Source: Acidobacteriaceae bacterium (GTDB lineage Bacteria; Acidobacteriota; Terriglobia; Terriglobales; Acidobacteriaceae). Taken from it: a DNA stretch of 64,000 nucleotides. The stretch covers positions 7,255 through 71,254 of the forward strand of contig PMHV01000052.1 of NCBI GenBank assembly GCA_003156805.1. The letters are read 5' to 3'. Shown here in pieces: positions 1 to 64,000 of the stretch; position 1 is the first letter of the stretch; every line of letters starts with the position of its first letter. Position numbers and translations under genes: made by a program. The notes under the pieces were generated by a model that saw nothing but the letters and a program-made list of their open reading frames with translations, searched no databases and was not told the origin of the DNA.

Positions 1-24
1 GGCTCGGAGGAAAGGAGCCGAGCG

Positions 25-129
25 ATGAAGATTATAGGTTGTGATTTGCACACGCGCTACCAGCAGATTGCGATGTTGGATACGGACACGGGAGAGGTGG
101 AACAGCGGCGTCTGGAACACCAGAACGGG
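25..129 (+). pseudogene. IS110-family transposase, N-terminal remnant
   Basis: The first 35 codons match the start of IS110-type DEDD transposases: MKIIGCDLH, then a QQIAMLDTDTGE block and RRLEHQNG. The first catalytic Asp lies in IGCD. Homology stops abruptly near codon 35, where a palindromic element begins, and the frame closes at 261 with no DEDD core or C-terminal Ser domain. A full IS110 transposase is roughly 300-400 residues, so this cannot be active. GGAGCC upstream may be the old ribosome binding site. No second fragment of the transposase is visible in the window. Confidence 0.75.
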
Positions 130-133
130 GCGG

Positions 134-172
134 GTGGCCCATCCTTTCGCGTTCTCTGCGAAAGGGTGGGAC
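134..172. repeat. palindromic (REP-like) element truncating the IS110 remnant
   Basis: CCCATCCTTTCGC (138-150) and GCGAAAGGGTGGG (158-170) form a 13-bp stem with one G-T wobble and a 7-nt loop. The element begins exactly where similarity to IS110 ends. It may be a short interspersed palindrome of the type common in Acidobacteriota, but only one copy of this sequence was found here. Confidence 0.5.
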
Positions 173-299
173 TGCCGACGGCCCGGAAGTATTGTAGGTC
201 AAGGAGCACCAAACCGCGGGCGCCTTATCCTCCCGGTTCGCTGCGAAAGAGCCTGCCCTGAGCAGAACCGAAAGGGGCCGGACTGCGGTGAGGGATCGC

Positions 300-509
300 T
301 CAGCGGCCTTCGAGATTCTTGAGCCGGTCTGACAGGGATTCAACTTCGGCATCCAGCGCGCGAACAGCCGCAGCATGGCTCCGCTGACGCAACTCGACTG
401 GGGACGCCCACTTGTGACACTCGGTCAGCAAGGTCGTTTCCACCTTCTCCAACCGTACGCTAATCCACCGCCTGTCTCCCTCGGTTAGCACACGCCAATG
501 ATAGGGCAA
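300..509 (-). CDS. small hypothetical protein
   Basis: A 69-residue frame beginning with TTG, or at GTG seven codons in. Codon third positions are GC-rich like the neighbouring genes. The C-terminus (AVRALDAEVESLSDRLKNLEG) has the spacing of a short coiled coil. No signal peptide, membrane segment or family was recognised, and no clear ribosome binding site precedes either start. It lies alone between the IS110 remnant and a dispersed repeat. It may be a small orphan gene or chance. Confidence 0.3.
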   Translation of the reverse strand: MPYHWRVLTEGDRRWISVRLEKVETTLLTECHKWASPVELRQRSHAAAVRALDAEVESLSDRLKNLEGR

Positions 510-582
510 ACGCCAAATTTAATCGCAACAATTTCTCGATCGAGCCAGATTCTTATCGAACATCTTGACCCTGCCGCCCCCA

Positions 583-808
583 GAAATCCACAGCCGGTTG
601 TGACATCCGACCTTGCCTCCCACTCGAAATCAGTGCAAGCTGGTCAAAGCGGAGGCGGTATATCTAGACAAAACGATAGCGGCCATAAGTCCTTTGTTGT
701 CTAGAGTTTGACCGCTAAGTCCTTTAGACCTTCGGATCTAGGAGGAATTTCGCGCTAACTCGATGATTCTAAAGATTATGCAAAAAGGGGGAGGGGCTAC
801 GGTACCCC
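583..808 (+). repeat. dispersed modular intergenic repeat, copy 1 (TAAGTCCTTTG family)
   Basis: This stretch is gene-free. It shares ordered blocks with 14547-14760: GAAATCCAC/GGAATCCAC, TGTGACATC..ACCTTGCCT.CC, GTCAA.GCGGAGGC, TAAGT.CTTTG, GCTAA..., GATGATTC, then a G-rich run GGGGGAGGGG followed by TA..TACCCC. The TAAGTCCTTT module occurs twice here (687 and 716). The right half also matches 51217-51342 (reverse) and 37076-37200. The rest of 510-1037 shows no convincing gene. Confidence 0.7.
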
Positions 809-925
809 AAAATTGGGCCTCGCAACGCCTGAATCCGACTCGGTAGAGTGCCTGGCGCGCATCGGCGGCAGAATTCTTCCAGGCACAAATCCACAGGCAG
901 CGTCACGCCTCAGACCAAGCCGCTA

Positions 926-974
926 AGGTCTGAGGTCCGAGGTCTGAGGTCCAAGGTCCGAGGTCGGAGGTCCA
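926..974. repeat. 7-bp tandem repeat, seven units, consensus AGGTCYG
   Basis: Exactly seven consecutive 7-mers: AGGTCTG, AGGTCCG, AGGTCTG, AGGTCCA, AGGTCCG, AGGTCGG, AGGTCCA. The first five bases are constant and the last two vary. It lies 63 bp upstream of the PspC gene. The same heptamer recurs at 3469-3503. Confidence 0.85.
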
Positions 975-1037
975 AAATCCGACCTCCGGAACTTTCTGCC
1001 TACAATTGCCGTATCATGAACAACGGAGGCGCGAGCC

Positions 1038-1355
1038 ATGTACTGCAACTACTGCGGAAAAGTGATTCAGGACGACGCCAACGTTTGCGCCTATTGCGGC
1101 GTTCGTATCGGAGCTTCAGTGGCGCGAAAGCGCTTGGTGCGGCCCCGCCAGGGACGCAAGATTGCCGGCGTCTGCCTCGGCTTCGCCGAATATTTCGATC
1201 TCGACGTGACGCTGGTTCGCCTGATGTGGCTGATCACGGCGTTCATGACCGGCATTGGCCTGCTGGCGTATCCCGTCGCCTGGATCGTCATGCCAGAAGA
1301 ACCGCTGCAGCTCGCCGCGCCAGCGCCGGCCGCGCAAAGCCTGACCAGTTCGTAG
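1038..1355 (+). CDS. zinc-ribbon PspC-domain membrane protein
   Basis: A 105-residue protein. Residues 1-20 form a zinc ribbon (C3-x2-C6 and C17-x2-C20). Residues about 32-88 are a PspC domain, with the GRKIAGVCLGFAEYF motif followed by one long hydrophobic segment (LVRLMWLITAFMTGIGLLAYPVAWIVM). PspC proteins are inner-membrane partners in envelope-stress responses, but no pspA or pspF lies nearby, so its role here is open. GGAGG at 1025-1029 stands eight bases before the ATG and supports this start. The Ala/Pro-rich tail is probably disordered. Confidence 0.85.
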   Translation: MYCNYCGKVIQDDANVCAYCGVRIGASVARKRLVRPRQGRKIAGVCLGFAEYFDLDVTLVRLMWLITAFMTGIGLLAYPVAWIVMPEEPLQLAAPAPAAQSLTSS

Positions 1356-1387
1356 CGATCCTGGGCGCTGATCCATAGATCAACCGA

Positions 1388-1531
1388 GGAAGATCAGCAC
1401 AGGAAGCTCAGCACAGGAAGATCATCGACACGGGAAGATTATCAGGAAGATCATCAACACGCGAAGATCGACAGAGGAAGATCAACAGAGGAAGATCAGC
1501 ACAGGAAAATCAACACAGGAAAATCAGAACC
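1388..1531. repeat. imperfect tandem array, about ten units of 14 bp
   Basis: Units read GGAAGATCAGCACA, GGAAGCTCAGCACA, then longer and shorter variants (GGAAGATCATCGACACG, GGAAGATTATCA), returning to GGAAGATCAACAGA, GGAAGATCAGCACA and GGAAAATCAACACA. Most units are 14 bp, twice the heptamer period of the neighbouring array. It fills the gap between the PspC gene and the alpha/beta hydrolase. There is no dyad in the unit, and the array does not look like CRISPR because there are no spacers. Confidence 0.8.
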
Positions 1532-1572
1532 CGATCCTGCGTTTGCACCGCGCTCTGTGATTAAATCGCGTC

Positions 1573-2391
1573 ATGCAGCCAGTCTCCTCGCGACGAATCA
1601 AGAGCGGCGACGCAGAGATCGTCTATCGCACTCTGGGCGAAGGCGCGCCCGTAGTTCTTCTGCATCCTTTTCCCGCCAATCATGAATTCTGGCTGCCAGT
1701 TGCGGAGCGGCTTTCCACGCGTTACCGCGTCATTCTGCCCGACCTGCGCGGCCACGGCGAATCCGGCGTCGGCGAAGGCTCAGCGACAATGGCCAAGCAC
1801 GCTGAAGACATCGCGCGCGTAATGGACGATGCCGAAGTTGGCCGCGCGCCGCTGATCGGCGTTTCCATCGGCGGATATGCTCTGTTCGAGTTCTGGCGGA
1901 AGCATCGCGGACGCGTGGCCGCGCTCGGCTTGTGCAACACGAAAGCGCCCGCGGATTCCGCCGACGCGCGCGCTGCGCGCGTGCAAGGAGCGAACGACGT
2001 CCTCGAACGCGGAACCGAACCGTTCTTCGAGAGCATGATTCCCCGCCTTCTGGGCCAGACCACGCGGGAAGCGCGTCCTGATCTGGTTGCCGGCGCGCTC
2101 AGCATGATGCGCAAAACGTCGCCTGCGGGCGTGGCCCAGGTGCAGCGCGGCATGGCCGAGCGTCCCGATTCAGTGAACACGTTGAAGACCATCAATGTGC
2201 CCACGCTGCTGGTGACTGGAGACGAAGACGTTCTCACCGGGATCAACGAAGCCGAACTCATGCGCCGGCACATCGCCGGCAGCGAAATGCGAGTGATTGC
2301 GAAAGCCGGCCACTACTCGCCGTGGGAGCAGCCGCACGAAGCAGTCCGGCTTCTGCGGCAGTTTCTTGATTCAGTGGTCGGCGGCCAGTGA
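1573..2391 (+). CDS. alpha/beta-fold hydrolase
   Basis: A 272-residue cytosolic hydrolase. It has the oxyanion-side HPFP motif (31-34), the PDLRGHGES strand-turn (57-64), the nucleophile elbow G-V-S98-I-G-G, an acid in GDED (D217 or D219) and the catalytic His at H247 in GHYSPWEQP. The domain is complete and of normal family length. The substrate cannot be told from sequence; close relatives include 3-oxoadipate enol-lactonase-like enzymes and generic esterases. No strong ribosome binding site precedes the ATG. It stands alone between a tandem array and a palindrome. Confidence 0.85.
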   Translation: MQPVSSRRIKSGDAEIVYRTLGEGAPVVLLHPFPANHEFWLPVAERLSTRYRVILPDLRGHGESGVGEGSATMAKHAEDIARVMDDAEVGRAPLIGVSIGGYALFEFWRKHRGRVAALGLCNTKAPADSADARAARVQGANDVLERGTEPFFESMIPRLLGQTTREARPDLVAGALSMMRKTSPAGVAQVQRGMAERPDSVNTLKTINVPTLLVTGDEDVLTGINEAELMRRHIAGSEMRVIAKAGHYSPWEQPHEAVRLLRQFLDSVVGGQ

Positions 2392-2446
2392 TCAGTGGAC
2401 AGATCATTTTGCTGGGGGTTCTGGAAGAGAACGGTTTCGAGCTCCC

Positions 2447-2482
2447 GTCCCGCCGGCGAAAACGCGGGACTTCGGGATGACT
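2447..2482. repeat. palindromic element ending TTCGGGATGAC
   Basis: GTCCCGC (2447-2453) pairs with GCGGGAC (2464-2470) over a 10-nt loop, followed by TTCGGGATGAC. A second element at 41855-41910 also starts GTCCCGC and ends TTTCGGGATGAC. It lies between two convergent genes, so it could stop transcription from either side, but it has no T-run. Confidence 0.5.
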
Positions 2483-2541
2483 CCGGAGGGAACGCACTCG
2501 TGAATAATCTTCTTCCGCCTGCCCGCGATTCAATGCAATGA

Positions 2542-3333
2542 CTATGCTGCTGCCGGCTGCCGGCGGCGCCAGAGCTCCAGGGAATGTGCGCCGCGCGCCA
2601 GCATACCCAGGCTCGCCGGCTGGGCGGCGGGAACGGCGGGCGGGGCTATCACGGCTTCGTCATCGGGATCTGGTGTGCCTCTCTCGCCGGCGAAAATTCT
2701 CTGATTGGGCACGGTCTCATAGGCATAGCCGGTGAGCGTAGCGGTGCCGTGTTGATTGAAGTTGGTTACGGTGAGACGCGCCCAGCCGTAGTGGACCTGG
2801 CCGTCGATGAGGAACTTCAGGCCGAGGAAACGGTTGGTGACGTTGGCCCAGGGGCCGGTGAAATTCGTGACGGAATATTCGAACGCCCTCGCCATCCCGA
2901 TGCCGGGGTAAGACCCCGATTTCGTAGTGAACGTATAACGTGGTCCGATGGGCGTGCCTCTTTCAAGGGCGGCTGCGTCGAACGGGAAGGGCTTGCCGGC
3001 CGGAGCAACGCCGTTGCCGGCAACGTCGAGGTCCACCTGAAGGGTCGACGAGTGTCCGTCGCCGCCACACACCGACCTGCACCTCCGCAAGGTGAAGTCG
3101 GTAATTCCGTCGTGGTTCAGATCGAGCAGGTAGGAAGTGCCGGCCGAGATAGGAGTGTTGGTTGGTGTGAAAACGACTTCGGCAGCGGCAGGCGGAACGG
3201 CGGCGAACATAGCCACTCCGGCGGCGCTGGCGGCGGCCACGTAAGCGGTGAGGTTCTTGTCGAGTCTTGCATTGACCTTCGTCTTCGGCCGCGGCTGCGC
3301 CGAGTGCTCGGTGCGGGGTTTGGATGGGGGCAT
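2542..3333 (-). CDS. secreted protein, HYGWARL family, paralogue 1 of 3
   Basis: A 263-residue exported protein of unknown function. After a basic N-terminus comes a hydrophobic segment (YVAAASAAGVAMFAAV) ending in Ala-rich PPAAAEVVFTPT. Next is an acidic turn, LDLNHDGITDF, resembling a calcium-binding D-x-N-x-D-G loop, then NRFLGLKF, the family core HYGWARL and LTGYAYET. The C-terminus has PASLGMLARGAH, a short hydrophobic stretch and LWRRR, reminiscent of a PEP-CTERM-like sorting tail. The genes at 20824 and 42596 share the same layout. ATG 3333 is preferred because AAGGAA lies just upstream. It differs from the other copies in having a Cys pair (RRCRSVCGG). Confidence 0.75.
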   Translation of the reverse strand: MPPSKPRTEHSAQPRPKTKVNARLDKNLTAYVAAASAAGVAMFAAVPPAAAEVVFTPTNTPISAGTSYLLDLNHDGITDFTLRRCRSVCGGDGHSSTLQVDLDVAGNGVAPAGKPFPFDAAALERGTPIGPRYTFTTKSGSYPGIGMARAFEYSVTNFTGPWANVTNRFLGLKFLIDGQVHYGWARLTVTNFNQHGTATLTGYAYETVPNQRIFAGERGTPDPDDEAVIAPPAVPAAQPASLGMLARGAHSLELWRRRQPAAA

Positions 3334-3468
3334 TTGGGTTCCTTTCAAGGAGAATCAAGCCCGTGGGAGGAAGTGATTGTGGCTCTGGGCCTGGCAAAAG
3401 TCAAGGCGGTGATTTGAGAGCCGTAGGCCGTCCGCGTGTGGACTTTCCGCTCCCGTCCGCGCGGCCCG

Positions 3469-3503
3469 GGGTCTAAGGTCTGAGGTCTGACGTCCGAGGT
3501 CAG
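3469..3503. repeat. 7-bp tandem repeat, five units, AGGTCTG type
   Basis: Units are GGGTCTA, AGGTCTG, AGGTCTG, ACGTCCG and AGGTCAG. This is the same heptamer as at 926-974, about 2.5 kb away. It ends five bases from the stop codon of the downstream TPR gene. Confidence 0.8.
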
Positions 3504-3507
3504 AACT

Positions 3508-4782
3508 TCACTCCCGATAGGCTTCTTTCATGAGCTTGCGGGCTTGTTCGGCGGGAGGGGTGGCGGCGTTTGCGGCTACTACGGCTTGATACTTTTTCAC
3601 GGCGAGATCGCGCTTCTGCAGCAGGTCGTACATTTCGCCGGCGGCGAGGTTGGCTTTTTGCAGCACTTCGGGATCGGCGCCGGAAACTTCGTTCACCATT
3701 TCGAATGCGGCGGCGGCTCCGCTGTAATCTTTTTGGCTGCGCAGCAATTCTCCCAGGCCGAAGGCGGAGACTTCATAGTGCAGGTTGCCGTATTTGCCTT
3801 CGCGTCCTGCCTGCCAGACTGCGCGGTAAGCGGCCGCGGATTCCTGGATGCGGCCCGAAGCGCGAAGCAGGTTGGCTTCCTCCACCGGAAAAAGATAAGC
3901 ACGGGGATAGCGGCCGGCGAGATCGTGCATGAGGGCGCGCGCCTCATCGAAGCGATGCTCGCGCCGGAGAAACAGAGCCAGCACAACTTTGGCATCCACG
4001 CTGTTTTCGACATCGGCGTTGGCTACATCGCGAAGATATTCGAATCCCTTTTCTTTCGACCCGCTCAAGCCCACGAGCGCCACGGCGGCCTTCACGCTCC
4101 AGGGCAGGCTGCCCGTCACATAGTTGTGGGTGCCGACGACGAGTTTGGCGTTCACATAGTTGGGGTTGAGTTCGAGCACGCGCTCGTGGTCGTGGCGAGC
4201 GCCGACGGCGTTGCGCAGGGCGGAAAACCAGGCGCGCTCGACCAGGGCCGTATAGAGAGCGAACTGGGCGCGGGTGACGCCGCGAGCATAGAGCGCGTCC
4301 ACATTGTCGGGATTGGTTTTCAGATCCTGCTCTTCGAGGCTCTCGGCGCGGTCCACCAGTTGTTGAATTTGCAGCTTGATCTTGGGGTCGGCGGAACGAT
4401 GGGCCTGACCGATAAAACTGTCGTTGGCGTACTCGCCGGAGTTCATCGCGCCCATGCGATACAGCTCGCGCAGCAGAGTCACCGTCAACAAATGATTTAC
4501 GGCAAAAGGATCGTTCGGGCGCCGCTCCAGAATTTTTTCAAACTCCTGCACCCCGCGGTCGTAATCCATGTTGTAGAAGTGATCGAAAGCCGCGTCGACG
4601 AGAGGATCGCGCCCAGCCGGAGCTGCGGGGGCGGAAGCTGCGAAGTTGGCCGCGGACGGGCGGGAGTGGGCAGGCGCTGAAAGCGCGGGGGAAACCGGCA
4701 GCAGGCACAAACCGAAGAAACAGAACAGCACAATACCGCAGACTGCTCTACTGACGACTTCCGATTCTGACTGCTTGCTCAC
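3508..4782 (-). CDS. exported TPR-repeat protein
   Basis: A 424-residue protein with an N-terminal hydrophobic segment (about 12-35, AVCGIVLFCFFGLCLLPVSPALSA) that acts as a signal peptide or anchor, then an Ala/Pro linker. The rest is alpha-helical with TPR-like units: NMDYDRGVQEFEKILERRPND, LELNPNYVNAKLVVG, HRFDEARALMHDLAGRYP and KDYSGAAAAFEMV. TPR domains bind proteins, and no enzyme motif is present. The start is GTG with AGGGCAA upstream. The gene ends inside a short heptamer array. Its partner and process are unknown. Confidence 0.75.
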   Translation of the reverse strand: MSKQSESEVVSRAVCGIVLFCFFGLCLLPVSPALSAPAHSRPSAANFAASAPAAPAGRDPLVDAAFDHFYNMDYDRGVQEFEKILERRPNDPFAVNHLLTVTLLRELYRMGAMNSGEYANDSFIGQAHRSADPKIKLQIQQLVDRAESLEEQDLKTNPDNVDALYARGVTRAQFALYTALVERAWFSALRNAVGARHDHERVLELNPNYVNAKLVVGTHNYVTGSLPWSVKAAVALVGLSGSKEKGFEYLRDVANADVENSVDAKVVLALFLRREHRFDEARALMHDLAGRYPRAYLFPVEEANLLRASGRIQESAAAYRAVWQAGREGKYGNLHYEVSAFGLGELLRSQKDYSGAAAAFEMVNEVSGADPEVLQKANLAAGEMYDLLQKRDLAVKKYQAVVAANAATPPAEQARKLMKEAYRE

Positions 4783-5079
4783 CGATTGCCCTGAATTCGT
4801 AGTCTAACCGAAGTGCCGGCCGCGCGCGCGAACCAAAAACGTTACCGGCGCGCACGATAAGACATTCTCTGCGCCCGCATGACCAGACCTATAATTTCTC
4901 TGTACTTCTAGAAACCAACGTAACCAACGCATCTTTACCTGAAGGTACGCGTAATAATTGCCAGGGGCTTGTGCATCTTTGGTCGCGTGGGAATGTTAAG
5001 TGGCTGGCAGTAAGGGAGTTTAGGAGGTTGGCCATTTGGCTGTCGGCTTGCCTTGCAGTCTGGGAGATTTTCCTTTTTT
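4783..5079. other. intergenic region between divergent genes, no gene seen
   Basis: About 300 bp between the divergent TPR and zinc-ribbon genes. No coding frame, RNA gene or clear palindrome was seen. It must hold the promoters for both genes, but no confident -35/-10 pair stands out. Confidence 0.5.
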
Positions 5080-5628
5080 ATGGCTGAGGTAGTTCAAGAC
5101 GCTCCGCAGGAGTTCTGGCGGCCGCTCACCGTGAACCAGCAGGTTGCAGAAGAAACGATTCCGGCAGCCGCGCCGGCGATGGCTGACGCTTGTCCGCGTT
5201 GCGGGATCGAATTCATGATCGGGGCGCGTTTTTGCCACGCGTGTGGGGTGCGGCGTCTGGCCCAGAAGTTGTCAGTCAACACCGAAGTAAACGCTCTCGC
5301 CGAGTTCTGGGAAACGAAGGTCGATTGGGTACGCTCGGTTGCGGCCGGTTTTTCCTGGAACAGGGTTCCGTTCCCGCAGTGGATGCGCTATTTGCATTTC
5401 CATGAGATCAAGCGGCGGGTGGGATTGTCAACGGCGGCGCTGGTCGCCTTCATCATCGGGCTGGGATGCGTGGCTGGGGCTATTGGAGTAAGCCTTTTCT
5501 ACCGGGCATCGAACCTGGCGGAATTCCAGGCCATTCAGATGTGGCGGATCGAATGGCTGCTGGCGGCAACGGCCTCGTTCGTGGCTGGGATTCTGCTGAA
5601 GAAACCGTCGGACACGGATGGCGAGTAA
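5080..5628 (+). CDS. zinc-ribbon membrane protein of unknown function
   Basis: 182 residues. A zinc ribbon (C38-x2-C41 and C52-x2-C55) is followed by an amphipathic region rich in Trp and by two membrane helices at about 117-139 and 157-173. The tail is short and charged. The architecture of cytoplasmic zinc ribbon plus two membrane helices is like other small membrane proteins in this window. ATG 5080 is chosen over an upstream TTG because GGGAGAT lies upstream at a usable distance. No function can be assigned. Confidence 0.7.
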   Translation: MAEVVQDAPQEFWRPLTVNQQVAEETIPAAAPAMADACPRCGIEFMIGARFCHACGVRRLAQKLSVNTEVNALAEFWETKVDWVRSVAAGFSWNRVPFPQWMRYLHFHEIKRRVGLSTAALVAFIIGLGCVAGAIGVSLFYRASNLAEFQAIQMWRIEWLLAATASFVAGILLKKPSDTDGE

Positions 5629-5844
5629 GGCGGATTTGAGGTTGCTGCGCAAGCTCTGATCCAGCGAATGATGCCGCATTCTTTCGGCTGCTAGACGGCA
5701 CACCTTGCATCCGCAAATCGTACGCCTGCTCCTTGACTTCTCAAAATCCCTGCACTATAGTTTCTGTTCTCCCTCCGGCCGGGCGATTACCTCTCGCCTA
5801 TGCAACCACCGAGCGCCGCATCGAAACTCAAGGAGGATTTCCTC

Positions 5845-7185
5845 ATGCAAAGCCCGAAACTTTCCCTCGGATCGACTGTCGTACTGGCGATGTTTACCGT
5901 GTTAATGACGGCCACTTACGCAGCCGCCCAGCGAGAAGCGGTGTTGCATAGTTTCGGCAACGGCAACGACGGTCGGGTGCCTTATGCCGGCCTGATCCGC
6001 GATGCCTCAGGCAATCTCTATGGCACCACCTACTATGGCGGCACTGGGAGTTGCACCTCCGAGCTTGCGAATGGTTGCGGCACGGTGTTCGAGTTGTCGC
6101 CCAAAGCGGGAGGCGGCTGGACCGAGAAAATTCTTCATAACTTTAGCGACAACGGCAGGGACGGGTATTACCCCGACGCTGGCTTGGTCTTGGGTACTGC
6201 AGGCGACCTTTACGGCACGACGAGTTATGGAGGCGCTGGGGTGTGCAGTTCCACGGAACCCACTGGTTGCGGCACGGTGTTCGAGTTGAGGCCCAAAGCG
6301 GGCGGGGGCTGGACGGAGAAGGTGCTGCATAGTTTTGCCGGAGGCAGCGACGGGGAGCTTCCTGAGGACGGCGTGATCCTCGATGCCGCGGGCAATCTCT
6401 ACGGCACGACCGCCGGTGATACTGGCAGTTGCGCCGACTCCTTCGTGGACTGCGGAACCGTGTTTGAGCTGACGCCTCATGCCGAAGGAGGCTGGACCGA
6501 AAAAGTGCTGCATACCTTCAGCAACAACGGGACCGACGGATACGGTCCCTATGGCGACCTGGTCAAAGACGTCGCGGGCAATTTGTACGGCGGAACCTAT
6601 TGGGGAGGTGCGTCGGGCGATGGCGCGGCGTTCGAGCTAACGCCCGGTAAAGCAGGGATATGGACGGAGCAAGTGTTGTACAGCTTTTTCTACAAAGGCA
6701 ATTTCGGCGGCGGACCCGGCGGCCTGACTCTCGATGGCGCCGGGAGCATTTACGGCAGCGCGCCCACGGGTGGCACCAGCTATTCGGGGGCGGTGTTCGA
6801 GCTCACGCCTGTAACAGGGGCGGGCTGGACCGAGACGACTCTATATAACTTCGACATCTACACCACAGGTGCCACCACGAACTCCAGCCTAATTATTGAT
6901 GCCGCAGGCAATCTCTATGGCACGAACCAGTTCGGGGGCTACGGCACAACGGTTTGCCTGCGGTTCGGCGACGGCAACGAGGAGGCAAGCTGCGGTACGG
7001 TGTTCGAGCTGACGCCCGCAGGGGACGGGAGTTGGACCGAGACAACGCTGCATAGCTTTGGCACCGGCACGGACGGGCAGGTGCCCTACGCCGGCCTGAT
7101 CCGCGATGCGGCGGGCAATCTCTACGGCACGACATCCTCGGGCGGTGCTCATGACGGCGGGACGGTATTCGAGATCATACCTTAG
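5845..7185 (+). CDS. secreted Gloeo/Verruco-repeat protein
   Basis: A 446-residue exported protein. The signal peptide (TVVLAMFTVLMTATYAAAQ) is followed by seven repeats of about 55-65 residues, each built on AGNLYGTT.(Y/S)GG and G(C)GTVFEL.P..GG.WTE..LH.F. These correspond to the Gloeo/Verruco (GloVer) repeat, which likely folds as a beta-propeller or beta-solenoid at the cell surface. The last repeat ends right at the stop, so there is no separate anchor domain. Start: AGGAGG at 5831-5836 sits eight bases before ATG 5845, much better than the upstream ATG at 5800. DNA of the repeats is itself repetitive (for example 5986 and 7089), which can cause recombination or assembly problems. Confidence 0.85.
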   Translation: MQSPKLSLGSTVVLAMFTVLMTATYAAAQREAVLHSFGNGNDGRVPYAGLIRDASGNLYGTTYYGGTGSCTSELANGCGTVFELSPKAGGGWTEKILHNFSDNGRDGYYPDAGLVLGTAGDLYGTTSYGGAGVCSSTEPTGCGTVFELRPKAGGGWTEKVLHSFAGGSDGELPEDGVILDAAGNLYGTTAGDTGSCADSFVDCGTVFELTPHAEGGWTEKVLHTFSNNGTDGYGPYGDLVKDVAGNLYGGTYWGGASGDGAAFELTPGKAGIWTEQVLYSFFYKGNFGGGPGGLTLDGAGSIYGSAPTGGTSYSGAVFELTPVTGAGWTETTLYNFDIYTTGATTNSSLIIDAAGNLYGTNQFGGYGTTVCLRFGDGNEEASCGTVFELTPAGDGSWTETTLHSFGTGTDGQVPYAGLIRDAAGNLYGTTSSGGAHDGGTVFEIIP

Positions 7186-7199
7186 CCTCAGCCTCGGTG

Positions 7200-7222
7200 C
7201 TCCGGCCACGACCGATCCGGAG
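7200..7222. terminator. weak hairpin after the GloVer gene
   Basis: CTCCGG (7200-7205) pairs with CCGGAG (7217-7222) over an 11-nt loop, 14 bp after the stop. There is no T-run, so a rho-independent role is uncertain. Confidence 0.25.
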
Positions 7223-7271
7223 GTCTTACGAACAGCGTCGCTAAAACTTCCCGTGATAGCCTAAACGAACA

Positions 7272-7826
7272 ATGCCGGGCGTGCCAGAGCGACTCCTAAC
7301 TCAGGCGTCTCAGGCACGACGAGAGAATCGGCTGGCCGATGCAAGGCGGGCTCTCGTCGAGGCTGTCGACTTGTGCCGCAAGGCCGGCTCGCGAGCGGAG
7401 TTGGCGAAGGCGCTCACGGGCTTGGGACAAATTGAGAGAGATCTGCATCGCCGCGAGGTTGCGCTCCAGCATTATGAGGAAGCCGTCGCCATCTACCGCG
7501 CGGAGGGTGATGTTCTCATGCTGGCTCACTCGATTCGACACGTAGCGGACATTCACCTGGACGAGGGACGCGCGGAGCTTGCCGAGCCCCACTACCACGA
7601 AGCTCTTAATCTGTACCGCAGCCATGAGCAAACCCCACCATTGGATTTGGCGAATGCCATTCGGGGGCTGGCGATTCTCACGCACGACGCCGGCAGAACC
7701 GATGAGGCGAGGTTGCTTTGGCAGGAAGCCCGGGATCTTTACGCGGTCGTCAACGTAGAGGCAGGCGTTGCCGAAAGCTCTCGCCGACTGGCGTTGCTGG
7801 CGCAGAAAACGGGGCAGGCGGAGTGA
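7272..7826 (+). CDS. TPR-repeat protein
   Basis: 184 residues, nearly all tetratricopeptide helices, with units at AELAKALTGLGQIERDL, VALQHYEEAVAIYRAEGD, LMLAHSIRHVADIHLDEG, LAEPHYHEALNLYRS and DEARLLWQEARDLYAAV-like. The spacing (about 40 residues) fits the Kinesin-light-chain/TPR_12 subtype. There is no signal peptide or membrane segment, so it is probably a cytosolic scaffold. It may have arisen from a larger TPR regulator. It is convergent with thiD with only 22 bp between the stops. No obvious ribosome binding site precedes the ATG. Confidence 0.7.
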   Translation: MPGVPERLLTQASQARRENRLADARRALVEAVDLCRKAGSRAELAKALTGLGQIERDLHRREVALQHYEEAVAIYRAEGDVLMLAHSIRHVADIHLDEGRAELAEPHYHEALNLYRSHEQTPPLDLANAIRGLAILTHDAGRTDEARLLWQEARDLYAVVNVEAGVAESSRRLALLAQKTGQAE

Positions 7827-7848
7827 GGCTGCCGGGACCCGGACCGAG

Positions 7849-8697
7849 TTAGGGTTTGCTTCCCGTGCCCGCGGCGCGGCGCTGCTGAACCATGCGGTAG
7901 AGATGATGAACGGGGCCGATGCCGCGACCCAGTGGGTGGCCGGCGGTGATGGCGGCTGAAACATAAATCTTGGCGAGAAGTACCGCTTCAGCCAGAGCGC
8001 GACCGAGCGCGAGATGACACGCGATTGCAGTAGAGAAAGCGCAGCCAGTTCCGTGCGTGGAGTTGGAAGATTGCCTTTCCGCCTTGAACACTTCCTGTTC
8101 CACTCGATTTCCGGTTGAGAAACTCAACAAATCAATAGCTTTATCGAGATGCCCGCCGGTGATGACCGCCGCCTTGGCTCGCAGCTCGTGCAGCTTTGCG
8201 GCGGCGACTTTCATTTCATCGAGGCTGGTGACCCTCATGCCGGTGATGGCTGCGGCTTCATCGAGGTTGGGAGTGATTACGTCGGCACGAGGTATCAGCT
8301 TATCCACCAATAGATTAGCTCCGGATTCGTCGAGAAGCTTTGCCCCGGAAGAGGATCTGAAAATCGGGTCGAGTACGACGTTGGGAAGCGACGCTCCTCT
8401 GCCGCTGACCAGGAAAGCGGCCACGGCTTTGGCTACGTTTGCCGATCCCAGCATCCCGATGTGGACAGCGGCAATCTCCACGTCGGCGGCGAGATCGTCG
8501 AGCGTGTCGGTGACCAATTCCGGGCTGCAAGGCTCGATTCGGCGAACCCCGGCAGTGGACTGCACGGTGAGGGCGGTGATGCAGGCGACTCCGTAGCATC
8601 CGTGGGCAGCAATGGTCTTGATATCGGCGGTAACGCCCGCGCCCGAGGAGGGGTCGAAACCAGCGATGGTCAGGACGACAGGGGGTTTCTCGGGCAT
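7849..8697 (-). CDS. thiD: hydroxymethylpyrimidine/phosphomethylpyrimidine kinase
   Basis: 282 residues covering the full ribokinase-like ThiD fold. It phosphorylates HMP and then HMP-P in thiamine pyrophosphate synthesis. Visible motifs are the substrate-binding start TIAGFDPSSGAG, a GxxC segment (AHGCYGVACITALTVQST), the DP.F.S.SG.KLL loop, ITPNLDEA, and the anion-hole/catalytic signature STHGTGCAFSTAIA containing the GTGC motif. Length is normal with a slightly long tail (QQRRAAGTGSKP). No other thi gene and no TPP riboswitch signature were seen next to it. Confidence 0.95.
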   Translation of the reverse strand: MPEKPPVVLTIAGFDPSSGAGVTADIKTIAAHGCYGVACITALTVQSTAGVRRIEPCSPELVTDTLDDLAADVEIAAVHIGMLGSANVAKAVAAFLVSGRGASLPNVVLDPIFRSSSGAKLLDESGANLLVDKLIPRADVITPNLDEAAAITGMRVTSLDEMKVAAAKLHELRAKAAVITGGHLDKAIDLLSFSTGNRVEQEVFKAERQSSNSTHGTGCAFSTAIACHLALGRALAEAVLLAKIYVSAAITAGHPLGRGIGPVHHLYRMVQQRRAAGTGSKP

Positions 8698-9161
8698 AAA
8701 TCAGGTCTTCGCTAAAAGATGCTTCGGCAAAGATTCTCCCGCAAGCATCTCATACTCGCGCTTCGATAAGAGCTAACCCAGAGCGAGGGCGAGAGTTATC
8801 TTTCGCATATATTTTTCGCACCAAGAACTTGGAGCGGGCGCGCAACTACCTGATTCCGGGTGGTTTGGGAGGGATTACGCTGCAAGTGATTGATTACAAT
8901 CACGTTGTAAATTCTACTCTGCACTGGCTGCGGCAGGTATTGTACATTTAATTATAGGGTAAACTTATTGTAATGAGCGGCATCGCCCCCATCTGGCTAA
9001 GTTACCAACAGGTTACGTGAGGAAAGCATTACTAGGAGGTTACAGTTTCCTCACAAGTTTGCGATTGACAGCAGTTTGGCACGCCAATAGCATCTACAAA
9101 CTGCGGAAAACTTAGAAAAGCCAAAGGCTAGAACAGTATTTGAGTATGCGAGGAGAACTGA
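8698..9161. other. gene-free region upstream of rlpA and thiD
   Basis: 464 bp between divergent genes. The middle is AT-richer (around 8935-8975, TTGTACATTTAATTATAGGG). No coding frame was accepted. The only clear structure is the 9-bp inverted repeat at 9017-9054. Confidence 0.5.
9017..9054. promoter_or_regulatory. perfect 9-bp inverted repeat upstream of rlpA
   Basis: GTGAGGAAA (9017-9025) and TTTCCTCAC (9046-9054) are exact reverse complements separated by 20 nt. The loop holds GGAGGTTAC, and GGTTAC also directly precedes the left arm. It lies about 110 bp before the rlpA start. It could be a regulator binding site or a 5-prime UTR hairpin; there is no direct evidence for either. Confidence 0.35.
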
Positions 9162-9665
9162 ATGCGAAGACGTTTAGCTCGAGGACTGGCGCTGGCATTT
9201 CTGGCAGCCAGCCTGGGAGCGGCTCAGGGCCCGAACAACTCGGAGGCATCCCCAACTAGCTCTGCCAAGATGAGGCCCGAAGCCGGCAAACAGGCTGGCA
9301 AGAACCAACCGTATCAAATTGGGACAGCTTCATGGTACGGCGAAGATTTCGACGGGAAACCGACCGCCAGCGGCGAAGACTACGACATGTACGACATGAC
9401 CGCCGCTCACCCCACGCTTCCTCTGGGAAGCTACGTGCGGGTGACGAATCTGCGCAACCGCCGGGCGGTAGTGGTCCGCGTGAATGATCGGGGGCCGATC
9501 GTGCCCGGACGGATTATTGACCTGTCTTACGGGGCAGCTCATGTGCTGCAGTTTGATCAACGAGGATTGCAGCGAGTGCGGTTGGATCTGGTGAGGCCGA
9601 AAACACAGGGGCGGGCTGGATTTCAAACCGTGGCCTACAACGAACCGGTGGCGCAGCTTAAGTAA
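9162..9665 (+). CDS. rlpA: RlpA-like septal lytic transglycosylase / DPBB protein
   Basis: 167 residues: signal peptide (about 1-21, LALAFLAASLGAAQ), a short Ser/Lys linker, then a double-psi beta-barrel from about 52 to 150. The RlpA signature is complete: GTASWYG (54-60), GKPTASGE (65-72), YDMYDMTAAH, LP.GS.VRVTNL, VRVNDRGP (106-112) and RIIDLSYGAA. RlpA cleaves naked glycan strands at the septum or acts as an outer-membrane barrel protein. There is no C-terminal SPOR domain, so septal targeting may differ. GGAGA precedes the ATG. pyrF follows 19 bp downstream and could be co-transcribed. Confidence 0.9.
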   Translation: MRRRLARGLALAFLAASLGAAQGPNNSEASPTSSAKMRPEAGKQAGKNQPYQIGTASWYGEDFDGKPTASGEDYDMYDMTAAHPTLPLGSYVRVTNLRNRRAVVVRVNDRGPIVPGRIIDLSYGAAHVLQFDQRGLQRVRLDLVRPKTQGRAGFQTVAYNEPVAQLK

Positions 9666-9684
9666 AAACCTTATACTGGGAGGG

Positions 9685-10440
9685 ATGCAGACGGCGCTTC
9701 CCCAACGCATCCCTCTTATTAGTAATCTCGTTAGTGATCTCAACGATCCCCGCCAAAAACTGATTGTCGCGCTGGATGTTTCCACCGCGGCTGCGGCGCA
9801 GAAAATCGTGGCTGCCGTGGGAGACTCCGCGCTGACCTACAAGGTCGGAATGCAACTCTACACCGCCGAAGGTCCGCGCGTGGTGCGGGATCTCGTGGCC
9901 GCGGGACGGCGCGTCTTTCTTGATCTGAAATATCACGACATTCCCACCACGGTGGCGGCAGCGGTGAGCGAGGCTGCGCGGCTGGGTGTGAGCATGTTGA
10001 CTGTACATGCAGCGGGCAGTGGCAAGATGCTGCGCGCGGCGACGGAAGCGGCGCGCGCGCAGAACCCGGCATTGCTGGTGCTGGCCGTGACGGTGCTCAC
10101 CAGTATGGATGAAAACGATCTGGACAAGATCGGCGTGCACGGGACGGTGATGGATGAAGTTTCGCGGCTGGCTGCGCTGGCCGTGGCGAACGGTTGCCGG
10201 GGAGTGGTGACATCGGCGCGTGAAGCGTCGAGGCTGCGGGCGGAATTTGGGCCTGACCTGGCGATTGTGACTCCGGGCGTGCGCCCAGCGGGCAGCGGAC
10301 ACGGAGATCAGGTGCGCGTGGTCACTCCGGCCGAGGCCATCGCTGCCGGAGCCAGCCACATCGTGGTCGGGCGCCCAATCACGGCAGCCGTCGATCCCGC
10401 AGCGGAAGCGCGGGCGATTCTGGCGCAGATCGGCCGGTAA
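9685..10440 (+). CDS. pyrF: orotidine 5-prime-phosphate decarboxylase
   Basis: 251 residues. Catalyses OMP to UMP, the last step of de novo pyrimidine synthesis. The TIM-barrel markers are present: VALDVST (28-34), YKVGMQLY, the catalytic FLDLKYHDIP with D80, K82 and D85, TVHAAGSGKML, VTPGVRP and VVGRPIT. The length fits bacterial group-I enzymes. The sequence GGGAGGG lies almost directly against the ATG, so the ribosome binding site spacing is tight, but no better in-frame start exists before the first beta-strand. It probably shares a transcript with rlpA. Confidence 0.95.
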   Translation: MQTALPQRIPLISNLVSDLNDPRQKLIVALDVSTAAAAQKIVAAVGDSALTYKVGMQLYTAEGPRVVRDLVAAGRRVFLDLKYHDIPTTVAAAVSEAARLGVSMLTVHAAGSGKMLRAATEAARAQNPALLVLAVTVLTSMDENDLDKIGVHGTVMDEVSRLAALAVANGCRGVVTSAREASRLRAEFGPDLAIVTPGVRPAGSGHGDQVRVVTPAEAIAAGASHIVVGRPITAAVDPAAEARAILAQIGR

Positions 10441-10473
10441 GAGGAGCGCTGGTTGCCTGCGATCAGCGCGCGC

Positions 10474-11823
10474 TCACTTCTCTGCGATCGATTTACGCAA
10501 CTCCTCAGCCGATCCCTGCAATAGATTCCTCACCACAGCCACTTCGGCGGCGATTCCGCTGCGCAGCGCTGGATCCACATCCGGGGCAAAGAGCGGCGAG
10601 TGATTCGAAGGCAGCATCGTTCCCGCGGCTTTGGCCTGTGCGAATTTTTCTGGATCGGCTCCGCCCAGGCTGAAGTAAAGAGACGGAATTTCCTGTTCAA
10701 TGAAATACGAGTAATCCTCCGACGGCGTGATGGGTTCGGTGATGAGCACGTTTTGCTTGCCTAGCGCCGCTTCGAGCGGGGCGCGGAGACGTTGCGCGAG
10801 TGCGGGATCGTTGTAAACCGAATCGGTGGCCTCGTAGTGTTCGATTAAAGGCTCCTGCGGCGCGCCCGCAGCCTCGGATTCGGCCTTGGCGATTCTTGCG
10901 ATGGCAGCCAACACCTGCTTGCGGATTTCCGTTTTGTAGGAGCGAACCGTAAGGCCAAGTTCGGCGTGGTCAGGGATGATGTTATTTTTCGTGCCAGCCT
11001 GAATGTAGCCGACGGTGATCACGGCCATTTCCCCGGGCTTCACTTCGCGAGAAACAATGGTTTGCCAGGCGAGGATGGTTCTGGCGGCGATTACGATGGG
11101 ATCGATCGCGGTTTGAGGAGCGGAGCCGTGTCCACCCTTGCCATAAATGGTGACTCGCAAAGAATCCGCGTTGGAGTTGTAGATTCCGGGCGTGATCCCG
11201 ACCTCGCCGGCGGGCAAGGTGTTACCGACATGCAGCGCGATACCGACATCGGGCTTGGGAAAACGCTGCAGGAGACCGTCGGCGATCATGGCTTTGGCTC
11301 CGCTGATGGTTTCTTCAGCCGGTTGGCCAATCAGCATCAGGGTTCCGTGCCAGGTGCTCTTGCTGTGGACCATGATCGCGGCCGTGCCTAAAAGCGACGC
11401 CATGTGCAGATCGTGCCCGCAGGCGTGCATGACGGGAACGTCGTGTCCGGCATCGTCTTTGGCGTGAACCTGGCTGGCGTAGGGCAGGCCGGTTTTTTCT
11501 TCGACAGGAAGCGCATCCAGTTCGGTGCGCAACATGACGACTGGACCGGTTCCGTTCTTGAGGAGGGCAACGATTCCGGTGCCGCCGACATGTTCGGTGA
11601 CCTCATAGCCCAGCGCGCGCAGATCGCCCGCCAATTTCGACGCGGTCTGGACTTCGTGGGCGGAGAGTTCCGGGTGCTGGTGCAAGTCGAGATAAAGAGC
11701 GTGCGCGTCAGGATAGACCGCGTCGACTTCCTTGGAAGCGGGCGCCTGCGCCCACGCCGAGGGTAGCAGAACCGAAACGTTCAAAGTAAAGACGAAGACG
11801 AGGACGAGCTTGGTGCGAGTCAT
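10474..11823 (-). CDS. exported M20-family amidohydrolase
   Basis: 449 residues from ATG 11823. The N-terminus (KLVLVFVFTLNVSVLLPSAWAQ) is a signal peptide. The M20D (hippurate/IAA-amino-acid hydrolase) fold follows, with LHQHPELS, metal-binding HACGHDLHMA, GQPAEET (catalytic Glu pair), LHVGN, GKGGHGSAP (lid domain) and PSEDYSYF. The family removes acyl groups from amino acids or short peptides using a dinuclear metal centre. Export suggests it acts on periplasmic N-acyl amino acids. A longer frame upstream (to 12009) is rejected because the signal peptide begins at 11823. It is divergent from the HPF-sigma gene. Confidence 0.85.
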   Translation of the reverse strand: MTRTKLVLVFVFTLNVSVLLPSAWAQAPASKEVDAVYPDAHALYLDLHQHPELSAHEVQTASKLAGDLRALGYEVTEHVGGTGIVALLKNGTGPVVMLRTELDALPVEEKTGLPYASQVHAKDDAGHDVPVMHACGHDLHMASLLGTAAIMVHSKSTWHGTLMLIGQPAEETISGAKAMIADGLLQRFPKPDVGIALHVGNTLPAGEVGITPGIYNSNADSLRVTIYGKGGHGSAPQTAIDPIVIAARTILAWQTIVSREVKPGEMAVITVGYIQAGTKNNIIPDHAELGLTVRSYKTEIRKQVLAAIARIAKAESEAAGAPQEPLIEHYEATDSVYNDPALAQRLRAPLEAALGKQNVLITEPITPSEDYSYFIEQEIPSLYFSLGGADPEKFAQAKAAGTMLPSNHSPLFAPDVDPALRSGIAAEVAVVRNLLQGSAEELRKSIAEK

Positions 11824-12045
11824 GGCCGGGATGATAGCTGCTGTGGATCGTAACGGCAACCAACGCGAGAAAAGTTGCATCACCGTCATGTGTTCCCCAA
11901 AGAGAATCGGTTCCCAAATCTGGGTGATCCTGGCGATCTTTAATTTTGACGATCTGGATTTCCATCTTGGCTGTTTTCGATGGGGGTGTACAATCGGCTT
12001 AGGAAGCACTGGGTTGCGTTACTTCGTTGAATACCCGAGGTGCTG

Positions 12046-13101
12046 ATGAACGTCCACATTAGTTACCGCCTTCACAAAAGTCCCGCCCTTGAAGAAGATA
12101 TCCAACATCACATTGATAAGCTGCGCAAATGGCTGCAAGTGTTTCGCCCGGAGCTGATTCATTTGAAGGGAGTGGTGGAAGAAAACTCCCCGCGCGAAGG
12201 AACCAGCGTTTCGCTCAACCTGCGGCTGCCTTCCGGGCAGATGGCAGTGCACACGACAGCGACAACTGCCGCGGCTGCGGTGAAGAGCGCATTCGAAGAT
12301 TTGCTGCAGCAGGTGAACAAGCACAAGGAATTGCTGCGCTCTTCGCACAAGTGGCGGCGACGGAGGAATGAGGCCTCTGAACGGCGGGGTTTTGCCGTGC
12401 CCTTCGAACAAACGGTGGCCGTAGTGTTTCCCGCGATGGTTTGCGCCGAGGATGTGCGGTCGTACGTTGACGCGAATCTTTCGAGGCTGGAGCGCTTCGT
12501 GGAACGGGAAATCTACTTTCGTGAGGCTTCGGAAGCGATTGCGCCCGATTCGATTGCCAAAGAAGAAGTAATCGACGAAGCCATCGCTGCCGCCCTGGGC
12601 GAAGGCAATGACAAACCGGAGCGTCTGGCGCTGGAACCCTGGCTCTACCGGTTGGCGCTGAACGCGCTCGATCAGTTGTCGCGTGCGGAGGAGAGCGCCG
12701 GCAACAGCGTGCATCTGGAGGAATCCGTGCGGCCTCGCAACGTAAAAGCGAGTGACGAGCCTGGATTGCAGTTCCATCAGCCGGACGAAGCGTTCACCGA
12801 AGAAACCATCATTGCCGATGACCGCGTGGCCACACCGGAAGAGATCGTGGGATCTGACGAGATGATGCGCCTGATCGCTTCGGCGCTGCGCGATGTTGGC
12901 TCCGATCATCGCGAGGCCTTCATCCTGCATGCGCTGGAAGGTTTCGGCGTGGACGAAATCTCGGCGATCACCGGCCTGGCGCCGGAGCGGGTGCTGGCTT
13001 CCATTTCCGCCGCGCGCGAACACCTGCGCAAGTCGCCGGGCTTTGTGGGGCAATTGAAAGGCAGGTTCATTTCCTCAGGGGCTGCGCTGTTGCAGTCTTG
13101 A
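12046..13101 (+). CDS. HPF/RaiA domain fused to a sigma-70-like module
   Basis: 351 residues. Residues 1 to about 105 read as a ribosome-hibernation HPF/RaiA domain: NVHISYRLHKSPALEEDIQ, a helix rich in Lys, SLNLRLPSGQMAVHTTATT and a second helix AAAAVKSAFEDLLQQVNKHKE. After a basic linker (RRRRNEASERR), residues about 130-220 resemble sigma region 2 (ERFVEREIYF, EEVIDEAIAAAL, EPWLYRLALNALDQL). After an acidic loop, residues about 280-335 resemble sigma region 4 (DHREAFILHALEGFGVDEISAITGL..ERVLASISAAREHLR). One polypeptide may therefore bind ribosomes and contact RNA polymerase or DNA. ATG 12046 has GAGG five bases upstream. The next gene encodes a release-factor-like protein. Confidence 0.75.
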   Translation: MNVHISYRLHKSPALEEDIQHHIDKLRKWLQVFRPELIHLKGVVEENSPREGTSVSLNLRLPSGQMAVHTTATTAAAAVKSAFEDLLQQVNKHKELLRSSHKWRRRRNEASERRGFAVPFEQTVAVVFPAMVCAEDVRSYVDANLSRLERFVEREIYFREASEAIAPDSIAKEEVIDEAIAAALGEGNDKPERLALEPWLYRLALNALDQLSRAEESAGNSVHLEESVRPRNVKASDEPGLQFHQPDEAFTEETIIADDRVATPEEIVGSDEMMRLIASALRDVGSDHREAFILHALEGFGVDEISAITGLAPERVLASISAAREHLRKSPGFVGQLKGRFISSGAALLQS

Positions 13102-13187
13102 CGGAGAGGGGTTGGAATAGAGCAGTTTCATTTCCTCAGGGGCTGCGCTGTTGCAGTCTTGACGGAGAGGGGTTGGAATAGAGCAGT
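13066..13187. repeat. perfect 61-bp tandem duplication across a gene junction
   Basis: 13066-13126 and 13127-13187 are identical, each starting TTCATTTCCTCAGGGG and ending AATAGAGCAGT. Copy 1 contains the last codons and TGA stop of the HPF-sigma gene. Copy 2 repeats these out of use and carries GGAGAGG and the GTG start of the next gene. The identity implies a recent event. Confidence 0.95.
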
Positions 13188-14433
13188 GATCACTCAGGAA
13201 CGAATCCGCGAACTAGCTCAGTTTGAAGATCAGGAAGGGGGAGCACTGAGCTTTTATTTTCAGCCCGCTGCGCCGCGGAACAAGGCGCACAATGAAGAAG
13301 CGATCCTCACCAAGGATCTGGTGCGGGACGCGCAGCGCCGGCTGGAGAGCAAAGGCAAGAACGCCGGGGCTCGCGCCGATCTGGATCGCGCGGCCCAGCG
13401 GTTGCAGGAATTACGCAGCAACGGAGCGCGGGCCAAGGCGATCTTCGCGTGCTCGGGCAAAGATTTTTGGCGGGAATATGATCTGCCTGCGCAACTTGCC
13501 GGAACCCAGCTCTTCCTGGATCGTCGCTTTCACTTGAAGCCCCTGGCCCATCTGCTGGGCGCGTTTCCCAGTTTGGGGGTGGTGCTGGTGGATCGGCACC
13601 GGGCCCGCCTGTTCGACTTGCGCCTGGGTGAACTGACCGAGCGCGAGGGCTTCTTTCACCCCGTTTCGCGGCGCGGCCGCAGCGACGGCTTTGCCGGATA
13701 CGATGGCGGCCACGCCGAACGCCGCGTTGCCGACGCAGCTCGCCAGCATTTCAAGGTGGTTGCGGAGTTCCTGAAGAAGGCAATGGAAAAAGGCGCGTTC
13801 GAGCGCTGGATTCTCGGCTGCCAGGAACCCCACTGGCCGCAGCTTGAGGCTCAGTTGCATCCTTACGTTGCGCAGAGATTGATCGGCCGCTTCCCTTCCG
13901 ACCTCGCACACATCACTCGTGATGCCATCCGGGAGCAGGCCGAACGAATCTTTGCGGAGTCGCAGCAGAACCGTTGCCACACATTGGTACAGGAAGCGTT
14001 AAGCAAAGCGGGGAGCAACGGACGTGGCGTCACGGGACTCCGGCGGGTGCTGCGCTCGCTGGAAATGGGCGAGATCCAAGCCTTGCTGCTGGGCGAGAAC
14101 TATCTCGCGCAGGCAGTCGAGTGCGGGAACTGCGGACATCTGGACGCGCACCTGGTGAGCTTTTGCCCGGCCTGCGGACGCGAAACCCGTGAGGTTGTAG
14201 ATGTGGGCGAGGCGATTCTGCCCCGGGTGATCCGCCGCGACATCGAACTTTTCTACGTCAGAGATGACGCCGAGTTTGACCGGGTGGGGAATATTGCCGC
14301 TTTGTTGCGCTTCCGCTCGGAACAGAAGTCACAGAATTCGAATGCACAACCGATCGCGACGGTCGCCGACCATCCGTCTCTTGGCCGCCAGTCTCGGCTC
14401 CGGGGGCGCTACCGGGGACTGGGAGCGGGCTAA
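13186..14433 (+). CDS. bacterial aRF1-type (baeRF) protein with zinc ribbon
   Basis: 415 residues from GTG 13186 (an upstream in-frame TTG at 13159 also lies in the duplicated segment). The sequence fits bacterial homologues of archaeo-eukaryotic release factor 1. There is an N-terminal alpha/beta domain (about 10-120), then LGVVLVDRHRARLFDLRLGE, which is a typical middle-domain strand. GGHAERR (about 174-180) stands where release factors carry GGQ-x-x-RR, so the catalytic Gln appears replaced by His. A helical region and a C-terminal domain with a zinc ribbon (C313, C316, C327, C330) follow, ending RVGNIAALLRFR. Such proteins are predicted to act in ribosome rescue or peptidyl-tRNA release. 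The last 30 residues look like read-on tail. It is co-oriented with the HPF-sigma gene. Confidence 0.75.
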   Translation: MITQERIRELAQFEDQEGGALSFYFQPAAPRNKAHNEEAILTKDLVRDAQRRLESKGKNAGARADLDRAAQRLQELRSNGARAKAIFACSGKDFWREYDLPAQLAGTQLFLDRRFHLKPLAHLLGAFPSLGVVLVDRHRARLFDLRLGELTEREGFFHPVSRRGRSDGFAGYDGGHAERRVADAARQHFKVVAEFLKKAMEKGAFERWILGCQEPHWPQLEAQLHPYVAQRLIGRFPSDLAHITRDAIREQAERIFAESQQNRCHTLVQEALSKAGSNGRGVTGLRRVLRSLEMGEIQALLLGENYLAQAVECGNCGHLDAHLVSFCPACGRETREVVDVGEAILPRVIRRDIELFYVRDDAEFDRVGNIAALLRFRSEQKSQNSNAQPIATVADHPSLGRQSRLRGRYRGLGAG

Positions 14434-14546
14434 GGTTTCGGGCGCAAAGACGCTGACCCGAACCTCTGCACGCCTTGCCCCTAGGCTGCGAAAACATTGC
14501 ACGTGGGCTGAATTTCTTTCGTTCTCTGCGAGAAGTGGCTCCCCTT

Positions 14547-14760
14547 GGAATCCACGTCATGTGACATCTAACCTTGCCTACCAGAGTAAGTTACTCCATC
14601 ATCGTCAAGGCGGAGGCAGCGCATCCAGCCGGGTGCAATCCTGGGCCTAAGTTCTTTGAAGACAAGATTTTGCCCGTAAGTGATTGTGCCCCTAGGATTT
14701 TTGCACACTTTCTCGCTAAGATGATGATTCCAATAGACCAAGGGGAGGGGGGTATACCCC
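14547..14760 (+). repeat. dispersed modular intergenic repeat, copy 2
   Basis: Homologous in order to 583-808: GGAATCCAC, TGTGACATC..ACCTTGCCTACC, GTCAAGGCGGAGGC, TAAGTTCTTTG, TTTTGCCCGTAAGTGATT, GCTAAGATGATGATTC, then AGGGGAGGGGGGTATACCCC. It lies 230 bp upstream of the glycosylasparaginase start. The surrounding 14434-14989 has no accepted gene. Confidence 0.75.
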
Positions 14761-14989
14761 GTATTCCCGAATCGGAATCGCACCAGTGACACGAGCAGAG
14801 TCGTCTCAACCGGGGCGCAGAAAAAATTCTTGCTGGCGAAATCCACAATGCAGGACCCGCCCAACAGCGCGGTATGAAACGCAACGCGGTCGCGTGATAT
14901 GCTTCCGGGTTTCGTGCGATCCGATTCTCGAAGTCAAATCATTCGGCTTCATGGTGTGGACTCGGAAATCGCAGACAGGAGAAATGCGC

Positions 14990-16258
14990 ATGACCTTCTC
15001 ACGCCGCGATTTTGTGAAAACTTCCGTCTTGGGAGCGGTTGCCGTCGGAGTTGGATCGCAAGCTCGGGGCGATTCGCACTCCAGTGTCGCCACACAGGAC
15101 CATGATTCGCAACCCGCGTCGTACAAACGGCCCATCATCATCTGCGCCAACAACGGCTTTAAGTATCTGGACGACGCATTTGCATTCCTCAAAAACGGCG
15201 GCGACACGCTGGACGCCGCCCTGCAAGTCGTGAAAGGCCCGGAGGACGATCCAAAAGACCGGAGCGTGGGCCTGGGCGGGCTGCCGAACGAAGAAGGCGT
15301 AGTGGAACTCGATGCCTGCTGCATGCACGGGCCCACGCGGCGCGTGGGATCGGTGGGAGCCGTGCGCAACATCAAGAATGTTTCGTTGGTGTCAAAGGCC
15401 GTAATGGAGCATACGGGCCACGTCATGCTGGTGGGCGAAGGCGCGGAGCGCTTTGCGGTGGCAGTGGGCTTCCCGCGCGAAAATCTGCTCACCGATGATT
15501 CCCGGAAGATATGGCTGCTGTGGAAGGAATATCACTCCGACGCAGATTGGTGGGGGCCTGGCATCTCCAATCCGCACTGGCAGCCTCCGCCAACGGACGA
15601 TGGCAGACCGCAGTCGGAGCTTTGGCGGGAGCGCGTTCACCATTTGGAAGAACATGCGGCCAATCTGGGTATCGCGCCAGAGCTGCGCCGTGAAGCCGTC
15701 TACAAAGTCATGTTCCCGCCCATGGGGACAATTCACTGCTCCGCGCTTAACGACAAGGGGGAAATCTCAGGCTGCACCACGACCAGCGGGCTGGCATTCA
15801 AGCTGCCGGGACGCGTGGGCGATTCGCCCATCATCGGCGCCGGATGCTACACCGACCAAGATGTAGGCTCGGCGGGTGCCACCGGCAGTGGAGAGGAAAA
15901 CATCAAAGTCGCGGGCGCTCATACCATCGTCGAAAACATGCGCCATGGGATGTCGCCGCGGGAAGCCGGCATGGACACACTGAAGCGCATCGTCCGCAAC
16001 TACAACAACGACATGAACAAACTGAAGTTTATCGACATGACCTACTACATCCTGCGTAAGGATGGAGCCTACGCGGGTGTATCGCTGTGGGAGGGGTATG
16101 GGTCTTCGTCGTTTGGGACGCCGAGCGTGCACAAGATCGCGGTCCAGGACGGCGGCCAAGCGCGGTCGGAGCCGACGGTCGCCCTGCTCAAGGGAAACTC
16201 GCAGGAGTTTCCGCCGCCGCCGAAGGTGCCGACGGAGGTGCAGAAGCAGTTTAAATAA
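14990..16258 (+). CDS. Tat-exported N4-(beta-N-acetylglucosaminyl)-L-asparaginase
   Basis: 422 residues. The N-terminus SRRDFVKTSVLGAVAVGVG is a twin-arginine signal. The mature part is an Ntn-hydrolase of the glycosylasparaginase family: GGDTLDAALQVVKGPEDDP, GLGGLPNEEGVVELDACCMHG, the autocleavage/nucleophile site MGT247IH, the family stretch SGCTTTSGLAFK, GRVGDSPIIGAG and TGSGEENIK. It should self-cleave before T247 and split the GlcNAc-Asn bond of glycopeptides. Export suggests scavenging of extracellular glycopeptides. ATG 14990 has AGGAG eight bases upstream; ATG 14984 is too close to it. Confidence 0.92.
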   Translation: MTFSRRDFVKTSVLGAVAVGVGSQARGDSHSSVATQDHDSQPASYKRPIIICANNGFKYLDDAFAFLKNGGDTLDAALQVVKGPEDDPKDRSVGLGGLPNEEGVVELDACCMHGPTRRVGSVGAVRNIKNVSLVSKAVMEHTGHVMLVGEGAERFAVAVGFPRENLLTDDSRKIWLLWKEYHSDADWWGPGISNPHWQPPPTDDGRPQSELWRERVHHLEEHAANLGIAPELRREAVYKVMFPPMGTIHCSALNDKGEISGCTTTSGLAFKLPGRVGDSPIIGAGCYTDQDVGSAGATGSGEENIKVAGAHTIVENMRHGMSPREAGMDTLKRIVRNYNNDMNKLKFIDMTYYILRKDGAYAGVSLWEGYGSSSFGTPSVHKIAVQDGGQARSEPTVALLKGNSQEFPPPPKVPTEVQKQFK

Positions 16259-16277
16259 TTACGGAATCGCGGCAGAG

Positions 16278-16697
16278 TTAGTGAACAAGTTTGACGCCCG
16301 CCTTCGTGGCAGCGGCTGCAAGATCGCGATCGAGAGTAGCGAGAGGCAGATTCTCCCGGCGCGATGCCTCGAGATAAACTGCGTCATACGCCGTGAGGCG
16401 AAATGCTCGCGCCGCTGCGAGGACCTGCCGTATCGAGATCACCTCAATGGCATTTTCGATCGCCCGCCCCAGCAGCAGCTCGATTTTCTCGATGGCCTGC
16501 ATGGAATCTTCGGCGCTCAGCGTGCCGCGCCTCTCGGCGACCACGAAGCCATTGGCCATTTCCAAGTGCCATAGCGCCGGGACTACGGCCTTGCCCCCAT
16601 GAAGCAAAGCCTGCCGCGCGCGTTCTGCGAAGGGAGGTGTGGGATTGTCAATAAACCATGCCAGTGCCACCGAAGCATCGAGCACGAACCGATTCAC
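16278..16697 (-). CDS. vapC: PIN-domain toxin, VapC type
   Basis: 139 residues, a complete PIN domain. The acidic site residues are D7 (FVLDASVALAW), E46 (LWHLEMANGF), D105 (TAYDAVYLE) and D123 (TLDRDL). VapC toxins are magnesium-dependent endoribonucleases that cut tRNA or rRNA when not bound by antitoxin. The start overlaps the last four bases of the antitoxin gene upstream, the usual layout. It is convergent with the glycosylasparaginase gene. Confidence 0.92.
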   Translation of the reverse strand: MNRFVLDASVALAWFIDNPTPPFAERARQALLHGGKAVVPALWHLEMANGFVVAERRGTLSAEDSMQAIEKIELLLGRAIENAIEVISIRQVLAAARAFRLTAYDAVYLEASRRENLPLATLDRDLAAAATKAGVKLVH

Positions 16698-16930
16698 CGG
16701 CGGCCCTCTTCGATGAAGTCCTTGGTGGTGAAACCTTTGTGAGGCTTGGCGCGTTTGCGGATTTGGTCAATATCGGCGAAGATCTGGGCCACGCTGATCT
16801 CGGAGCGGGCGGGAACGATGAAGGCGGTGAGTTTTCCCCGCCGCGTAATCCCGATCTTTTCTCCTGCGCTGGCGCGTTCCACCAGTTCCGAGAGTTTTTG
16901 TTTGGCTTCGAACAAGCCTATTGTTTTCAT
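16694..16930 (-). CDS. antitoxin, Phd/YefM (VapB-like) family
   Basis: 78 residues. Starts MKTIGLFEAKQKLSELVERASAGEKIGITRRGKL, the standard Phd/YefM DNA-binding fold, followed by a helical C-terminal tail (IFADIDQIRKRAK..FTTKDFIEEGRR) that should wrap the PIN toxin. It probably autorepresses the pair. A palindromic-looking TCTAGATGATTAGTCTAGA-type stretch just upstream (about 16944-16962) may be the operator. Confidence 0.9.
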   Translation of the reverse strand: MKTIGLFEAKQKLSELVERASAGEKIGITRRGKLTAFIVPARSEISVAQIFADIDQIRKRAKPHKGFTTKDFIEEGRR

Positions 16931-16943
16931 TCTCGTATCACCT

Positions 16944-16963
16944 AGATGATTAGTCTAGATGAA
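16944..16963. promoter_or_regulatory. candidate operator upstream of the TA pair
   Basis: CTAGATGATTAGTCTAG contains CTAGA/TCTAG arms around an AT-rich core, 14-33 bp upstream of the antitoxin start on the minus strand. Phd-type antitoxins bind such dyads next to their own promoter. Assignment is by position and symmetry only. Confidence 0.4.
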
Positions 16964-17019
16964 TTGAGACTTCGCCGTCAATAGCCTTTGCAATCGCTTC
17001 TCGCGTGGGACACACCAGT

Positions 17020-18051
17020 TTACGAGAATCTCACCTTCACATCGGGGCTGCGATCGAGGTGGATGCTGTCCACAAAACGCACCTTGCCGGTGCGCAAAGT
17101 CAGAATCACGGAAGACGTTCGCGTGCCTTCGCCGAAGAAGCGTACGCCTTTGAGCAACGCACCGTCGGTAACGCCCGTGGCTGCGAAGATGAGTTGCTTG
17201 CCGGGGGCAAGATCTTCGGCTTCGTAGATTCGATTCTTGTCTTTGATGCCCATGCGGGTGAGGCGTTCTTCCTGGTCAGGCTTCACGACTAAACGGCCGA
17301 GCATGTAGCCGTTGAGGCAGCGGATGGCGGCGGCAGTAATCACGCCTTCGGGCGCGCCACCGGAACCCATGACCGCGTGCACCCCGGTACCGATAACCGC
17401 AGCGGCGATTCCGGCAGAGAGGTCGCCGTCGCCGATGAGGCGAATGCGGGCGCCGGCTCCGCGAATGTCGGCAATGAGTTTGTCGTGGCGCGGCCGGTCA
17501 AGCACGATCACGACCAAGTCTTCTACATCGCGATCGAGTCGTTTCGCGATGTTCTTAAGATTGTCCACCACGGGAGCATCGAGGTCGACCGCGTGCTTAC
17601 AGGAGGGTCCGACCACGATTTTCTCCATGTAGCAGTCGGGAGCGTGGAGCAGGCCGCCGCGTTCCGAGGCGGCGAGCACGGTGATCGATCCCGGCGCGCC
17701 GGTGGCGCAGAGATTGGTGCCTTCCAGCGGATCGACCGCGATATCGACTTCGGGCACTTCGGTCCCGTCGGGAAACTCTGCGCCCACTTTCTCGCCGATA
17801 TAAAGCATGGGCGCTTCGTCACGCTCGCCCTCGCCAATGACGATAGTGCCGCGCATGGGGATGGAATCCATGGTCCGCCGCATGGCTTCGGTGGCCACCT
17901 GATCGGAAAGTTTGCGCTCGCCTTGGCCCATCGTGCGCGCCGAAGCAATGGCGGCGACTTCCACCACGCGCAGAAAGCGCGACGCCAGATCGCTTTCAAT
18001 GTTTTCGCCGAAACTGCGGGCTTTGTTCTCCGTACGGCTTTGCGTAGCCAT
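17020..18051 (-). CDS. glpX: class II fructose-1,6-bisphosphatase
   Basis: 343 residues, full-length GlpX. Converts fructose-1,6-bisphosphate to fructose-6-phosphate in gluconeogenesis. Markers are [22 protein letters not shown], the metal-site [71 protein letters not shown] and [15 protein letters not shown]. All are intact. It is divergent from the ATP-grasp gene with 163 bp between starts. Confidence 0.95.
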
Positions 18052-18214
18052 GGGAACCTCCGAGCAGGGTTAGGAAATGGTTGTCCGCCGGGTTGAGACT
18101 ATATCCCAATCGCGGGGCGAATGGAAAGAAGTGGTGGGAGCGATCACATCGTCCGATAGCGCGGGCCTCGCGGCCGTGATATTCTCTCAGCCCGGTTTCG
18201 AAAGAAAACATTCC

Positions 18215-19420
18215 ATGCCCGACTCGCGCCCTCTCACCTTTCTCTGCATCACGACCTATGAAAAAGGGCAGGAATTCATGCGCGAGTGCAAGCGCCAGGG
18301 ATGCCGCGTGCTTCTGCTCACGGCAGAGAAGCTGCGCGACGCCGACTGGCCCCGGGAAAGCCTGGACGACGCGTTTTATCTTCCCTCCGATCTTCCTCTC
18401 GCTGAGATCGTACAGGCGGTGACTCATCTGGCGCGCTCGCAGAAGATCGACCGCATCGTCGCCCTCGACGAGTACGACATGGAAACCGCCTCCACTTTGC
18501 GCGAGCACCTGCGCGTGCCGGGCATGGGGCTGACCACCATGCGCTATTTCCGCGACAAGCTGGCCATGCGCATGCGCGCTCTCGATCGCGGAGTGCGCGT
18601 GCCGGATTTTGTGCCGGTTTTCAACCACGACGATATTCGTTACTACCTCGAACACGTGCCCGGGCCGTGGGTGCTGAAGCCCCGGCAGGAAGCTTCCGCG
18701 ATCGGGATCAAGAAGATCCACGCCGCGGAAGAACTTTGGCCGGTCTTGGAGCAACTGGGGGACAAGCAGTCTTCTTATCTGCTGGAGAGATTTGTTCCGG
18801 GTGAGGTTTATCACGTGGACTCGGTGGTCTCGGAGAACGAAGTGGCTTTCGCCAACGTCAGCAAATATGGCAAGCCGCCGATGAACGTGGCCCAGGGAGG
18901 CGGAGTCTTCACTACGTTCACGGTGCCGCGCGGAGGCAGCGCGGACGCCGGTTTGCGGCAGATTAACCGTGACCTGATTGCGGCGCTGGGTTTGGTGCGC
19001 GGCGTAGCTCATGCGGAATTCATTCAAGCCGAAGCCGACGGCCACTTCTATTTTCTTGAGTGTGCGGCGCGCGTGGGCGGGGCTTACATCAACGAGATGG
19101 TCGAAGCCGCGACTGATATTAACCTTTGGCGGGAGTGGGCGCGCATTGAGATCGCCGGCGGCGATGGCAGCTACATGCTTCCTCCGGTGCGCGAGGAGTA
19201 CGCGGGAGTGATTCTTTCTCTGGCGCGGCAGGACGATCCCGACACCTCTTTGTACAGCGATCCGGAAGTTTTCCTGCGCATCAAGAGACACCACCACGCG
19301 GGGTTGATTCTTAGGTCGCGCGATGCGGAGCGCATTCGGACGTTGCTGGGGGACTACGCGCGGCGATTCGCGCAGGAATTCCTCGCGGTTGAGCCGCCGC
19401 GCGAAAAGCCCACGGCGTAG
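18215..19420 (+). CDS. ATP-grasp domain enzyme
   Basis: 401 residues from ATG 18215. The pre-ATP-grasp region (TFLCITTYEKGQEFMRECKRQGCRVLLLTAEKLRD, then DRIVALDEYDMETASTLREHL) is followed by an ATP-grasp core: WVLKPRQEASAIGIKKI (Lys-binding strand), YLLERFVPGEVYHVDSVV, and the Mg-binding HFYFLECAARVGGAYI near the C-terminus. These enzymes join a carboxylate to an amine or thiol through an acyl-phosphate. The substrate is unknown; it resembles the carbamoyl-phosphate-synthase-like or biotin-carboxylase-like stand-alone group. Its stop is only six bases from the stop of the convergent gcdH. Confidence 0.8.
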   Translation: MPDSRPLTFLCITTYEKGQEFMRECKRQGCRVLLLTAEKLRDADWPRESLDDAFYLPSDLPLAEIVQAVTHLARSQKIDRIVALDEYDMETASTLREHLRVPGMGLTTMRYFRDKLAMRMRALDRGVRVPDFVPVFNHDDIRYYLEHVPGPWVLKPRQEASAIGIKKIHAAEELWPVLEQLGDKQSSYLLERFVPGEVYHVDSVVSENEVAFANVSKYGKPPMNVAQGGGVFTTFTVPRGGSADAGLRQINRDLIAALGLVRGVAHAEFIQAEADGHFYFLECAARVGGAYINEMVEAATDINLWREWARIEIAGGDGSYMLPPVREEYAGVILSLARQDDPDTSLYSDPEVFLRIKRHHHAGLILRSRDAERIRTLLGDYARRFAQEFLAVEPPREKPTA

Positions 19421-19426
19421 CGCTTT

Positions 19427-20608
19427 TCAGAACGCGTCAATCCCGGTCACGCTCTGCCCGATGATCAGCGAGTGCACGTCGTGCGTGCCTTCGTAGGTCT
19501 TCACTGACTCCAGGTTCATCATGTGGCGCATGATGGGGTAGTCGTCGGCGACGCCGTTGGCGCCAAGAATATCGCGCGCGAGGCGGGCGCACTCGAGAGC
19601 CATCCAGACATTGTTGCGCTTGGCCATCGAGATGTGCTGGTGCTCGACCTTGCCCGCATCTTTCAAGCGGCCAACCTGCAACGCCAGCAGTTGCGCCTTG
19701 GTGATTTCGCTGATCATCCATGTGAGTTTGTCTTGCACGAGTTGGTGCGAGGCGATGGGCTGGTCACGCCACTGTTTGCGCAGGATGGCGTATTGAAGCG
19801 CGCAATCGTAACAGGACATGGCCGCGCCGATCGCGCCCCAGGCGATGCCATAGCGGGCCTGGTTGAGGCACATCAGCGGCGATTTCAGGCCGTCGCTTTT
19901 CGGCAGCAGATTCGATTCGGGGATGTGGACATCCTGCAACGACAGTCCGGACGTCACCGACGCACGCAGCGACCACTTGCCGTGAACATCGGCTGCGCTG
20001 AAACCGGGGCGATCAGCCTCGACCAGGAAGCCACGGATTTTGTCGTCCTCGTTTTCCACCTTGGCCCAGATGACCGCGACGTCGGCGATGCTGCCGGAGG
20101 TGATCCACATCTTCTCGCCGTTGAGGACGTATTCGTTGCCAACTTTGCGCGCGCGCGTGCGCATGCCGCCGGGGTTGGAGCCGAAGCCGGGCTCGGTGAG
20201 GCCGAAGCAGCCCAGCTTTTCACCTTTCTGCATGGCGGGCAGCCAGGTGTCTTTCTGCTCGACGCTGCCGAAGGCGTAGATGGGATACATCACCAGCCCC
20301 GACTGCACGCTGACGAAGCTGCGCACGCCGGAGTCGCCGCGCTCGAGTTCCTGCGTCATCAGGCCGTATTCGACGTTGCCCATGCCTGCGCAGCCGTAGC
20401 CCTTGAGCGACGCGCCGAAAAATCCGAGATCGGCCATAGGCTTCACTAGTTCGCGCGGAAAGCGACCGGCGCGGTTGCACTCTTCAATGATGGGAATGAG
20501 ATTCTCTTCGATGAACTTACGCGTGGTGTCGCGGACTAAGCGCTCTTCTTCGCTGAGCAGAGCATCGAAGTGGATGAAATCGACACCGCGAAATTTGATG
20601 GCAGGCAT
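19427..20608 (-). CDS. gcdH: glutaryl-CoA dehydrogenase-like acyl-CoA dehydrogenase
   Basis: 393 residues, complete acyl-CoA dehydrogenase fold. The C-terminal block ARDILGANGVADDYPIMRH and TYEGTHDVHSLIIGQ (catalytic E373) is the GCDH-type signature rather than that of short-chain enzymes, as are LTEPGFGSNPGGMRTRA and KMWITSGSIADVAVIWAK. GCDH oxidises and decarboxylates glutaryl-CoA to crotonyl-CoA in lysine and tryptophan breakdown using FAD. ATG 20608 is preferred because AGGAG precedes it. No other lysine-degradation gene is adjacent. Confidence 0.88.
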   Translation of the reverse strand: MPAIKFRGVDFIHFDALLSEEERLVRDTTRKFIEENLIPIIEECNRAGRFPRELVKPMADLGFFGASLKGYGCAGMGNVEYGLMTQELERGDSGVRSFVSVQSGLVMYPIYAFGSVEQKDTWLPAMQKGEKLGCFGLTEPGFGSNPGGMRTRARKVGNEYVLNGEKMWITSGSIADVAVIWAKVENEDDKIRGFLVEADRPGFSAADVHGKWSLRASVTSGLSLQDVHIPESNLLPKSDGLKSPLMCLNQARYGIAWGAIGAAMSCYDCALQYAILRKQWRDQPIASHQLVQDKLTWMISEITKAQLLALQVGRLKDAGKVEHQHISMAKRNNVWMALECARLARDILGANGVADDYPIMRHMMNLESVKTYEGTHDVHSLIIGQSVTGIDAF

Positions 20609-20823
20609 GAGGAATCTCCTAGCGATGAAGTGATCCAAGTCTTGCAAATGGTGATGCACAATAGTTTGCCGCCCGCAGGACGCGGACCATACCGGTGGGC
20701 AAACACATGACGGTAGCAGGGGCGGGGACGAGCGGTCAAACCGCAATCTTGAGCGGCAGTTCTCGAGTGTCGGGCCGCCCGCTAACGACCACGAAGCCAG
20801 CGCTAGCGTTCGAAAGGATGGAA

Positions 20824-21627
20824 TCAGTTGGAGGAATCTACCAGCGGCATTTCAACCGATTCTTTCCCCCGCCACAACGAAATGCCGGCCGATCCTAACG
20901 CCAAAGAACCAAGGGTGCTTTGTCCCGGCGCATGAGGCTTCCGGTTGGAAGATTCCTTGCCTGCTTCCGCGGCAGAGTCCTCCTCGGTCTGGCCGGCGAG
21001 GATCGCCTTGTGAGCTTCGGTCTCATAAGCAAAGCCTGTCAGCCCCGCCGTGAACAGGTGCTTGCCACGATTCCATTTCATAGTGAGCCGCGCCCATCCA
21101 TAGTGAGTCTCTCCGTTGATCTGAAACTGGAAGCCGAGATAGCGGTTCGACGCGCCGATCCATGCACCTGAGTAATAGGGCTGGGATTCGTTATTGTATC
21201 CAAAGGTTCGGGCCATGACGGCGGCGCGTGAAGCGGCAGATTGAGAGTGTCCAGATCCAATTTTTGCGCCGGCAACGAGGGCTGCCGCGAAGCCCTCGGA
21301 GGACAGCAGGACTCTGTTTCCAGAAGTTGGGATAGCCTTCAAGAAGTCAGAAAACCAGAAATATCCGAAACCAATGTTACGAACCCCACAGCGGTTTTGA
21401 ATGGTAAAGTCGGTGACGCCGTCTTGGTTGAGGTCGATGCCATAGGCGTCTTTGCAGCCGATGATTTGGTGCGTTGGGGTGTAGACGATCTCAGCTTCGG
21501 AGGGCTGCACCAGAGCAAGCACGCTCACGCCCGCCGCGCTCGCCGCAAGAGCGTAAAGGTTTAGCGCCTGGTGGAACGGCTCGCTCAGAGTTGACGGAGT
21601 TTTGGGACCCGGAGAAAATCGCTTCAT
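20824..21627 (-). CDS. secreted protein, HYGWARL family, paralogue 2 of 3
   Basis: 267 residues from ATG 21627 (GGAGGTCTT directly upstream). Layout matches the genes at 2542 and 42596: basic start, LYALAASAAGVSVLALVQPSEA as signal region, EIVYTPTH, the D-x-N-x-D-G turn IDLNQDGVTDF, NRYLGFQFQINGETHYGWARL split by few changes, LTGFAYET and a C-terminal TLGSLALGSAGISLWRG. The tail after LWRG is longer than in the others (ESVEMPLVDSSN). A run of Ser/Tyr/Asn (YNNESQPYYSG) is specific to this copy. Probably surface-exposed; function unknown. Confidence 0.78.
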   Translation of the reverse strand: MKRFSPGPKTPSTLSEPFHQALNLYALAASAAGVSVLALVQPSEAEIVYTPTHQIIGCKDAYGIDLNQDGVTDFTIQNRCGVRNIGFGYFWFSDFLKAIPTSGNRVLLSSEGFAAALVAGAKIGSGHSQSAASRAAVMARTFGYNNESQPYYSGAWIGASNRYLGFQFQINGETHYGWARLTMKWNRGKHLFTAGLTGFAYETEAHKAILAGQTEEDSAAEAGKESSNRKPHAPGQSTLGSLALGSAGISLWRGKESVEMPLVDSSN

Positions 21628-21969
21628 AAGACCTCCGATGCCGGGCACATTATCCTTCCGGCATGGACCGGCGTCAATGTCTTGCTGCGCTTGGCTTTGC
21701 GGCGGTTGGGCCACCAGCGGCACGGGTTCTCACGTCGTCAGTCGTGGCGACGCAGGGATGGCACGTCGCCGATTGTCACCCGGTTCCGAACGAACAAGAC
21801 AGCGCGCGCACGTTCCTGTAAAATGAAAGCGACCGGAGAGATTTGCCACTAGTGTTGCGGTTTTCCCAAGCGGATTCCCGGAGTGGCGGGACAATTTCTA
21901 GACCTGTCCGATCCAAACATCATGCGGATGACTCTGCGCAAATACTGAAGAGATCAGGAGAAATGAACC
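21628..21969. other. intergenic region, no gene seen
   Basis: 342 bp between a minus-strand secreted protein gene and a small plus-strand zinc-ribbon gene. Several short frames exist but none has a ribosome binding site and coherent composition. No palindrome longer than a few bases was noticed. Confidence 0.45.
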
Positions 21970-22158
21970 ATGGCCGTAGGCGCCAAGATCGCAAAAACAG
22001 CGGACCGCAAGAAGGTTATGGACACCACCAAGAGCACGGACTGTCCGAAGTGTGGCAAAGCGACCCGCATCGTGAAGCGCGTGAAAGACCGCGAGCGCGG
22101 CGTGCCGGGCGGGGTATACATTTCCTGCTCGGCGTGCGAGTTCTACGAGAAGCTGTAG
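21970..22158 (+). CDS. small zinc-ribbon protein
   Basis: 62 residues with a CPKCGKATRIVKRVKD..YISCSACEFYEKL arrangement: two CxxC pairs about 27 residues apart that should bind one zinc. The N-terminus is basic. AGGAG at 21957-21961 lies upstream of the ATG, and a strong terminator follows, so this is a short single-gene transcript. Function unknown; such proteins can bind RNA, DNA or ribosomes. Confidence 0.75.
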   Translation: MAVGAKIAKTADRKKVMDTTKSTDCPKCGKATRIVKRVKDRERGVPGGVYISCSACEFYEKL

Positions 22159-22183
22159 TGGCGCTTCCTAGTTTGAGGTTGCG

Positions 22184-22232
22184 AAGCCGGAGCGGGAACG
22201 AAGCATCCCTGCTCCGGCTTTAGTGTTTTCTT
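22184..22232 (+). terminator. rho-independent terminator
   Basis: AAGCCGGAGC (22184-22193) pairs perfectly with GCTCCGGCTT (22211-22220) over a 17-nt loop, followed by TAGTGTTTTCTT. It sits 25 bp after the zinc-ribbon gene and is the clearest intrinsic terminator in the window. Confidence 0.75.
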
Positions 22233-22314
22233 GGACTGCGTCCTCAGCCCGGAGAAAAGCTTGTTCTTTCGCGGCGTGGAAGGAATGATGTGAGGTGATA
22301 AAATCGAAGTTGAG

Positions 22315-22536
22315 ATGCCCATGAAGAATCAAAGAACGTTTACCGTCGTCATTGAACGAGATGAGGATGGCTACTATGTTGGGACGATTCCCACTCTTCG
22401 GGGCTGCCACACGCAAGCGAAAACCCTCGACGCACTGATGAAACGAATGCGCGAAGCGGCTGCGCTGTGCCTGGAAAGCGAAGACGGCGCCAGCCGCTCG
22501 CTTGAACTGGTGGGAGTTCAGCAACTCTCGATATGA
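22315..22536 (+). CDS. hicB: HicB-like antitoxin
   Basis: 73 residues (71 if ATG 22321 is used). The HicB partial RNase-H fold is clear: FTVVIERDEDGYYVGTIPTLRGCHTQAKTLDALMKRMREAAALCLE. It neutralises HicA. This is a short HicB without a C-terminal ribbon-helix-helix or HTH domain, so autoregulation may rely on HicA or another factor. Its stop overlaps the hicA start (ATGA at 22533-22536). Confidence 0.88.
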   Translation: MPMKNQRTFTVVIERDEDGYYVGTIPTLRGCHTQAKTLDALMKRMREAAALCLESEDGASRSLELVGVQQLSI

Positions 22537-22765
22537 CGCGCCTTCTCCGGCTCAAGGGCAAGGAAATCATTCGCATCCTCGAACGCGCTGGTTTTCGGAA
22601 AGTTCGCACCAAAGGCCCCACAGTTTCCTGAGACATCCAGACGGAAGAGCAACGGTGGTGCCGGTTCATTCCGGCGAAACCATAGGGCCGGGCCTACTGA
22701 GGGCGATTCTGCGCGACGTCGAAATGTCGGTTGACGCTGTGCTCGAATCGTCAGGAAGAAGCTGA
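22533..22765 (+). pseudogene. hicA: HicA toxin gene, broken by a 1-bp frameshift
   Basis: The first frame reads MTRLLRLKGKEIIRILERAGFRKVRTKGP and then stops at codon 33 (TGA). The next frame continues HSFLRHPDGRATVVPVHSG then ETIGPGLLRAILRD, the rest of HicA including its key His. One extra C in the CCCC run at 22616-22619 would restore a full-length protein of about 77 residues. HicA is a small double-stranded RNA-binding-like mRNA interferase. The break is either a real inactivation, a slippage site, or a sequencing error in a homopolymer. Confidence 0.85.
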
Positions 22766-22774
22766 GCGGATCAG

Positions 22775-23911
22775 CTACACCGCGACCGTAACCGACGTCT
22801 CAGTTCGCACTACAGGGCGATAAAGAGTATCGCGCTCGATGGGTTCGCGGCCGGCGGCGCGGATCAGCCGTTCCAGTTCTTCGCGGCGCATGCCTTGCGG
22901 CGTGGTCGCACCGGCGTCGTGGTAGATCTTTTCTTCGATCACCGTACCATCCATATCGTCGGCGCCGAAGCGCAGAGAAACCTGCGCGATCTTGGCCGTC
23001 ATCATTTGCCAATAAGACTTAATGTGCGGGAAGTTGTCGAGCACGAGACGGCTTACCGCGATCTGCTTGATGTCGAGCATGCCAGTGGTTTTCGGCAAGT
23101 GCTGCAGAGGGGTGTTGTCGGGATGAAAGGCCAGCGGGATGAAAGTCTGGAAGCCGCCGGTTTCGTCTTGCAGCGCGCGCAGCTTGAGCAGGTGATCGAC
23201 GCGGTCCTCGTCGTTTTCGACGTGGCCGTAGAGCATGGTCGCGTTCGATTTCAGTCCGATCTGGTGGGCAAGTTTGGCGGTGTCGAGCCACTGGTCTCCA
23301 TCGATCTTATGGTCGCAGATAATGTGGCGCACGCGGTCGGCGAAAATTTCTGCTCCGCCGCCGGGAAGTGAATCCACGCCCGACGCTTTCAGCTGCTCCA
23401 GCGTCTCGCGAATCGAAAGCTTGGCGCGCTTCGAAAGATATGCGACTTCCACCATGGTGAAGGCTTTGAGATGCACTTGCGGAAAGCGCTGCTTCAGGCC
23501 CGAGCAAAGATCGAGAAAGTATTGAAACGGCAGATCGGGGTGCAATCCGCCGACGATGTGGAACTCGGTGACGGCCTCGGAGTATCCGGTTGCGGCGGTT
23601 TCGAAAGCTTCTTCGAGCGCCATAGTGTAGGCGCCGGGCGCATCTTTCTTGCGGCCGAAAGCGCAGAGGCGGCAGGCAGCCACGCAGACGTTGGTCGGGT
23701 TGATGTGTCGGTTTACGTTGAAATATGTCTTGTCGCCATGCATGCGCTCGCGGACGTAGTTGGCCATCCAGCCTACGGCGAGAATGTCGCCAGTGCGGTA
23801 GAGGGCCAGGGCGTCGTCGGCGTCGAGACGTTCACGGGCAATCACTTTGGCGTGAATCGGCGCGAGGCGCGGGTCGTCGGTCTGAAATGGATGGTGGCGC
23901 GAGGCAGACAT
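22775..23911 (-). CDS. mqnE: aminodeoxyfutalosine synthase (radical SAM)
   Basis: 378 residues. The radical-SAM cluster motif is C76-x3-C80-x2-C83 in NVCVAACRLCAFGR, the form typical of MqnE/MqnC/CofH enzymes. EFHIVGGLHPDLPFQYF, LPGGGAEIFADRVRHIIC, and FIPLAFHPDNTPL fit MqnE. It joins SAM-derived adenosyl radical to 3-(1-carboxyvinyloxy)benzoate to give aminodeoxyfutalosine in menaquinone synthesis. The organism therefore likely uses the futalosine route. No other mqn gene is in the window. AAGGGG lies directly against the ATG. Confidence 0.9.
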   Translation of the reverse strand: MSASRHHPFQTDDPRLAPIHAKVIARERLDADDALALYRTGDILAVGWMANYVRERMHGDKTYFNVNRHINPTNVCVAACRLCAFGRKKDAPGAYTMALEEAFETAATGYSEAVTEFHIVGGLHPDLPFQYFLDLCSGLKQRFPQVHLKAFTMVEVAYLSKRAKLSIRETLEQLKASGVDSLPGGGAEIFADRVRHIICDHKIDGDQWLDTAKLAHQIGLKSNATMLYGHVENDEDRVDHLLKLRALQDETGGFQTFIPLAFHPDNTPLQHLPKTTGMLDIKQIAVSRLVLDNFPHIKSYWQMMTAKIAQVSLRFGADDMDGTVIEEKIYHDAGATTPQGMRREELERLIRAAGREPIERDTLYRPVVRTETSVTVAV

Positions 23912-23960
23912 CCCCTTGATAATATCTCAGGATCGCGCGAGAAGTCACAGAAACGCTGCG

Positions 23961-24335
23961 TTAGTGACCTGCAATAACCTGGTCTCGGACCTTGGCGTAT
24001 TCCGCTTCTGACAATACGTGACGCGTTACCAAGTCATGCGCATGGTCAAATGGGCGATCGGCGATGATGCGGTCAGCTTCATGCTCAGTTACGCCGGGCA
24101 GGCTCAGCAGGTCTTCACGCGAGGCTTTGTTGACATCGATGGTCTTGTCGCGCCCCATGCCTTCCTTCACACCCTCGGCCAGAGCCTTGGCATCCCGCCT
24201 GACCGTCGCGGTCGCCTCGGCGGTACGCTCGCGAATTTCGTCGGGATTATCTTTGCTGTTCGTGCAGGCGGTAATGCCCGCAAACAGCAAAGTGATCGCA
24301 ATGAGACAGACGCGGCGGAGCGTTAGAGATTGCAT
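23961..24335 (-). CDS. lipoprotein with helix-hairpin-helix (ComEA-like) domain
   Basis: 124 residues. The N-terminus CLIAITLLFAGITAC24 fits a lipobox, so the mature protein should be lipid-anchored. After an Asp/Arg-rich linker, residues about 67-120 form a helix-hairpin-helix: TIDVNKASREDLLSLPGVTEHEADRIIADRPF resembles ComEA-type DNA-binding HhH. It may bind DNA at the envelope, but ComEA proteins usually lack a lipobox, so this is a tentative link. An in-frame ATG at 24359 is also possible. Confidence 0.7.
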   Translation of the reverse strand: MQSLTLRRVCLIAITLLFAGITACTNSKDNPDEIRERTAEATATVRRDAKALAEGVKEGMGRDKTIDVNKASREDLLSLPGVTEHEADRIIADRPFDHAHDLVTRHVLSEAEYAKVRDQVIAGH

Positions 24336-24476
24336 AGGTTTCTGATGCGATGGGGGCATTTGCGGTTGGCGAGATTTTCGGATTGCCAGATCCCGCACCG
24401 GCAACGCGGAAGTCTTACTTTCTACCCTGTCGATCAAGTTGCGCCCGTTCATACCGCTGGTTTGGATCCACGCGGC

Positions 24477-25397
24477 TTAGTTCCCCCCCGCCAGCTTTTT
24501 TCTCGCCAGCGGGCGGGCAAAGGCGTTGGCGGGATTGTGGGCGTTGGAAGTCAATACTTTCCGGTAGTGGTCCTGGGCTTGCTTCGGATCTCCGGACTTC
24601 TCGTACGCCTCCCCCAGCAGCGCCAGAATCATGGGATCGCCCTGATCGGTTTTTTGCAGCTCCGTGATCGCGGACTTGTAGTCTCCGAGGTAAAAAGCAA
24701 CGTAACCCGTTAAGTACGGGAAGAAGCGGACCTGGTCGGGATTGTCGGCCTTGTCGAGGGCAGCCTTGGCGGCGGCCACGTGCTTCTGGGCGTCCTCGGG
24801 TTGGCCGCTACGCGCAGCGACGCGGGCCTGTGCGTGCTCCCAGCGAAATAGCCACAGGCTCTTGTCGGCGTCAGTGAGGTCAGGTTTCTTCAGCGCCGTC
24901 TCGTAGCCAACCTGGTACCACTTCGCCGCACTGGGCACATCTTCAGATTCAAGGCAAATACGACCGAGCTCGTTGGCGGTTCCCGCGGCGCCGATGAAAT
25001 CGCTGCGACTCAAACGCACGCCGAAGATTTGCTCCTCGAACCTGGCCGCCTCATCAGCTTTGCCCTCAAACGCGTACGAGATCGCCGTGGCCTGCAGAAC
25101 CTGAGTTCTAGCGTCGTGGGGGGCGAGTTCGAGAGCCTGCGAAAGATGATAGCGAGCATCCGCGTACTCACCTTTCAGATCCAGGGCGATGCCCCACGCG
25201 AGATGGGCCTCGTAGAGGTTGGGCGAGAGCTCGAGCGCCCGGCGATAGAGAGCGAGAGCCTCGTCCTGCTTGCCTTCGCTGTTCAGCTTCTGGCCCTGTT
25301 CGACGAGGTCAAGCGCGGTAGGCACAGGGGCTGAGGTGGTCTGTTGCGCGCAAGCGAGGCAGACAAGCAGGAAACAAGAAGAAACGATGCGGAACAT
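24477..25397 (-). CDS. exported TPR-repeat protein
   Basis: 306 residues with an N-terminal signal peptide (IVSSCFLLVCLACAQQ). The body has five or more TPR units: ALDLVEQGQKLNSEGKQDEAL, LYRRALELSPNLYEAHLAWG, YADARYHLSQALELAPHD, QPEDAQKHVAAAKAALDKA, DYKSAITELQKTDQ and DPKQAQDHYRKVLTSN. No enzyme motif. Comparable to YfgC/BamD-like periplasmic TPR adaptors, but without a specific match. AGGTCCCC precedes the ATG. Confidence 0.78.
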   Translation of the reverse strand: MFRIVSSCFLLVCLACAQQTTSAPVPTALDLVEQGQKLNSEGKQDEALALYRRALELSPNLYEAHLAWGIALDLKGEYADARYHLSQALELAPHDARTQVLQATAISYAFEGKADEAARFEEQIFGVRLSRSDFIGAAGTANELGRICLESEDVPSAAKWYQVGYETALKKPDLTDADKSLWLFRWEHAQARVAARSGQPEDAQKHVAAAKAALDKADNPDQVRFFPYLTGYVAFYLGDYKSAITELQKTDQGDPMILALLGEAYEKSGDPKQAQDHYRKVLTSNAHNPANAFARPLARKKLAGGN

Positions 25398-25453
25398 GGG
25401 GACCTCCGAGCTGACTTAACAGATTATGGCACGAGGCAAGGCTGGATGTGTCC

Positions 25454-25771
25454 TCAGCGAGCTTCGTTCTCACGCGGAAAGTCCCAACCCTCTTCCTGTA
25501 TTTTCTTGTCGGTCCAGTGCTGAAGCTGCTCGAACAGAGCCGGTTCGATGACAACAAAGCGAACGCCGGCGCGGCTTTCTCCGCCAATCCCGACAATACG
25601 GGCCTTCGCGCGAAAAGCAACATCGCTGTCGAAGAGATAAACCAAGTGGCGTTCTGGCGGAATCGCCCGAACTCCACCCTCAGTTTTGCCTGCGGCGGGA
25701 AGCAACCCGTGCCATGCTAGAATCGTCCGTTCAGGAATCGGACACTCTAGTTCAAGGACGGCGTAAACCAT
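25454..25771 (-). CDS. hypothetical protein, PilZ-like barrel suspected
   Basis: 105 residues from ATG 25771, or 125 if a GTG/ATG upstream at 25831 is used. Beta-rich: VYAVLELECPIPERTILAWHG, HLVYLFDSDVAFRAKARIVGI, GVRFVVIEPALFEQLQHWTD. The last segment resembles the end of PilZ domains, which often read GVRF..L....L..W. The RxxxR and (D/N)xSxxG motifs needed for c-di-GMP binding are not visible, so the call is weak. It is divergent from and close to araD, overlapping its likely promoter. Confidence 0.4.
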   Translation of the reverse strand: MVYAVLELECPIPERTILAWHGLLPAAGKTEGGVRAIPPERHLVYLFDSDVAFRAKARIVGIGGESRAGVRFVVIEPALFEQLQHWTDKKIQEEGWDFPRENEAR

Positions 25772-25819
25772 TACTTGGGCGCGGGACGCGTCTTTGCGGT
25801 TCGTGTTTCGAGAGTACCT

Positions 25820-26524
25820 ATGCTGCTGCAACGTTTGCGCGAAGAGGTGCTCGAAGCAAATCTTGAGCTGGTCCGTCGTGGACTGGTGCTCTACACTTTC
25901 GGCAACGTCAGCGGCATCGACCGCTCGGAAGGTCTACTCGCCATCAAGCCCAGCGGCGTGCCCTACGAGCAATTGACGCCGCAAGACATGGTCGTTTCCG
26001 ACTTGGCTGGAAACATCGTCGACGGCTCTCTGCGTCCCTCTTCTGACCTACCCACCCACGCGGAGCTATACCGGAATTTTCCCAATATCGGTGGCGTGGC
26101 GCACACCCATTCCGAATTTGCCACCGCGTGGGCACAGGCGGAGAAGCCGATTCCCTGCTTCGGCACGACCCACGCCGACTATTTTCATGGCAGTGTCCCG
26201 GTAACGCCGCGCCTTGGCCCCGCAGAGATCGCCGGAGATTACGAGTTGGAAACCGGCGCGATCATTTGCCGTACTTTTGCGAAGCTTGATCCGGATTCGA
26301 TTCCTGCGGTGTTGGTGGCCGGCCACGCTCCTTTCTGCTGGGGAGCCAACGCCCTGGAGGCCTCGCATAACGCGGTAATCCTGGAATATGTGGCAAGAAT
26401 GGCCTGCCACACGCTCTCCATTCATGCCGAGTCCCGGCCGCTGGCGCGCGAACTTCACGATAAGCACTACCTCAGGAAACACGGAACCGCGGCCTACTAC
26501 GGGCAGGCAAAGGAAAAAGCATGA
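25820..26524 (+). CDS. araD: L-ribulose-5-phosphate 4-epimerase
   Basis: 234 residues, class II aldolase/epimerase fold. It interconverts L-ribulose-5-P and D-xylulose-5-P. Metal ligands H95 and H97 (AHTHSEF) and H169 (AGHAPF), with D76 (SSDLPTH) and catalytic D120 (THADYF), align with the E. coli AraD numbering. The C-terminal LHDKHYLRKHGTAAYYGQ separates it from fuculose-phosphate aldolases. Its stop overlaps the ATG of the symporter (ATGA), so the two are translationally coupled. Confidence 0.93.
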   Translation: MLLQRLREEVLEANLELVRRGLVLYTFGNVSGIDRSEGLLAIKPSGVPYEQLTPQDMVVSDLAGNIVDGSLRPSSDLPTHAELYRNFPNIGGVAHTHSEFATAWAQAEKPIPCFGTTHADYFHGSVPVTPRLGPAEIAGDYELETGAIICRTFAKLDPDSIPAVLVAGHAPFCWGANALEASHNAVILEYVARMACHTLSIHAESRPLARELHDKHYLRKHGTAAYYGQAKEKA

Positions 26525-28224
26525 TGCTAGTTATGGCGGCATTCGTCGCAACCCGGCTGGTGCATTTGGCCGCCGTGGACGTGGTGATAATTGCTTTCTA
26601 CTTCGCATTGGTCCTGTCCATCGGGTTTTATCTGCGGGGCCGGGCCAACACCGGCGAAGATTTCTTCATGGCCGGCCGCGAGATGACGGCATGGGTGGCT
26701 GGCCTCAGTTTTCTCTCCGCCAATCTCGGTGCGCTGGAATTGATGGGCTGGGCTGGTTCTGCCTATCAATACGGCATTCTGGCGACACACTGGTACTGGA
26801 TCGGCGCCATCCCGGCGATGCTGTTCCTGGCGCTGGTCATGATGCCGTTCTACTACATTTCCAAGACCCACTCGGTGCCCGGCTATCTCAGGCTGCGTTT
26901 CGGCGAGCCCAGCCGGGCCCTCTCGGCGATTTCGTTCGCCTTCATGACCGTGCTCATGAGCGGCGTCAACATGTTTGCCATGGCCAAGGTCATGCAGATC
27001 GTGCTGGGATGGGACATTAATTTCAGCATCTGGGTCTCGTCTCTGACCGTCGCCATTTATGTAACGCTGGGCGGGCTGCGCTCGGCCATCTTCAATGAAG
27101 TGCTGCAGTTCTTCCTCATTTGGGCGGGGGCTCTGCTGATTCCAATTCTCGGACTATACGAAGCCGGCGGCTGGACCAACCTCAAGCTGCAGATTACGCA
27201 GAGGGCTTCGGAACAGTATGTCCACATGTGGTCTGGTTTGGGCTCATTCAGCAACAATCCCATGGGAATCAATTGGGTTGGCATTGTGTTCGGGCTCGGT
27301 GCAGTTATTTCGATGGGCTACTGGACCACAGACTTCCTGGTGGTGCAGCGCATTCTGGCCGCGAAAGACATTCGCAGCGCGGAGATGGCGCCTATCATCG
27401 GCGCCGGCTTCAAGATGATAGTGCCGATCATCGTGATCCTCCCGGGCCTGCTGGGCTTGGCTGTGCTGCCCGAGAAACTGGTTCCGGAATCGGTGGCCAC
27501 CTTAACTGGGGGCCACAGCTATAACGACGTTCTTCCCCTCATGCTCGCCCGTTATTGCGGTCCCGGGTTGCTCGGCCTTGGAGTTACAGCCCTGATCGCA
27601 GGCTTCATGTCTGGCATGGCGGGCAATGTGAGCGCCTTCACCACCGTGTGGACCTATGACATCTACCGTCCGTTTTTCAACAGCAAAGGCAGCGACCATC
27701 ATTACGTGAAGATGGGACGTTGGACCACGGTGATCGGCGTACTGATCAGCGTAGGCACTGCATATCTGGTGATGCAGTTCGCCAGCATCATGGATTACGT
27801 GCAGGCGTTATTCAGCTTCTTCATTGCTCCCCTGTTCGGTACCGTCGTACTCGGAATGCTGTGGAAGCGCGCGACCGGCCCCGGCGGATTCTGGGGATTG
27901 CTGTGCGGAACTCTTTCTTCGATCAGTATGTGGGCTTGGGTAAAAGTCGATCCGAGCGCGCTGCGTTACGTGGCGCTTTCGCCCCACGCCAAAGGCCTGG
28001 CCCAGGATATGTTTCAGGCGCTCTGGTCTTTTATAGTGTGCGTGGTCGTGACCGTGGTGGTAAGTCTGGCGACGAAACCCATAGCTGACGGCGAATTGAC
28101 TGGCTTGGTATACGGGTTGACGAAAATCCCCTCCGTGGAGGACGTCCCCTGGTTCCAGAAGCCTCTTTTCTGGGCTGCTGTAGTGACGATCATTTTCATC
28201 GCGCTAAACATTATTTTCTGGTAG
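26521..28224 (+). CDS. sodium:solute symporter (SSS family), sugar-type
   Basis: 567 residues with about 14 membrane helices. The SSS core is visible: DVVIIAFYFALVLSIGFYL, the substrate/Na-site helix SFLSANLGALELMGWAGSAY, KTHSVPGYLRLRFGE, and TLGGLRSAIFNEVLQFFLIW. The SANLGALE.MGWAG segment is of the SGLT/sugar branch. Together with araD upstream and the isomerase downstream, the likely substrate is L-arabinose or a related pentose/deoxysugar. A small membrane protein follows eight bases later. Confidence 0.9.
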   Translation: MMLVMAAFVATRLVHLAAVDVVIIAFYFALVLSIGFYLRGRANTGEDFFMAGREMTAWVAGLSFLSANLGALELMGWAGSAYQYGILATHWYWIGAIPAMLFLALVMMPFYYISKTHSVPGYLRLRFGEPSRALSAISFAFMTVLMSGVNMFAMAKVMQIVLGWDINFSIWVSSLTVAIYVTLGGLRSAIFNEVLQFFLIWAGALLIPILGLYEAGGWTNLKLQITQRASEQYVHMWSGLGSFSNNPMGINWVGIVFGLGAVISMGYWTTDFLVVQRILAAKDIRSAEMAPIIGAGFKMIVPIIVILPGLLGLAVLPEKLVPESVATLTGGHSYNDVLPLMLARYCGPGLLGLGVTALIAGFMSGMAGNVSAFTTVWTYDIYRPFFNSKGSDHHYVKMGRWTTVIGVLISVGTAYLVMQFASIMDYVQALFSFFIAPLFGTVVLGMLWKRATGPGGFWGLLCGTLSSISMWAWVKVDPSALRYVALSPHAKGLAQDMFQALWSFIVCVVVTVVVSLATKPIADGELTGLVYGLTKIPSVEDVPWFQKPLFWAAVVTIIFIALNIIFW

Positions 28225-28232
28225 GCGACCTT

Positions 28233-28445
28233 ATGAAGGCAGCAACTTCGATTTCGATCTGGTTTTTCATTGGCATCTCGCTGTTGGTGAATGGCGTCCT
28301 TATTCTCGGTGCCGGGCTCTATGAAGTTGTCCACCCGCCCGCGTTCGAGCCCGTGCTGTTTCAGTTGCACGCCGGCGTATGGTGGGGAGCGCTGCTCACG
28401 ATTCTAGGGGCTTTCTACTGCTGGAATTTTGCTCCGTCGCGCTAG
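28233..28445 (+). CDS. small two-helix membrane protein
   Basis: 70 residues with two membrane spans (about 8-30, ISIWFFIGISLLVNGVLILGAG, and 46-66, GVWWGALLTILGAFYCW). It sits eight bases after the symporter and 59 bases before the isomerase, so it is part of the cluster. It may be a small partner of the symporter, but no family was recognised. Confidence 0.65.
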   Translation: MKAATSISIWFFIGISLLVNGVLILGAGLYEVVHPPAFEPVLFQLHAGVWWGALLTILGAFYCWNFAPSR

Positions 28446-28504
28446 AGCGGCGGAGAAGCGAACTGTGCGAGCAACTGCTCGGAGTAGTTACGTTCGGAGA
28501 AGCT

Positions 28505-29920
28505 ATGTCTCACAAGAAAATGACGATGGGTCTCATCATCGGGAACCGCGGGTTTTTCCCCGGCCAATTGGCGCAGTCTGGTCGAGAAGAGATGATGCGT
28601 GTGCTGGCGCAGGCAGAAATCGATTGCGTCGTGCTCGGCCCCGAGGAAAGCAAACACGGCGCCGTGGAAACTTACGAAGAAGCCAAACGGTGCGCTGCGC
28701 TGTTTCGCAAGAATTCCGATCGCATCGACGGAGTGATCGTTTCGCTGCCTAACTTCGGCGACGAGCGCGCCATCGCCGACACCCTCCGCCTGGCCCGCCT
28801 CGCTGTGCCGGTTCTGGTACAGGCCACTCCCGACAATGCCGCCAAGATGACCATCGCTTTCCGCCGCGACAGCTTCTGCGGAAAAATGTCGGCCTGTAAC
28901 AACCTTCGCCAGTACGGCATTCCCTATTCGCTGACCCGCTTGCACACCGAGAGTCCCGATTCAGAGGACTTCCAGAAGGATCTCGCCTGGTTCGCCGCGG
29001 TCTGCCGCGTCGTCAACGGCATTAGGAACCTGCGCGTGGGCAGCATCGGCGCGCGCCCCTCGGCTTTCAACACGGTGCGTTACAGCGAAAGACTTCTCGA
29101 GCGCTACGGCATCTCCACCGAAACCGTCGATCTGTCTGAAATCCTCGGCCGCATTGCGCGGCTCAAAGACGATGACGCCGGAGTGCAAGGCAAGCTGGCC
29201 GACATTCGCAAATATGTCACCACCGGCGGCGTTCCCGATGCCGCGCTCATCAAGATGGCCAAGCTTGGCTATGTCATCGACCACTGGATGAAATCCACCG
29301 ACGTGAAAATCAGCGCCGTCCAGTGCTGGACCGCCATGGAGGAATATTTCGGCGTAGTGCCCTGCACCATCATGAGCATGATGAGCAACAACCTGCTGCC
29401 CGCGGCTTGTGAAGTCGACGTCTGCGGCACCATCAGCATGTACGCGCTGGCCCTCGCCTCGGAAACGCCCAGCGCTCTGCTCGATTGGAACAACAATTAC
29501 GGCGACGACCCCAACAAGGCCGTCTGCTTCCATTGCAGCAACCTGCCCAAGCATTTCTTCCAGGACGTGCGCATGGACTTCCAGGAAATCATCGCTGGAA
29601 CCGTGGGCAAAGAAAACACTTTTGGCACCGTCGTAGGCCGCGTGAAGCCGGGAGCCATGAGCTTCGCGCGCTTCTCCACCGACGACACTGCCGGCGTGAT
29701 CCGCGGCTACGTCGGCGAAGGCGTGTTCACCAACGACCCGCTCAACACCTTTGGTGGCGTCGGCGTGGTGCAGATTCCCGAACTGCAGAAGCTGCTGCGT
29801 TACATCTGCGAAAACGGATTCGAGCATCACGTGGCGGCGAATTTTTCCATTACTGCCGGCGCCGTGCATGAGGCGGCCGTGCGATATATGGGCTGGCCCA
29901 CGCTCTGGCACGGCAACTGA
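28505..29920 (+). CDS. L-fucose/L-arabinose isomerase-family protein
   Basis: 471 residues from ATG 28505. Fits the FucI/AraA-like isomerase family: GSIGARPSAFNTVRYSE, AVQCWTAMEEYFGVVPCTIMS, CEVDVCGTISMYAL, KAVCFHCSNLP, and a C-terminal GGVGVVQIPELQKLLRYIC with FEHHVAANFSITAGAVHEA. Family enzymes interconvert aldoses and ketoses with Mn at Glu/Asp/His ligands. With araD and the symporter, the parsimonious role is L-arabinose to L-ribulose, but the exact sugar is not proven. No ribulokinase lies in the window. Confidence 0.8.
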   Translation: MSHKKMTMGLIIGNRGFFPGQLAQSGREEMMRVLAQAEIDCVVLGPEESKHGAVETYEEAKRCAALFRKNSDRIDGVIVSLPNFGDERAIADTLRLARLAVPVLVQATPDNAAKMTIAFRRDSFCGKMSACNNLRQYGIPYSLTRLHTESPDSEDFQKDLAWFAAVCRVVNGIRNLRVGSIGARPSAFNTVRYSERLLERYGISTETVDLSEILGRIARLKDDDAGVQGKLADIRKYVTTGGVPDAALIKMAKLGYVIDHWMKSTDVKISAVQCWTAMEEYFGVVPCTIMSMMSNNLLPAACEVDVCGTISMYALALASETPSALLDWNNNYGDDPNKAVCFHCSNLPKHFFQDVRMDFQEIIAGTVGKENTFGTVVGRVKPGAMSFARFSTDDTAGVIRGYVGEGVFTNDPLNTFGGVGVVQIPELQKLLRYICENGFEHHVAANFSITAGAVHEAAVRYMGWPTLWHGN

Positions 29921-29923
29921 ACA

Positions 29924-29938
29924 GAGAGCGCCGCTCTC
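29924..29938. terminator. short hairpin after the isomerase gene
   Basis: GAGAGC-GCC-GCTCTC, a perfect 6-bp stem with a 3-nt loop, four bases after the stop. No T-run follows, so termination may be partial and tRNA-Arg could be read through. Confidence 0.35.
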
Positions 29939-29971
29939 GCCAACCTGCTATAAAATGTTTGAAGACAAGCC

Positions 29972-30048
29972 GGGGCCGTAGCTCAATTGGATAGAGCGAG
30001 AGTTTCCTAAACTCTAGGTTGGCGGTTCAATTCCGCCCGGTCCCTCCA
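29972..30048 (+). tRNA. tRNA-Arg (anticodon CCT)
   Basis: Cloverleaf is complete: acceptor GGGGCCG with CGGTCCC (one G-T), D-arm GCTCAATTGGATAGAGC, anticodon stem AGAGT/ACTCT with loop TTCCTAA and anticodon CCT (30006-30008), T-arm GGCGG-TTCAATT-CCGCC. CCA is encoded at 30046-30048. Reads the AGG codon. The base before CCA is T, not the A or G usual for tRNA-Arg. Confidence 0.95.
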
Positions 30049-30132
30049 CTCCCTGCGGTTTGACGGGACTCTTCGAGAAACAACAAAGCATCAGCTCGGC
30101 TTGGAATCCGCGCCTTTGAGCCGCAAGCAGCC

Positions 30133-31080
30133 TTAGCTGGCCTTGCTGGCGTTGTCCGACACCTTGATGGTGAAGCTGACGGTGATGTTGGCTTTGGTCT
30201 CGACCGGCTGGCCGTTCTGTAGGTAGGGTTTGAATCTCCACTCGCGCACAGCCTGCTGCGCCGCCGAAGCCAGGATGGCGGGGCCGCTGACCACGTGCAG
30301 GCTCTGAATCACGCCGTCGGCGCCGATCAGCACCTGCAATACTACCGATCCCTGCACTTTCATTCTCTGCGCTAACAAGGGATAAGAAGAATTCAACGGC
30401 AGATCCGGGGACGCGGCCATGCCAGCCGGCATCGGCTCGCGTTCCGCGGCGTTCGTGGCCGGCGTGGCCGGCGCTTCCACTGTCATCGAGCCCATTGCTG
30501 ATCCTGAGTGACTAGGTATCTCAACCCTCACGGCATTGCTGCCCGGATGAAGAGTTTTATGCGTGTCGCCGGCCACCACTTCGACGGCCAGCGGTGCAAG
30601 AACCGTGCGGTTGCTGGCGACGATGCCGGAATCCGCGACCGGCGTTGGCGTGGAGATCTTGGCGGCAACCTGCTTCTTGGCTGGGCTCTGGGCTGGCGTC
30701 TGGCCTGGCGCTTTGCCTAGAACGGCTGGTGCTGCTGCCGGAAGCGCCTGGCTGACAGTCAGAGTCGGCGTTGCCGTTGGAGTTGAGGCCGCAGTCACAG
30801 TCGTCGTAGGGACACTGGCGGGCTGTGCAACTTCGGACTCCGTGTCCGGCGTTTCATCCCCGCCAAACCAGAACTCGCTGTACCTCACCACTACCGCGCA
30901 AAGCGTAACCAGGAGCAGAACCAGCGCCAGCACCAGCCGGCGGGGTTGCTTATTGTGCAACGCAACACCTGCCCGGTAAGCGCCCGCCGCCAGTCTTTCT
31001 CTCTGCTCCAGCATTTCCTGCCTGCTTCCCTTGGGATGACTTGCAATTGTTCCGCTAAACCTTACTTCTTCTTGGGACAT
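30133..31080 (-). CDS. TonB-family energy-transducer protein
   Basis: 315 residues. A cytosolic N-terminal region, one membrane anchor (about 44-66, LVLALVLLLVTLCAVVV), a long Pro/Ala/Thr-rich periplasmic linker (VSQALPAAAPAVLGKAPG and similar) and a C-terminal TonB domain: YPLLAQRMKVQGSVVLQVLIGADGVIQSLHVVSG, AAQQAVREWRFKPYLQNGQPVE. These couple proton-motive force to outer-membrane receptors. No ExbB/ExbD is adjacent. ATG 31080 is clear. Confidence 0.85.
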   Translation of the reverse strand: MSQEEVRFSGTIASHPKGSRQEMLEQRERLAAGAYRAGVALHNKQPRRLVLALVLLLVTLCAVVVRYSEFWFGGDETPDTESEVAQPASVPTTTVTAASTPTATPTLTVSQALPAAAPAVLGKAPGQTPAQSPAKKQVAAKISTPTPVADSGIVASNRTVLAPLAVEVVAGDTHKTLHPGSNAVRVEIPSHSGSAMGSMTVEAPATPATNAAEREPMPAGMAASPDLPLNSSYPLLAQRMKVQGSVVLQVLIGADGVIQSLHVVSGPAILASAAQQAVREWRFKPYLQNGQPVETKANITVSFTIKVSDNASKAS

Positions 31081-31344
31081 TCATAAGTTGCAACATTCTG
31101 CAGATTGTGGCAATGGCACGAACCGGGAGGTACCCGCCCGAGCGGGCCATATACCTTTCTGGTTCGGCGGCACTTTCAGGCGGCTGGCACGGAGGAAACC
31201 GCGGAGGATCGCAACACCCATCGGGCAACGATTGAGGAATCGGCTAATCGGACAAGTAATAACCCGCTATTCAAGCGCAAACTGCGGCCCGTTTTGCCCG
31301 CGCGGATGTGGACGTTCAATTACCCAATCACTAAATCACTTAAT

Positions 31345-32949
31345 TCACAGCAAACCGTAGACATCCAACTGGGTCGCCGTACCCACATACACCTTGCCAT
31401 TCACCACGGTTGGAACCGTAAACTTCACTGCCGGGCCGGCTGTGTCGCGCGTGCCTGCCTGGCTGCTGTTGTAGAGTTCCACGGCGGTGCCTCCATCGAA
31501 CGCGTAAAGGACAGCGGGACCGCCCGTGGCGAACTGATCCGACTGAATGGCCCACGCGATCGCATCAGCCGCGCCGTCCGCCGAAACCACAGGCGTCGAA
31601 CCGGAAGCGAACGTAACCGTCGACGTCGCGATCGGCCGGGTTCCTAGAAGTCCGCCGCTCATGGCAAAGATGCGTAGAACATCCCCATCGGCCCAGAAGT
31701 AAAGCTGGTCCTGCCAATAAACCGGAGTTGCATAAAGCCCGCGTCCGTCAAACGCGTTCACGATCGATTGCACGATCTGCGAGTTCCCCGAACTGTTGAA
31801 GTGACCCATGTTGGTGCGGTCCACCAGGTAAATCACTCCGTTCTTTCCCGCGCCGATGGCGAGATAAGGATGAGCTGCACCGCTTTGATAAGGCAGCAGC
31901 AAAGCGCCGCCCGAGCCCAGATCTGTATCCGAGCCGCTCAGCCGGGCCTCGTTATACGGAGTGAAATAATCCGCGACACTCAGACCATTCTTCGGAATCA
32001 GCCGCAGATAGCTCATCCCGTAATCGGAGCCGCCGGTGTTTGCGTCGAACGTGCCATTCCCGCTCATGAAAAAGATGCTGCCCAGCGCATCCGCCGCCAG
32101 TCCTCCTCCGCTTTGCCAGACCCCTCCCTGATCGCCATCGGGAGTCAGGTTGAAGGCCGCCACCCGGGCCAGCGTCGTTTCGTTGTAGCCAATCACCCAG
32201 CCGTGGTAGGGAAACTCATTCTCCAAACCGTGCGACGCCCAGGCCAGATACACCACTCCATTCGACAGCAGCAAAGCGGGACGCTGGTTCGAGCGAAAAG
32301 GATCGAACGAAATCGTACCCCCGGAAGATCCCGTGCCGCTGCCGGAAACCGAAGCCGCGATGATCACCGGACCGCCAAATTTCTCCGCGCCTGTGGTTAC
32401 ATCCAGAGCATGAAGCCGCTGCACATACACGCCGTTTTCCTTAGTCGCGGCAGACACGTAGAGCGTGCCGCCACTGGTATCGATCACCGGCGTGCCAGTG
32501 ATTCCAATCTCCGGAACGATCGCGTTGGTGCCGAGGTCCGAACTGGGGACCGTGGTAATTCCCTTCGCCGGATCGATAAAACTCGTATGCCATAAGGGCG
32601 TGGCATTCCTCCCCTGATTGCTGTCGGCATCGAAGGCATACACGCTGTCGTGCTCCGTCGCCACATACGCGACGTTGTGCACCCCCAGGGTCGGAATCAC
32701 GATGTTCGGCAAATACAAGGGCTCAGCATAGACTTCTCCATCCACGGAACAGCTAAACAGCTTGCCGAAGGTGCTCTCGGCTACGACCGAGGGCTTGAGG
32801 ATGCTCTCATGAACATTCTGGCCGGTGCGGGAATTGTCGTTGTGATACGTGGCCACGCTCACAACCTGGCCACGCCCGGCAACCACGGCCAAGAGTAAGG
32901 TGACACATGCGAACAGACGAGTAGCTAGGGCCCAACTGCGAGTAATCAT
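31345..32949 (-). CDS. exported PQQ-like beta-propeller protein
   Basis: 534 residues from ATG 32949. Signal peptide LATRLFACVTLLLAVVAGRGQ. Then an eight-bladed-like propeller with repeated V.YVATEHDSVYAFDADS, GGTLYVSAATKENG, SNGVVYLAWASHG, GKNGVIYLVDRTN, DQLYFWADGDVLRIFAM and NGKVYVGTATQLDVYGL. These resemble PQQ/quinoprotein-like blades, but the residues for PQQ and calcium in real dehydrogenases are not evident, so binding is uncertain. Likely a secreted or outer-membrane protein. It diverges from the GlmS-like gene. Confidence 0.8.
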   Translation of the reverse strand: MITRSWALATRLFACVTLLLAVVAGRGQVVSVATYHNDNSRTGQNVHESILKPSVVAESTFGKLFSCSVDGEVYAEPLYLPNIVIPTLGVHNVAYVATEHDSVYAFDADSNQGRNATPLWHTSFIDPAKGITTVPSSDLGTNAIVPEIGITGTPVIDTSGGTLYVSAATKENGVYVQRLHALDVTTGAEKFGGPVIIAASVSGSGTGSSGGTISFDPFRSNQRPALLLSNGVVYLAWASHGLENEFPYHGWVIGYNETTLARVAAFNLTPDGDQGGVWQSGGGLAADALGSIFFMSGNGTFDANTGGSDYGMSYLRLIPKNGLSVADYFTPYNEARLSGSDTDLGSGGALLLPYQSGAAHPYLAIGAGKNGVIYLVDRTNMGHFNSSGNSQIVQSIVNAFDGRGLYATPVYWQDQLYFWADGDVLRIFAMSGGLLGTRPIATSTVTFASGSTPVVSADGAADAIAWAIQSDQFATGGPAVLYAFDGGTAVELYNSSQAGTRDTAGPAVKFTVPTVVNGKVYVGTATQLDVYGLL

Positions 32950-33324
32950 TAGAATCTCTATCCCAAAATTGGCACAACCACGGTCGAACGTGAAATGACA
33001 AGGAGAGGCAAACTTTTCCGCGTCCGATTCCGAACCTTCGGCTCGCGCGACTGTCACCTTGCCATCCGGAAATTCCCAGCGGCCTGGGAACCGGCCAGAT
33101 ACCCAGTATTCTAGCCAGCTTCAGCCTCCACATCAAACCCATAAGTCCCCGCTTTGCCGGTTGTTCGCTATCCGTATGGGCAGGAGTGAGTCGACTTCTC
33201 CGGCTGGACGGCCAGTGGCCGGCAACCACGCCCATGGAAACTCACCCGCGTAACACCGCTCCCCGGTTGCTCGCCGCGCCGCAAATCAGTTACTCTCAGC
33301 CCAGTCCTTGATGCTTCTTGCCAG
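32950..33324. other. intergenic region between divergent genes
   Basis: 375 bp between the beta-propeller and GlmS-like genes. It holds CGGCCAGTGGCCGG at about 33209, a short palindrome, and no accepted gene. Promoters for both sides must lie here. Confidence 0.45.
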
Positions 33325-34470
33325 ATGATGCCCAACAACAATAAAAAGCCCGCCAGCACAAGCTTTTCCCACGCCATGCTCCGGGAAATTTACGAACAGC
33401 CCGCCGCCATTGCCAAAACTATCGCCAAGCACTTGAAGGACGACATCATCTTCCCCGGCGAACTCCATGCCATCGACCCCGCGTTGCTCACCTTCGAGAA
33501 GCTCATCATCGCCGCCAGCGGCTCCAGCCGCCACGCTGGCCTCGCCGGCGAGATCATGATCGAAGACCTTTCCGGCGTCGCCGTCGACGTGGAATACGCC
33601 AGTGAATATTGCTACCGCTCCACCCACGCCGCCGTCGATCCTATTGTGATGGTGATAACCCAATCCGGCGAAACCGCCGATACCATCGCCGCGCAACGCG
33701 AAGCCCTCACCCGCGGCGTGAAGACCATCGCCGTTTCCAACGTAGCCGACGCCACAATTCCCCGCGAAGCCGGAGCCGCTCTCATCACCGGCGCCGGTCC
33801 CGAACTCGCCGTCCCCGCCACCAAGAGCTTCACCACGCAAGTCACCGTCCTCTACCTGATGGCTTTATTCCTGGCCCGCAAGCGCGGCCGTATGACTTCG
33901 GAAGTCACGCGCTCTTATTTGCAGCGGCTGTTGCAACTCCCCGCCGCAATCGAGGCGCACCTGAAGACCTGGGACGATCTCGCCGGCGCATTCGCCCAGA
34001 AACATTTTCAGGCCGAGAAATTCCTCTACCTCGGCCGCGGCGTCCACTACGCCATCGCGCGCGAAGGCGCGCTCAAGCTCAAAGAAATTTCCTACGCTCA
34101 CGCCGAGGGCTATCCCGCCGGAGAACTCAAGCACGGTCCAAACGCCCTGGTCGATGAAAGTCTTCCTGTGGTCGTGCTCGCCACCTGCGACCACCACGAT
34201 CCCGATTCCGTTCTCCGCTACCGCCGCACTCTCGAAGTCATGAAAGAAGTAAAATCCCGGCACGGCCGCGTGGTCGCCGTCGCCACCACAGGCGATCAGG
34301 AAGTAACCGCCGTCGCCGACGATGTATTCTTCGCACCCGCCGCTCCCGAATTGCTATTGCCCATCCTCGAAGTAATTCCTCTCCAACTCTTCGCCTATCA
34401 CGTGGCCGTGAAAAAAGGCTACAACGTAGACCGTCCCAGAAACCTGGTAAAAGCCGTTGTTAGGGAATAA
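33325..34470 (+). CDS. glutaminase-less GlmS-type SIS sugar isomerase
   Basis: 381 residues: two SIS domains matching the isomerase half of glucosamine-6-phosphate synthase. FSHAMLREIYEQPAAI, GSSRHAGLAGEIMIEDLSGV, QSGETADTIAA, REGALKLKEISYAHAEGYP, GELKHGP and the C-terminal YNVDRPRNLVKAVVRE (catalytic Lys) are all present. The N-terminal Cys-dependent glutaminase domain of GlmS is absent and no separate one is adjacent. Such proteins may use free ammonia, run in the deaminase direction, or act on another sugar phosphate. Confidence 0.85.
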   Translation: MMPNNNKKPASTSFSHAMLREIYEQPAAIAKTIAKHLKDDIIFPGELHAIDPALLTFEKLIIAASGSSRHAGLAGEIMIEDLSGVAVDVEYASEYCYRSTHAAVDPIVMVITQSGETADTIAAQREALTRGVKTIAVSNVADATIPREAGAALITGAGPELAVPATKSFTTQVTVLYLMALFLARKRGRMTSEVTRSYLQRLLQLPAAIEAHLKTWDDLAGAFAQKHFQAEKFLYLGRGVHYAIAREGALKLKEISYAHAEGYPAGELKHGPNALVDESLPVVVLATCDHHDPDSVLRYRRTLEVMKEVKSRHGRVVAVATTGDQEVTAVADDVFFAPAAPELLLPILEVIPLQLFAYHVAVKKGYNVDRPRNLVKAVVRE

Positions 34471-34492
34471 AGCGGTCGCAGCCGAATGCGAG

Positions 34493-35749
34493 CTACGGCG
34501 CTGCCAGCGGCTCCCTCAGCGATCCCTGACGGCTGCCGCGGTGGTGCATGGCGCTCGTCCCGGTAACGAGAAATACGTCGTAATCGGTGCGGTCGATGTG
34601 GTCGCCCGCAGGATCGCCGAGCGGATTAACCTTCCCTTCGTAGTGGAAACGGTTGCCAAAAGCATCCGTGTACGGCGAATCAGAGTACTTCAGGCTTAGC
34701 GAGTAAACTCCAAACTCCCAAAGGTGATGGAGTTCGTTGGGCTGCGAAATGCCGTCATGGTTTTCGTCAATCCAAAGCAGGAGCTTCGAATACACTGCGT
34801 CCTGTTTGTCGATGACCCCGTCCCCGTTGCCACCGTTCTCCGGCTTGTCGAATTCCGCCAGGGCCAAATATCCGTTCGGATGGTTGGACGGCGGCTGCTC
34901 GGTAAAGTTGCCGAACAGCTCCTTACCGCTGTCAATTCTGCCGTTGCCGTTGCGATCCAGGGCAAGCCATGCATTCCGCGACCCCGCTGCTGTCCACGAT
35001 ATTTGTATTGGCGTGCCGTCGCCGCTGATGTCGAACATAACTCCGCCCGCCGCCGATGTAAGTTGGAAACCCGTGCCGGCGGTATCGATAATTATCGGCG
35101 AACTCTCGCCATTGTACTGACACTCGCACAGAGTTGGGTTCCACGTCTCGTCGCCGCAGCCGCCCTCGGGCGGTTCACAACCGCCATAGCCGCTTCCCCC
35201 GCCACCGCCGCCGCCGCCGTAGGTGGGGTCGGGCTCGTTAGCGCAGGTCACTTGCCCAGGCTTTGACACCGCGTAGATCTGATCTGCCGGAAAGCTGATG
35301 GACGCGCCGACGCCACTTACGCCGACCGAGATGCCAATCGAGGCCGCGCAGGTCAGAAGACACGCCGTCACCGTTGCCGCGTCCGTGGCCCCACACGTCT
35401 CGTTCGCGCCCCCGTTGGGAGCCGTGGCCTACCCTCCCGCATCACTGGTGCCGAGGTTATGCGAGTAAAGCTTGTTGCTGAGCGTTCCCGAGTCTACCTC
35501 CGTGACGGAGGGCACTGCGGTACACTGAGTAGCACAGCTTGAAAGACCCACGCTGTAATATTCGCAGGTGAACTGCATGGCCCCAGTCGCGATGTGCGCC
35601 CCCGTTGCATGGTTTACCGTGCCGGGTGCCGGGTCAAAGTACGTCGTGGAAATCGTGTTGTAGTCGGAGCATGTGGTGTAGGTTTGGCACACAGCTACGA
35701 CCCCGTTTAGACAGAAGACTAAGATGAGCGTCAACGGCTTTTGCCGCAT
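34493..35749 (-). pseudogene. secreted Asp/Asn-rich protein gene with one in-frame TAG
   Basis: Two frames are in register: 35749-35429 (signal peptide PLTLILVFCLNGVVAVCQ, then a Thr/Ser-rich stretch ending LGTSDAGG) and 35371-34493. They are separated only by TAG at 35431-35429; the 20 codons in between are open. Read through, the protein is about 418 residues with a Gly run ([13 protein letters not shown]), several Cys, then [27 protein letters not shown] and [12 protein letters not shown], which are calcium-loop-like. Function unknown; likely surface protein. The TAG is a point nonsense change, a readthrough site, or an error. Confidence 0.7.
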
Positions 35750-35817
35750 AGGAAGTCTCTCCCTAGATTTGTTTTCGATCCTTTGATCATCCTTTCCGGC
35801 TCCCCGGACTTATCGTT

Positions 35818-36672
35818 TCACTGCGGCAGTGGCTTCGCCAGTCCGTTCGCCACGTCGACACGCCCCGGACCACACTTCAATTGCGCGAGGTCGCAGCAAA
35901 CGTCATGCTGGCCGACCGGGCAGCTTTCGGCTGACATCTGCTTCGCACTGACCCAATTGGCCACCACGGGATTGTTCCGCAAGCGAGTAAGCACAAACGC
36001 GTCGGGAAATAGATGGTCGCGCAGGGCTAAGACAAGTCCGTTGGTGGTTGCATCCTCCGGTTCGATAACCTCATTCCCCTTGGTGGCGTCATGTCCAAAG
36101 AGAAACAGCGCCTTGTATGGGCCGCGGCTTTTCCCCCGGTAGGTCACCGTAACCGAATAGGAAGCGTATCGTTGCCAAACGGTGTCCGGCCGGTTCTGGC
36201 GCCATTCGAGTTGATAGAGGTCGTCAAGTTTGATATCAGCTATCTCGGGCGCTAGCGGGCGTGCCGGGCTCCACTGAACCTCGAGGCAGAGCCAAGGGGC
36301 GTCTAGCCCCGCCTCCGAATAGCTAAAGCCGTCCTCGCCGTTGGTCGTCAGCATCTCCCCGACGGCGGGCGAGATGAGATCGACCGCCTTGCGGTCGAGG
36401 ATGTCGCGCACGTCCCCGACCACAAAACTGCTCAGTGTAAAGCTGACCTGCGCCGCAGCCAGACGCTGCTCGGCGGTCAGGCCGATGCCATCCTTGGACA
36501 CCGGCACTTTCGGATTACTGCTTCCTATCGCCAGGTCGCCGATGACTCGCTGTTCTGAGAGATAGGCGAACTTGGCGTAGGCGGTGCGCACCATCGTCTC
36601 CTCGTGTGTCATTTCAGCAGCGGCTGCCGAGAGTGAAGCCAGTAGCACGCAAATTGCAGTTAGACATCGCAT
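35818..36672 (-). CDS. exported hypothetical protein
   Basis: 284 residues with a signal peptide (LTAICVLLASLSAAAA). The body has no recognised domain. Features include a Trp-rich central part (WLCLEVQWSPARPL..LYQLEWRQNRPDTVWQRY), YSVTVTYRGKSRGPYKALFLFG and a Cys-rich C-terminus (ESCPVGQHDVCCDLAQLKCGPG) that may form disulfides. It lies next to the TAG-interrupted secreted gene in the same orientation, with 68 bp between, and could be expressed with it. Confidence 0.6.
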   Translation of the reverse strand: MRCLTAICVLLASLSAAAAEMTHEETMVRTAYAKFAYLSEQRVIGDLAIGSSNPKVPVSKDGIGLTAEQRLAAAQVSFTLSSFVVGDVRDILDRKAVDLISPAVGEMLTTNGEDGFSYSEAGLDAPWLCLEVQWSPARPLAPEIADIKLDDLYQLEWRQNRPDTVWQRYASYSVTVTYRGKSRGPYKALFLFGHDATKGNEVIEPEDATTNGLVLALRDHLFPDAFVLTRLRNNPVVANWVSAKQMSAESCPVGQHDVCCDLAQLKCGPGRVDVANGLAKPLPQ

Positions 36673-36720
36673 CCAAATGTTCCCCCTTTATTGCAGATTT
36701 CTTGCCCCGGAAACTGTCGC

Positions 36721-36788
36721 TCAGTAGGTTCGGCTCAGTAGGTTCGGCCCGGTAGGTTCGGCCCAATGCGAAGGTAGGTTCGGCCCAG
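36721..36788. repeat. 14-bp tandem repeat with TAGGTTCGGC core
   Basis: TCAGTAGGTTCGGC twice, then CCGGTAGGTTCGGC, an interruption CCAATGCGAAGG, and TAGGTTCGGCCCAG. Unit length 14 bp again. It lies about 50 bp upstream of the hypothetical secreted gene on the minus strand, in the 36673-37226 gap. Confidence 0.8.
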
Positions 36789-37075
36789 CTAGGTATAACG
36801 CAAAAACACACCGTACCGCAGAATCCCACAGCCGCGTCAAATTTCTTATTTCTGTTACGAAACACGAAAAAGCCGCGTGATTCCCTAACCCCTCGCCTAC
36901 TCCGTCGGCGGGTCGCCGAGACTGATGAACTAACACGTCCCGAGATCGACAATTCTTGTTGACTCTGACACCCCGTCGGCTCCATGCTTGAGAGTACACG
37001 CCGTGTATTCGAAACTTGGATATCCGTGAGCTAAGTTCCACGTTTCCAATATTTTGGCGGTGCTGTATTGATTAT

Positions 37076-37200
37076 AAAGGACTTAACGAGACGGTCGCTT
37101 CCTAAGTCCCTTCGCTGTAATGTTTTGCGTGTAAGTGATTTATATTCAATATTTTATCCGGATAACAAGCCGTAAGCTTAAGATTCTAAATATTTTACTA
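37076..37200 (+). repeat. dispersed modular intergenic repeat, copy 4 (partial)
   Basis: TAAGTCCCTT (37103), GTAAGTGATTTATATTC, and CCGTAAGCTTAAGATTCTAAA match the ordered modules of the other copies; the G-rich end is missing. AAAGGACTTA (37076-37085) faces TAAGTCCCTT (37103-37112) as a near-perfect inverted pair. This copy is AT-rich and ends 26 bp before the exonuclease start. Confidence 0.6.
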
Positions 37201-37226
37201 AACAAATTCTTCGCGAATATCTGTCA

Positions 37227-38693
37227 ATGCCAGACCGCCCTCCCTCTCACCCCGACCTCCAAGCCATCGCCAAAGGCCTAATGGCTCAGCGGGGCTTCGA
37301 GCCGGATTTTCCGCCGGAGGTGGCACAGCAACTCGCGGAGTTGAAAGCTCACCCGCCGAGTGTCACGGCTGTCGGCGCGATACGCGATCTGCGGAATTTG
37401 TTGTGGTCGTCGATCGATAACGACACCTCGCGCGACCTGGACCAGATCGAAGTCGCCGAACGTCTTCCCAACGGCGACGTGAAAATTCTCGTCGGCATCG
37501 CCGATGTCGATGCATTCGTGCCCAAACAAACCCCCATCGATCAGCACGCCGCCAGGGAAACCACAACCGTTTACGCGGGAGTCCGCAACTTTCCCATGCT
37601 GCCCGAGGAACTTTCCACTGGCACAACTTCCCTGCTCGAAAATCAGGACCGCCTCAGCGTGGTCATCGAGTTCGTCGCCGGAACCGATGGCCATGTCGCC
37701 TCCGGCAATGTCTACCGCGCCGTGGTTCGCAACCAAGCCCAGTTGCAATATAACTCGCTGGGGGCCTGGCTGGAGGGCAAAGCCGCCGCGCCGGCCAAAG
37801 CTGCCGCTTCCCCCGATTTGCAATCGCAACTTCGCCTGCAAGATGAAGCCGCGCAGGAAATGAAAAACCACCGCTATGAAAACGGCGCGCTCAGCCTCCA
37901 GACCGACGAATTGCTTCCGCTCATGGTCGGCGAGCAGGTGGTCGGCGTGGTGCAACAGCAGACCAATCGCGCCACAGACTTAATTGAGGACTTCATGATT
38001 GCCGCCAACGGCGTGGTCGCCCGCATGTTAGAGAAGGTCTCATCGTTGCGCCGCATCGTCAAAACTCCCAAGCGCTGGGACCGTATTGTACAGCTCGCAG
38101 CTATACATGGCGAGAAGCTTCCCGCCGCGCCCGATTCCAAGGCGCTCAACGGTTTTCTGCTCCGCCGCAAGGCGGCCGACCCCGATCGTTTTGCGGATCT
38201 TTCGCTGACGGTGGTCAAGCTGATTGGTCGTGGCGAATATGTTCTGGAGCGTCCAGGCCAACCCTCGACAGGTCATTTCGGCCTCGCCGTTGACGACTAC
38301 ACTCATTCCACCGCACCCAATCGCCGCTTCCCCGACGTCGTCACGCAGCGCTTAATCAAGGCCATGCTCGCAGGTCAGCCCAATCCTTACTCGGAAGATG
38401 AACTAACCGCCATCGCCGCCAATTGCACCGAGAAGCAGGATGCCGCCAAAAAGGTGGAGCGCGAAATGTCGAAGCGCCTGGCGGCCGTTTCCATGCAAAA
38501 CCGCATCGGCGCTGTTTTCGACGCAATCGTCACCGGTGTCACCCCGAGCGGAACCTTTGTGCGTACCCTCCAGCCTCACGTGGAAGGATTGTTAGCTCAA
38601 GGTGAACAGGGCCTCGACGTGGGGGACAAGCTGAAAGTGAAACTCATTCGCGCTGATGTCCAACGCGGCTACATCGACTTCGCCCGCGCGTAG
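37227..38693 (+). CDS. RNB-domain exoribonuclease (RNase II/R type)
   Basis: 488 residues: catalytic RNB domain plus a C-terminal S1 domain (about 425-488, FDAIVTGVTPSGTFVRTLQPH). There are no N-terminal cold-shock domains. Metal-binding acids D64, D70 and D72 in SIDNDTSRDLDQ align with D201, D207 and D209 of E. coli RNase II, while the D210 position is Q73. Later motifs (NRATDLIEDFMIAANGVVAR, HSTAPNRRFPDVVTQR) are intact. It should degrade RNA 3-prime to 5-prime. This shorter form resembles RNB proteins of Deinococcus and cyanobacteria. Confidence 0.88.
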   Translation: MPDRPPSHPDLQAIAKGLMAQRGFEPDFPPEVAQQLAELKAHPPSVTAVGAIRDLRNLLWSSIDNDTSRDLDQIEVAERLPNGDVKILVGIADVDAFVPKQTPIDQHAARETTTVYAGVRNFPMLPEELSTGTTSLLENQDRLSVVIEFVAGTDGHVASGNVYRAVVRNQAQLQYNSLGAWLEGKAAAPAKAAASPDLQSQLRLQDEAAQEMKNHRYENGALSLQTDELLPLMVGEQVVGVVQQQTNRATDLIEDFMIAANGVVARMLEKVSSLRRIVKTPKRWDRIVQLAAIHGEKLPAAPDSKALNGFLLRRKAADPDRFADLSLTVVKLIGRGEYVLERPGQPSTGHFGLAVDDYTHSTAPNRRFPDVVTQRLIKAMLAGQPNPYSEDELTAIAANCTEKQDAAKKVEREMSKRLAAVSMQNRIGAVFDAIVTGVTPSGTFVRTLQPHVEGLLAQGEQGLDVGDKLKVKLIRADVQRGYIDFARA

Positions 38694-38804
38694 CACGCAG
38701 GTCAGGCTTCACGGCCTTCGCCATCTCGGTCACCACGCAAGCCAATAGCCCATAACAACGCCCACGGGCTACGCTTGCTCAGGGAGTTGTGCGGAAAATT
38801 GGGC

Positions 38805-39500
38805 ATGCCTTTGTCTGAATGGCGCAATCTCGTTTGCGGGGTCATGATCGCCGTTTTGCCTGTGTCTCTAATCGCCCAGGATTCAGGCCGCGCGCTGCTG
38901 CACAGCCAGGAAGGCGTGTGGCTCAATGGCAACCCGGCGCAGCCCTCTTCTGCGATCTTTGCCGACGACCTGGTGCAAACCCAGGCGGGACACGTGGCCA
39001 AGATTGATGCCGACGGATCCACGGTGGCGATCCAAGCAGAGACGATCGTGCGATTCAAAGGCGACGAACTTGTGCTCGATCATGGCAGTCTGCAGATCGA
39101 CACCGCGCGCGCGATGAGAGTACGCGTGAACTGCCTGACCGTAATCCCCGTTGCTCCACAGTGGACTCAATATGATGTCACCGATCGCGATGGGAAAGTC
39201 ACCGTGGTCGCCCGCCGGAATGACGTCAATATCCACACTCAAGGCGCGCTCACCCAGAGATCCAACCAATCGGCAGCATCGATGAATGCAACTGTGCGTG
39301 AGGGTGAGCAAACCACGCGCGAAGAACACTGCGCTCCGGCCGAACTGGCTCGCCCGGCGGAGGCCAAAGGAGCATTTCTAGATAGCTGGTGGGCAAAGGG
39401 CCCGGCACTCGTGGGCGTGGGTGTGATTGTCTGTCTGGGGCTCCTCTGCCTCGGCGGCGATCCCGTCAGTCCTTCAAAACCAATGCCTACCCGCCATTAG
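38805..39500 (+). CDS. FecR-like membrane/exported protein
   Basis: 231 residues from ATG 38805. Signal-like segment (LVCGVMIAVLPVSLIAQ), then a beta-rich FecR-type region: LHSQEGVWLNGNPAQPSSAIFADDLVQTQAGHVAKIDADGSTVAIQ, LVLDHGSLQID, VTDRDGKVTVVARRNDVNI. A C-terminal hydrophobic segment (GPALVGVGVIVCLGLLCLGG) may anchor it. FecR proteins relay signals to ECF sigma factors, but none is adjacent, so this is more likely a FecR-fold protein of other use. Its stop overlaps that of the convergent next gene by four bases. Confidence 0.7.
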   Translation: MPLSEWRNLVCGVMIAVLPVSLIAQDSGRALLHSQEGVWLNGNPAQPSSAIFADDLVQTQAGHVAKIDADGSTVAIQAETIVRFKGDELVLDHGSLQIDTARAMRVRVNCLTVIPVAPQWTQYDVTDRDGKVTVVARRNDVNIHTQGALTQRSNQSAASMNATVREGEQTTREEHCAPAELARPAEAKGAFLDSWWAKGPALVGVGVIVCLGLLCLGGDPVSPSKPMPTRH

Positions 39501-40033
39501 CTGCCCTGGCGCAACCGGTCGATGTCCTGATTTGTATACAAGCGAGGCGCACCGCGCGTGCGTGCTTTCGACTCGACCGCGGCTTCTTGCGACGTTTCGC
39601 CGATTCCGCGCTCATGCAATTCCTTGGCGCTGGTCATCTGCCAAACACCGACGTCCAGCGTGCTTTCCGGAATCGCAATGCCCAAGAACGGCTCCGAGAG
39701 AGGTTCGCGAGCGCTGGCTTCGGTCACGTCAACACGGGGGACGCCGTAGTATAGGGGAAGCAAATCCGCGGGAGGTTCCGGCCCGGGGAGCACAGCGGAA
39801 GTCTCGCTGTCCGCACCGGCGAGCAAATCGGCCGTGGCGTTGCTCGCGCCTTCTTCCAGCGGCGGACCCTGCAGCGACAGCGATGGCGTGGCGATGGAAT
39901 GCGCAAACAGCGCAGACCCGGAATTCATCAGGTATTGCGGACCGGTGGCAAAGCTGGTGTCCTGCGCGATACACGCGGCCGGAACAAGAACCATGGCGAC
40001 CAATAGCAGCCGAGCGACCGACGGAACTCGCAT
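39497..40033 (-). CDS. exported hypothetical protein
   Basis: 178 residues from ATG 40033 with GGGGAGGTCTT directly upstream. Signal peptide VARLLLVAMVLVPAACIAQ (a lipobox-like AAC may be present). The rest is low in recognised motifs, Ala/Glu/Pro-rich, with a mid-section LGIAIPESTLDVGVWQMTSA and a charged tail KARTRGAPRLYTNQDIDRLRQ. Function unknown. Confidence 0.6.
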   Translation of the reverse strand: MRVPSVARLLLVAMVLVPAACIAQDTSFATGPQYLMNSGSALFAHSIATPSLSLQGPPLEEGASNATADLLAGADSETSAVLPGPEPPADLLPLYYGVPRVDVTEASAREPLSEPFLGIAIPESTLDVGVWQMTSAKELHERGIGETSQEAAVESKARTRGAPRLYTNQDIDRLRQGS

Positions 40034-40110
40034 AAGACCTCCCCTGGGATGACGCCTTCTGCGAGTAATTATGGAACAAACCGCGGAACCCAGAAAAGAG
40101 TCGTTCGACT

Positions 40111-40647
40111 CTAGTTGGCGCTTCCCGCGCGGCTTCTGGCCTGGCTCGATATCTCCGCAGCCCGGAGCCTGCGGCCTTCGCGCAGCACGTGCAGCATGTA
40201 GAGTACGATCACAAGATTGCCGCCAAACACCAGCGACCGCACCAGGGTGATGCCGCGAAAAAGCTCGCGAATCTCCAGAGGCAGAAGCAGAGTTCCGGAA
40301 ATAACGGCAAACCATTCGGCCCAGGTGCGTTCCCGCCAAAGCCCATACCCTTCCACGAAACGCAAAAGAGAATAAGTGAAGGCGAGTTGCGCAGCCGCCC
40401 AGAGGCGCGCGTTGGTAATGTTATCGGCAAAATCGAGAAACATCTGCGCATAGCGCCGGTCTGTGTTGATGTGCAGGACCGCGAGCACGCTCTCGGCAAT
40501 CACCCACACATCCTGGCGGACAAGCAGGAGGGCGCTCAATCCCATCAATAGTACGAGGATGCCTTTGCATAACTCGATGGACGCTACGATTCGCAGCGCG
40601 CTTTTCCGCGCGAGGTGGGAGTCGATTTTCGCGCCAGAGGAGAGCAT
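40111..40647 (-). CDS. DUF2127-like membrane protein
   Basis: 178 residues with four membrane helices (CKGILVLLMGLSALLLV, ARLWAAAQLAFTYSLLR, FAVISGTLLLPLEI, VFGGNLVIVLYMLHVL). The arrangement and motifs (ELCKG, FVEGYGLWRERTWAEWFAV) match the DUF2127 family of integral membrane proteins of unknown function. Tail basic and Ser/Arg-rich. Confidence 0.75.
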   Translation of the reverse strand: MLSSGAKIDSHLARKSALRIVASIELCKGILVLLMGLSALLLVRQDVWVIAESVLAVLHINTDRRYAQMFLDFADNITNARLWAAAQLAFTYSLLRFVEGYGLWRERTWAEWFAVISGTLLLPLEIRELFRGITLVRSLVFGGNLVIVLYMLHVLREGRRLRAAEISSQARSRAGSAN

Positions 40648-40692
40648 GAAACGGCGAAGCGACTGACCAGATTACCACGGCGGCAGAACCAG

Positions 40693-41667
40693 CTACGTCT
40701 TCTTGGTTCGCACTGCGGCACGTAGTTCCGCAACGATCTCTTGCGACGCCTTAATTGCCGCCGCGTGCTGGTTCACATTGAAGGAAATCGCGCCGACTCG
40801 GGCGTGTCCGCCGCCTCCGTAGCGTTCGCAGATCTTGGCCAGGTTGACTACAGGTTCTTCCGGCGCCCACGGGTTCGATCCCACCGAAACCTTTACCCGG
40901 AAGCTGCTCTTACTCAGGCCGACGCTATAAATGGATTCAGGATGAAGGAAATAGGGAACGAACTTGTTGTAACCCTCGAGATCCAGGTCGGTGACGTCGA
41001 AAAAGATAGTGGCGTCCTTGCATGCGGTTCGCTGTTTCAATATCCCGATTGAGAGTTCATGGCGCTTGAGCAAGGGAGGGAGCAGAGGAGCGACAAAAGG
41101 CTCGTCGATAATTTGCGCCAAGGGTCTTGTGGCCAGCAAGGGGATCAGGTTGGGAACAAATCCGTGGTCCGGCGCCGACTCGATCACCATGGTCAGCTTC
41201 ATGGCCGGGGCCTGCATCTCTACCGCGGTCTTGGCATCGGGATAGAGAGCGCCGTCAATGACGTCGGTCCAATGCACCAGGTCGGCGACCGGCGCGGGAT
41301 CGAAGCCGAAGCGCTGCTGCGCGATCATGGCGATGAAGCTGGTGCAAGACTTAAAATCCGGGTCGTAGAACTTGCGGTTGCTCTGATCCTGCTCGAAGTG
41401 CGCGGCATCGGCGGCGGAGAGAAACGCACTCTGATGGTGATCGAACCACCAGGTAATCTTGGGCGAACTGGAGTACTTGAAATCGACGATGGCGTTCTCG
41501 TCGCCATCGAATTGAGTGTCGTCGAACAAAGATCCCGCACGATGGACCAAGCCGGAGAACACGAATTCGGCATCGCTGCGGATACGCTCGCGATAGAAAC
41601 GGGAGAAGAGCGCGGCGGAAGAAGCTCCGTCGAAACACTTGTCGTGATAGAAAACACGAATACGCAA
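40693..41667 (-). CDS. DHH-superfamily phosphoesterase
   Basis: 324 residues. DHH motif D76-H77-H78 (WWFDHHQ), with YHDKCFDGASSA at the N-terminus and a DHHA1-type end GGGGHARVGAISF. D62 in VDFKY matches a metal ligand. This group includes nano-RNases and oligoribonucleases, pyrophosphatases and exopolyphosphatase-like enzymes; the substrate is not decided by sequence. The C-terminal KKT tail is short. Confidence 0.82.
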   Translation of the reverse strand: MRIRVFYHDKCFDGASSAALFSRFYRERIRSDAEFVFSGLVHRAGSLFDDTQFDGDENAIVDFKYSSSPKITWWFDHHQSAFLSAADAAHFEQDQSNRKFYDPDFKSCTSFIAMIAQQRFGFDPAPVADLVHWTDVIDGALYPDAKTAVEMQAPAMKLTMVIESAPDHGFVPNLIPLLATRPLAQIIDEPFVAPLLPPLLKRHELSIGILKQRTACKDATIFFDVTDLDLEGYNKFVPYFLHPESIYSVGLSKSSFRVKVSVGSNPWAPEEPVVNLAKICERYGGGGHARVGAISFNVNQHAAAIKASQEIVAELRAAVRTKKT

Positions 41668-41854
41668 TCAGTGCCCCAATCGTACCGGGAAATGTTCCCG
41701 CCCATATCTCCGCGCGGCGGCCAGACGCGCAGGTTGCGGAATCCCGGCTGCGGAGTAAAAGGTTATAGGATGGCCAGCTTATGGGGAGAAAGTCAAGGGC
41801 AAGAGAAGGTGGGTAGTGGGTCAGTTCAAATTGAGCCCCTACCAAAAGGTGAGC

Positions 41855-41910
41855 TGTCCCGCGCGAGATCCCTCATCCGGCTGAACCGCGCCGGGTTTCG
41901 GGATGACGCC
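41855..41910. repeat. palindromic element ending TTTCGGGATGAC, second copy
   Basis: Begins GTCCCGC and ends TTTCGGGATGAC, with CCGGC/GCCGG in the middle. It shares both ends with 2447-2482 but has a longer interior. It lies in the gap between the DHH gene and a zinc-ribbon membrane gene. Confidence 0.5.
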
Positions 41911-41951
41911 CTCTGAAGGAGTCCGAACAATGCACCCTCTCAGCCTGCCTC

Positions 41952-42410
41952 TCAGCCAGCTGCCGCCTGCTTCTCCGCGAGATCGCCGAGCACCGGCAGC
42001 TTGAACATCTCACCCTGCAGAGCTTTCACCACCAACACCAGCCAAATGACGAAAGCGGCGAAGCCTACCACCATTGAAATCAGGAAAAAGAGAAGATGGC
42101 CGAGAAAGGGAATGATCAGCAGGATGAGTCCGGCTAATTTCAGCACGGCTCCAATGATCACGGCTGCGACCCAGGCCAGGATGCATTGAATGGAATGAAA
42201 GCGCACGAAGCGATTCTTGCTGTAGGGCTCGACCAGAAGAAAAATGATGGCTCCGATGAAAGTGTAAGCCAACGCTCCGGCCAGGTTTTCGGGAAGAGCG
42301 CCGACTGTTCCTTGCGCACGCTCGGAAGCGCGCATGGCGCGTCCGCAGCCTGGACAATAGGAGGCGGCATCGGGCATTTCTGCGGCGCACTGAGGACAGG
42401 AAATGGACAT
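41952..42410 (-). CDS. zinc-ribbon DUF4870-like membrane protein
   Basis: 152 residues: zinc ribbon (C5, C8, C19, C22) followed by three to four membrane segments (LAYTFIGAIIFLLVEPY, FHSIQCILAWVAAVIIGAVLKL, LILLIIPFLGHLLFFLISMVVG, AAFVIWLVLVVKAL). KNRFVRFHSIQC is the DUF4870/Tic20-like motif. Function unknown; the ribbon is probably cytoplasmic. Confidence 0.8.
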   Translation of the reverse strand: MSISCPQCAAEMPDAASYCPGCGRAMRASERAQGTVGALPENLAGALAYTFIGAIIFLLVEPYSKNRFVRFHSIQCILAWVAAVIIGAVLKLAGLILLIIPFLGHLLFFLISMVVGFAAFVIWLVLVVKALQGEMFKLPVLGDLAEKQAAAG

Positions 42411-42416
42411 GGCTTC

Positions 42417-42548
42417 TTACGCGGTGCGCACCGCTGGAGTTTTTCTGCGGCCGTCTTCTACCTGGGGATCTCCCTTGCGGCAGTCTTCACAGACACCGTA
42501 AATCTGAAAGGTGTGGCTCGTGGTCAGGTAATTGATAGCATCGCACAT
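42417..42548 (-). pseudogene. possible remnant of a Fur-family C-terminus
   Basis: A 43-codon frame ends SHTFQIYGVCEDCRKGD. The HxxxxxYGxCxxC tail resembles the C-terminal metal-site of Fur/PerR proteins (the usual form is H..E.YG.C..C). No N-terminal winged-helix is found upstream; the neighbouring gene is the third secreted paralogue. It may be a degraded end of a Fur gene or chance. Confidence 0.35.
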
Positions 42549-42595
42549 CCTGGAAATGAAATTCATTTTCAACTGTCTCGATTCGAAACAGGATT

Positions 42596-43432
42596 TTAAT
42601 TGCCGGGTTGGTTGCCTTCAGAATTTGTGCGGCGCCAAAGGACTAAGCCGCCGGCACCGAGAGCAAGTGCGCCGAGGGGAGCTGGTTCGGCAACGGCAGG
42701 AGCTTCGACGGTCAAGGCACCGGACGCGCCGCTGAAGCCAGGGACTGAATTCCGGTCAAGCGACGCCTTATCGGCATCGCCTTCGGTCTGTCCGGCGTTG
42801 ATTGCGGTGTCCGCGGTGGTCTCGTACGCATAACCTGTGAGACGCGCCTCCCAAGTCCTTTCCTCAGGAGGACCGGGAAGAAACCGAACGGTTAGCCGCG
42901 CCCATCCGTAGTGAGTTTCACCATTAATTTGAAATTCGAGCCCCAGGTAGCGGTCAGTGACGTTCACCCAGGGGTGCGTGTACAGGACGGTGCCCCGTTT
43001 GGCGAGTTCCTCAAAAGCCATCCACGCCAGATAAGGTATCCATCCCCGTTCGCCAGGACCGATTCGAGCTCCCAGAGGGATGGCGGCAGCGACATCGCTA
43101 TTTGTGCTAATGCATTCCGAGCTAGCGCACTTTACAAAATTGCCCGTTGGGATCCTTGCGAACAGTTGCTGAATAGAGGCAAAACTGTCTCTACTGGGCC
43201 GCTCCTCAATGATGAAGTCGTCGATTCCGTCATTGTTTAGGTCGAGCTTATACGTGCCCTGACGGCCGATGATTTCATCTACGGGCGTGTACACAATTTC
43301 CGCTTCGGACGGCTGCACGAGGGCAAGCAGGCTCACCCCGGCTGCTCCTGCCGCAAGGGCATACGCATGCAGGTGCACATGGGTAGATCGCGAAAGGACA
43401 GCAGGTTTACGGGGGCGAGAAGAACGTCGCAT
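42596..43432 (-). CDS. secreted protein, HYGWARL family, paralogue 3 of 3
   Basis: 278 residues. Signal region HAYALAAGAAGVSLLALVQP, then SEAEIVYTPVDEI, LDLNNDGIDDF, TDRYLGLEFQ, HYGWARLTVRFL, LTGYAYETTADTAINAGQTEGD and a tail VAEPAPLGALALGAGG then LVLWRR. Closest in layout to paralogue 2. It has two Cys (KCASSECIS) missing in paralogue 2. The ribosome binding site is weak (AAAGAG). Function unknown. Confidence 0.78.
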   Translation of the reverse strand: MRRSSRPRKPAVLSRSTHVHLHAYALAAGAAGVSLLALVQPSEAEIVYTPVDEIIGRQGTYKLDLNNDGIDDFIIEERPSRDSFASIQQLFARIPTGNFVKCASSECISTNSDVAAAIPLGARIGPGERGWIPYLAWMAFEELAKRGTVLYTHPWVNVTDRYLGLEFQINGETHYGWARLTVRFLPGPPEERTWEARLTGYAYETTADTAINAGQTEGDADKASLDRNSVPGFSGASGALTVEAPAVAEPAPLGALALGAGGLVLWRRTNSEGNQPGN

Positions 43433-43557
43433 AACGGAACTCTTTCAAGAGGCGCAATTCTCCCATAGGCGGAATGGGGCGTCAATAGCCGCCTTTGCTG
43501 CCGGTTCGGAAAGCGATTTGTCTCGCAGTCGCGATTCCACCTACAATCAAATTTCAC

Positions 43558-46029
43558 ATGAGCACACTGGCCGCAACCAGCGTTCCTGCCGCTTCTCGCC
43601 GTTCCAGAGGAGTACGCGTCCTTCTGTGGCTGCTCCTGGTTCTCGCCGTCGTGATCGTTGCGGCAATCGCTTCCGCGTATTTCATCGCCCGCTCGGCCCT
43701 GCCGCAGCTCGATGGGACCATCCAGGCAAAAGGCCTTTCGGCGAGGGTCACGGTGACGCGGGATCATCACGGCGTACCTGCAATTGAAGCCGCCAATCTG
43801 GAGGATCTGTTTTTTGCCCAGGGCTACGTCACGGCGCAGGACCGCCTATGGCAAATGGACATCATGCGCCGGTTTGGCGCGGGAGAACTTTCTGAGATTC
43901 TGGGTGAGGACACGTTAAAGATTGATCGCGAGCAGCGGATTCTTGGTTTGCGCGCCGCGGCAAAAAAATCTCTGGGGATGGCGAGCGCGCGGGACCGCTC
44001 CTACTTTGAGGCCTACGCGCGCGGGGTGAATGCGTTCATCGAGTCGCGGGGCAGCCGCTTGCCGATTGAGTTCCGCATTTTGAAGTATCGCCCTAAACCG
44101 TGGCAGGCGGAAGATTCCATCGTGATTGCCAACCAGATGGTGAAGGATCTCAACTATTACTACCTTCCCGACACGCTGGCCCGCGAGAAGATTCTGGCGA
44201 AACTGGGGCCGGAACTGGCGGCGGATCTTTATGTGAACCGCTCCTGGCACGATCGGCCGCCAACGGTTATGCGGCAAGATCTGAGCCAACCGGATAGCCA
44301 GAAAGATTCCGACGATGAAGACGACGAAGACGATGACCCCGGCGCAGACAACTCCGTAACCCAGCAACGCAGCAGCCCGGCGGCGATCTGGGCGCAACAT
44401 GATTTCGATGCGGTGAACGGATCGAACGACTGGGTGGTCTCCGGCACGCACACGGTCACGGGCAAGCCCCTGCTCTCAAATGACATGCATCTCGGGCATC
44501 AGATGCCGAGCCTGTGGTACGAGGCGCATCTCAAGTCGGGCAACATGGATGTTGCGGGTGTCACTCTGCCCGGGATGCCGTACGTGATCGTTGGCCATAA
44601 CCAGCACATCGCTTGGGGATTCACCAATGTCGGACCGACGGTAGCCGATGTTTACATCGAGAACTTCAATGCGCAGGGAGCGTACCAGACGCCGCAGGGG
44701 TGGGTGCAGCCGGAACACCGCCAAGAGATTATCCATGTAAAAGGAAAACCGGACGCCACCGTTGATGTGAGGATCACGCGGCACGGGCCACTTGTTACGG
44801 ACCTGTTTCCGGGCGAGACCAGGCCGCTGGCGTTGCGCTGGACGCTTTATGACGGCCTGCACATGCCGTTTTTCGATGTTGACGCCGCGCAGAACTGGGA
44901 AGAATTCCGCAAAGCGTTTTCGCAGCTTGATGCGCCGGGACAGAACGCAGTCTATGCCGACATAGACGGCAACATAGGCTATCAGACGACTGGGCATGTT
45001 CCGATTCGCGCCGCAGGCGATGGCAGTTTGCCGGTCAGCGGCGCCGATAACGCCCACGAATGGACGAGCTACATTCCGTTCGACAAACTGCCGAACATCT
45101 ACAATCCTTCTTCGGGAGTCATCGCAACCGCCAACGGGCGAATTACGCCGGACAACTATCCCTATTCGATCAGCACGGAATGGGAAGCGCCGTGGCGCAC
45201 AGCGCGCATCTATCACGTGCTGGAGTCGGGACGAAAATTCGCGCCCGCCGATATGTTGGCGCTGGAAAACGATGTTCATTCGGAAAATGATTTATTTGCG
45301 GCCGAGCGCTTCGTTTATGCGGTCGACCACGCCTCGAAGCCCTCCGCAAGAGCTAAACAGGCCGCCGACCTGATGCGCAACTGGGACGGCCGCATGTTGG
45401 CTTCTTTGTCTGCGCCGACGATCGCGATGCGCTCCGCGCAGGAATTGACACGTCTCTTGCTCGAACCACGGCTCGGGCCGGCTCCGGCTGGCGCGGCGAA
45501 GCAGGAGGAAACGCTCAACTGGAAGACTTATCACTGGACGATGCGCACGGTGTGGCTGCAGAATGTGATGCTGCGTCAGCCCAAGCGCTGGCTGCCTGCG
45601 GCCTATTCGAACTACGACGAACTGCTGGCAGCGGCGGTGGAAGCGGCGGTGAATGGTTCCGATACGCCGAAAGATTTGGCGGCGTGGCATTGGGGCGCCT
45701 TCAATGCGGTCGACATAGAGCAACCGGTGCTGGGCAAAATTCCTCTGCTGCGGCGATGGACGGCTCCGGGGGTGCAAGAGCAATCCGGCAGCGCCTACAC
45801 GGTAAAAGCGGTCACGCCCCATCACGGCCCTTCGGAGCGCTTCACCGCAAACCTCGCCGATCTCGATCAGTCGACCCTGAACGTGGTGACTGGGCAGGGC
45901 GGCAATTTTTTGGGTCCCTACTACATGGATCAATGGCCGGCGTGGTACGAAGGTTTCACGTTCGCCCTGCCTTTTACGCCAAAAGCGGTGGAAGCGGCGA
46001 AAGCGCACAGGCTTGTGCTGGAACCCTAA
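43558..46029 (+). CDS. penicillin acylase-family (S45) Ntn-hydrolase
   Basis: 823 residues. One N-terminal membrane/signal segment (VLLWLLLVLAVVIVAAIASAYFI). Family motifs: RDHHGVPAIEAANLEDLFFAQGYV, RLWQMDIMRR, then the autoprocessing site G-S289-N-D-W starting the beta chain, SNDMHLG, and GFTNVGPTVADVY. Unusually, an acidic linker (SDDEDDEDDD) precedes S289. These enzymes hydrolyse acyl amides, including beta-lactam side chains and acyl-homoserine lactones. The actual substrate is unknown. Confidence 0.9.
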   Translation: MSTLAATSVPAASRRSRGVRVLLWLLLVLAVVIVAAIASAYFIARSALPQLDGTIQAKGLSARVTVTRDHHGVPAIEAANLEDLFFAQGYVTAQDRLWQMDIMRRFGAGELSEILGEDTLKIDREQRILGLRAAAKKSLGMASARDRSYFEAYARGVNAFIESRGSRLPIEFRILKYRPKPWQAEDSIVIANQMVKDLNYYYLPDTLAREKILAKLGPELAADLYVNRSWHDRPPTVMRQDLSQPDSQKDSDDEDDEDDDPGADNSVTQQRSSPAAIWAQHDFDAVNGSNDWVVSGTHTVTGKPLLSNDMHLGHQMPSLWYEAHLKSGNMDVAGVTLPGMPYVIVGHNQHIAWGFTNVGPTVADVYIENFNAQGAYQTPQGWVQPEHRQEIIHVKGKPDATVDVRITRHGPLVTDLFPGETRPLALRWTLYDGLHMPFFDVDAAQNWEEFRKAFSQLDAPGQNAVYADIDGNIGYQTTGHVPIRAAGDGSLPVSGADNAHEWTSYIPFDKLPNIYNPSSGVIATANGRITPDNYPYSISTEWEAPWRTARIYHVLESGRKFAPADMLALENDVHSENDLFAAERFVYAVDHASKPSARAKQAADLMRNWDGRMLASLSAPTIAMRSAQELTRLLLEPRLGPAPAGAAKQEETLNWKTYHWTMRTVWLQNVMLRQPKRWLPAAYSNYDELLAAAVEAAVNGSDTPKDLAAWHWGAFNAVDIEQPVLGKIPLLRRWTAPGVQEQSGSAYTVKAVTPHHGPSERFTANLADLDQSTLNVVTGQGGNFLGPYYMDQWPAWYEGFTFALPFTPKAVEAAKAHRLVLEP

Positions 46030-46124
46030 AGTCCGCTCGTCACACTCTTGATGGCTGTGGTTGGAAGAGCAAGAGCGCGCCCAGTCAGACTTTCCTGCTA
46101 AAGATTCCCGCTAAGAAAATTCAG

Positions 46125-47381
46125 CTAAAAGAAATCGATGGCCTTCAGGTCAATGACCTGGCCCGTAAGCGTGATCTGGACGGTCTGCAGCACGTCCTGA
46201 GTAGTGTCATAAATGCGGAGATTGCCGCCCTCGGCCACGTATTCCACGTAGCGGCTGGTGAAGCCCTGCAGTCCCGTCACATCGCCGTTGTCGGGCGGGA
46301 TCACAATTGAGTTAGTCGACGTATTAAGAATCGAAAGACAGCCCCGCACCTCGCCCTGCGGATTGTTGACATTGCCCACGCTCGTGCAGGTGTGCGAACC
46401 GATGAAAAGCTGGCCGTTGCCACTCATGTCCATGCGGTCGTGATAGCCGTCGGTGATGACCAGGCTGCTGGTGACCGTCAAAGAATTCAGGTCGAACAAG
46501 TCCAGTCGCCCGCAAACAGGGGCTGCGGTAGTTTCGCCCGTACAAGCGCTGTTGGTGGGCGAAGTACCGGCCACATAGAGCGTCGAACCGTTGAGAAGCC
46601 CGTAAGTAGCGGCATCGACCGGGTAGGACGGTCCCACAGTTGGCGGGGTAGTACTCGTGTCGAGAGTCTGCACGCTGGCTTGGGTGCCGCCGCACTGCGC
46701 TCCGCAATTCAAAACGTAAGCAGTGGCGCCGTTAAAGACTGCATACACCGGGCGATCAAAGCCCGGTACCGTGACGACGGGATTGGAAATGTTGATCAGG
46801 GTCGGACTGACGACGGTCACTACATCGGAATCACCGCTGAAAACCAGCAACTGCGAGCCGTCAGAATTCGAGACCACCGTCTGAGCATTGGGCACACCGA
46901 TCGTGTAACTGACAGACCCTGTTGAAAGGTTCATCACCTCGATAGCACCTGGGGCCGAACCGGTTACCAGCACCGTAGGCACGGCGGCGTACGCCAAATT
47001 GGCACTCGATGGAATTACCATGCTGGTGGTAGGGCCGGGTAGCTGCACGGCTCCCGCGACCGCCTCGGTCTGGGTGTCGACGATGTCGACCTGGTTTGAG
47101 CTGGAGTCAAAAGCCAGGAGCGTAAGGCGGGTCGGCGAGATTGCCAGGAGGCCAGGGGCGCCACCTGCGCTGATTTCGGGTCTCCGCGCAAGCACATCCT
47201 CGTTCGCCGCCGCGTCGATGATAACAAGACCCGCACGTGCGGTCAGACTGGAGACATCCTGCGAGGCCAGCACGCGGTCATAGAGACCGCTGGGAGGCTT
47301 GGGAACTGAATACCCCCCGCAGGAGATAAAACTGACACTTACCAGCACCAGCAGGGCAAGAAAAACAACGGCTCTCTTCAA
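46125..47381 (-). CDS. lipoprotein with beta-propeller (YncE-like)
   Basis: 418 residues. Signal peptide VVFLALLVLVSVSFISC21 with lipobox-like end. The body has repeated propeller-like strands (TRLTLLAFDSSSNQVDIVD, NLAYAAVPTVLVTGSAPG, DGSQLLVFSGDSDVV, STLYVAGTS-like, NGQLFIGSHTC). It resembles YncE/NHL-type seven-bladed propellers. Cys pairs (NCGAQCGG) may be disulfides. Function unknown. Confidence 0.75.
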   Translation of the reverse strand: MKRAVVFLALLVLVSVSFISCGGYSVPKPPSGLYDRVLASQDVSSLTARAGLVIIDAAANEDVLARRPEISAGGAPGLLAISPTRLTLLAFDSSSNQVDIVDTQTEAVAGAVQLPGPTTSMVIPSSANLAYAAVPTVLVTGSAPGAIEVMNLSTGSVSYTIGVPNAQTVVSNSDGSQLLVFSGDSDVVTVVSPTLINISNPVVTVPGFDRPVYAVFNGATAYVLNCGAQCGGTQASVQTLDTSTTPPTVGPSYPVDAATYGLLNGSTLYVAGTSPTNSACTGETTAAPVCGRLDLFDLNSLTVTSSLVITDGYHDRMDMSGNGQLFIGSHTCTSVGNVNNPQGEVRGCLSILNTSTNSIVIPPDNGDVTGLQGFTSRYVEYVAEGGNLRIYDTTQDVLQTVQITLTGQVIDLKAIDFF

Positions 47382-47460
47382 ACGTCAGGCTCCCAAGTAC
47401 CGGAAAACCAGAGATTTAAGTGCGAAGTAGCGGATTATAGCAGACCCAGCCAAGCGCATC

Positions 47461-47475
47461 CGTCTCGGTGAGACG
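47461..47475. promoter_or_regulatory. short palindrome upstream of the MetH-MetF fusion gene
   Basis: CGTCTC-GGT-GAGACG, a perfect 6-bp inverted repeat between two divergent genes, 147 bp before the enzyme start. It could be an operator. No SAM riboswitch core was found in the same gap. Confidence 0.3.
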
Positions 47476-47621
47476 CTCAAGCTGTTCTATCTGTCCGCCC
47501 TATCTGCCTTATCTTTCTACGCTGTTCTATGCGTCCACAAAGCTCACATTGACTCTGTGCCGCTCACGCTGCGCCGCTCACGGATGCATCCACCGGCGCT
47601 CATCCTGTATGCTCATCCCAT

Positions 47622-49484
47622 ATGGCTGCCGATTTGATTGCTCGAATCCAGCAATCCCCGGTCCTGTGTGACGGCGCCATGGGAACGCTGCTTTATGCCA
47701 AAGGGATTTTTATCAACCGCTGCTACGACGAGCTGAATCTCTCCCAGCCGGACCTGATTCGAGCCGTACATCATGAGTATCTTCAAGCTGGAGCAGAGAT
47801 CATTGAAACCAATACTTTCGGCGCGAACGCCTTTCGTCTCGGCCGCCACACGCTGGCCGATAAGATCCAGGATATAAACCTGGCGGGAGCACGACTGGCC
47901 CGAGAGGCTGCCAAGAGCTTCGATGTATGGGTGGCGGGATCGGTTGGCCCGCTGGGGACAAGAATCGAGCCGCTGGGCAAGACTTCGTTCGCCGAGGCTC
48001 GCCACGCCTTTCGTGAACAAATTACGGCGCTGGCGGAGGGCGGAGTCGATCTGCTGATTCTGGAAACGTTTGGCTATCTGGAAGAGCTGCATCAAGCCAT
48101 GCTGGCTGCCAAAGAGGTGGCTCCGAAGCTGCCGCTGGTGGCGCAGGTGACCATCGACGAGGACGGCAATTGCCTGGATGGTTCCAACCCGGAAACCTTC
48201 GCGCCTCGCCTCGAAGAATGGGGCGCGGACGTGATCGGTTGCAATTGCAGCGTGGGTCCGGTGGCCATGCTGGATGCGATTGAGCGCGTGCGGGCCGCCA
48301 CTTCTCTTCCGCTGGCCGCGCAGCCCAACGCAGGAATTCCGCGTTCCGTGGAAGGCAGGAACATTTACTTGTGCTCGCCCGAGTATATGGCGAGCTACGC
48401 GCGAAAGTTCGTGACCGCGGGCGCGCGAATTGTGGGCGGTTGCTGCGGCACCACTCCAGACCACATTCGGACGATGAAAGCCGCGCTGCGCGTGGGCGAA
48501 GCGCGCGGCCGGAACGCTTCTACGCAGGTTGCGGGGGCTTCTCCCGTGCTGAAGGCCGTTCCGGCGCTTCCGCTCGAAGAACGCTCTGGTCTGGGCGCGA
48601 AGCTGGCCCGCGCCGAATTCGTGACCATGGTGGAAGTGGTTCCTCCCAAGGGAACCGATATCCGCAAAGAGCTGGAAGGATCGCGTTTTCTTAAGTCGGT
48701 GGGCGTGGACGCGGTGAACATTCCAGACAGCCCGAGAGCTTCGGCGCGCATGAGCAATCAGGCGCTCTCGCTGCTGATTCAGCGCGAGGTCGGCATCGAA
48801 GCGATCCTGCACTACACCTGCCGCGACCGCAACGTGTTGTGCATTCAGAGCGACCTGCTGGGGGCAGCGGCGGTCGGCATCAAGAACCTCATCTGCATTA
48901 CCGGCGATCCGCCGAAGATGGGCAACTATCCCGACGCCACGGCGGTTTTCGATGTGGATGCGATCGGTCTGGTTAACATTGTTCACAGTTTGAATGGCGG
49001 ACTGGATATCGGCAAGAATCCGATTGGCATCGGCACTGGTTTCGTGATCGGAGTTGGCGCCAACCCCGGCCTTACTGACCTGGACGAGGAGATTCGCCGC
49101 TTCGAATACAAAGTCGAAGCTGGAGCCGAATATGCCGTCACCCAGCCGGTATTCGACATTCGGCTGCTGGAGAATTTTCTGCGCCGCATCGAGCACTGCC
49201 GGATTCCGGTGGTAGCCGGAATCTGGCCGCTGGTGAGCGTGCGCAACGCCGAGTTCATGAAAAATGAACTGCGGGTTTCCGTACCTGACGCCATTCTCGA
49301 GCGCATGGCGCGCGCGCAGAATCCGGAGGCGGCTCGCGCGGAAGGCGTCGCCATTGCCCGAGAGATGCTGCTGGCCGTCCGCCAGGCCGTGCAGGGGGCG
49401 CAGATCAGCGCCCCGCTGGGCCGTTATGGCTCGGCGGTGGATGTGCTCGAAGTGCTGGGAACCAAGAGTTCCGCTTCCGCCTGA
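47622..49484 (+). CDS. bifunctional homocysteine S-methyltransferase/methylenetetrahydrofolate reductase
   Basis: 620 residues. N-terminal homocysteine-binding domain (1-300): DGAMGTLLYAKGI, ETNTFGANAFRLG, zinc Cys C207 (GCNCSVGP), C274 and C275 (VGGCCGTTPDH). C-terminal MTHFR barrel (about 315-620): MVEVVPPKGTD, LHYTCRDRN, LICITGDPPKMGNYPDATAVFDVDAIGL, and QPVFDIRLL. It makes methyl-THF and methylates homocysteine, independent of a cobalamin domain. The fused form resembles B. subtilis YitJ. Confidence 0.93.
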   Translation: MAADLIARIQQSPVLCDGAMGTLLYAKGIFINRCYDELNLSQPDLIRAVHHEYLQAGAEIIETNTFGANAFRLGRHTLADKIQDINLAGARLAREAAKSFDVWVAGSVGPLGTRIEPLGKTSFAEARHAFREQITALAEGGVDLLILETFGYLEELHQAMLAAKEVAPKLPLVAQVTIDEDGNCLDGSNPETFAPRLEEWGADVIGCNCSVGPVAMLDAIERVRAATSLPLAAQPNAGIPRSVEGRNIYLCSPEYMASYARKFVTAGARIVGGCCGTTPDHIRTMKAALRVGEARGRNASTQVAGASPVLKAVPALPLEERSGLGAKLARAEFVTMVEVVPPKGTDIRKELEGSRFLKSVGVDAVNIPDSPRASARMSNQALSLLIQREVGIEAILHYTCRDRNVLCIQSDLLGAAAVGIKNLICITGDPPKMGNYPDATAVFDVDAIGLVNIVHSLNGGLDIGKNPIGIGTGFVIGVGANPGLTDLDEEIRRFEYKVEAGAEYAVTQPVFDIRLLENFLRRIEHCRIPVVAGIWPLVSVRNAEFMKNELRVSVPDAILERMARAQNPEAARAEGVAIAREMLLAVRQAVQGAQISAPLGRYGSAVDVLEVLGTKSSASA

Positions 49485-49625
49485 AATCGTCAAGTCGTCA
49501 TTTTCCGTCCTGCTCGAAATTCCCTCTTGCGGAAAGGGCATCGCTTTTTTCGCTGGGTGTTTACAAAAAAACACTCGACACTCTCTTCCGTTCGTGGCAT
49601 TACAATAAGAGCTGGAGCGAAACTC

Positions 49626-49865
49626 TTGGCCAAGTTTGAAGAGTGCCTGCAGCGGCTGGAAAAGATTGTTCAGGAACTGGAACAGGGCGATGCGCCTTTG
49701 GAAAAGTCTCTGACTCTTTTCGAGGAAGGCATGCAACTCTCGTCCGCCTGCCGCACGGAGCTCGAACAGGCGGAAGGCAAGGTCGAGATTCTGCTGAAAA
49801 AGGGCGGAAAGCTCCAAGCTGAACCGTTCGAGCCCTTGACGGAAAAGGCGCCCGCACAGCGCTAG
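49626..49865 (+). CDS. xseB: exodeoxyribonuclease VII small subunit
   Basis: 79 residues starting TTG 49626 with GGAG eight bases upstream. The XseB pattern is complete: FEECLQRLEKIVQELEQGDAPLEKSLTLFEEGMQLSSACR and ELEQAEGKVEILL. It forms a helical bundle around the XseA subunit. No xseA is in the window. The gene ends in the first unit of a short repeat. An upstream ATG at 49527 is not favoured because it adds unrelated residues. Confidence 0.9.
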   Translation: MAKFEECLQRLEKIVQELEQGDAPLEKSLTLFEEGMQLSSACRTELEQAEGKVEILLKKGGKLQAEPFEPLTEKAPAQR

Positions 49866-49887
49866 CCAAAGGCGCCCGCACAGCGCT
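49844..49887. repeat. 20-bp direct repeat at the xseB stop
   Basis: AAAGGCGCCCGCACAGCGCT occurs at 49844-49863 and again at 49868-49887, four bases apart. The first copy includes the start of the stop codon. It resembles the 61-bp duplication in being a tandem copy at a gene end. Confidence 0.85.
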
Positions 49888-50012
49888 GAGCGCTTGCTCT
49901 GTCGAGAGTGCTCGTGATTTGTGACGTCTGTGGAGTTGTGGTTTTTCCTTCCCCGCAGCCCTGGTCTGCCGTCAACCTCTTCGGTTGGCGACGGTAAGTA
50001 ATAGGGGGTTGT

Positions 50013-50381
50013 ATGAGCTTGACAGTCGTAGTTCTTGAAGGCGATCCCAAGGTTGCTCAGTCCCTGGCCGGCGGATTGCGTTCTCATTTTCAATCCGTAC
50101 ACATGACGAATTCGCGAGATGAGCTTCGCGAAAAAGTGGCCAAGAGCCGCCCGGCGGCTGTGGTTGTCGATGTCGAACATTCCCGCCTGAGCGACGTGCG
50201 GAACCTGCATCACGACTTTCCCACGTTGCCCATTGTGTGCACCCATCGCATACCGGATGAACAGCTGTGGACCGCCGCGCTGGAAGCCGGCGCCAGCGAC
50301 GTCTGCCCCGCCAATGACGCGCAGAATGTTGTGACTGCGGTCTTGCGGAGCCTGGCCGTTACACGCGGCGCCACCGCGTAA
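50013..50381 (+). CDS. degenerate response-regulator receiver domain protein
   Basis: 122 residues, a stand-alone REC-like fold. E9 and D11 occupy the acidic pocket, D53 (VVVDVEH) is the phospho-acceptor position, T77 (IVCTHR) the switch residue. The conserved Lys of the KP motif is missing (VCPAND at 98-102). Phosphorylation is therefore doubtful. There is no output domain. No kinase lies nearby. Confidence 0.75.
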   Translation: MSLTVVVLEGDPKVAQSLAGGLRSHFQSVHMTNSRDELREKVAKSRPAAVVVDVEHSRLSDVRNLHHDFPTLPIVCTHRIPDEQLWTAALEAGASDVCPANDAQNVVTAVLRSLAVTRGATA

Positions 50382-50455
50382 GGTCGTCCGCGCGTAAGAT
50401 CATCCGAGTGTCTAGAACGCTGGCCGGGACTTTGAGCTTGCCTCCGCGGGACTTC

Positions 50456-51160
50456 CTAGCCCAATTCCCGACTCGCCTTGGCCTCCGCCGTCTCCAATAT
50501 CCAGTTGCGGATGAGCCCTTTCACGTTCTCACGCACCTGGTGAATGTTCACCTTGGCGGCCACGGGAGGCCGCGCCTTCCTGCCGTTTGCGGAATCCTTC
50601 GCGGTTTCTGCCACGACTTTGTCATCCGTTATCGCTTCTTGGGGAGCCGCTTGTCCTGATGCTGCCGCGGAGACCGGTTCCGCTTCCGCGTCTTGCTCTT
50701 CCGCATCTTGCTCTTCTGCGTCTGTCTCTTCGTCTTCTTCGTCTTCTTCGTCTTCGTCGAAGTCCTCTTCCACCCACTGCGGGCCGCCCATGTGGGTCCA
50801 GCGAACGGTGTCGCGATCAATCACGACTTCCGTCGGATCTACCTCGTCAAGACTCGTATTGCGCAGGTTGATGCTTGCGGTTTGCAGGCCGTAGAGCATC
50901 AGCCCCGCGGTTTTGTGGTCCATGCGGCCCCAGGCGAGCTGCTCCATCACCTGCATGAGCGCCATTTGCACGCCGTTGGCATCTTCGAGAACGGGCATGC
51001 AGAACCTGCCCTGCGTGGACTGATCGGTGATGACGCGCACGTGCATCTCCTGCACGCGCTTATGAAAAAAGCACAAGCGCCTGCGGCGCAGGGCGGGAGA
51101 ACCGCACTGCGTCCCATTCGCCTTCACATGTTGACAACGTGGAACATTTTCCAGACCCAT
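50456..51160 (-). CDS. zinc-finger-like hypothetical protein with acidic repeat
   Basis: 234 residues. N-terminal C-x9-C-x10-C-x2-H (CQHVKANGTQC..LCFFH) probably binds zinc. Then PVLEDANGVQMALMQVMEQL and DHKTAGLMLYGLQTASINLR, a segment I associate with a many-copy acidobacterial family. A low-complexity tract (DEDEEDEEDEETDAEEQ) comes from a CTT/TCT-rich microsatellite at about 50697-50762. C-terminus is basic-helical. Function unknown. Confidence 0.7.
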   Translation of the reverse strand: MGLENVPRCQHVKANGTQCGSPALRRRRLCFFHKRVQEMHVRVITDQSTQGRFCMPVLEDANGVQMALMQVMEQLAWGRMDHKTAGLMLYGLQTASINLRNTSLDEVDPTEVVIDRDTVRWTHMGGPQWVEEDFDEDEEDEEDEETDAEEQDAEEQDAEAEPVSAAASGQAAPQEAITDDKVVAETAKDSANGRKARPPVAAKVNIHQVRENVKGLIRNWILETAEAKASRELG

Positions 51161-51216
51161 GACTTCTTCATTCCTCCGATTCGTTTTCCCTGTTTGCGCA
51201 ACAGACTAGTTGATCA

Positions 51217-51342
51217 CCGTACCCACCCCCACCCACCCTCCCTCGGTCTTTTAGAATCATGAAGTTAAGCACGAATTTCTGCGTAAAATCCGCATGACAA
51301 AGGACTTAGGGGCTAAAATCCGTCGAACAAAGGAGTTACGGG
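51217..51342 (-). repeat. dispersed modular intergenic repeat, copy 3 (reverse)
   Basis: Reading the minus strand: GTAACTCCTTTGTTCG, then CCCCTAAGTCCTTTGTCATG, GCTTAACTTCATGATTCTAAA, and GAGGGAGGGTGGGTGGGGG with TACGGTG. The order matches copies 1 and 2. TAAGTCCTTTG/TAACTCCTTTG occurs twice as tandem modules of about 28 bp. The gap 51161-51721 has no accepted gene. Confidence 0.7.
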
Positions 51343-51533
51343 CCGGGCGGGCTCGTTCTCGTTGTTTTGTCGATGGATGTCCCATGATGGGACGAATTGG
51401 AGTGGGACGCAAGGTTGGATGTCACAAGGGGCTGTGGATTTCTTGGGTTTGGTTGAGGTGGTCTGCCCGCGCCTCCGTCCCAGGCCCACTTGAGGATCTA
51501 GAGCAGTGGGGTGGTAGGGATGCTTCGACTCCG

Positions 51534-51562
51534 CAGGGAAGATCGCTTCGCGGTCCTCCCTG
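51534..51562. repeat. palindromic element with TCCGCTCAGCATGACA flank
   Basis: CAGGGAAGATCGC pairs with GCGGTCCTCCCTG (one mismatch, one wobble) across TTC. Flanks read TGCTTCGACTCCG and TCCGCTCAGCATGACA, a pattern of interspersed repeats known from Acidobacteriota and other phyla. Single copy here. Confidence 0.5.
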
Positions 51563-51721
51563 CTCCGCTCAGCATGACAAGCGTTGACGGTGATGGCTTG
51601 CGGCGCGGACGTTCCCATGTCTCGCAAAACCGGCGAGACCCTTCGATTTCGCTCAAGGCAGACTCTGGGGCGCCCGCCTCAACTTATCGTCGGTCGGCCG
51701 CCTTGTTATACTCACTCCTCA

Positions 51722-52603
51722 ATGCTGCAAGAAGCTCTTGAACAGGGACAAGCACGCACGGATGCGGCGCTGGACCTTTTGATTCCGCTGGAGACGCAGC
51801 AGCCTGTCTCCATTCATAAGGCCATGCGGCACAGTGTGTTTGCCGGCGGCAAACGGCTGCGACCGGTGCTGTGCATGGAGGCTGGGCGGATGATTGCTGG
51901 ATCGCTGCCCAGGAAGATCGAAGAGCTGGGTGCGGCGCTGGAGATGCTGCACACGTATTCGCTGATCCACGACGATTTGCCGGCGCTGGACAACGACGAT
52001 TTGCGGCGCGGACGTCCGACATGTCACAAAGTTTTCGGCGAAGCGATTGCAATTCTGGCTGGGGACGCATTGCAGACGCAGGCTTATGAGGTGCTGGCGC
52101 GGCTGGAATGTCCGGCGGAGGCGCGGGTGCGGATTATCGAAGAGATCGCGCGGGGCACAGGGACTCTCGATGGCATGATCGGCGGACAGGTCGTGGATTT
52201 GGAAGCGGAGCATACTCAGCCGACAGCGGAGATGCTCGAGTATATTCATCGCGCGAAGACTGCCGCGCTGATCACGGCGAGCCTGGTGAGCGGCGGGCTT
52301 TATGCCGGAGCGAAGGACGGCGAAGTTAAGAAGCTGCGGGCGTTTGGGCAGTCGACTGGCCTGGCGTTTCAGATTGTGGATGACGTGCTCGATGTGACGC
52401 AGACTTCGGAGCAACTTGGCAAAACCGCGGGCAAAGATACTGCCGCGCAGAAGGCGACTTATCCGGCGCTGTTTGGGATTGAAGAATCGGTGCGCAAGGC
52501 GGATTCGCTGGTGAGCGCGGCGTTTGGAGAGCTAGAGGGTTTCGGCGAACGCGCGGAGACGCTGAAGGAGTTGGCGCGGTATTTGGTGGAGAGGAAGAAG
52601 TGA
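51722..52603 (+). CDS. ispA: polyprenyl (farnesyl/geranylgeranyl) diphosphate synthase
   Basis: 293 residues from ATG 51722. All-trans prenyltransferase with GGKRLRPVL, the first Asp-rich motif D84-D85-x4-D90 (HDDLPALDNDDLRRG), TLAGD-like AILAGDALQ, GGQVVDLEAE, and second motif D220-D221-V-L-D224. The DDxxxxD spacing is the FPP/GGPP class. It makes the C15 or C20 diphosphate for quinone side chains and undecaprenyl phosphate. Confidence 0.93.
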   Translation: MLQEALEQGQARTDAALDLLIPLETQQPVSIHKAMRHSVFAGGKRLRPVLCMEAGRMIAGSLPRKIEELGAALEMLHTYSLIHDDLPALDNDDLRRGRPTCHKVFGEAIAILAGDALQTQAYEVLARLECPAEARVRIIEEIARGTGTLDGMIGGQVVDLEAEHTQPTAEMLEYIHRAKTAALITASLVSGGLYAGAKDGEVKKLRAFGQSTGLAFQIVDDVLDVTQTSEQLGKTAGKDTAAQKATYPALFGIEESVRKADSLVSAAFGELEGFGERAETLKELARYLVERKK

Positions 52604-52643
52604 ACGGAGAGCGGTAAGGATTGGGCATTTTGAGGCTAACCTG

Positions 52644-53867
52644 ATGACTACTCAGGATTCGCGCCAGCCGGCTTTACGCAAGATCGCTCGGACTGCGCTT
52701 GCCGTGCTTAGCACCGTGCTCCCGATGAGTGCCGTCGTTTTTCAACGGAAACAGGCGCGTTACTGGCAAGGCTTGCCTGTCCGCAGCATGGCTGGAGTTC
52801 TGGTTGCATTGTTTTTCACGGTGGGTGCGTGGGGGTTTTTCCTGGACCTCATAGGATGGAAGAGATTTCCGTTATGGGCTCTATTGATCTCGGCCTCATT
52901 GTTCGGTGTGACTGGTGTCGTATCCTTTGTGACGGTGCGCCGTCGCGTATTCAAGCTGATTCCAGTGTTAATCATACTGGCAATCGCGGTCGGCTATGTC
53001 CCCGAGCGGCTGCCCCGCGGGCCGCACATCCTGCTTTCCGACGCCGCCCATCAGCGGATCGTACTCGATGCTATCTGCATGATGTCAGCCACCATGCTCG
53101 GATACTGGTCGTTCCTTCTTTTCATCAATACCCAAGGCGTGGAACAAGTGCGGGCCCGGGCCGAGTTGGACCTGGCGTACAACATGCAGCAGATGCTGGT
53201 TCCTCCGATTACGTATCGGACGGAGTTTTTCGAGGCATACGGGCTCAGCTTGCCCAGCGAAGAAGTTGGCGGCGACCTGGCGGATCTGATTCCAACGGAG
53301 GCCGGCTGGATCGCCTGTCTAGCCGACGTTTCGGGGCACGGCATACAGGCCAGCCTTTTGATGGGCAATCTAAAAACTGCTTTGCGTTTTGGATTTGCGC
53401 AGGAGCAATCGCTGCCTGACGTAATCGCGGCCGTCAGCCGGGTATTGCCATCGGTGAAACCGGCCGAGATGTATGCCACGTTCGCGGGATTGCGTTTCGC
53501 GGGTGAGGGCCGTGTGGAGTATTTGATTGCGGGGCATCCTGCCATCCTTCACTATCACGCGGCGGACCACAGCGCGGAACGCCATGGCATGGAGCAATTT
53601 CCCCTGGGGCTGACTGCGGACTACGCCTATGATTCGTGCATCGCATCTTACGATCCGGGCGACCTATTCGTGCTGCTCAGCGACGGCGTACTTGAGACGG
53701 AAAACGCGCATGGATTGGAATTTGGCTTCGAGGGCGTCGAGCGTGTAGCGGTTCAACGCGGAGCGGATCCGCTGAAGGAAATCATGGATCAGCTTATGAG
53801 TAAACTGGCAGAGTTCGGCAAACGCACCGATGATCAAACCGTTCTGCTGATAAGGGCGCTGGCGTGA
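52644..53867 (+). CDS. membrane-bound SpoIIE-type PP2C phosphatase
   Basis: 407 residues. Four predicted membrane helices (about 50-160), then a PP2C/SpoIIE domain: NMQQMLVPP, GGDLADLIP, CLADVSGHGIQASLLMGNLK, YLIAGHPAILHY, LLSDGVLETENAHG and RTDDQTVLLI. Metal-binding Asp are in GGD, ADVSGHG, SDG and DDQ. It likely controls a partner-switching sigma pathway, but no anti-sigma or anti-anti-sigma gene is adjacent. GAGG sits before the ATG. Confidence 0.9.
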   Translation: MTTQDSRQPALRKIARTALAVLSTVLPMSAVVFQRKQARYWQGLPVRSMAGVLVALFFTVGAWGFFLDLIGWKRFPLWALLISASLFGVTGVVSFVTVRRRVFKLIPVLIILAIAVGYVPERLPRGPHILLSDAAHQRIVLDAICMMSATMLGYWSFLLFINTQGVEQVRARAELDLAYNMQQMLVPPITYRTEFFEAYGLSLPSEEVGGDLADLIPTEAGWIACLADVSGHGIQASLLMGNLKTALRFGFAQEQSLPDVIAAVSRVLPSVKPAEMYATFAGLRFAGEGRVEYLIAGHPAILHYHAADHSAERHGMEQFPLGLTADYAYDSCIASYDPGDLFVLLSDGVLETENAHGLEFGFEGVERVAVQRGADPLKEIMDQLMSKLAEFGKRTDDQTVLLIRALA

Positions 53868-53973
53868 TTTCACGGCCGGCGAGAACGGTGAAGAGCGCGT
53901 TCTCATCGTCAACGCTCGCTCTACTTCGGGATCGGCCCTGTCCCCAGCCTCTCATGTACTCTGGTAAGAAACC

Positions 53974-54789
53974 GTGGTGAAAGACCTCGACATTCTGGCC
54001 ATCGCGGCGCACCGCGACGACGTGGAGCAGACCTGCGGCGGCACGCTGTTGAAGGCGGCGCAGCGCGGGCAGCGGACGGGCATTCTCGATCTGACGCAAG
54101 GCGAAATGGGCACGCGCGGAACGGCCGAAGATCGCGCGCGCGAAGCGGCGGATGCAGCTAAGAATCTGGGCGTGAGTTGGCGGCGCGCGCTCGACATTCC
54201 CGATGGTCGCGTCGAGAACACGTGGGAGAACCGGCTAAAAGTGGCGAGCGTGATCCGCGAGACGCGGCCGCGGGTGGTGATTCTGCCTTACTGGAAGGGA
54301 CGGCATCCGGATCACTACACAACTTCCGTGCTGGGATATGAGGCTTGCTTTCTTGCGGGATTGGGGAAGTTAGCTCTCAGCTCTCAGCCGTCAGCCATTA
54401 GCCCGCAGGCCCCAGCGGATGCGTCTGGGCTGAGGGCGGGTCGCCCTCAGGAGAGCCGGCAGGATGCCGGCGCTACGATTCTTACGCCTCATCGGCCGTT
54501 TAAGATTATTTACGCGACGCTCTATTACGATGTGCGGCCCACGTTTGTGGTCGATGTCACCGAGCAGTTCGAGGGCAAGTTTGCTTCTATCATGGCTTAC
54601 AAATCGCAGTTCAGCGATCAGGACGCAGGCAAGGACATCTTCCCGGCGCACGATGAGATCCGCACGCGCTTAGAGGCGATGGCGCGGTACTATGGGATGC
54701 TGGGGGGCGTAACCTATGCCGAGCCGTTTCTGCAAAAAGAAGTGGGGCTGGTCGACGATCTGCTGGCGATTCCGGTAAAGTCTATTTAG
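53974..54789 (+). CDS. bshB1: PIG-L deacetylase, BshB1 type, with in-frame repeat insertion
   Basis: 271 residues (GTG start; a second GTG follows). Zinc-site motifs A-H13-R-D15-D16 and H111-P-D-H114, plus GEMGTRGTAEDRAREA and YDVRPTFVVDVTEQF, fit bacillithiol N-acetylglucosaminyl-malate deacetylases. Between GLGKL and PHRPFKIIY an insertion of about 37 residues (134-170) breaks an otherwise standard 234-residue chain. It is encoded by a heptamer array and two hairpins (54372-54471). The insertion keeps the frame and has no stop. Confidence 0.85.
   Translation: MVKDLDILAIAAHRDDVEQTCGGTLLKAAQRGQRTGILDLTQGEMGTRGTAEDRAREAADAAKNLGVSWRRALDIPDGRVENTWENRLKVASVIRETRPRVVILPYWKGRHPDHYTTSVLGYEACFLAGLGKLALSSQPSAISPQAPADASGLRAGRPQESRQDAGATILTPHRPFKIIYATLYYDVRPTFVVDVTEQFEGKFASIMAYKSQFSDQDAGKDIFPAHDEIRTRLEAMARYYGMLGGVTYAEPFLQKEVGLVDDLLAIPVKSI
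54372..54483. repeat. heptamer array plus two palindromes inserted in bshB1
   Basis: 54372-54420 is seven 7-mers starting AG: AGCTCTC, AGCTCTC, AGCCGTC, AGCCATT, AGCCCGC, AGGCCCC, AGCGGAT. Then CTGAGGGCG-GGT-CGCCCTCAG (54430-54450, perfect 9-bp stem) and GCCGGC-AGGAT-GCCGGC (54455-54471, perfect 6-bp stem). Total about 111 bp, a multiple of three. Confidence 0.85.
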
Positions 54790-54833
54790 CGCATCCATCG
54801 GAGATGCGGTCCCGCAAAGGAGAACTAGCAGAC

Positions 54834-55409
54834 ATGTCACGTGTTTCTTTAATTCTGATGGCGACTTTGGCGCTGGCGCTGCCGGCGGCGGCGCAAACCA
54901 CTTCCTGGAAGATTGATCCGCAGCATACGGCGGCGCAGTTTGCCGTGCGCCACATGGGAGTTTCAACGGTGCGGGGAGCGTTCACCAAGGTGCGCGGCTC
55001 AGCGACGTACGACTCGGACCACCCGGCAAGCACCACACTCGAGGCCACCATCGACGCCGCTTCCGTCGATACTCGTGTGCAGGATCGCGACAACGATTTG
55101 CGCAGTCCGAATTTCCTGGATGTGGAGAAATATCCGACCATTACTTTTCGCTCGAAGCAAGCGGCGGCAGACCAAGGAAAGCTGAAAATTACCGGTGACC
55201 TGACGATTCACGGCGTCACAAAAGAAATAGTGTTGGACGTCGACGGGCCGACGCAGGAAATCAAAGACCCGATGGGTAACCGGCGCATGGGGGCCACGGC
55301 CAGCATCAAGATCAACCGGAAGGATTTCGGCGTAAACGGCGGCGGCGCACTGGTGGGCGACGAGTTGACGATTACGATTGACGCTGAGCTCATCCGGCCG
55401 GCAAAGTGA
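54834..55409 (+). CDS. YceI-family periplasmic lipid-binding protein
   Basis: 191 residues. Signal peptide LILMATLALALPAAAQ. YceI lipocalin-like fold: WKIDPQHTAAQFAVRHMGVSTVRGAF, RDNDLRSPNFLDVEKYPTITF, ITGDLTIHGVTKEIVLDV, and KINRKDFGVNG. These bind polyisoprenoids or other lipids in the periplasm. Follows bshB1 by 44 bp. Confidence 0.92.
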   Translation: MSRVSLILMATLALALPAAAQTTSWKIDPQHTAAQFAVRHMGVSTVRGAFTKVRGSATYDSDHPASTTLEATIDAASVDTRVQDRDNDLRSPNFLDVEKYPTITFRSKQAAADQGKLKITGDLTIHGVTKEIVLDVDGPTQEIKDPMGNRRMGATASIKINRKDFGVNGGGALVGDELTITIDAELIRPAK

Positions 55410-55521
55410 TCGCGACATCCGACGGACGGAATGCCCTAATTCCGTCCGTCATAATTTCCGAGATTTTGTTTCCCGCGGAAGAAAAATCTCACCACAGCTC
55501 GTGCTTCCGGAACACGCGCTT

Positions 55522-57111
55522 CTAGAACACGTGACGGAACACCCAAAACAAGAATCCTGAAAGCATCATCGCGACTGGCAGGGTGAGCACCCAGGCCAAC
55601 GCTAGATTGCGAACCGTGCTCATTTGAATCCCCGATTTGTTGGCAGTCATGGTGCCGGCGATGCCGGAGGAGAGCACGTGAGTCGTGCTTACCGGCAGAC
55701 CGAAACCGTCGGCCGCGCCGATGGTGGCCATCGCCGTGATTTCCGCCGCGGCACCCTGCGCGTAGGTCAGGTGTTCCTTGCCGATTTTTTCGCCGACCGT
55801 CACCACGATGCGCTTCCAGCCCACCATCGTGCCCAGACCGAGCGCCATCGCCACTGCAACTTTGACCCAGGTCGGGATGAAACGCGTGGAGCGGTCCACC
55901 AGCTTTTTATAGTTGGCAAGAACGGCAGTATCGGCGGTTGAGAATTGCGGCTTACCGCTTTTCTGCATCAGCCGCAAGGCCTCGCTTACAAGATACATAT
56001 CGTTGCGGAAGTTGCGAACCCGGTCGTGGGGAACATTCTTCAACTCTTTGTACAAGCTGGTCTCGTTGCCGATGTCATTGACCAGCGTGCGCAGCGCCAG
56101 CATGGTGTTGGGATTGAACTCGCGGGTGCGAATATAGTCCGTGACGTCGTCGCGCGGGTCTCCGATCACGGCGTTGGGTTCCACGTAATGGCTGAGCGTG
56201 TTGGCGGCCTGCTCGGAGACGGCAATGAAATCCTGCGATTCCTGGAAGGTGACCGCGTGATTCAGGGCGTACGCCGTGGGAACGGTTCCGATAAGGATGA
56301 GCATAATCAAGCCCATGCCTTTTTGTCCGTCGTTCGAGCCGTGGAAAAAACTCACGCCTGTACAAGTGAGAATCAAGAGGCAGCGAATATAAAACGGCGG
56401 CGGAGCGCTGCCTTCGGGAGCGCGGTAGAGCTTGGGGTCTTTGATGAGCGCCTTGGCGGCGAGAAGCAGCAGCGCGGCAACCGTGAAACCTACGATTGGC
56501 GAGAGCAACAAAGACTTGCCGATGTTGGTGGCCTGTCCCCAATCCACGCCGGAAGTTCCGGTCTTGGCCGCCATCAACTGGTTGGCGATGCCGACGCCGA
56601 TCACGGAACCAATCAGCGTGTGAGAGCTCGACGCCGGCAGGCCGAAGTACCAAGTGCCGAGGTTCCAAATGATCGCCGCGACCAGCAGGGCGAAGACCAT
56701 GGCAAATCCAGCTTTGCTGCCGACTTGCAGAATCAATTCCACCGGAAGCAGCGAGATGATGCCGAACGCGACGAGGCCTGAAGACGTGAGCACGCCGAGG
56801 AAGTTCCAGAAGCCGGACCATGCGACGGCGATGTGTGGCTCCAGCGAATGGGTGTAAATCACGGTAGCAACCGCGTTGGCCGTGTCGTGGAATCCGTTCA
56901 CGAATTCAAAACCAAGCGCCACCAGCAGAGCCACGCCGAGCAGTACGAATGGCAGCACGGACTCGCTGTGCATGGCGGAGAGGTCGGAAAGCAAGTGGCC
57001 GCCCGCGTAGATGACTCCGACGACGAGTATGGCTCCGAAGACAAGCATCCCGATCTTGCCGGGCGAGCGGGAAAGTTTGGCGTCAATAACGGTGGAACCC
57101 GCAGTGGCCAT
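55522..57111 (-). CDS. PiT-family inorganic phosphate transporter
   Basis: 529 residues, about 10-12 membrane helices. PiT signatures: FVNGFHDTANAVATVIYTHSL, WNLGTWYFGLPASSSHTLIGSVIG, FFHGSNDGQKGMGLI, DGFGLPVSTTHVLSSG. A long central cytosolic loop (about 320-430). Imports phosphate with H+ or Na+. The start is ATG 57111 (or 57117). No phoU-like pit accessory gene is adjacent. Confidence 0.92.
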   Translation of the reverse strand: MATAGSTVIDAKLSRSPGKIGMLVFGAILVVGVIYAGGHLLSDLSAMHSESVLPFVLLGVALLVALGFEFVNGFHDTANAVATVIYTHSLEPHIAVAWSGFWNFLGVLTSSGLVAFGIISLLPVELILQVGSKAGFAMVFALLVAAIIWNLGTWYFGLPASSSHTLIGSVIGVGIANQLMAAKTGTSGVDWGQATNIGKSLLLSPIVGFTVAALLLLAAKALIKDPKLYRAPEGSAPPPFYIRCLLILTCTGVSFFHGSNDGQKGMGLIMLILIGTVPTAYALNHAVTFQESQDFIAVSEQAANTLSHYVEPNAVIGDPRDDVTDYIRTREFNPNTMLALRTLVNDIGNETSLYKELKNVPHDRVRNFRNDMYLVSEALRLMQKSGKPQFSTADTAVLANYKKLVDRSTRFIPTWVKVAVAMALGLGTMVGWKRIVVTVGEKIGKEHLTYAQGAAAEITAMATIGAADGFGLPVSTTHVLSSGIAGTMTANKSGIQMSTVRNLALAWVLTLPVAMMLSGFLFWVFRHVF

Positions 57112-57296
57112 GATCATCCTTCCAGTCAGCGACGATGCTGAGGATTTGATCCCACGAATGAAAACGGAACTATAGAGGAGCAATGTTAAAGGAGGGTTAA
57201 AAGGCGAGAAGAAAAACGCGGCGCGCCAACGTGGCCAGCCAACGGGAAAAGTCAAAGTGAGCAGGGCCGCGGAAATCGAGGTATACGGTTCCTCAC

Positions 57297-57965
57297 CTAC
57301 CGCTTCAGCGCCACCGACACGCCATCGCGAATGGGAAGAATGGTGGAGAAGAAATCCTTCGAGCTATAGAGTTGGCGATTGAACTCGAGAATGGCTTTGG
57401 TGGTGGATTCGCTGGGATTTTTCTCGGCGACGCGGCCGCTCCACAGAACGTTGTCGGTGATGAACAGTCCGCCTTTGCGCAGGTGCGGCGCCACCAGACG
57501 AAATGCGCGGGGATAATCTTCTTTGTCGACGTCGCAGAAAATGATGTCGAATTCCTGCTTCTGCTCGGAAAGAACCTCGAGCGCATCTCCGATGCGAATG
57601 GCGATGCGGCTGGCGACGCCGGCGCGGTCGAAGTAACGGCGGGCCCGTTCGGCGTTCTTGGGGTCGCCGTCGGTGTAGACGACGCGGCCTTTTTCACCCA
57701 CGGCGCGCGCCCACCAGATAGTGGAGTATCCAATGGCTGAGCCCATCTCGAACACGGATTTCGCGGCGATGGTCAATGCATACTGTTGCAGAATTCGCGC
57801 CACGGCCGGGCCGACGATGGGAACATTGTGCTGCGAGGCGTATTCTTCCATCTCGGTGAGAACTTCATCGCGCTTGGGAAGCAGGGAGTATAGATAGTCG
57901 TCGACCGGGCCGGCGGTGATGCCGTCGTGGCGCCAGCGGGGTTTGTCTTCTTTCTTCTGCGACAA
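57297..57965 (-). CDS. SAM-dependent O-methyltransferase
   Basis: 222 residues from TTG 57965 (GGAGGAAAGG upstream). Class I methyltransferase of the catechol-OMT-like type: VFEMGSAIGYSTIWWARAVGEKGRVVYTDGD, IRIGDALEVL, FDIIFCDVDKEDY, LRKGGLFITDNVLWSGRV. Divalent-metal binding is likely through the Asp in CDVDK and the DN of TDN. Substrate unknown. A longer start upstream would add a region with no methyltransferase similarity. Confidence 0.88.
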   Translation of the reverse strand: MSQKKEDKPRWRHDGITAGPVDDYLYSLLPKRDEVLTEMEEYASQHNVPIVGPAVARILQQYALTIAAKSVFEMGSAIGYSTIWWARAVGEKGRVVYTDGDPKNAERARRYFDRAGVASRIAIRIGDALEVLSEQKQEFDIIFCDVDKEDYPRAFRLVAPHLRKGGLFITDNVLWSGRVAEKNPSESTTKAILEFNRQLYSSKDFFSTILPIRDGVSVALKR

Positions 57966-58010
57966 TTTGCCTTTCCTCCAGATTCGTAAGAGAGCGTCGC
58001 TTCGCTCGGT

Positions 58011-58031
58011 GGACAGCCGAGGCGGCTGTCC
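58011..58031. repeat. perfect 9-bp palindrome, REP-like
   Basis: GGACAGCCG-AGG-CGGCTGTCC. A 9-bp perfect stem and 3-nt loop between the O-methyltransferase and the downstream metallo-hydrolase gene. The stem/loop dimensions match the first hairpin inside bshB1. Confidence 0.6.
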
Positions 58032-58052
58032 CCGCACGAGTACGGGCCGGAT

Positions 58053-58754
58053 CTACGACAAGGTCACGCCGGGCTTCATTTCTGCGATTGCGATCGCGGG
58101 TGCGAGCTTTTGCAATTCGGCTGGTGTTCCGGTCAGCAGGGGAAACGTTCCGAAGTGCATCGGGATCACTGTCTTGGGCTTGAGAAGATTGCAGGCGTAC
58201 GCGGCTTCGCGCGGAGACATGGTGAAACGGTCGCCGATGGGCAGCATGGCTATTTCCGGAGCGTATAGATCGCGGATGATGGCCATATCGCCGAACACGT
58301 TGGTGTCACCGGCGTGGTAAATCTTGACGCCGTTGGAGAACTCGATAACGTAGCCGCAGGCCTCACCGCCGTAGACGATCTGGTCGCCGTCGAGGATGCC
58401 ACAGGAGTGGTCGGCGTGGACCATGGTGATTTTGATGTCGCCGATGGTCTGCGAGCCGCCTTTATTCATGGGTGAAGTCTTCTTCGCGCCCTTCTTTTCC
58501 AGCCACATGCAGAGTTCGTAGATTCCCACTACGGCCGGGTTGTGCTGCTTCACGATCTCGACCGCGTCGCCGATGTGGTCGCCATGACCGTGGGTGCAGA
58601 GCAATACGTCAACTTTCTTCACTTTTTTCTCAGGCTCAGGGCACATGGGATTGCCCATCACCCAGGGATCGATAATTACAGTCTTGCCTGCGGGAGTCTC
58701 CACGCGAAACGTGGCGTGGCCCAGCCATGTGAGTTTGATGCCGTTAAGATTCAT
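58053..58754 (-). CDS. metal-dependent hydrolase, UPF0173 (metallo-beta-lactamase fold)
   Basis: 233 residues. THGHGDH at about 54-60 with GHATFRVETPAGKTVIIDPW, ADHSCGI, AGDTNVFGDM and IPMHFGTF, a typical UPF0173 set of metal ligands. It hydrolyses an unknown ester or phosphodiester. GTG/ATG choice: ATG 58754 leads with MNLNGIKLTWLGHA. Confidence 0.9.
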   Translation of the reverse strand: MNLNGIKLTWLGHATFRVETPAGKTVIIDPWVMGNPMCPEPEKKVKKVDVLLCTHGHGDHIGDAVEIVKQHNPAVVGIYELCMWLEKKGAKKTSPMNKGGSQTIGDIKITMVHADHSCGILDGDQIVYGGEACGYVIEFSNGVKIYHAGDTNVFGDMAIIRDLYAPEIAMLPIGDRFTMSPREAAYACNLLKPKTVIPMHFGTFPLLTGTPAELQKLAPAIAIAEMKPGVTLS

Positions 58755-58769
58755 GTGATTGCTGCTTTC

Positions 58770-58853
58770 AGCTTCGAGCTTTGAGCTGCGGGCTTCGAGC
58801 GATCTCTTCGCTCTTGCTCGGCTCGTCGTTCGTAGCTCGCGGCTCGCGGCTTA
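58770..58853. repeat. 7-bp tandem array, twelve units, GCTCG/GCTTCG type
   Basis: Units: AGCTTCG, AGCTTTG, AGCTGCG, GGCTTCG, AGCGATC, TCTTCGC, TCTTGCT, CGGCTCG, TCGTTCG, TAGCTCG, CGGCTCG, CGGCTTA. Period is strictly seven. It fills the gap between two divergent genes (UPF0173 and hpt), directly upstream of hpt. Confidence 0.75.
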
Positions 58854-58874
58854 CTTAGTTTAATATGAAACGCC

Positions 58875-59426
58875 ATGACGGAACTCAAGGTGTTGATTAC
58901 GCGGGAGCAGATCACCAAGCGCGTGGCGGAACTTGGCGCCGAGATCACGCGCGACTTTGCGGGCCAGCAAGTCGTGTTGCTGGGTGTTCTGAAAGGCGCA
59001 GCGATTTTTCTGGCGGATTTGGCGCGGCAATTGGATTTGGATGCGACCTTTGATTTTATCGGCGTTTCCAGTTACGGAAACCGCCCCAGCCCCAGCCAGG
59101 AACTGAAGAGCGGATGGGATTCCACTGGCGAGGTGCGACTGACCAAGGACGTAGACCAGACCATGAAGGATAAGAATGTGATCGTGGTGGAAGATATTCT
59201 GGACACGGGGCTGACGCTGACGTATCTGAAAAAGCTGCTGGTGGCGCGGCAACCGAGGACGCTGAAGATTGCGGCTCTGCTGGACAAACCCTCGCGCCGC
59301 AAGATGCCGTTGGAAGGCGACTATGTCGGCTTCAAGATTCCCGATGAGTTTGTGGTTGGCTACGGACTCGACTACGCTGAACGGTATCGCAATCTAGCTG
59401 ACATCTGCGTGGTGCCTCGAGTATAG
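58875..59426 (+). CDS. hpt: hypoxanthine phosphoribosyltransferase
   Basis: 183 residues. PRPP-binding motif VIVVEDILDTGLTL, with LLGVLKGAAIFLADLAR, YGNRPSPSQELKSGW-type flexible loop, and DFVVGYGLDYAERYRNL-like FVVGYGLDYAE near the end. Salvages hypoxanthine and guanine to IMP/GMP. Its promoter region is a heptamer array. Confidence 0.95.
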   Translation: MTELKVLITREQITKRVAELGAEITRDFAGQQVVLLGVLKGAAIFLADLARQLDLDATFDFIGVSSYGNRPSPSQELKSGWDSTGEVRLTKDVDQTMKDKNVIVVEDILDTGLTLTYLKKLLVARQPRTLKIAALLDKPSRRKMPLEGDYVGFKIPDEFVVGYGLDYAERYRNLADICVVPRV

Positions 59427-59504
59427 CGGCTTCCTGTTCCCCGACGAATGAAGACGATACCCGGTCTCAGCCCACGGGACCGGCTGCTATCATAGAAACA
59501 CGAA

Positions 59505-61283
59505 ATGAATTCAGTCCTCACCAAACCCGAGCGGCACGTGACGATTGATCCGCTGTTGCTGGAGGTGGCCGATGTCCTGGCCACATCGCTCGACCTGGAT
59601 ACAACCCTGCGCCGGGTTGCGGAAGTGGTGCGCAAGGTCATCGACTACGAAATCTTTGCAATTCTCCTGCTGAACGAAAAAACGCAGGAGTTGCGCTTTC
59701 GCTTTCAGGTAGGATATCCGCCGGAGTTTATCGAGCGCAACCGCCTGAAAGTCGGCGAAGGTGTAACCGGGCGCGCCGCGCAGTTGCGGCAGGCCGTACT
59801 GATCGATGATGTGACGCAAGACCCCAGCTACATTCCAGCGGTGCCGAACGTGCGCTCGGAATTGGCCGTGCCGCTCATCACCAAGAACCGCGTGATTGGC
59901 GTGATCGATCTGGAGGCGCGGGAACCGGGTTATTTCAACGAAGAGCACAGCCGCCTGCTCACGTTGATTGCCTCACGCATGGCGGCGGGCATCGAAAACG
60001 CGCAGCTTTACACGCGGACAACACGGCAGGCGCGGATTCTGCTGCTGTTGAACGAGATCGCACGCGAGCTGACCTCAATACTGAACCTGGATGAATTGCT
60101 GGGCCGGATTGCCGAGTTGCTGCGGCGGTTGATCGATTACCAGATGTTCAGCATTTTGCTGTTGGACGCTTCCGGCGAGAAGCTGCAACACCGGTTCTCC
60201 TTGCGCTTTCACGAGAACATCCATCTGAAACACGATGTTGCGATGGGCCGAGGCATTGTGGGCTACGCTGCGCAGACCAGGGAGGCGGTGTTGGTGCCGG
60301 ATGTATGCAAAGATTCGCGCTACATCGAGAGCAACCCGGAGACGCGGTCGGAACTGGCAGTGCCCTTGATTTACAAAGATAAAGTGATCGGAGTGCTCGA
60401 CCTGGAGCACACGCGGCGCGGCTTTTTCACCGAAGATCACAAACGCACCATGATGACGCTGGCCGCGCAGGTGGCCATCGCGATCGAAAACGCGCGGTTG
60501 TATGAAGAAATTGCGCGGCAAGAGCGGCGACTGGAGCGGGATCTGGCCATGGCGCGAGAGTTGCAGGTGCGGCTGCTGCCGCCGACGCGGCCAAAGATGG
60601 CGCACCTCGATGTGGCGGCAAAATTTGTTCCGGCCCGCGCCATCGGCGGCGATCTGTATGACTTCATCCCCTATTCGCTTTCGCGGTTGGGAATTGTAAT
60701 TGGCGATGTCAGCGGCAAAGGCGCGCCGGCCGCCATCTATGCCGCTCTGGTGAGCGGCATCCTGCGCTCTCACGCGCCGATTGAACCGGGTCCGGCGGAG
60801 ATGCTGGCGGCGGTGAACATGTCTCTTGCCGAGCGCCGGATTGAGGCGCAATTTGTCTCGATCATTTACGCGGTGTGGGATGACAGCAAGCGCACTTTGA
60901 CCGTGGCCAACTCCGGCTTGCCGCGCCCCGTTTACGTGCACGGAGGCAAGAACGAAGCAATCGAAGTGACCGGCTTACCGTTGGGACTTTTTGATGAGGC
61001 CGAGTATGACGAATTCAGCTTCCGCATGAAGCCCGGAGATATGTTTGTGTTCTTCAGCGACGGCATTCTCGATGCGCGCAACCGGCGCGGAGAGTTATTT
61101 GGCCGGGGGCGGGTGGAAAAAATCATTGCCGAATGCGGCGGCACCTCCGCGGATTGCGTTGTGGATTCTCTTTTCACTGCCGTGGAAAAACATTCTGCGG
61201 GCGTCGAAACCTTCGACGACCAGACGGTAGTGGCCATCAAGGTGAAGGATAAGACGGCTCCGGAATCCTCCAAGCGAAAATGA
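59505..61283 (+). CDS. GAF-GAF-SpoIIE (PP2C) phosphatase
   Basis: 592 residues. Two GAF domains (about 20-165 and 185-335; both with EGVTGRAA/GRGIVGYAAQTREAVLVPDV and SELAVPLI..VIGV.DLE), a helical linker (RQERRLERDLAMARELQVRLLPPTRP) and a PP2C domain (IGGDLYDFIPY, VIGDVSGKGAPAAIYAALV, FFSDGILDARNRRGELFG, FDDQTVVAIK). The GAFs probably bind a small ligand to control phosphatase activity in a stress pathway. Stop overlaps lysA start (ATGA). Confidence 0.93.
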   Translation: MNSVLTKPERHVTIDPLLLEVADVLATSLDLDTTLRRVAEVVRKVIDYEIFAILLLNEKTQELRFRFQVGYPPEFIERNRLKVGEGVTGRAAQLRQAVLIDDVTQDPSYIPAVPNVRSELAVPLITKNRVIGVIDLEAREPGYFNEEHSRLLTLIASRMAAGIENAQLYTRTTRQARILLLLNEIARELTSILNLDELLGRIAELLRRLIDYQMFSILLLDASGEKLQHRFSLRFHENIHLKHDVAMGRGIVGYAAQTREAVLVPDVCKDSRYIESNPETRSELAVPLIYKDKVIGVLDLEHTRRGFFTEDHKRTMMTLAAQVAIAIENARLYEEIARQERRLERDLAMARELQVRLLPPTRPKMAHLDVAAKFVPARAIGGDLYDFIPYSLSRLGIVIGDVSGKGAPAAIYAALVSGILRSHAPIEPGPAEMLAAVNMSLAERRIEAQFVSIIYAVWDDSKRTLTVANSGLPRPVYVHGGKNEAIEVTGLPLGLFDEAEYDEFSFRMKPGDMFVFFSDGILDARNRRGELFGRGRVEKIIAECGGTSADCVVDSLFTAVEKHSAGVETFDDQTVVAIKVKDKTAPESSKRK

Positions 61284-62611
61284 CTCCGCGCGGAAACATC
61301 AACCTCGCGCAGCGGCCGCCCGGTTTCATTTTTCGAAAGAGCCGGAATGGGGTACTAAGCCGCAGCGCGAATCTCGTGCTGCACTGCGAACATATTCCCC
61401 TTACAAGAATCGCTGAACGCTATGGTACGCCTCTGTACGTATATTCAGCGTCCGCGATTCGCGAGCGGCTTGCGGCCTATACCGCTGCATTTCGCAATGT
61501 TTCCCACACCGTCTGTTACTCGGTTAAGGCCAACTCCAACTTAAGCATTTTGCGTCTCCTGGCGCGGGAGGGATGCGGTTTCGATGTCGTTTCCGGCGGC
61601 GAACTGCAGCGCGTGCTAACGGCTGACCGGCGCGCAGCGAAGAAAGTTGTCTTCTCGGGCGTGGGAAAAACCCGCGCGGAGATGACGGTGGCGCTAAAGG
61701 CTGGAATTCTGCTGTTCAATGTAGAGAGCGAATCAGAACTTTGGGCGTTGGCAGAATGCGCGGCACAGTTGCGGACGACTGCCCGGGTGGCGCTGCGGGT
61801 GAATCCGGACGTGGCCGCCAATACCCATCCTTATATTTCTACCGGACTGCGCAAGCACAAATTCGGCGTGCCCATGCGCGAATCGCGGGCGCTCTACGCG
61901 AAGGCCTCCGTAGCGCGGTCTCTCGAGGTTGCGGGGGTGAGTGTTCACATTGGTTCGCAGATCAAGGAGATGCCGCCTTTCGACGAAACCATGTCGCGAG
62001 TGGCGGATCTTGTCCGCCAGCTGCGCGAGGACGGCCACAACATCGAGTATGTGGACGCGGGCGGCGGCCTCGGAATTGACTACGAGAAACCGAATCTTGC
62101 GGAGTTTGCAAATTATGTTTCCAAGTATGCAGCAGCTGTAATGAATCCGTTGCGCGGTTTGAAAGTGCATCTGCTGCTGGAGCCGGGCCGGTCGATTGTT
62201 GGGCCGGCTGGGGCGCTGATTACGAGGGTGATTTACAAGAAAAGCAACGAGGGCAAGCGTTTTCTGGTTGTGGATGCGGCGATGAATGATTTGATCCGTC
62301 CCTCGCTGTATGACGCTTATCACCAGATTGTTCCGGTAATTCAGTCCGGCGGTGCGTCGACGGGGAAGGAAAAGTTTGACGTGGTAGGCCCGATTTGCGA
62401 ATCGGGGGATTTTCTTGCCCATGATCGCGAGTTGCCGACGGTGGAAGAGGGTGACTTGCTCGCGATTCTCGATGCAGGCGCTTATGGAATGGCGCTGGCC
62501 TCGAACTACAATACGCGTCCGCGCGCGGCGGAGGTGCTGGTGAGCGGCAAAACAGCTAAAGCGATACGGAAACGCGAGAGAGTGGCAGATCTCATGCGCG
62601 GCGAGTTGTAA
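61280..62611 (+). CDS. lysA: diaminopimelate decarboxylase
   Basis: 443 residues. PLP Lys K83 in YSVKANSNL, FDVVSGGELQRVL, VSVHIGSQIKE, EYVDAGGGLGIDYE, LEPGRSIVGPAG and the catalytic Cys in CESGDF. Decarboxylates meso-DAP to lysine. The N-terminal 35 residues are longer than usual; a start nearer residue 33 would also give a normal LysA, but the ATGA overlap with the phosphatase gene favours translational coupling at 61280. Confidence 0.93.
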   Translation: MTPRGNINLAQRPPGFIFRKSRNGVLSRSANLVLHCEHIPLTRIAERYGTPLYVYSASAIRERLAAYTAAFRNVSHTVCYSVKANSNLSILRLLAREGCGFDVVSGGELQRVLTADRRAAKKVVFSGVGKTRAEMTVALKAGILLFNVESESELWALAECAAQLRTTARVALRVNPDVAANTHPYISTGLRKHKFGVPMRESRALYAKASVARSLEVAGVSVHIGSQIKEMPPFDETMSRVADLVRQLREDGHNIEYVDAGGGLGIDYEKPNLAEFANYVSKYAAAVMNPLRGLKVHLLLEPGRSIVGPAGALITRVIYKKSNEGKRFLVVDAAMNDLIRPSLYDAYHQIVPVIQSGGASTGKEKFDVVGPICESGDFLAHDRELPTVEEGDLLAILDAGAYGMALASNYNTRPRAAEVLVSGKTAKAIRKRERVADLMRGEL

Positions 62612-62693
62612 GCGGGGTCATCGTGGCGATCCGCCGGCTGAATAAGCTTTGTCCTTTCTTCCCGGCCTCCACCGTCATGTCCCGATTCGCCAA

Positions 62694-63575
62694 TTATCTC
62701 TCTCCCCATTTGAGCTTCGCGCGCAGTACCTGGAAGAAATCACTGTCTGTACGGAAGAGGCTGACTTTGTGCTCGGAGCGGCGGCAGCGGACGCGGTCTC
62801 CGTCGCTCAGGTCGAGCCCCGGCTGGCCATCCAGGCTGAGATATGCGAGCTCTTCGTCGCTGCGCAGCAGAATCTCAATTTCCGAGGAGTCAGGCACCAC
62901 CAGCGGGCGGTGCGTCAGCGCGTGGGGGGCGACCGGCGTAATCACGAACGCGTTGACGGTCGGCATGAGCACCGGGCCGCCGGCGGATAGAGAGTAAGCC
63001 GTGGAGCCGGTGGGGGTGGCAACGATCATTCCATCGGCGCGGTAGCTGGAGACGAAGATCTTGTCGACATAAAGATCGTAAGTGTTGAGGCGGGCCAGAG
63101 CGGTTTTGTTGACCACGGCGTCGTTGAAGACCAGGTAGCTGCCCAAAACCGACTCCCCGCGCAACAATTCACACTGCAGGAGTGAGCGCTCCTCCACCAC
63201 CGCTCGGCCCTCTTCAACCGCGTCGAGCATCAAGTAAAGTGACGCGAGTGGAACGTCCGCAAGAAAACCGAGCGAGCCCAGATTCACTCCGAGCAGTGGA
63301 ACATCGATCACGGCCGTGGCGCGAGCCGCGGAGAGCAGCGTCCCATCACCGCCCAGGACCACAACCAGACTCAAGAACCGCGAGGACATCTCCGCGCGAG
63401 CAACAACTTCCTGCCCGCTGACATGTTTTGCCGTTTCCGGGTCGATGATTATCCGGTAGTGATGGGCACGGAGCCAATCAATTAGCGCGGGAACGATGCG
63501 TGCAATCTCGGCGCGTGCAGGCCGGGAGATGATGGCTGCGGATTTATTTTGCGGGGACGATTGCGAGCTGGCCAT
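62694..63575 (-). CDS. nadK: NAD kinase
   Basis: 293 residues. GGDGT motif (G75-T79) in VVVLGGDGTLLSAAR, GVNLGSLGFLADV, the NAD-binding TGSTAYSLSAGGPVL and HALTHRPLVVPD. Makes NADP. Start ATG 63575. It lies downstream of tlyA on the same strand; the tlyA-nadK order is common. Confidence 0.93.
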   Translation of the reverse strand: MASSQSSPQNKSAAIISRPARAEIARIVPALIDWLRAHHYRIIIDPETAKHVSGQEVVARAEMSSRFLSLVVVLGGDGTLLSAARATAVIDVPLLGVNLGSLGFLADVPLASLYLMLDAVEEGRAVVEERSLLQCELLRGESVLGSYLVFNDAVVNKTALARLNTYDLYVDKIFVSSYRADGMIVATPTGSTAYSLSAGGPVLMPTVNAFVITPVAPHALTHRPLVVPDSSEIEILLRSDEELAYLSLDGQPGLDLSDGDRVRCRRSEHKVSLFRTDSDFFQVLRAKLKWGER

Positions 63576-63646
63576 GGGGAAAGAAGAATTGTACAGAATC
63601 CGACATAAGAGCATGAACCACAGAAAGAACAGCCGGTTACGGCAGC

Positions 63647-64000
63647 CTAAAAAACTGCCTGGAGGAGGAATTCACGATTGCCTTCGGCACCGAGAATCGG
63701 CGACTCGACTGCCTCTGTGCGAGTGCTTCCGAGGTCTAGAAGAATTCCCCTTACTTTCTCGACCGCGGCAAGTTGAGCCGATCGGTCGCGCACAATGCCG
63801 CCCTTGCCGACGTATTCTCTTCCGGCCTCGAATTGAGGTTTCACCAGGACGACGACCTGCCGGCCCTCGCGCTGGTTCTTCGACCGTGGGAAAGCGGCGC
63901 CTATCACCGGGGGAAGCACCAAGGTCGCGGAGATGAATGACACATCCACAACGACAAAGTCGACCGTGCCCCCGACAGCTTCACTCGTCAGGTACCGGGC
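63647..64000 (-). CDS. tlyA: TlyA-type rRNA methyltransferase, C-terminal part (5-prime end off window)
   Basis: Partial: 117 codons from the right edge to the stop at 63647. The coding frame runs beyond 64000. It reads FVVVDVSFISATLVLPPV, VVVLVKPQFEAGREYVGKGGIVRD, matching the FtsJ-like domain of TlyA/YqxC 2-prime-O-methyltransferases. The N-terminal S4 domain would lie outside the window. It precedes nadK, 71 bp apart. Confidence 0.88.
   Translation of the reverse strand, partial: ARYLTSEAVGGTVDFVVVDVSFISATLVLPPVIGAAFPRSKNQREGRQVVVLVKPQFEAGREYVGKGGIVRDRSAQLAAVEKVRGILLDLGSTRTEAVESPILGAEGNREFLLQAVF

Follow-up and report, generated by a model that had tools for sequence, protein, structure and literature searches.

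The window, a 64,000-nucleotide stretch of contig PMHV01000052.1 from an Acidobacteriaceae bacterium, contains on its forward strand a gene (12046..13101, +) that runs from an ATG at 12046 to a stop codon at 13101 and encodes a protein of 351 amino acids, in which an HPF/RaiA-type domain is fused to a module resembling an ECF sigma factor. The S30AE part (12046..12363, +) was delimited by the Pfam S30AE profile, an AF2 model, and a VIA alignment to 8rd8_D. It is followed by a low-confidence linker with a basic start (residues 107–133; 12364..12444, +; AF2 pLDDT <50 at 102–127; dN/dS 0.15) and by a sigma-2-like domain (residues 134–213; 12445..12684, +), modeled by AF2 as three helices, in which the ECF alignment places Asp177 opposite the Gln of the ECF controls. 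A second linker, acidic and also of low confidence (residues 214–262; 12685..12831, +; AF2 pLDDT <50 at 216–269; dN/dS 0.105), carries a QPDE motif (residues 245–248; 12778..12789, +) and leads to a sigma-4-like domain (residues 263–330; 12832..13035, +; dN/dS 0.125), recognized by PF08281 and PF22233 and by the residue comparison described below. The end of the gene is spanned by a 61-bp tandem duplication (13061..13187, +; 2.1 copies, 98% matches), and 84 nucleotides downstream lies a second gene (13186..14433, +), which encodes a Balon-superfamily baeRF protein of 415 amino acids.

Residues 9–96 of the fusion protein match Pfam S30AE with an E-value of 1.5e-8 (35.7 bits; cut-off 23.7). The sigma-like part scores close to the respective cut-offs: NCBIfam sigma70-ECF TIGR02937 matches residues 165–329 with an E-value of 1.1e-10 and 41.4 bits, just below its cut-off of 42.9 (42.6 bits for the C-terminal part alone); PF08281, which describes region 4, matches residues 287–327 with 25.0 bits in the whole protein and 25.9 in the C-terminal part alone (cut-off 25.7); and the PhyR sigma-like family PF22233 reaches 25.7 and 26.9 bits, respectively (cut-off 27). 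The sigma-like module takes the place of the C-terminal domain of long HPF, for whose dimerization domain no Pfam match to the fusion was listed at E<=10 in a search that included no positive control for that family. A receiver domain of response regulators gave no Pfam match in the window protein either; the HPF domain stands there. When 26 diverse members were scanned individually at E<=0.001, S30AE was found in 23, Sigma70_r4_2 in 22, and PhyR_sigma-like in 20, and a single profile of the fusion family matched solved HPFs over positions 1–104 (E ~1e-8) and solved sigma factors over positions ~165–326 (E ~1e-12). The fusion is therefore no chance resemblance, and an artefact of a single genome is ruled out as well, since matches come from 35 of the 37 genomes of the genus and from several families of Acidobacteriota. 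S30AE scores fall under the Pfam cut-off in some fusions (G019, 22.4 bits; G191, 20.8; G315, 21.8; G323, 17.7) and in four of the seven plasmid copies scanned.

In the AF2 model of the window protein, residues 1–100 are predicted with a pLDDT of ~86, and the HPF part superimposes on RaiA of the Balon-bound ribosome (8rd8_D) with a VIA Z of 14.5 and an rmsd of 1.4 over 98 aligned residues. The fusion shares with HPF/RaiA proteins, short and long (PF02482), the S30AE fold, the basic last helix, and a score over the Pfam cut-off; it differs in forming a clade of its own, in having slightly more residues behind helix 1, and in its C-terminal module. In two AF2 models, the sigma-2-like and sigma-4-like domains pack in a closed arrangement as seen in anti-sigma-bound ECFs and in PhyR (alignments to 5uxx_C: Z 13.6, rmsd 4.2, 153 aligned; to 4qic_A: Z 10.9, rmsd 3.0, 123 aligned), and full-length alignments to RNA polymerase-bound sigma-H give an rmsd of ~27 Å. 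Since these models are only moderate (pTM 0.44 and 0.65; linker pLDDT <50), the predicted closed packing is weak evidence. A Foldseek search with the sigma-like module alone returned no match at E<=0.001; its top-ranked structures were RNA polymerase-bound sigma-H and sigma-E. These models and the profile matches agree with the first-pass annotation, which had read the N-terminus as HPF/RaiA and the remainder as sigma-70 regions 2 and 4.

Homology to ECF sigma factors (TIGR02937, PF08281) spans both sigma domains of the fusion, and the compact fold is shared; the difference lies in the residues. We compared 24 non-redundant fusions with 18 ECFs; the 22 ECF controls had been chosen by similarity to the sigma profile of the fusion (E<1e-8) and are thus near relatives rather than a random sample. 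At position 177 in region 2.2, Gln is present in 18/18 ECFs and in 0/24 fusions, 21 of which have Asp, and it is absent from all 89 rows tallied; we take this Gln to be the contact to the beta-prime clamp helices in known sigma factors. Asn206 is kept in 16/18 ECFs versus 2/24 fusions, and basic residues, at what are presumably promoter-contact positions of region 2.4 and of the −35 helix, are found in 16/18 versus 2/24 at 216, in 8/18 versus 0/24 at 319, and in 16/18 versus 5/24 at 322. The recognition helix of the window protein likewise lacks several basic residues of the controls, and the mean net charge of the module is −15.6 in fusions versus +0.6 in ECFs. Other features are retained: the region 2.2 helix with an acidic residue at 178 (Glu in 20 and Asp in 3 of the 24 fusions), the WLYRLA...N of region 2 in the window protein, and part of the basic residues of region 4 (324 in 17/24, 328 in 18/24, 317 in 11/24), although position 324 is Asp in four of nine non-redundant proteobacterial rows. 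At three positions basic residues are even commoner in fusions than in ECFs (209, 12/24 versus 1/18; 210, 11/24 versus 1/18; 311, 19/24 versus 1/18). On the residue and charge table we reject an ordinary ECF sigma factor as the likely identity: residues that real ECFs keep have been lost family-wide, and the fusion is probably none. Judged by its alignment, the module looks like a sigma mimic rather than a sigma factor, one that has kept the fold and not the marks of function.

The linker between the two sigma-like domains sits where, we assume, the linkers of ECFs thread RNA polymerase, and it bears a motif that ECFs do not share. QPD[DE] occurs in 57 of 72 full-length Acidobacteriota rows, which include close relatives, in 13/13 alpha- and betaproteobacterial rows, and in 3/4 tLST rows; it is absent from all 14 rows of the sister family f2 and from L049. 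These tallies leave out a broken gene (L226) and an ordinary sigma factor (L228) and include L227, which has no HPF part.

The downstream protein matches PF18854 (baeRF family 10) with an E-value of 3.2e-24 and 86.3 bits (cut-off 27.1). Its nearest relatives are the Balon hibernation factors: the best solved match is the MSMEG_1130 Balon (PDB 8v9j_z, E 1.6e-6), and the NCBIfam MSMEG_1130 family matches with an E-value of 4e-19, under its equivalog cut-off. Scores against three NCBIfam hibernation-factor families are all below the equivalog cut-offs (68.8 versus 480, 49.8 versus 320, and 33.9 versus 330 bits). The start is likely the GTG at 13186 rather than the TTG at 13159, since the N-terminus that begins there lines up with the ATG starts of relatives. 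GGH occupies the GGQ position (residues 174–176; 13705..13713, +), as had been noticed when the gene was first described as release-factor-like, and 43 of the 47 aligned rows share [GA]GH; the other four show AGR, GSH, a divergent loop, and a truncation, respectively. Gln is found at this position in none of the 47 rows, one of them truncated, which rules out an active release factor as the identity of the gene. The zinc-ribbon Cys4 (CxxC...CxxC; 14122..14175, +) is kept in 46/47 rows. Like the Balon/baeRF family 10 proteins of PMC10901736 and PMC6514570, the protein is a three-domain aeRF1-like protein without GGQ; it differs in having GGH where a well-conserved Gln is reported for family 10, while its zinc ribbon is kept and the equivalog cut-offs are not reached. 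HPF-baeRF neighborhoods as such are already described in these papers.

The first-pass annotation had also treated the two genes as a pair, which holds within the genus of the window and fails as a general rule. Among the 35 same-genus genomes with the fusion, a PF18854 match adjoins it on the same contig in 32; of the other three fusions, one is followed up to the end of its contig by an incomplete baeRF ORF, and two lie at contig ends themselves. The intergenic gap has a median of 31 nucleotides over 61 loci, a set that holds some genomes twice, from two collections. Outside the window's family, however, adjacency was seen twice, and no baeRF10 match was found in any of the 14 f2 genomes or in 11 of 19 other genomes searched. 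As the fusion occurs there without any baeRF10 match, the pair as a functional unit is ruled out.

Conserved neighbors beyond the baeRF gene vary by clade, with a lytic transglycosylase with LysM in f2 and an aminotransferase and an HD/OB gene elsewhere; they point to no partner shared by all. In L102, the standalone HPF is followed by a gene that neither Pfam (at E<=0.01) nor NCBIfam matches.

The fusion is found in several acidobacterial families and on proteobacterial plasmids; matches in 92 of 297 genomes, being mostly to region 4 only, were left out as a fusion count. In f2, all S30AE matches at E<=0.001 lie inside fusion ORFs (14 matches in 13 of 14 genomes, the remaining genome having none; seven genomes are >=95% complete), and in 8 of 23 other genomes searched the fusion is the only S30AE match over the cut-off. 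In most same-genus genomes the fusion is accompanied by another S30AE match that is stronger, an exception being G033, which has the fusion alone; in the genome of the window this second protein (L160) reads as a long HPF. In a tree, the fusions form one clade apart from 22 real ECFs (support 98/97), and also when proteobacterial rows are added (100/99; these include L227, without an HPF part). The HPF domains form their own clade versus 12 conventional acidobacterial HPFs (97 SH-aLRT) in a quick tree with long branches. With dN/dS values of 0.077–0.27 across 20 independent pairs, every segment of the fusion is under purifying selection.

Public records often annotate plasmid members of the family as sigma-70 factors. 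Several settings of the family are stress-related and favor a hibernation factor: next to the Balon-type gene, in islands with Hsp20, FtsH, ClpK-like, and HdeD genes, beside Hsp20, GroES, GroEL, and DnaK genes, and in the LHR. Two plasmid copies lend no support to a stress context: L226, a broken gene beside metal-efflux genes, and L225, which is unannotated. A copy on a Phenylobacterium plasmid matches the sigma-like part, with QPDD, and not the HPF part.

By its profile match, orf11 of the LHR/tLST, a transmissible island for heat and chlorine resistance, is a member of the fusion family. It matches the fusion profile over positions 1–331/332 with E-values of 4.2e-23 to 7e-28 at Z=1e6, compared with 2.7e-19 for the best true ECF and 6.2e-8 for the best conventional HPF among 6710 ORFs. 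Residues 1–114 match the HPF-half profile with E-values between 8e-4 and 1e-2 (Z=1e6), scores like those of the weaker conventional HPFs, and none of the listed ECF controls does so; in the E. coli copy neither Pfam nor NCBIfam recognizes any domain, S30AE included. The likeness of orf11 (PMC8290217, PMC8407380) to the fusion lies in this full-length profile match, which takes in the HPF part, the sigma part, and the FEFYQ(P/H)DD linker; it is only ~30% identical to the betaproteobacterial query member and lies between hdeD-GI and trx-GI with no adjoining baeRF. It is found by DNA-level match in 152 of 5,426 complete E. coli genomes and by protein match at E<=1e-5 in 302 of 72,556 plasmid records, distant members included. 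When a Shinella copy of the fusion was searched against E. coli genomes at the DNA level, nothing was found, probably because the genes are too diverged. Two published observations count against the reading proposed below: in the excerpted text of PMC8407380, the deletions reported to reduce heat or chlorine resistance of E. coli K-12 with LHR do not include orf11, and orf11 is disrupted in LHR2 according to PMC5383660.

We consider it somewhat probable that the fusion is an HPF/RaiA-family hibernation factor whose ECF-sigma-derived C-terminus no longer reads promoters and now serves as a protein-recruiting tail. The fold, the homology, the lost sigma residues, and the selection come from the analyses above; we infer ribosome binding and the partner. 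By analogy with the HPF family, starvation or proteotoxic stress would cause the HPF domain to fill the mRNA/tRNA channel of idle 30S subunits. In the genus of the window, the co-encoded Balon-type baeRF may block the A site of the same ribosomes; Balon and RaiA are seen together on one ribosome in PMC10901736. Tethered flexibly to the ribosome, the sigma-like module with its acidic linker would use the sigma fold to bind a partner. This partner would most likely come from the proteins whose usual ligands are sigma factors: an anti-sigma factor, which a decoy would titrate in the manner of PhyR, or core RNA polymerase. Transcription would then respond to how many ribosomes are idle. We judge an anti-sigma factor in particular to be less likely than not. 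The idea that ribosome state is sensed and passed to transcription, which had been raised at the outset, may hold, though probably not by means of an ordinary sigma factor.

In PhyR, a sigma-fold module joined to a regulatory domain serves as a mimic. The fusion resembles PhyR (PF22233, NF006623) in carrying such a module and, if the moderate AF2 models are right, in the closed sigma-2/sigma-4 arrangement; it differs in having no receiver domain and in scoring just below the Pfam cut-off. NepR, the partner of PhyR, was found in none of 15 genomes at E<=0.1 in a search whose Caulobacter control was positive, which rules out the PhyR-NepR system as such, so that a PhyR-like reading needs another anti-sigma factor.

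A different role for the same architecture, which we judge rather unlikely, would be that of a structural stand-in for the C-terminal domain of long HPF, dimerizing or adding ribosome contacts (e.g., in 100S particles) with no link to transcription. That f2 has no S30AE match other than the fusion, and eight further genomes none other above the cut-off, fits this role, as if long HPF had been replaced; so does the loss of sigma-specific residues, expected of a module co-opted as a scaffold. Against it stand the second, stronger S30AE match in most same-genus genomes, the conservation across phyla of a linker motif that a simple dimerizer would not obviously need, and the Phenylobacterium copy, which combines the sigma-like part and QPDD with no HPF match.

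The strongest reading of the first-pass annotation, a working ECF sigma factor kept inactive on ribosomes or released from them via the HPF domain, strikes us as improbable: homology across both sigma domains, the annotation of plasmid members, the retained WLYRLA...N, and the basic positions kept or gained speak for it, but Gln177 is missing in every row tallied, several basic positions are lost from a strongly acidic module, and in four of nine non-redundant proteobacterial rows Asp has even entered position 324. We give as little credence to the proposal of a module that attaches to core RNA polymerase but reads no promoters, and so parks or tethers polymerase at the idle 30S subunit in a joint hibernation of both machines. 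The retained region 2.2 helix with its acidic residue at 178 and the position of the acidic linker would suit such parking, whereas the presumed clamp-helix-contacting Gln is replaced family-wide, mostly by Asp.

Returning to the recruiting tail, the fusion would be a direct candidate for coupling the shutdown of translation to transcription in dormancy, as it unites in one chain a domain that should park 30S subunits and a module shaped like a sigma factor but apparently not made for promoters. More speculatively, the fusions may constitute an unrecognized family of sigma mimics on ribosomes, which would sequester an anti-sigma factor or RNA polymerase and in this way signal to the transcription machinery how many ribosomes are idle, and which would extend from Acidobacteriota, where some are paired with Balon, to orf11 of the mobile heat-resistance islands of Enterobacteriaceae. 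If true, this would place ribosome hibernation within a stress-tolerance locus that is transmissible. Since the family includes a gene of an island spreading among E. coli and Klebsiella, a direct link between sleeping ribosomes and stress control is suggested. For orf11, whose product has been described as resembling no protein of known function, the assignment offers a first hypothesis at the molecular level. A literature search, with most subscription journals and bioRxiv outside its scope, found no HPF-sigma fusion, and in the available text of the paper on archaeal HibA (PMC13324472) the word sigma appears only as the name of a supplier. HibA, as described there, is nevertheless a precedent for an HPF/RaiA domain fused to a signaling-type module, the HPF domain being C-terminal in that case and its partner a CBS module.

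The fusion gene (12046-13101, 351 aa) encodes an HPF/RaiA domain (residues 1-106; S30AE score 35.7 bits, cut-off 23.7), a sigma-2-like domain (residues 134-213) and a sigma-4-like domain (residues 263-330), with the region 4 score at its cut-off. TIGR02937 (sigma70-ECF) matches residues 165-329 with 41.4 bits against a cut-off of 42.9, and a single fusion-family profile matches both solved HPFs and solved sigma factors. Two low-confidence linkers separate the three domains. In an AlphaFold model of the whole protein, calculated from 21 sequences of which the others are 49-78% identical to the window protein, the mean pLDDT was 70 and the pTM 0.44; in ten-residue blocks, pLDDT was about 68-91 for the domains and below 50 for residues 102-127 and 216-269. 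The HPF part is most similar to 8rd8_D, RaiA from a Balon-bound Psychrobacter ribosome (Z 14.5, rmsd 1.4, 98 residues aligned). The sigma part resembles most closely closed, anti-sigma-bound sigma factors or PhyR (5uxx_C, Z 12.9, rmsd 4.8, 149 aligned; 2lfw, Z 11.0, rmsd 3.5, 138 aligned). A second model, restricted to the module (pTM 0.65), likewise took the closed arrangement known from anti-sigma-bound ECFs and from PhyR (5uxx_C, Z 13.6, rmsd 4.2, 153 aligned; 4qic_A, Z 10.9, rmsd 3.0, 123 aligned), and full-length alignments with RNA polymerase-bound sigma-H gave an rmsd of ~27 Å. A Foldseek search with this model returned nothing at E≤0.001, its ranking being topped by RNA polymerase-bound sigma factors. 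NepR, the partner of PhyR, was detected in none of 15 genomes, with a positive Caulobacter control.

A profile of the sigma half matches real acidobacterial ECFs across both domains. In trees, 27 fusions form one clade against 22 ECFs (support 98/97); a set of 28 sigma-like modules that includes nine from Proteobacteria also groups in one clade (100/99). We compared 24 non-redundant fusions with 18 non-redundant ECFs. The region 2.2 Gln, which we take to be an RNA polymerase clamp contact as in known sigma structures, is present in all ECFs but in none of the fusions, 21 of which carry Asp. Phe180 is found in 4/24 fusions versus 18/18 ECFs, Asn206 in 2/24 versus 16/18, and a basic residue at position 216 in 2/24 versus 16/18. 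At positions 319 and 322, which presumably face the −35 element as in known sigma structures, basic residues occur in 0 and 5 fusions versus 8 and 16 ECFs, respectively. Positions 324 and 328 are mostly still basic in the fusions, and at 209, 210 and 311 basic residues are commoner in fusions than in ECFs. The mean net charge is −15.6 for the fusion modules versus +0.6 for the ECFs. Every segment of the fusion is under purifying selection, with dN/dS values (20 independent pairs) of 0.077 for HPF, 0.15 for the first linker, 0.088 for sigma-2, 0.105 for the second linker, 0.125 for sigma-4 and 0.27 for the tail. The second linker contains a QPD(E/D) motif in 57 of 72 acidobacterial rows, in 13/13 alpha- and betaproteobacterial rows and in three of four rows from the transmissible heat-resistance locus LHR/tLST, the fourth reading QHDD; it is absent from all 14 rows of f2, the sister family of the window's family, and from locus L049.

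Alongside the observed homology, residue losses, selection and genomic contexts of the family, we propose that an HPF-type factor would park idle 30S subunits while displaying a sigma-shaped, apparently non-promoter-binding tail, which would recruit a partner and might thereby affect transcription. The chief alternative gives the module a structural role on the ribosome, where it would replace the C-terminal domain of long HPFs; that the protein works as a sigma factor ranks among the least likely explanations. As to the HPF half of the proposed factor, all 14 S30AE matches in f2 (E≤0.001; 13/14 genomes, with none in one genome and two in another) lie inside fusion ORFs, and for seven of these genomes completeness is 95% or more. 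In 8 of 23 other genomes searched (G056, G068, G223, G276, G292, G300, G324 and G348), the S30AE cut-off is exceeded by the fusion alone; for G191, G315 and G323, from the same set, the fusion's own match is under it. Because the fusion is thus the sole HPF in some lineages, these sequence data suggest that its HPF half is functional. In the window's own genome there are two HPFs, the fusion and a conventional one at G000:C63, which by eye reads as a long HPF.

Gene 2 (13186-14433, GTG start) belongs to baeRF family 10 (PF18854, E 3.2e-24); its product has three domains and a zinc ribbon. It matches the NCBIfam hibernation-factor families MSMEG_1130 (E 4e-19), Rv2629 (3e-13) and AOC03_06830 (2e-8), all far under the equivalog cut-offs, and its closest solved structure is the MSMEG_1130 Balon. 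Its GGQ position reads GGH; among 47 baeRF rows tabulated, 43 have [GA]GH and none has Gln, whereas the available part of PMC6514570 describes family 10 with a well-conserved Gln. The HPF–baeRF pairing is already known: the same part of that source reports such neighbourhoods as recurrent, and the accessible text of PMC10901736 gives RaiA as the commonest neighbour of Balon genes and reports operons in which Balon is accompanied by alternative sigma-70 factors, Hsp20, DnaK and HdeD. HPF–sigma fusions may be among those sigma-70 factors. Over 61 loci, the median distance between the fusion and the following start codon is 31 nt. At the other loci compared the second gene has an ATG start, in place of the GTG of the window. 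A 61-bp tandem duplication (13061-13187, 98% matches) spans the end of gene 1 and widens the gap; it could be a recent event or an assembly artefact.

The fusion was matched in 35 of 37 same-genus genomes, including the window's own, and 32 of the 35 have PF18854 beside it on one contig; the other three comprise one partial baeRF ORF at a contig end and two fusions at contig ends. In the rest of the family, the pair occurs in four genomes (G133, G180, G315 and G323), and G268 has the fusion without it. There, a metallo-beta-lactamase-fold gene (L120 7634-8269; top NCBIfam match hydroxyacylglutathione hydrolase, under cut-off) takes the place of the baeRF gene. Beyond the family, the pair was found in G056, as a partial ORF, and in G434, where a baeRF ORF (L205 24-1175) follows one of two fusion copies (L205, L214); it is absent from the 14 f2 loci and 14 distant loci fetched. 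When 396 genomes of the phylum were sampled, the family profile hit 28 at E≤1e-25: fusions in 24 (partial only in G284 and G396) and the HPF part only in four, all of one genus. Since standalone HPFs of the same clade exist (G059, G055; L101 6475-6840, L102 6208-6588, L210-L213), this clade can do without the sigma-like tail. The one in G059 directly precedes baeRF, as does that at L101; the 380-aa ORF directly after that at L102 (6772-7911) matches nothing in Pfam (E≤0.01) or NCBIfam (E≤1). Loci L175, L177 and L181 show, by eye, another HPF fusion in the phylum, with a cold-shock-like domain following an HPF-like one. At L103 (G017), L084 and L226 the fusion gene is split into two ORFs, for which frameshift, decay and assembly error are all possible.

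Outside Acidobacteriota, tblastn against plasmids with the window protein matched 24 records, with coverage of at least 80% in 18; the search with L039, a distant acidobacterial member, gave 20, all with at least 80% query coverage, and the 15 listed were from Alphaproteobacteria and Burkholderiales. The copies were deposited as 'sigma-70 family RNA polymerase sigma factor', 'FliA', 'RNA polymerase subunit sigma-28', 'sigma factor-like helix-turn-helix' or 'hypothetical'. The acidobacterial fusion profile matched all 12 intact copies fetched (E 2e-49 to 1e-58), starting at positions 1-20 and ending at 329-336; of seven copies scanned for S30AE, L215, L216 and L225 were over the cut-off and L217-L220 under it. 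The fusions of L215-L225 and L229, on plasmids of Alphaproteobacteria and Burkholderiaceae, often lie in stress islands; those that carry an annotation are mostly called sigma-70, sigma-28 or FliA. Five islands carry Hsp20 genes, FtsH and a ClpK-like ATPase, then the fusion, plus HdeD, four of them also with TrxC and a cation:proton antiporter; two others have Hsp20 genes, fusion, GroES, GroEL and DnaK, one from Caulobacter has ATPase, fusion and HdeD, and one from Sphingomonas has fusion, HdeD and YfdX. On a Phenylobacterium zucineum plasmid (L227 7917-8564), a sigma-like module with QPDD, which belongs to the 28-module clade and is counted among the motif rows, gave no HPF match; its island also encodes Hsp20, Lon, TrxC, FtsH and a 'host attachment protein'. 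The last is a Pfam name that also scores on the window's baeRF.

With a Paraburkholderia member as query, 302 plasmid records were matched, mainly from Klebsiella (126), Enterobacter (74), Acinetobacter (32) and Escherichia (29). In four regions fetched, the match is a 381-aa hypothetical protein after hdeD-GI of LHR/tLST, orf11 (L230, L231 and L232, each 9001-10146; L233 7253-8398), followed by trx-GI in three; the Acinetobacter region has no trx annotation. A profile of acidobacterial fusion rows alone matched orf11 over positions 1-332 with E 4.2e-23 to 7e-28 (Z=1e6), compared with 2.7e-19 for a true ECF and 6.2e-8 for a conventional HPF, the best controls among 6710 ORFs. The HPF-half profile alone gave E 8e-4 to 1e-2, comparable to the lower-scoring conventional HPFs, and matched none of the ECF controls listed. 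The E. coli copy matched nothing in Pfam or NCBIfam; those of Klebsiella and Acinetobacter had weak region 4 Pfam matches under the cut-off. By these profile comparisons, orf11 is a diverged member of the HPF–sigma family. As a gene it is already known, and so are HPFs fused to another module, as in HibA (available part of PMC13324472). We found no description of an HPF–sigma fusion in the literature searched, which left out most subscription journals, and both the combined anatomy and the placing of orf11 in this family therefore appear new. Among 5,426 complete E. coli genomes, 152 matched orf11, 144 of them across 80% or more of its length. In the accessible text of PMC8407380, orf11 is not named among the deletions that lower heat or chlorine resistance of K-12 carrying LHR, and that of PMC5383660 reports it as disrupted in LHR2; it therefore seems dispensable for acute survival in those settings.
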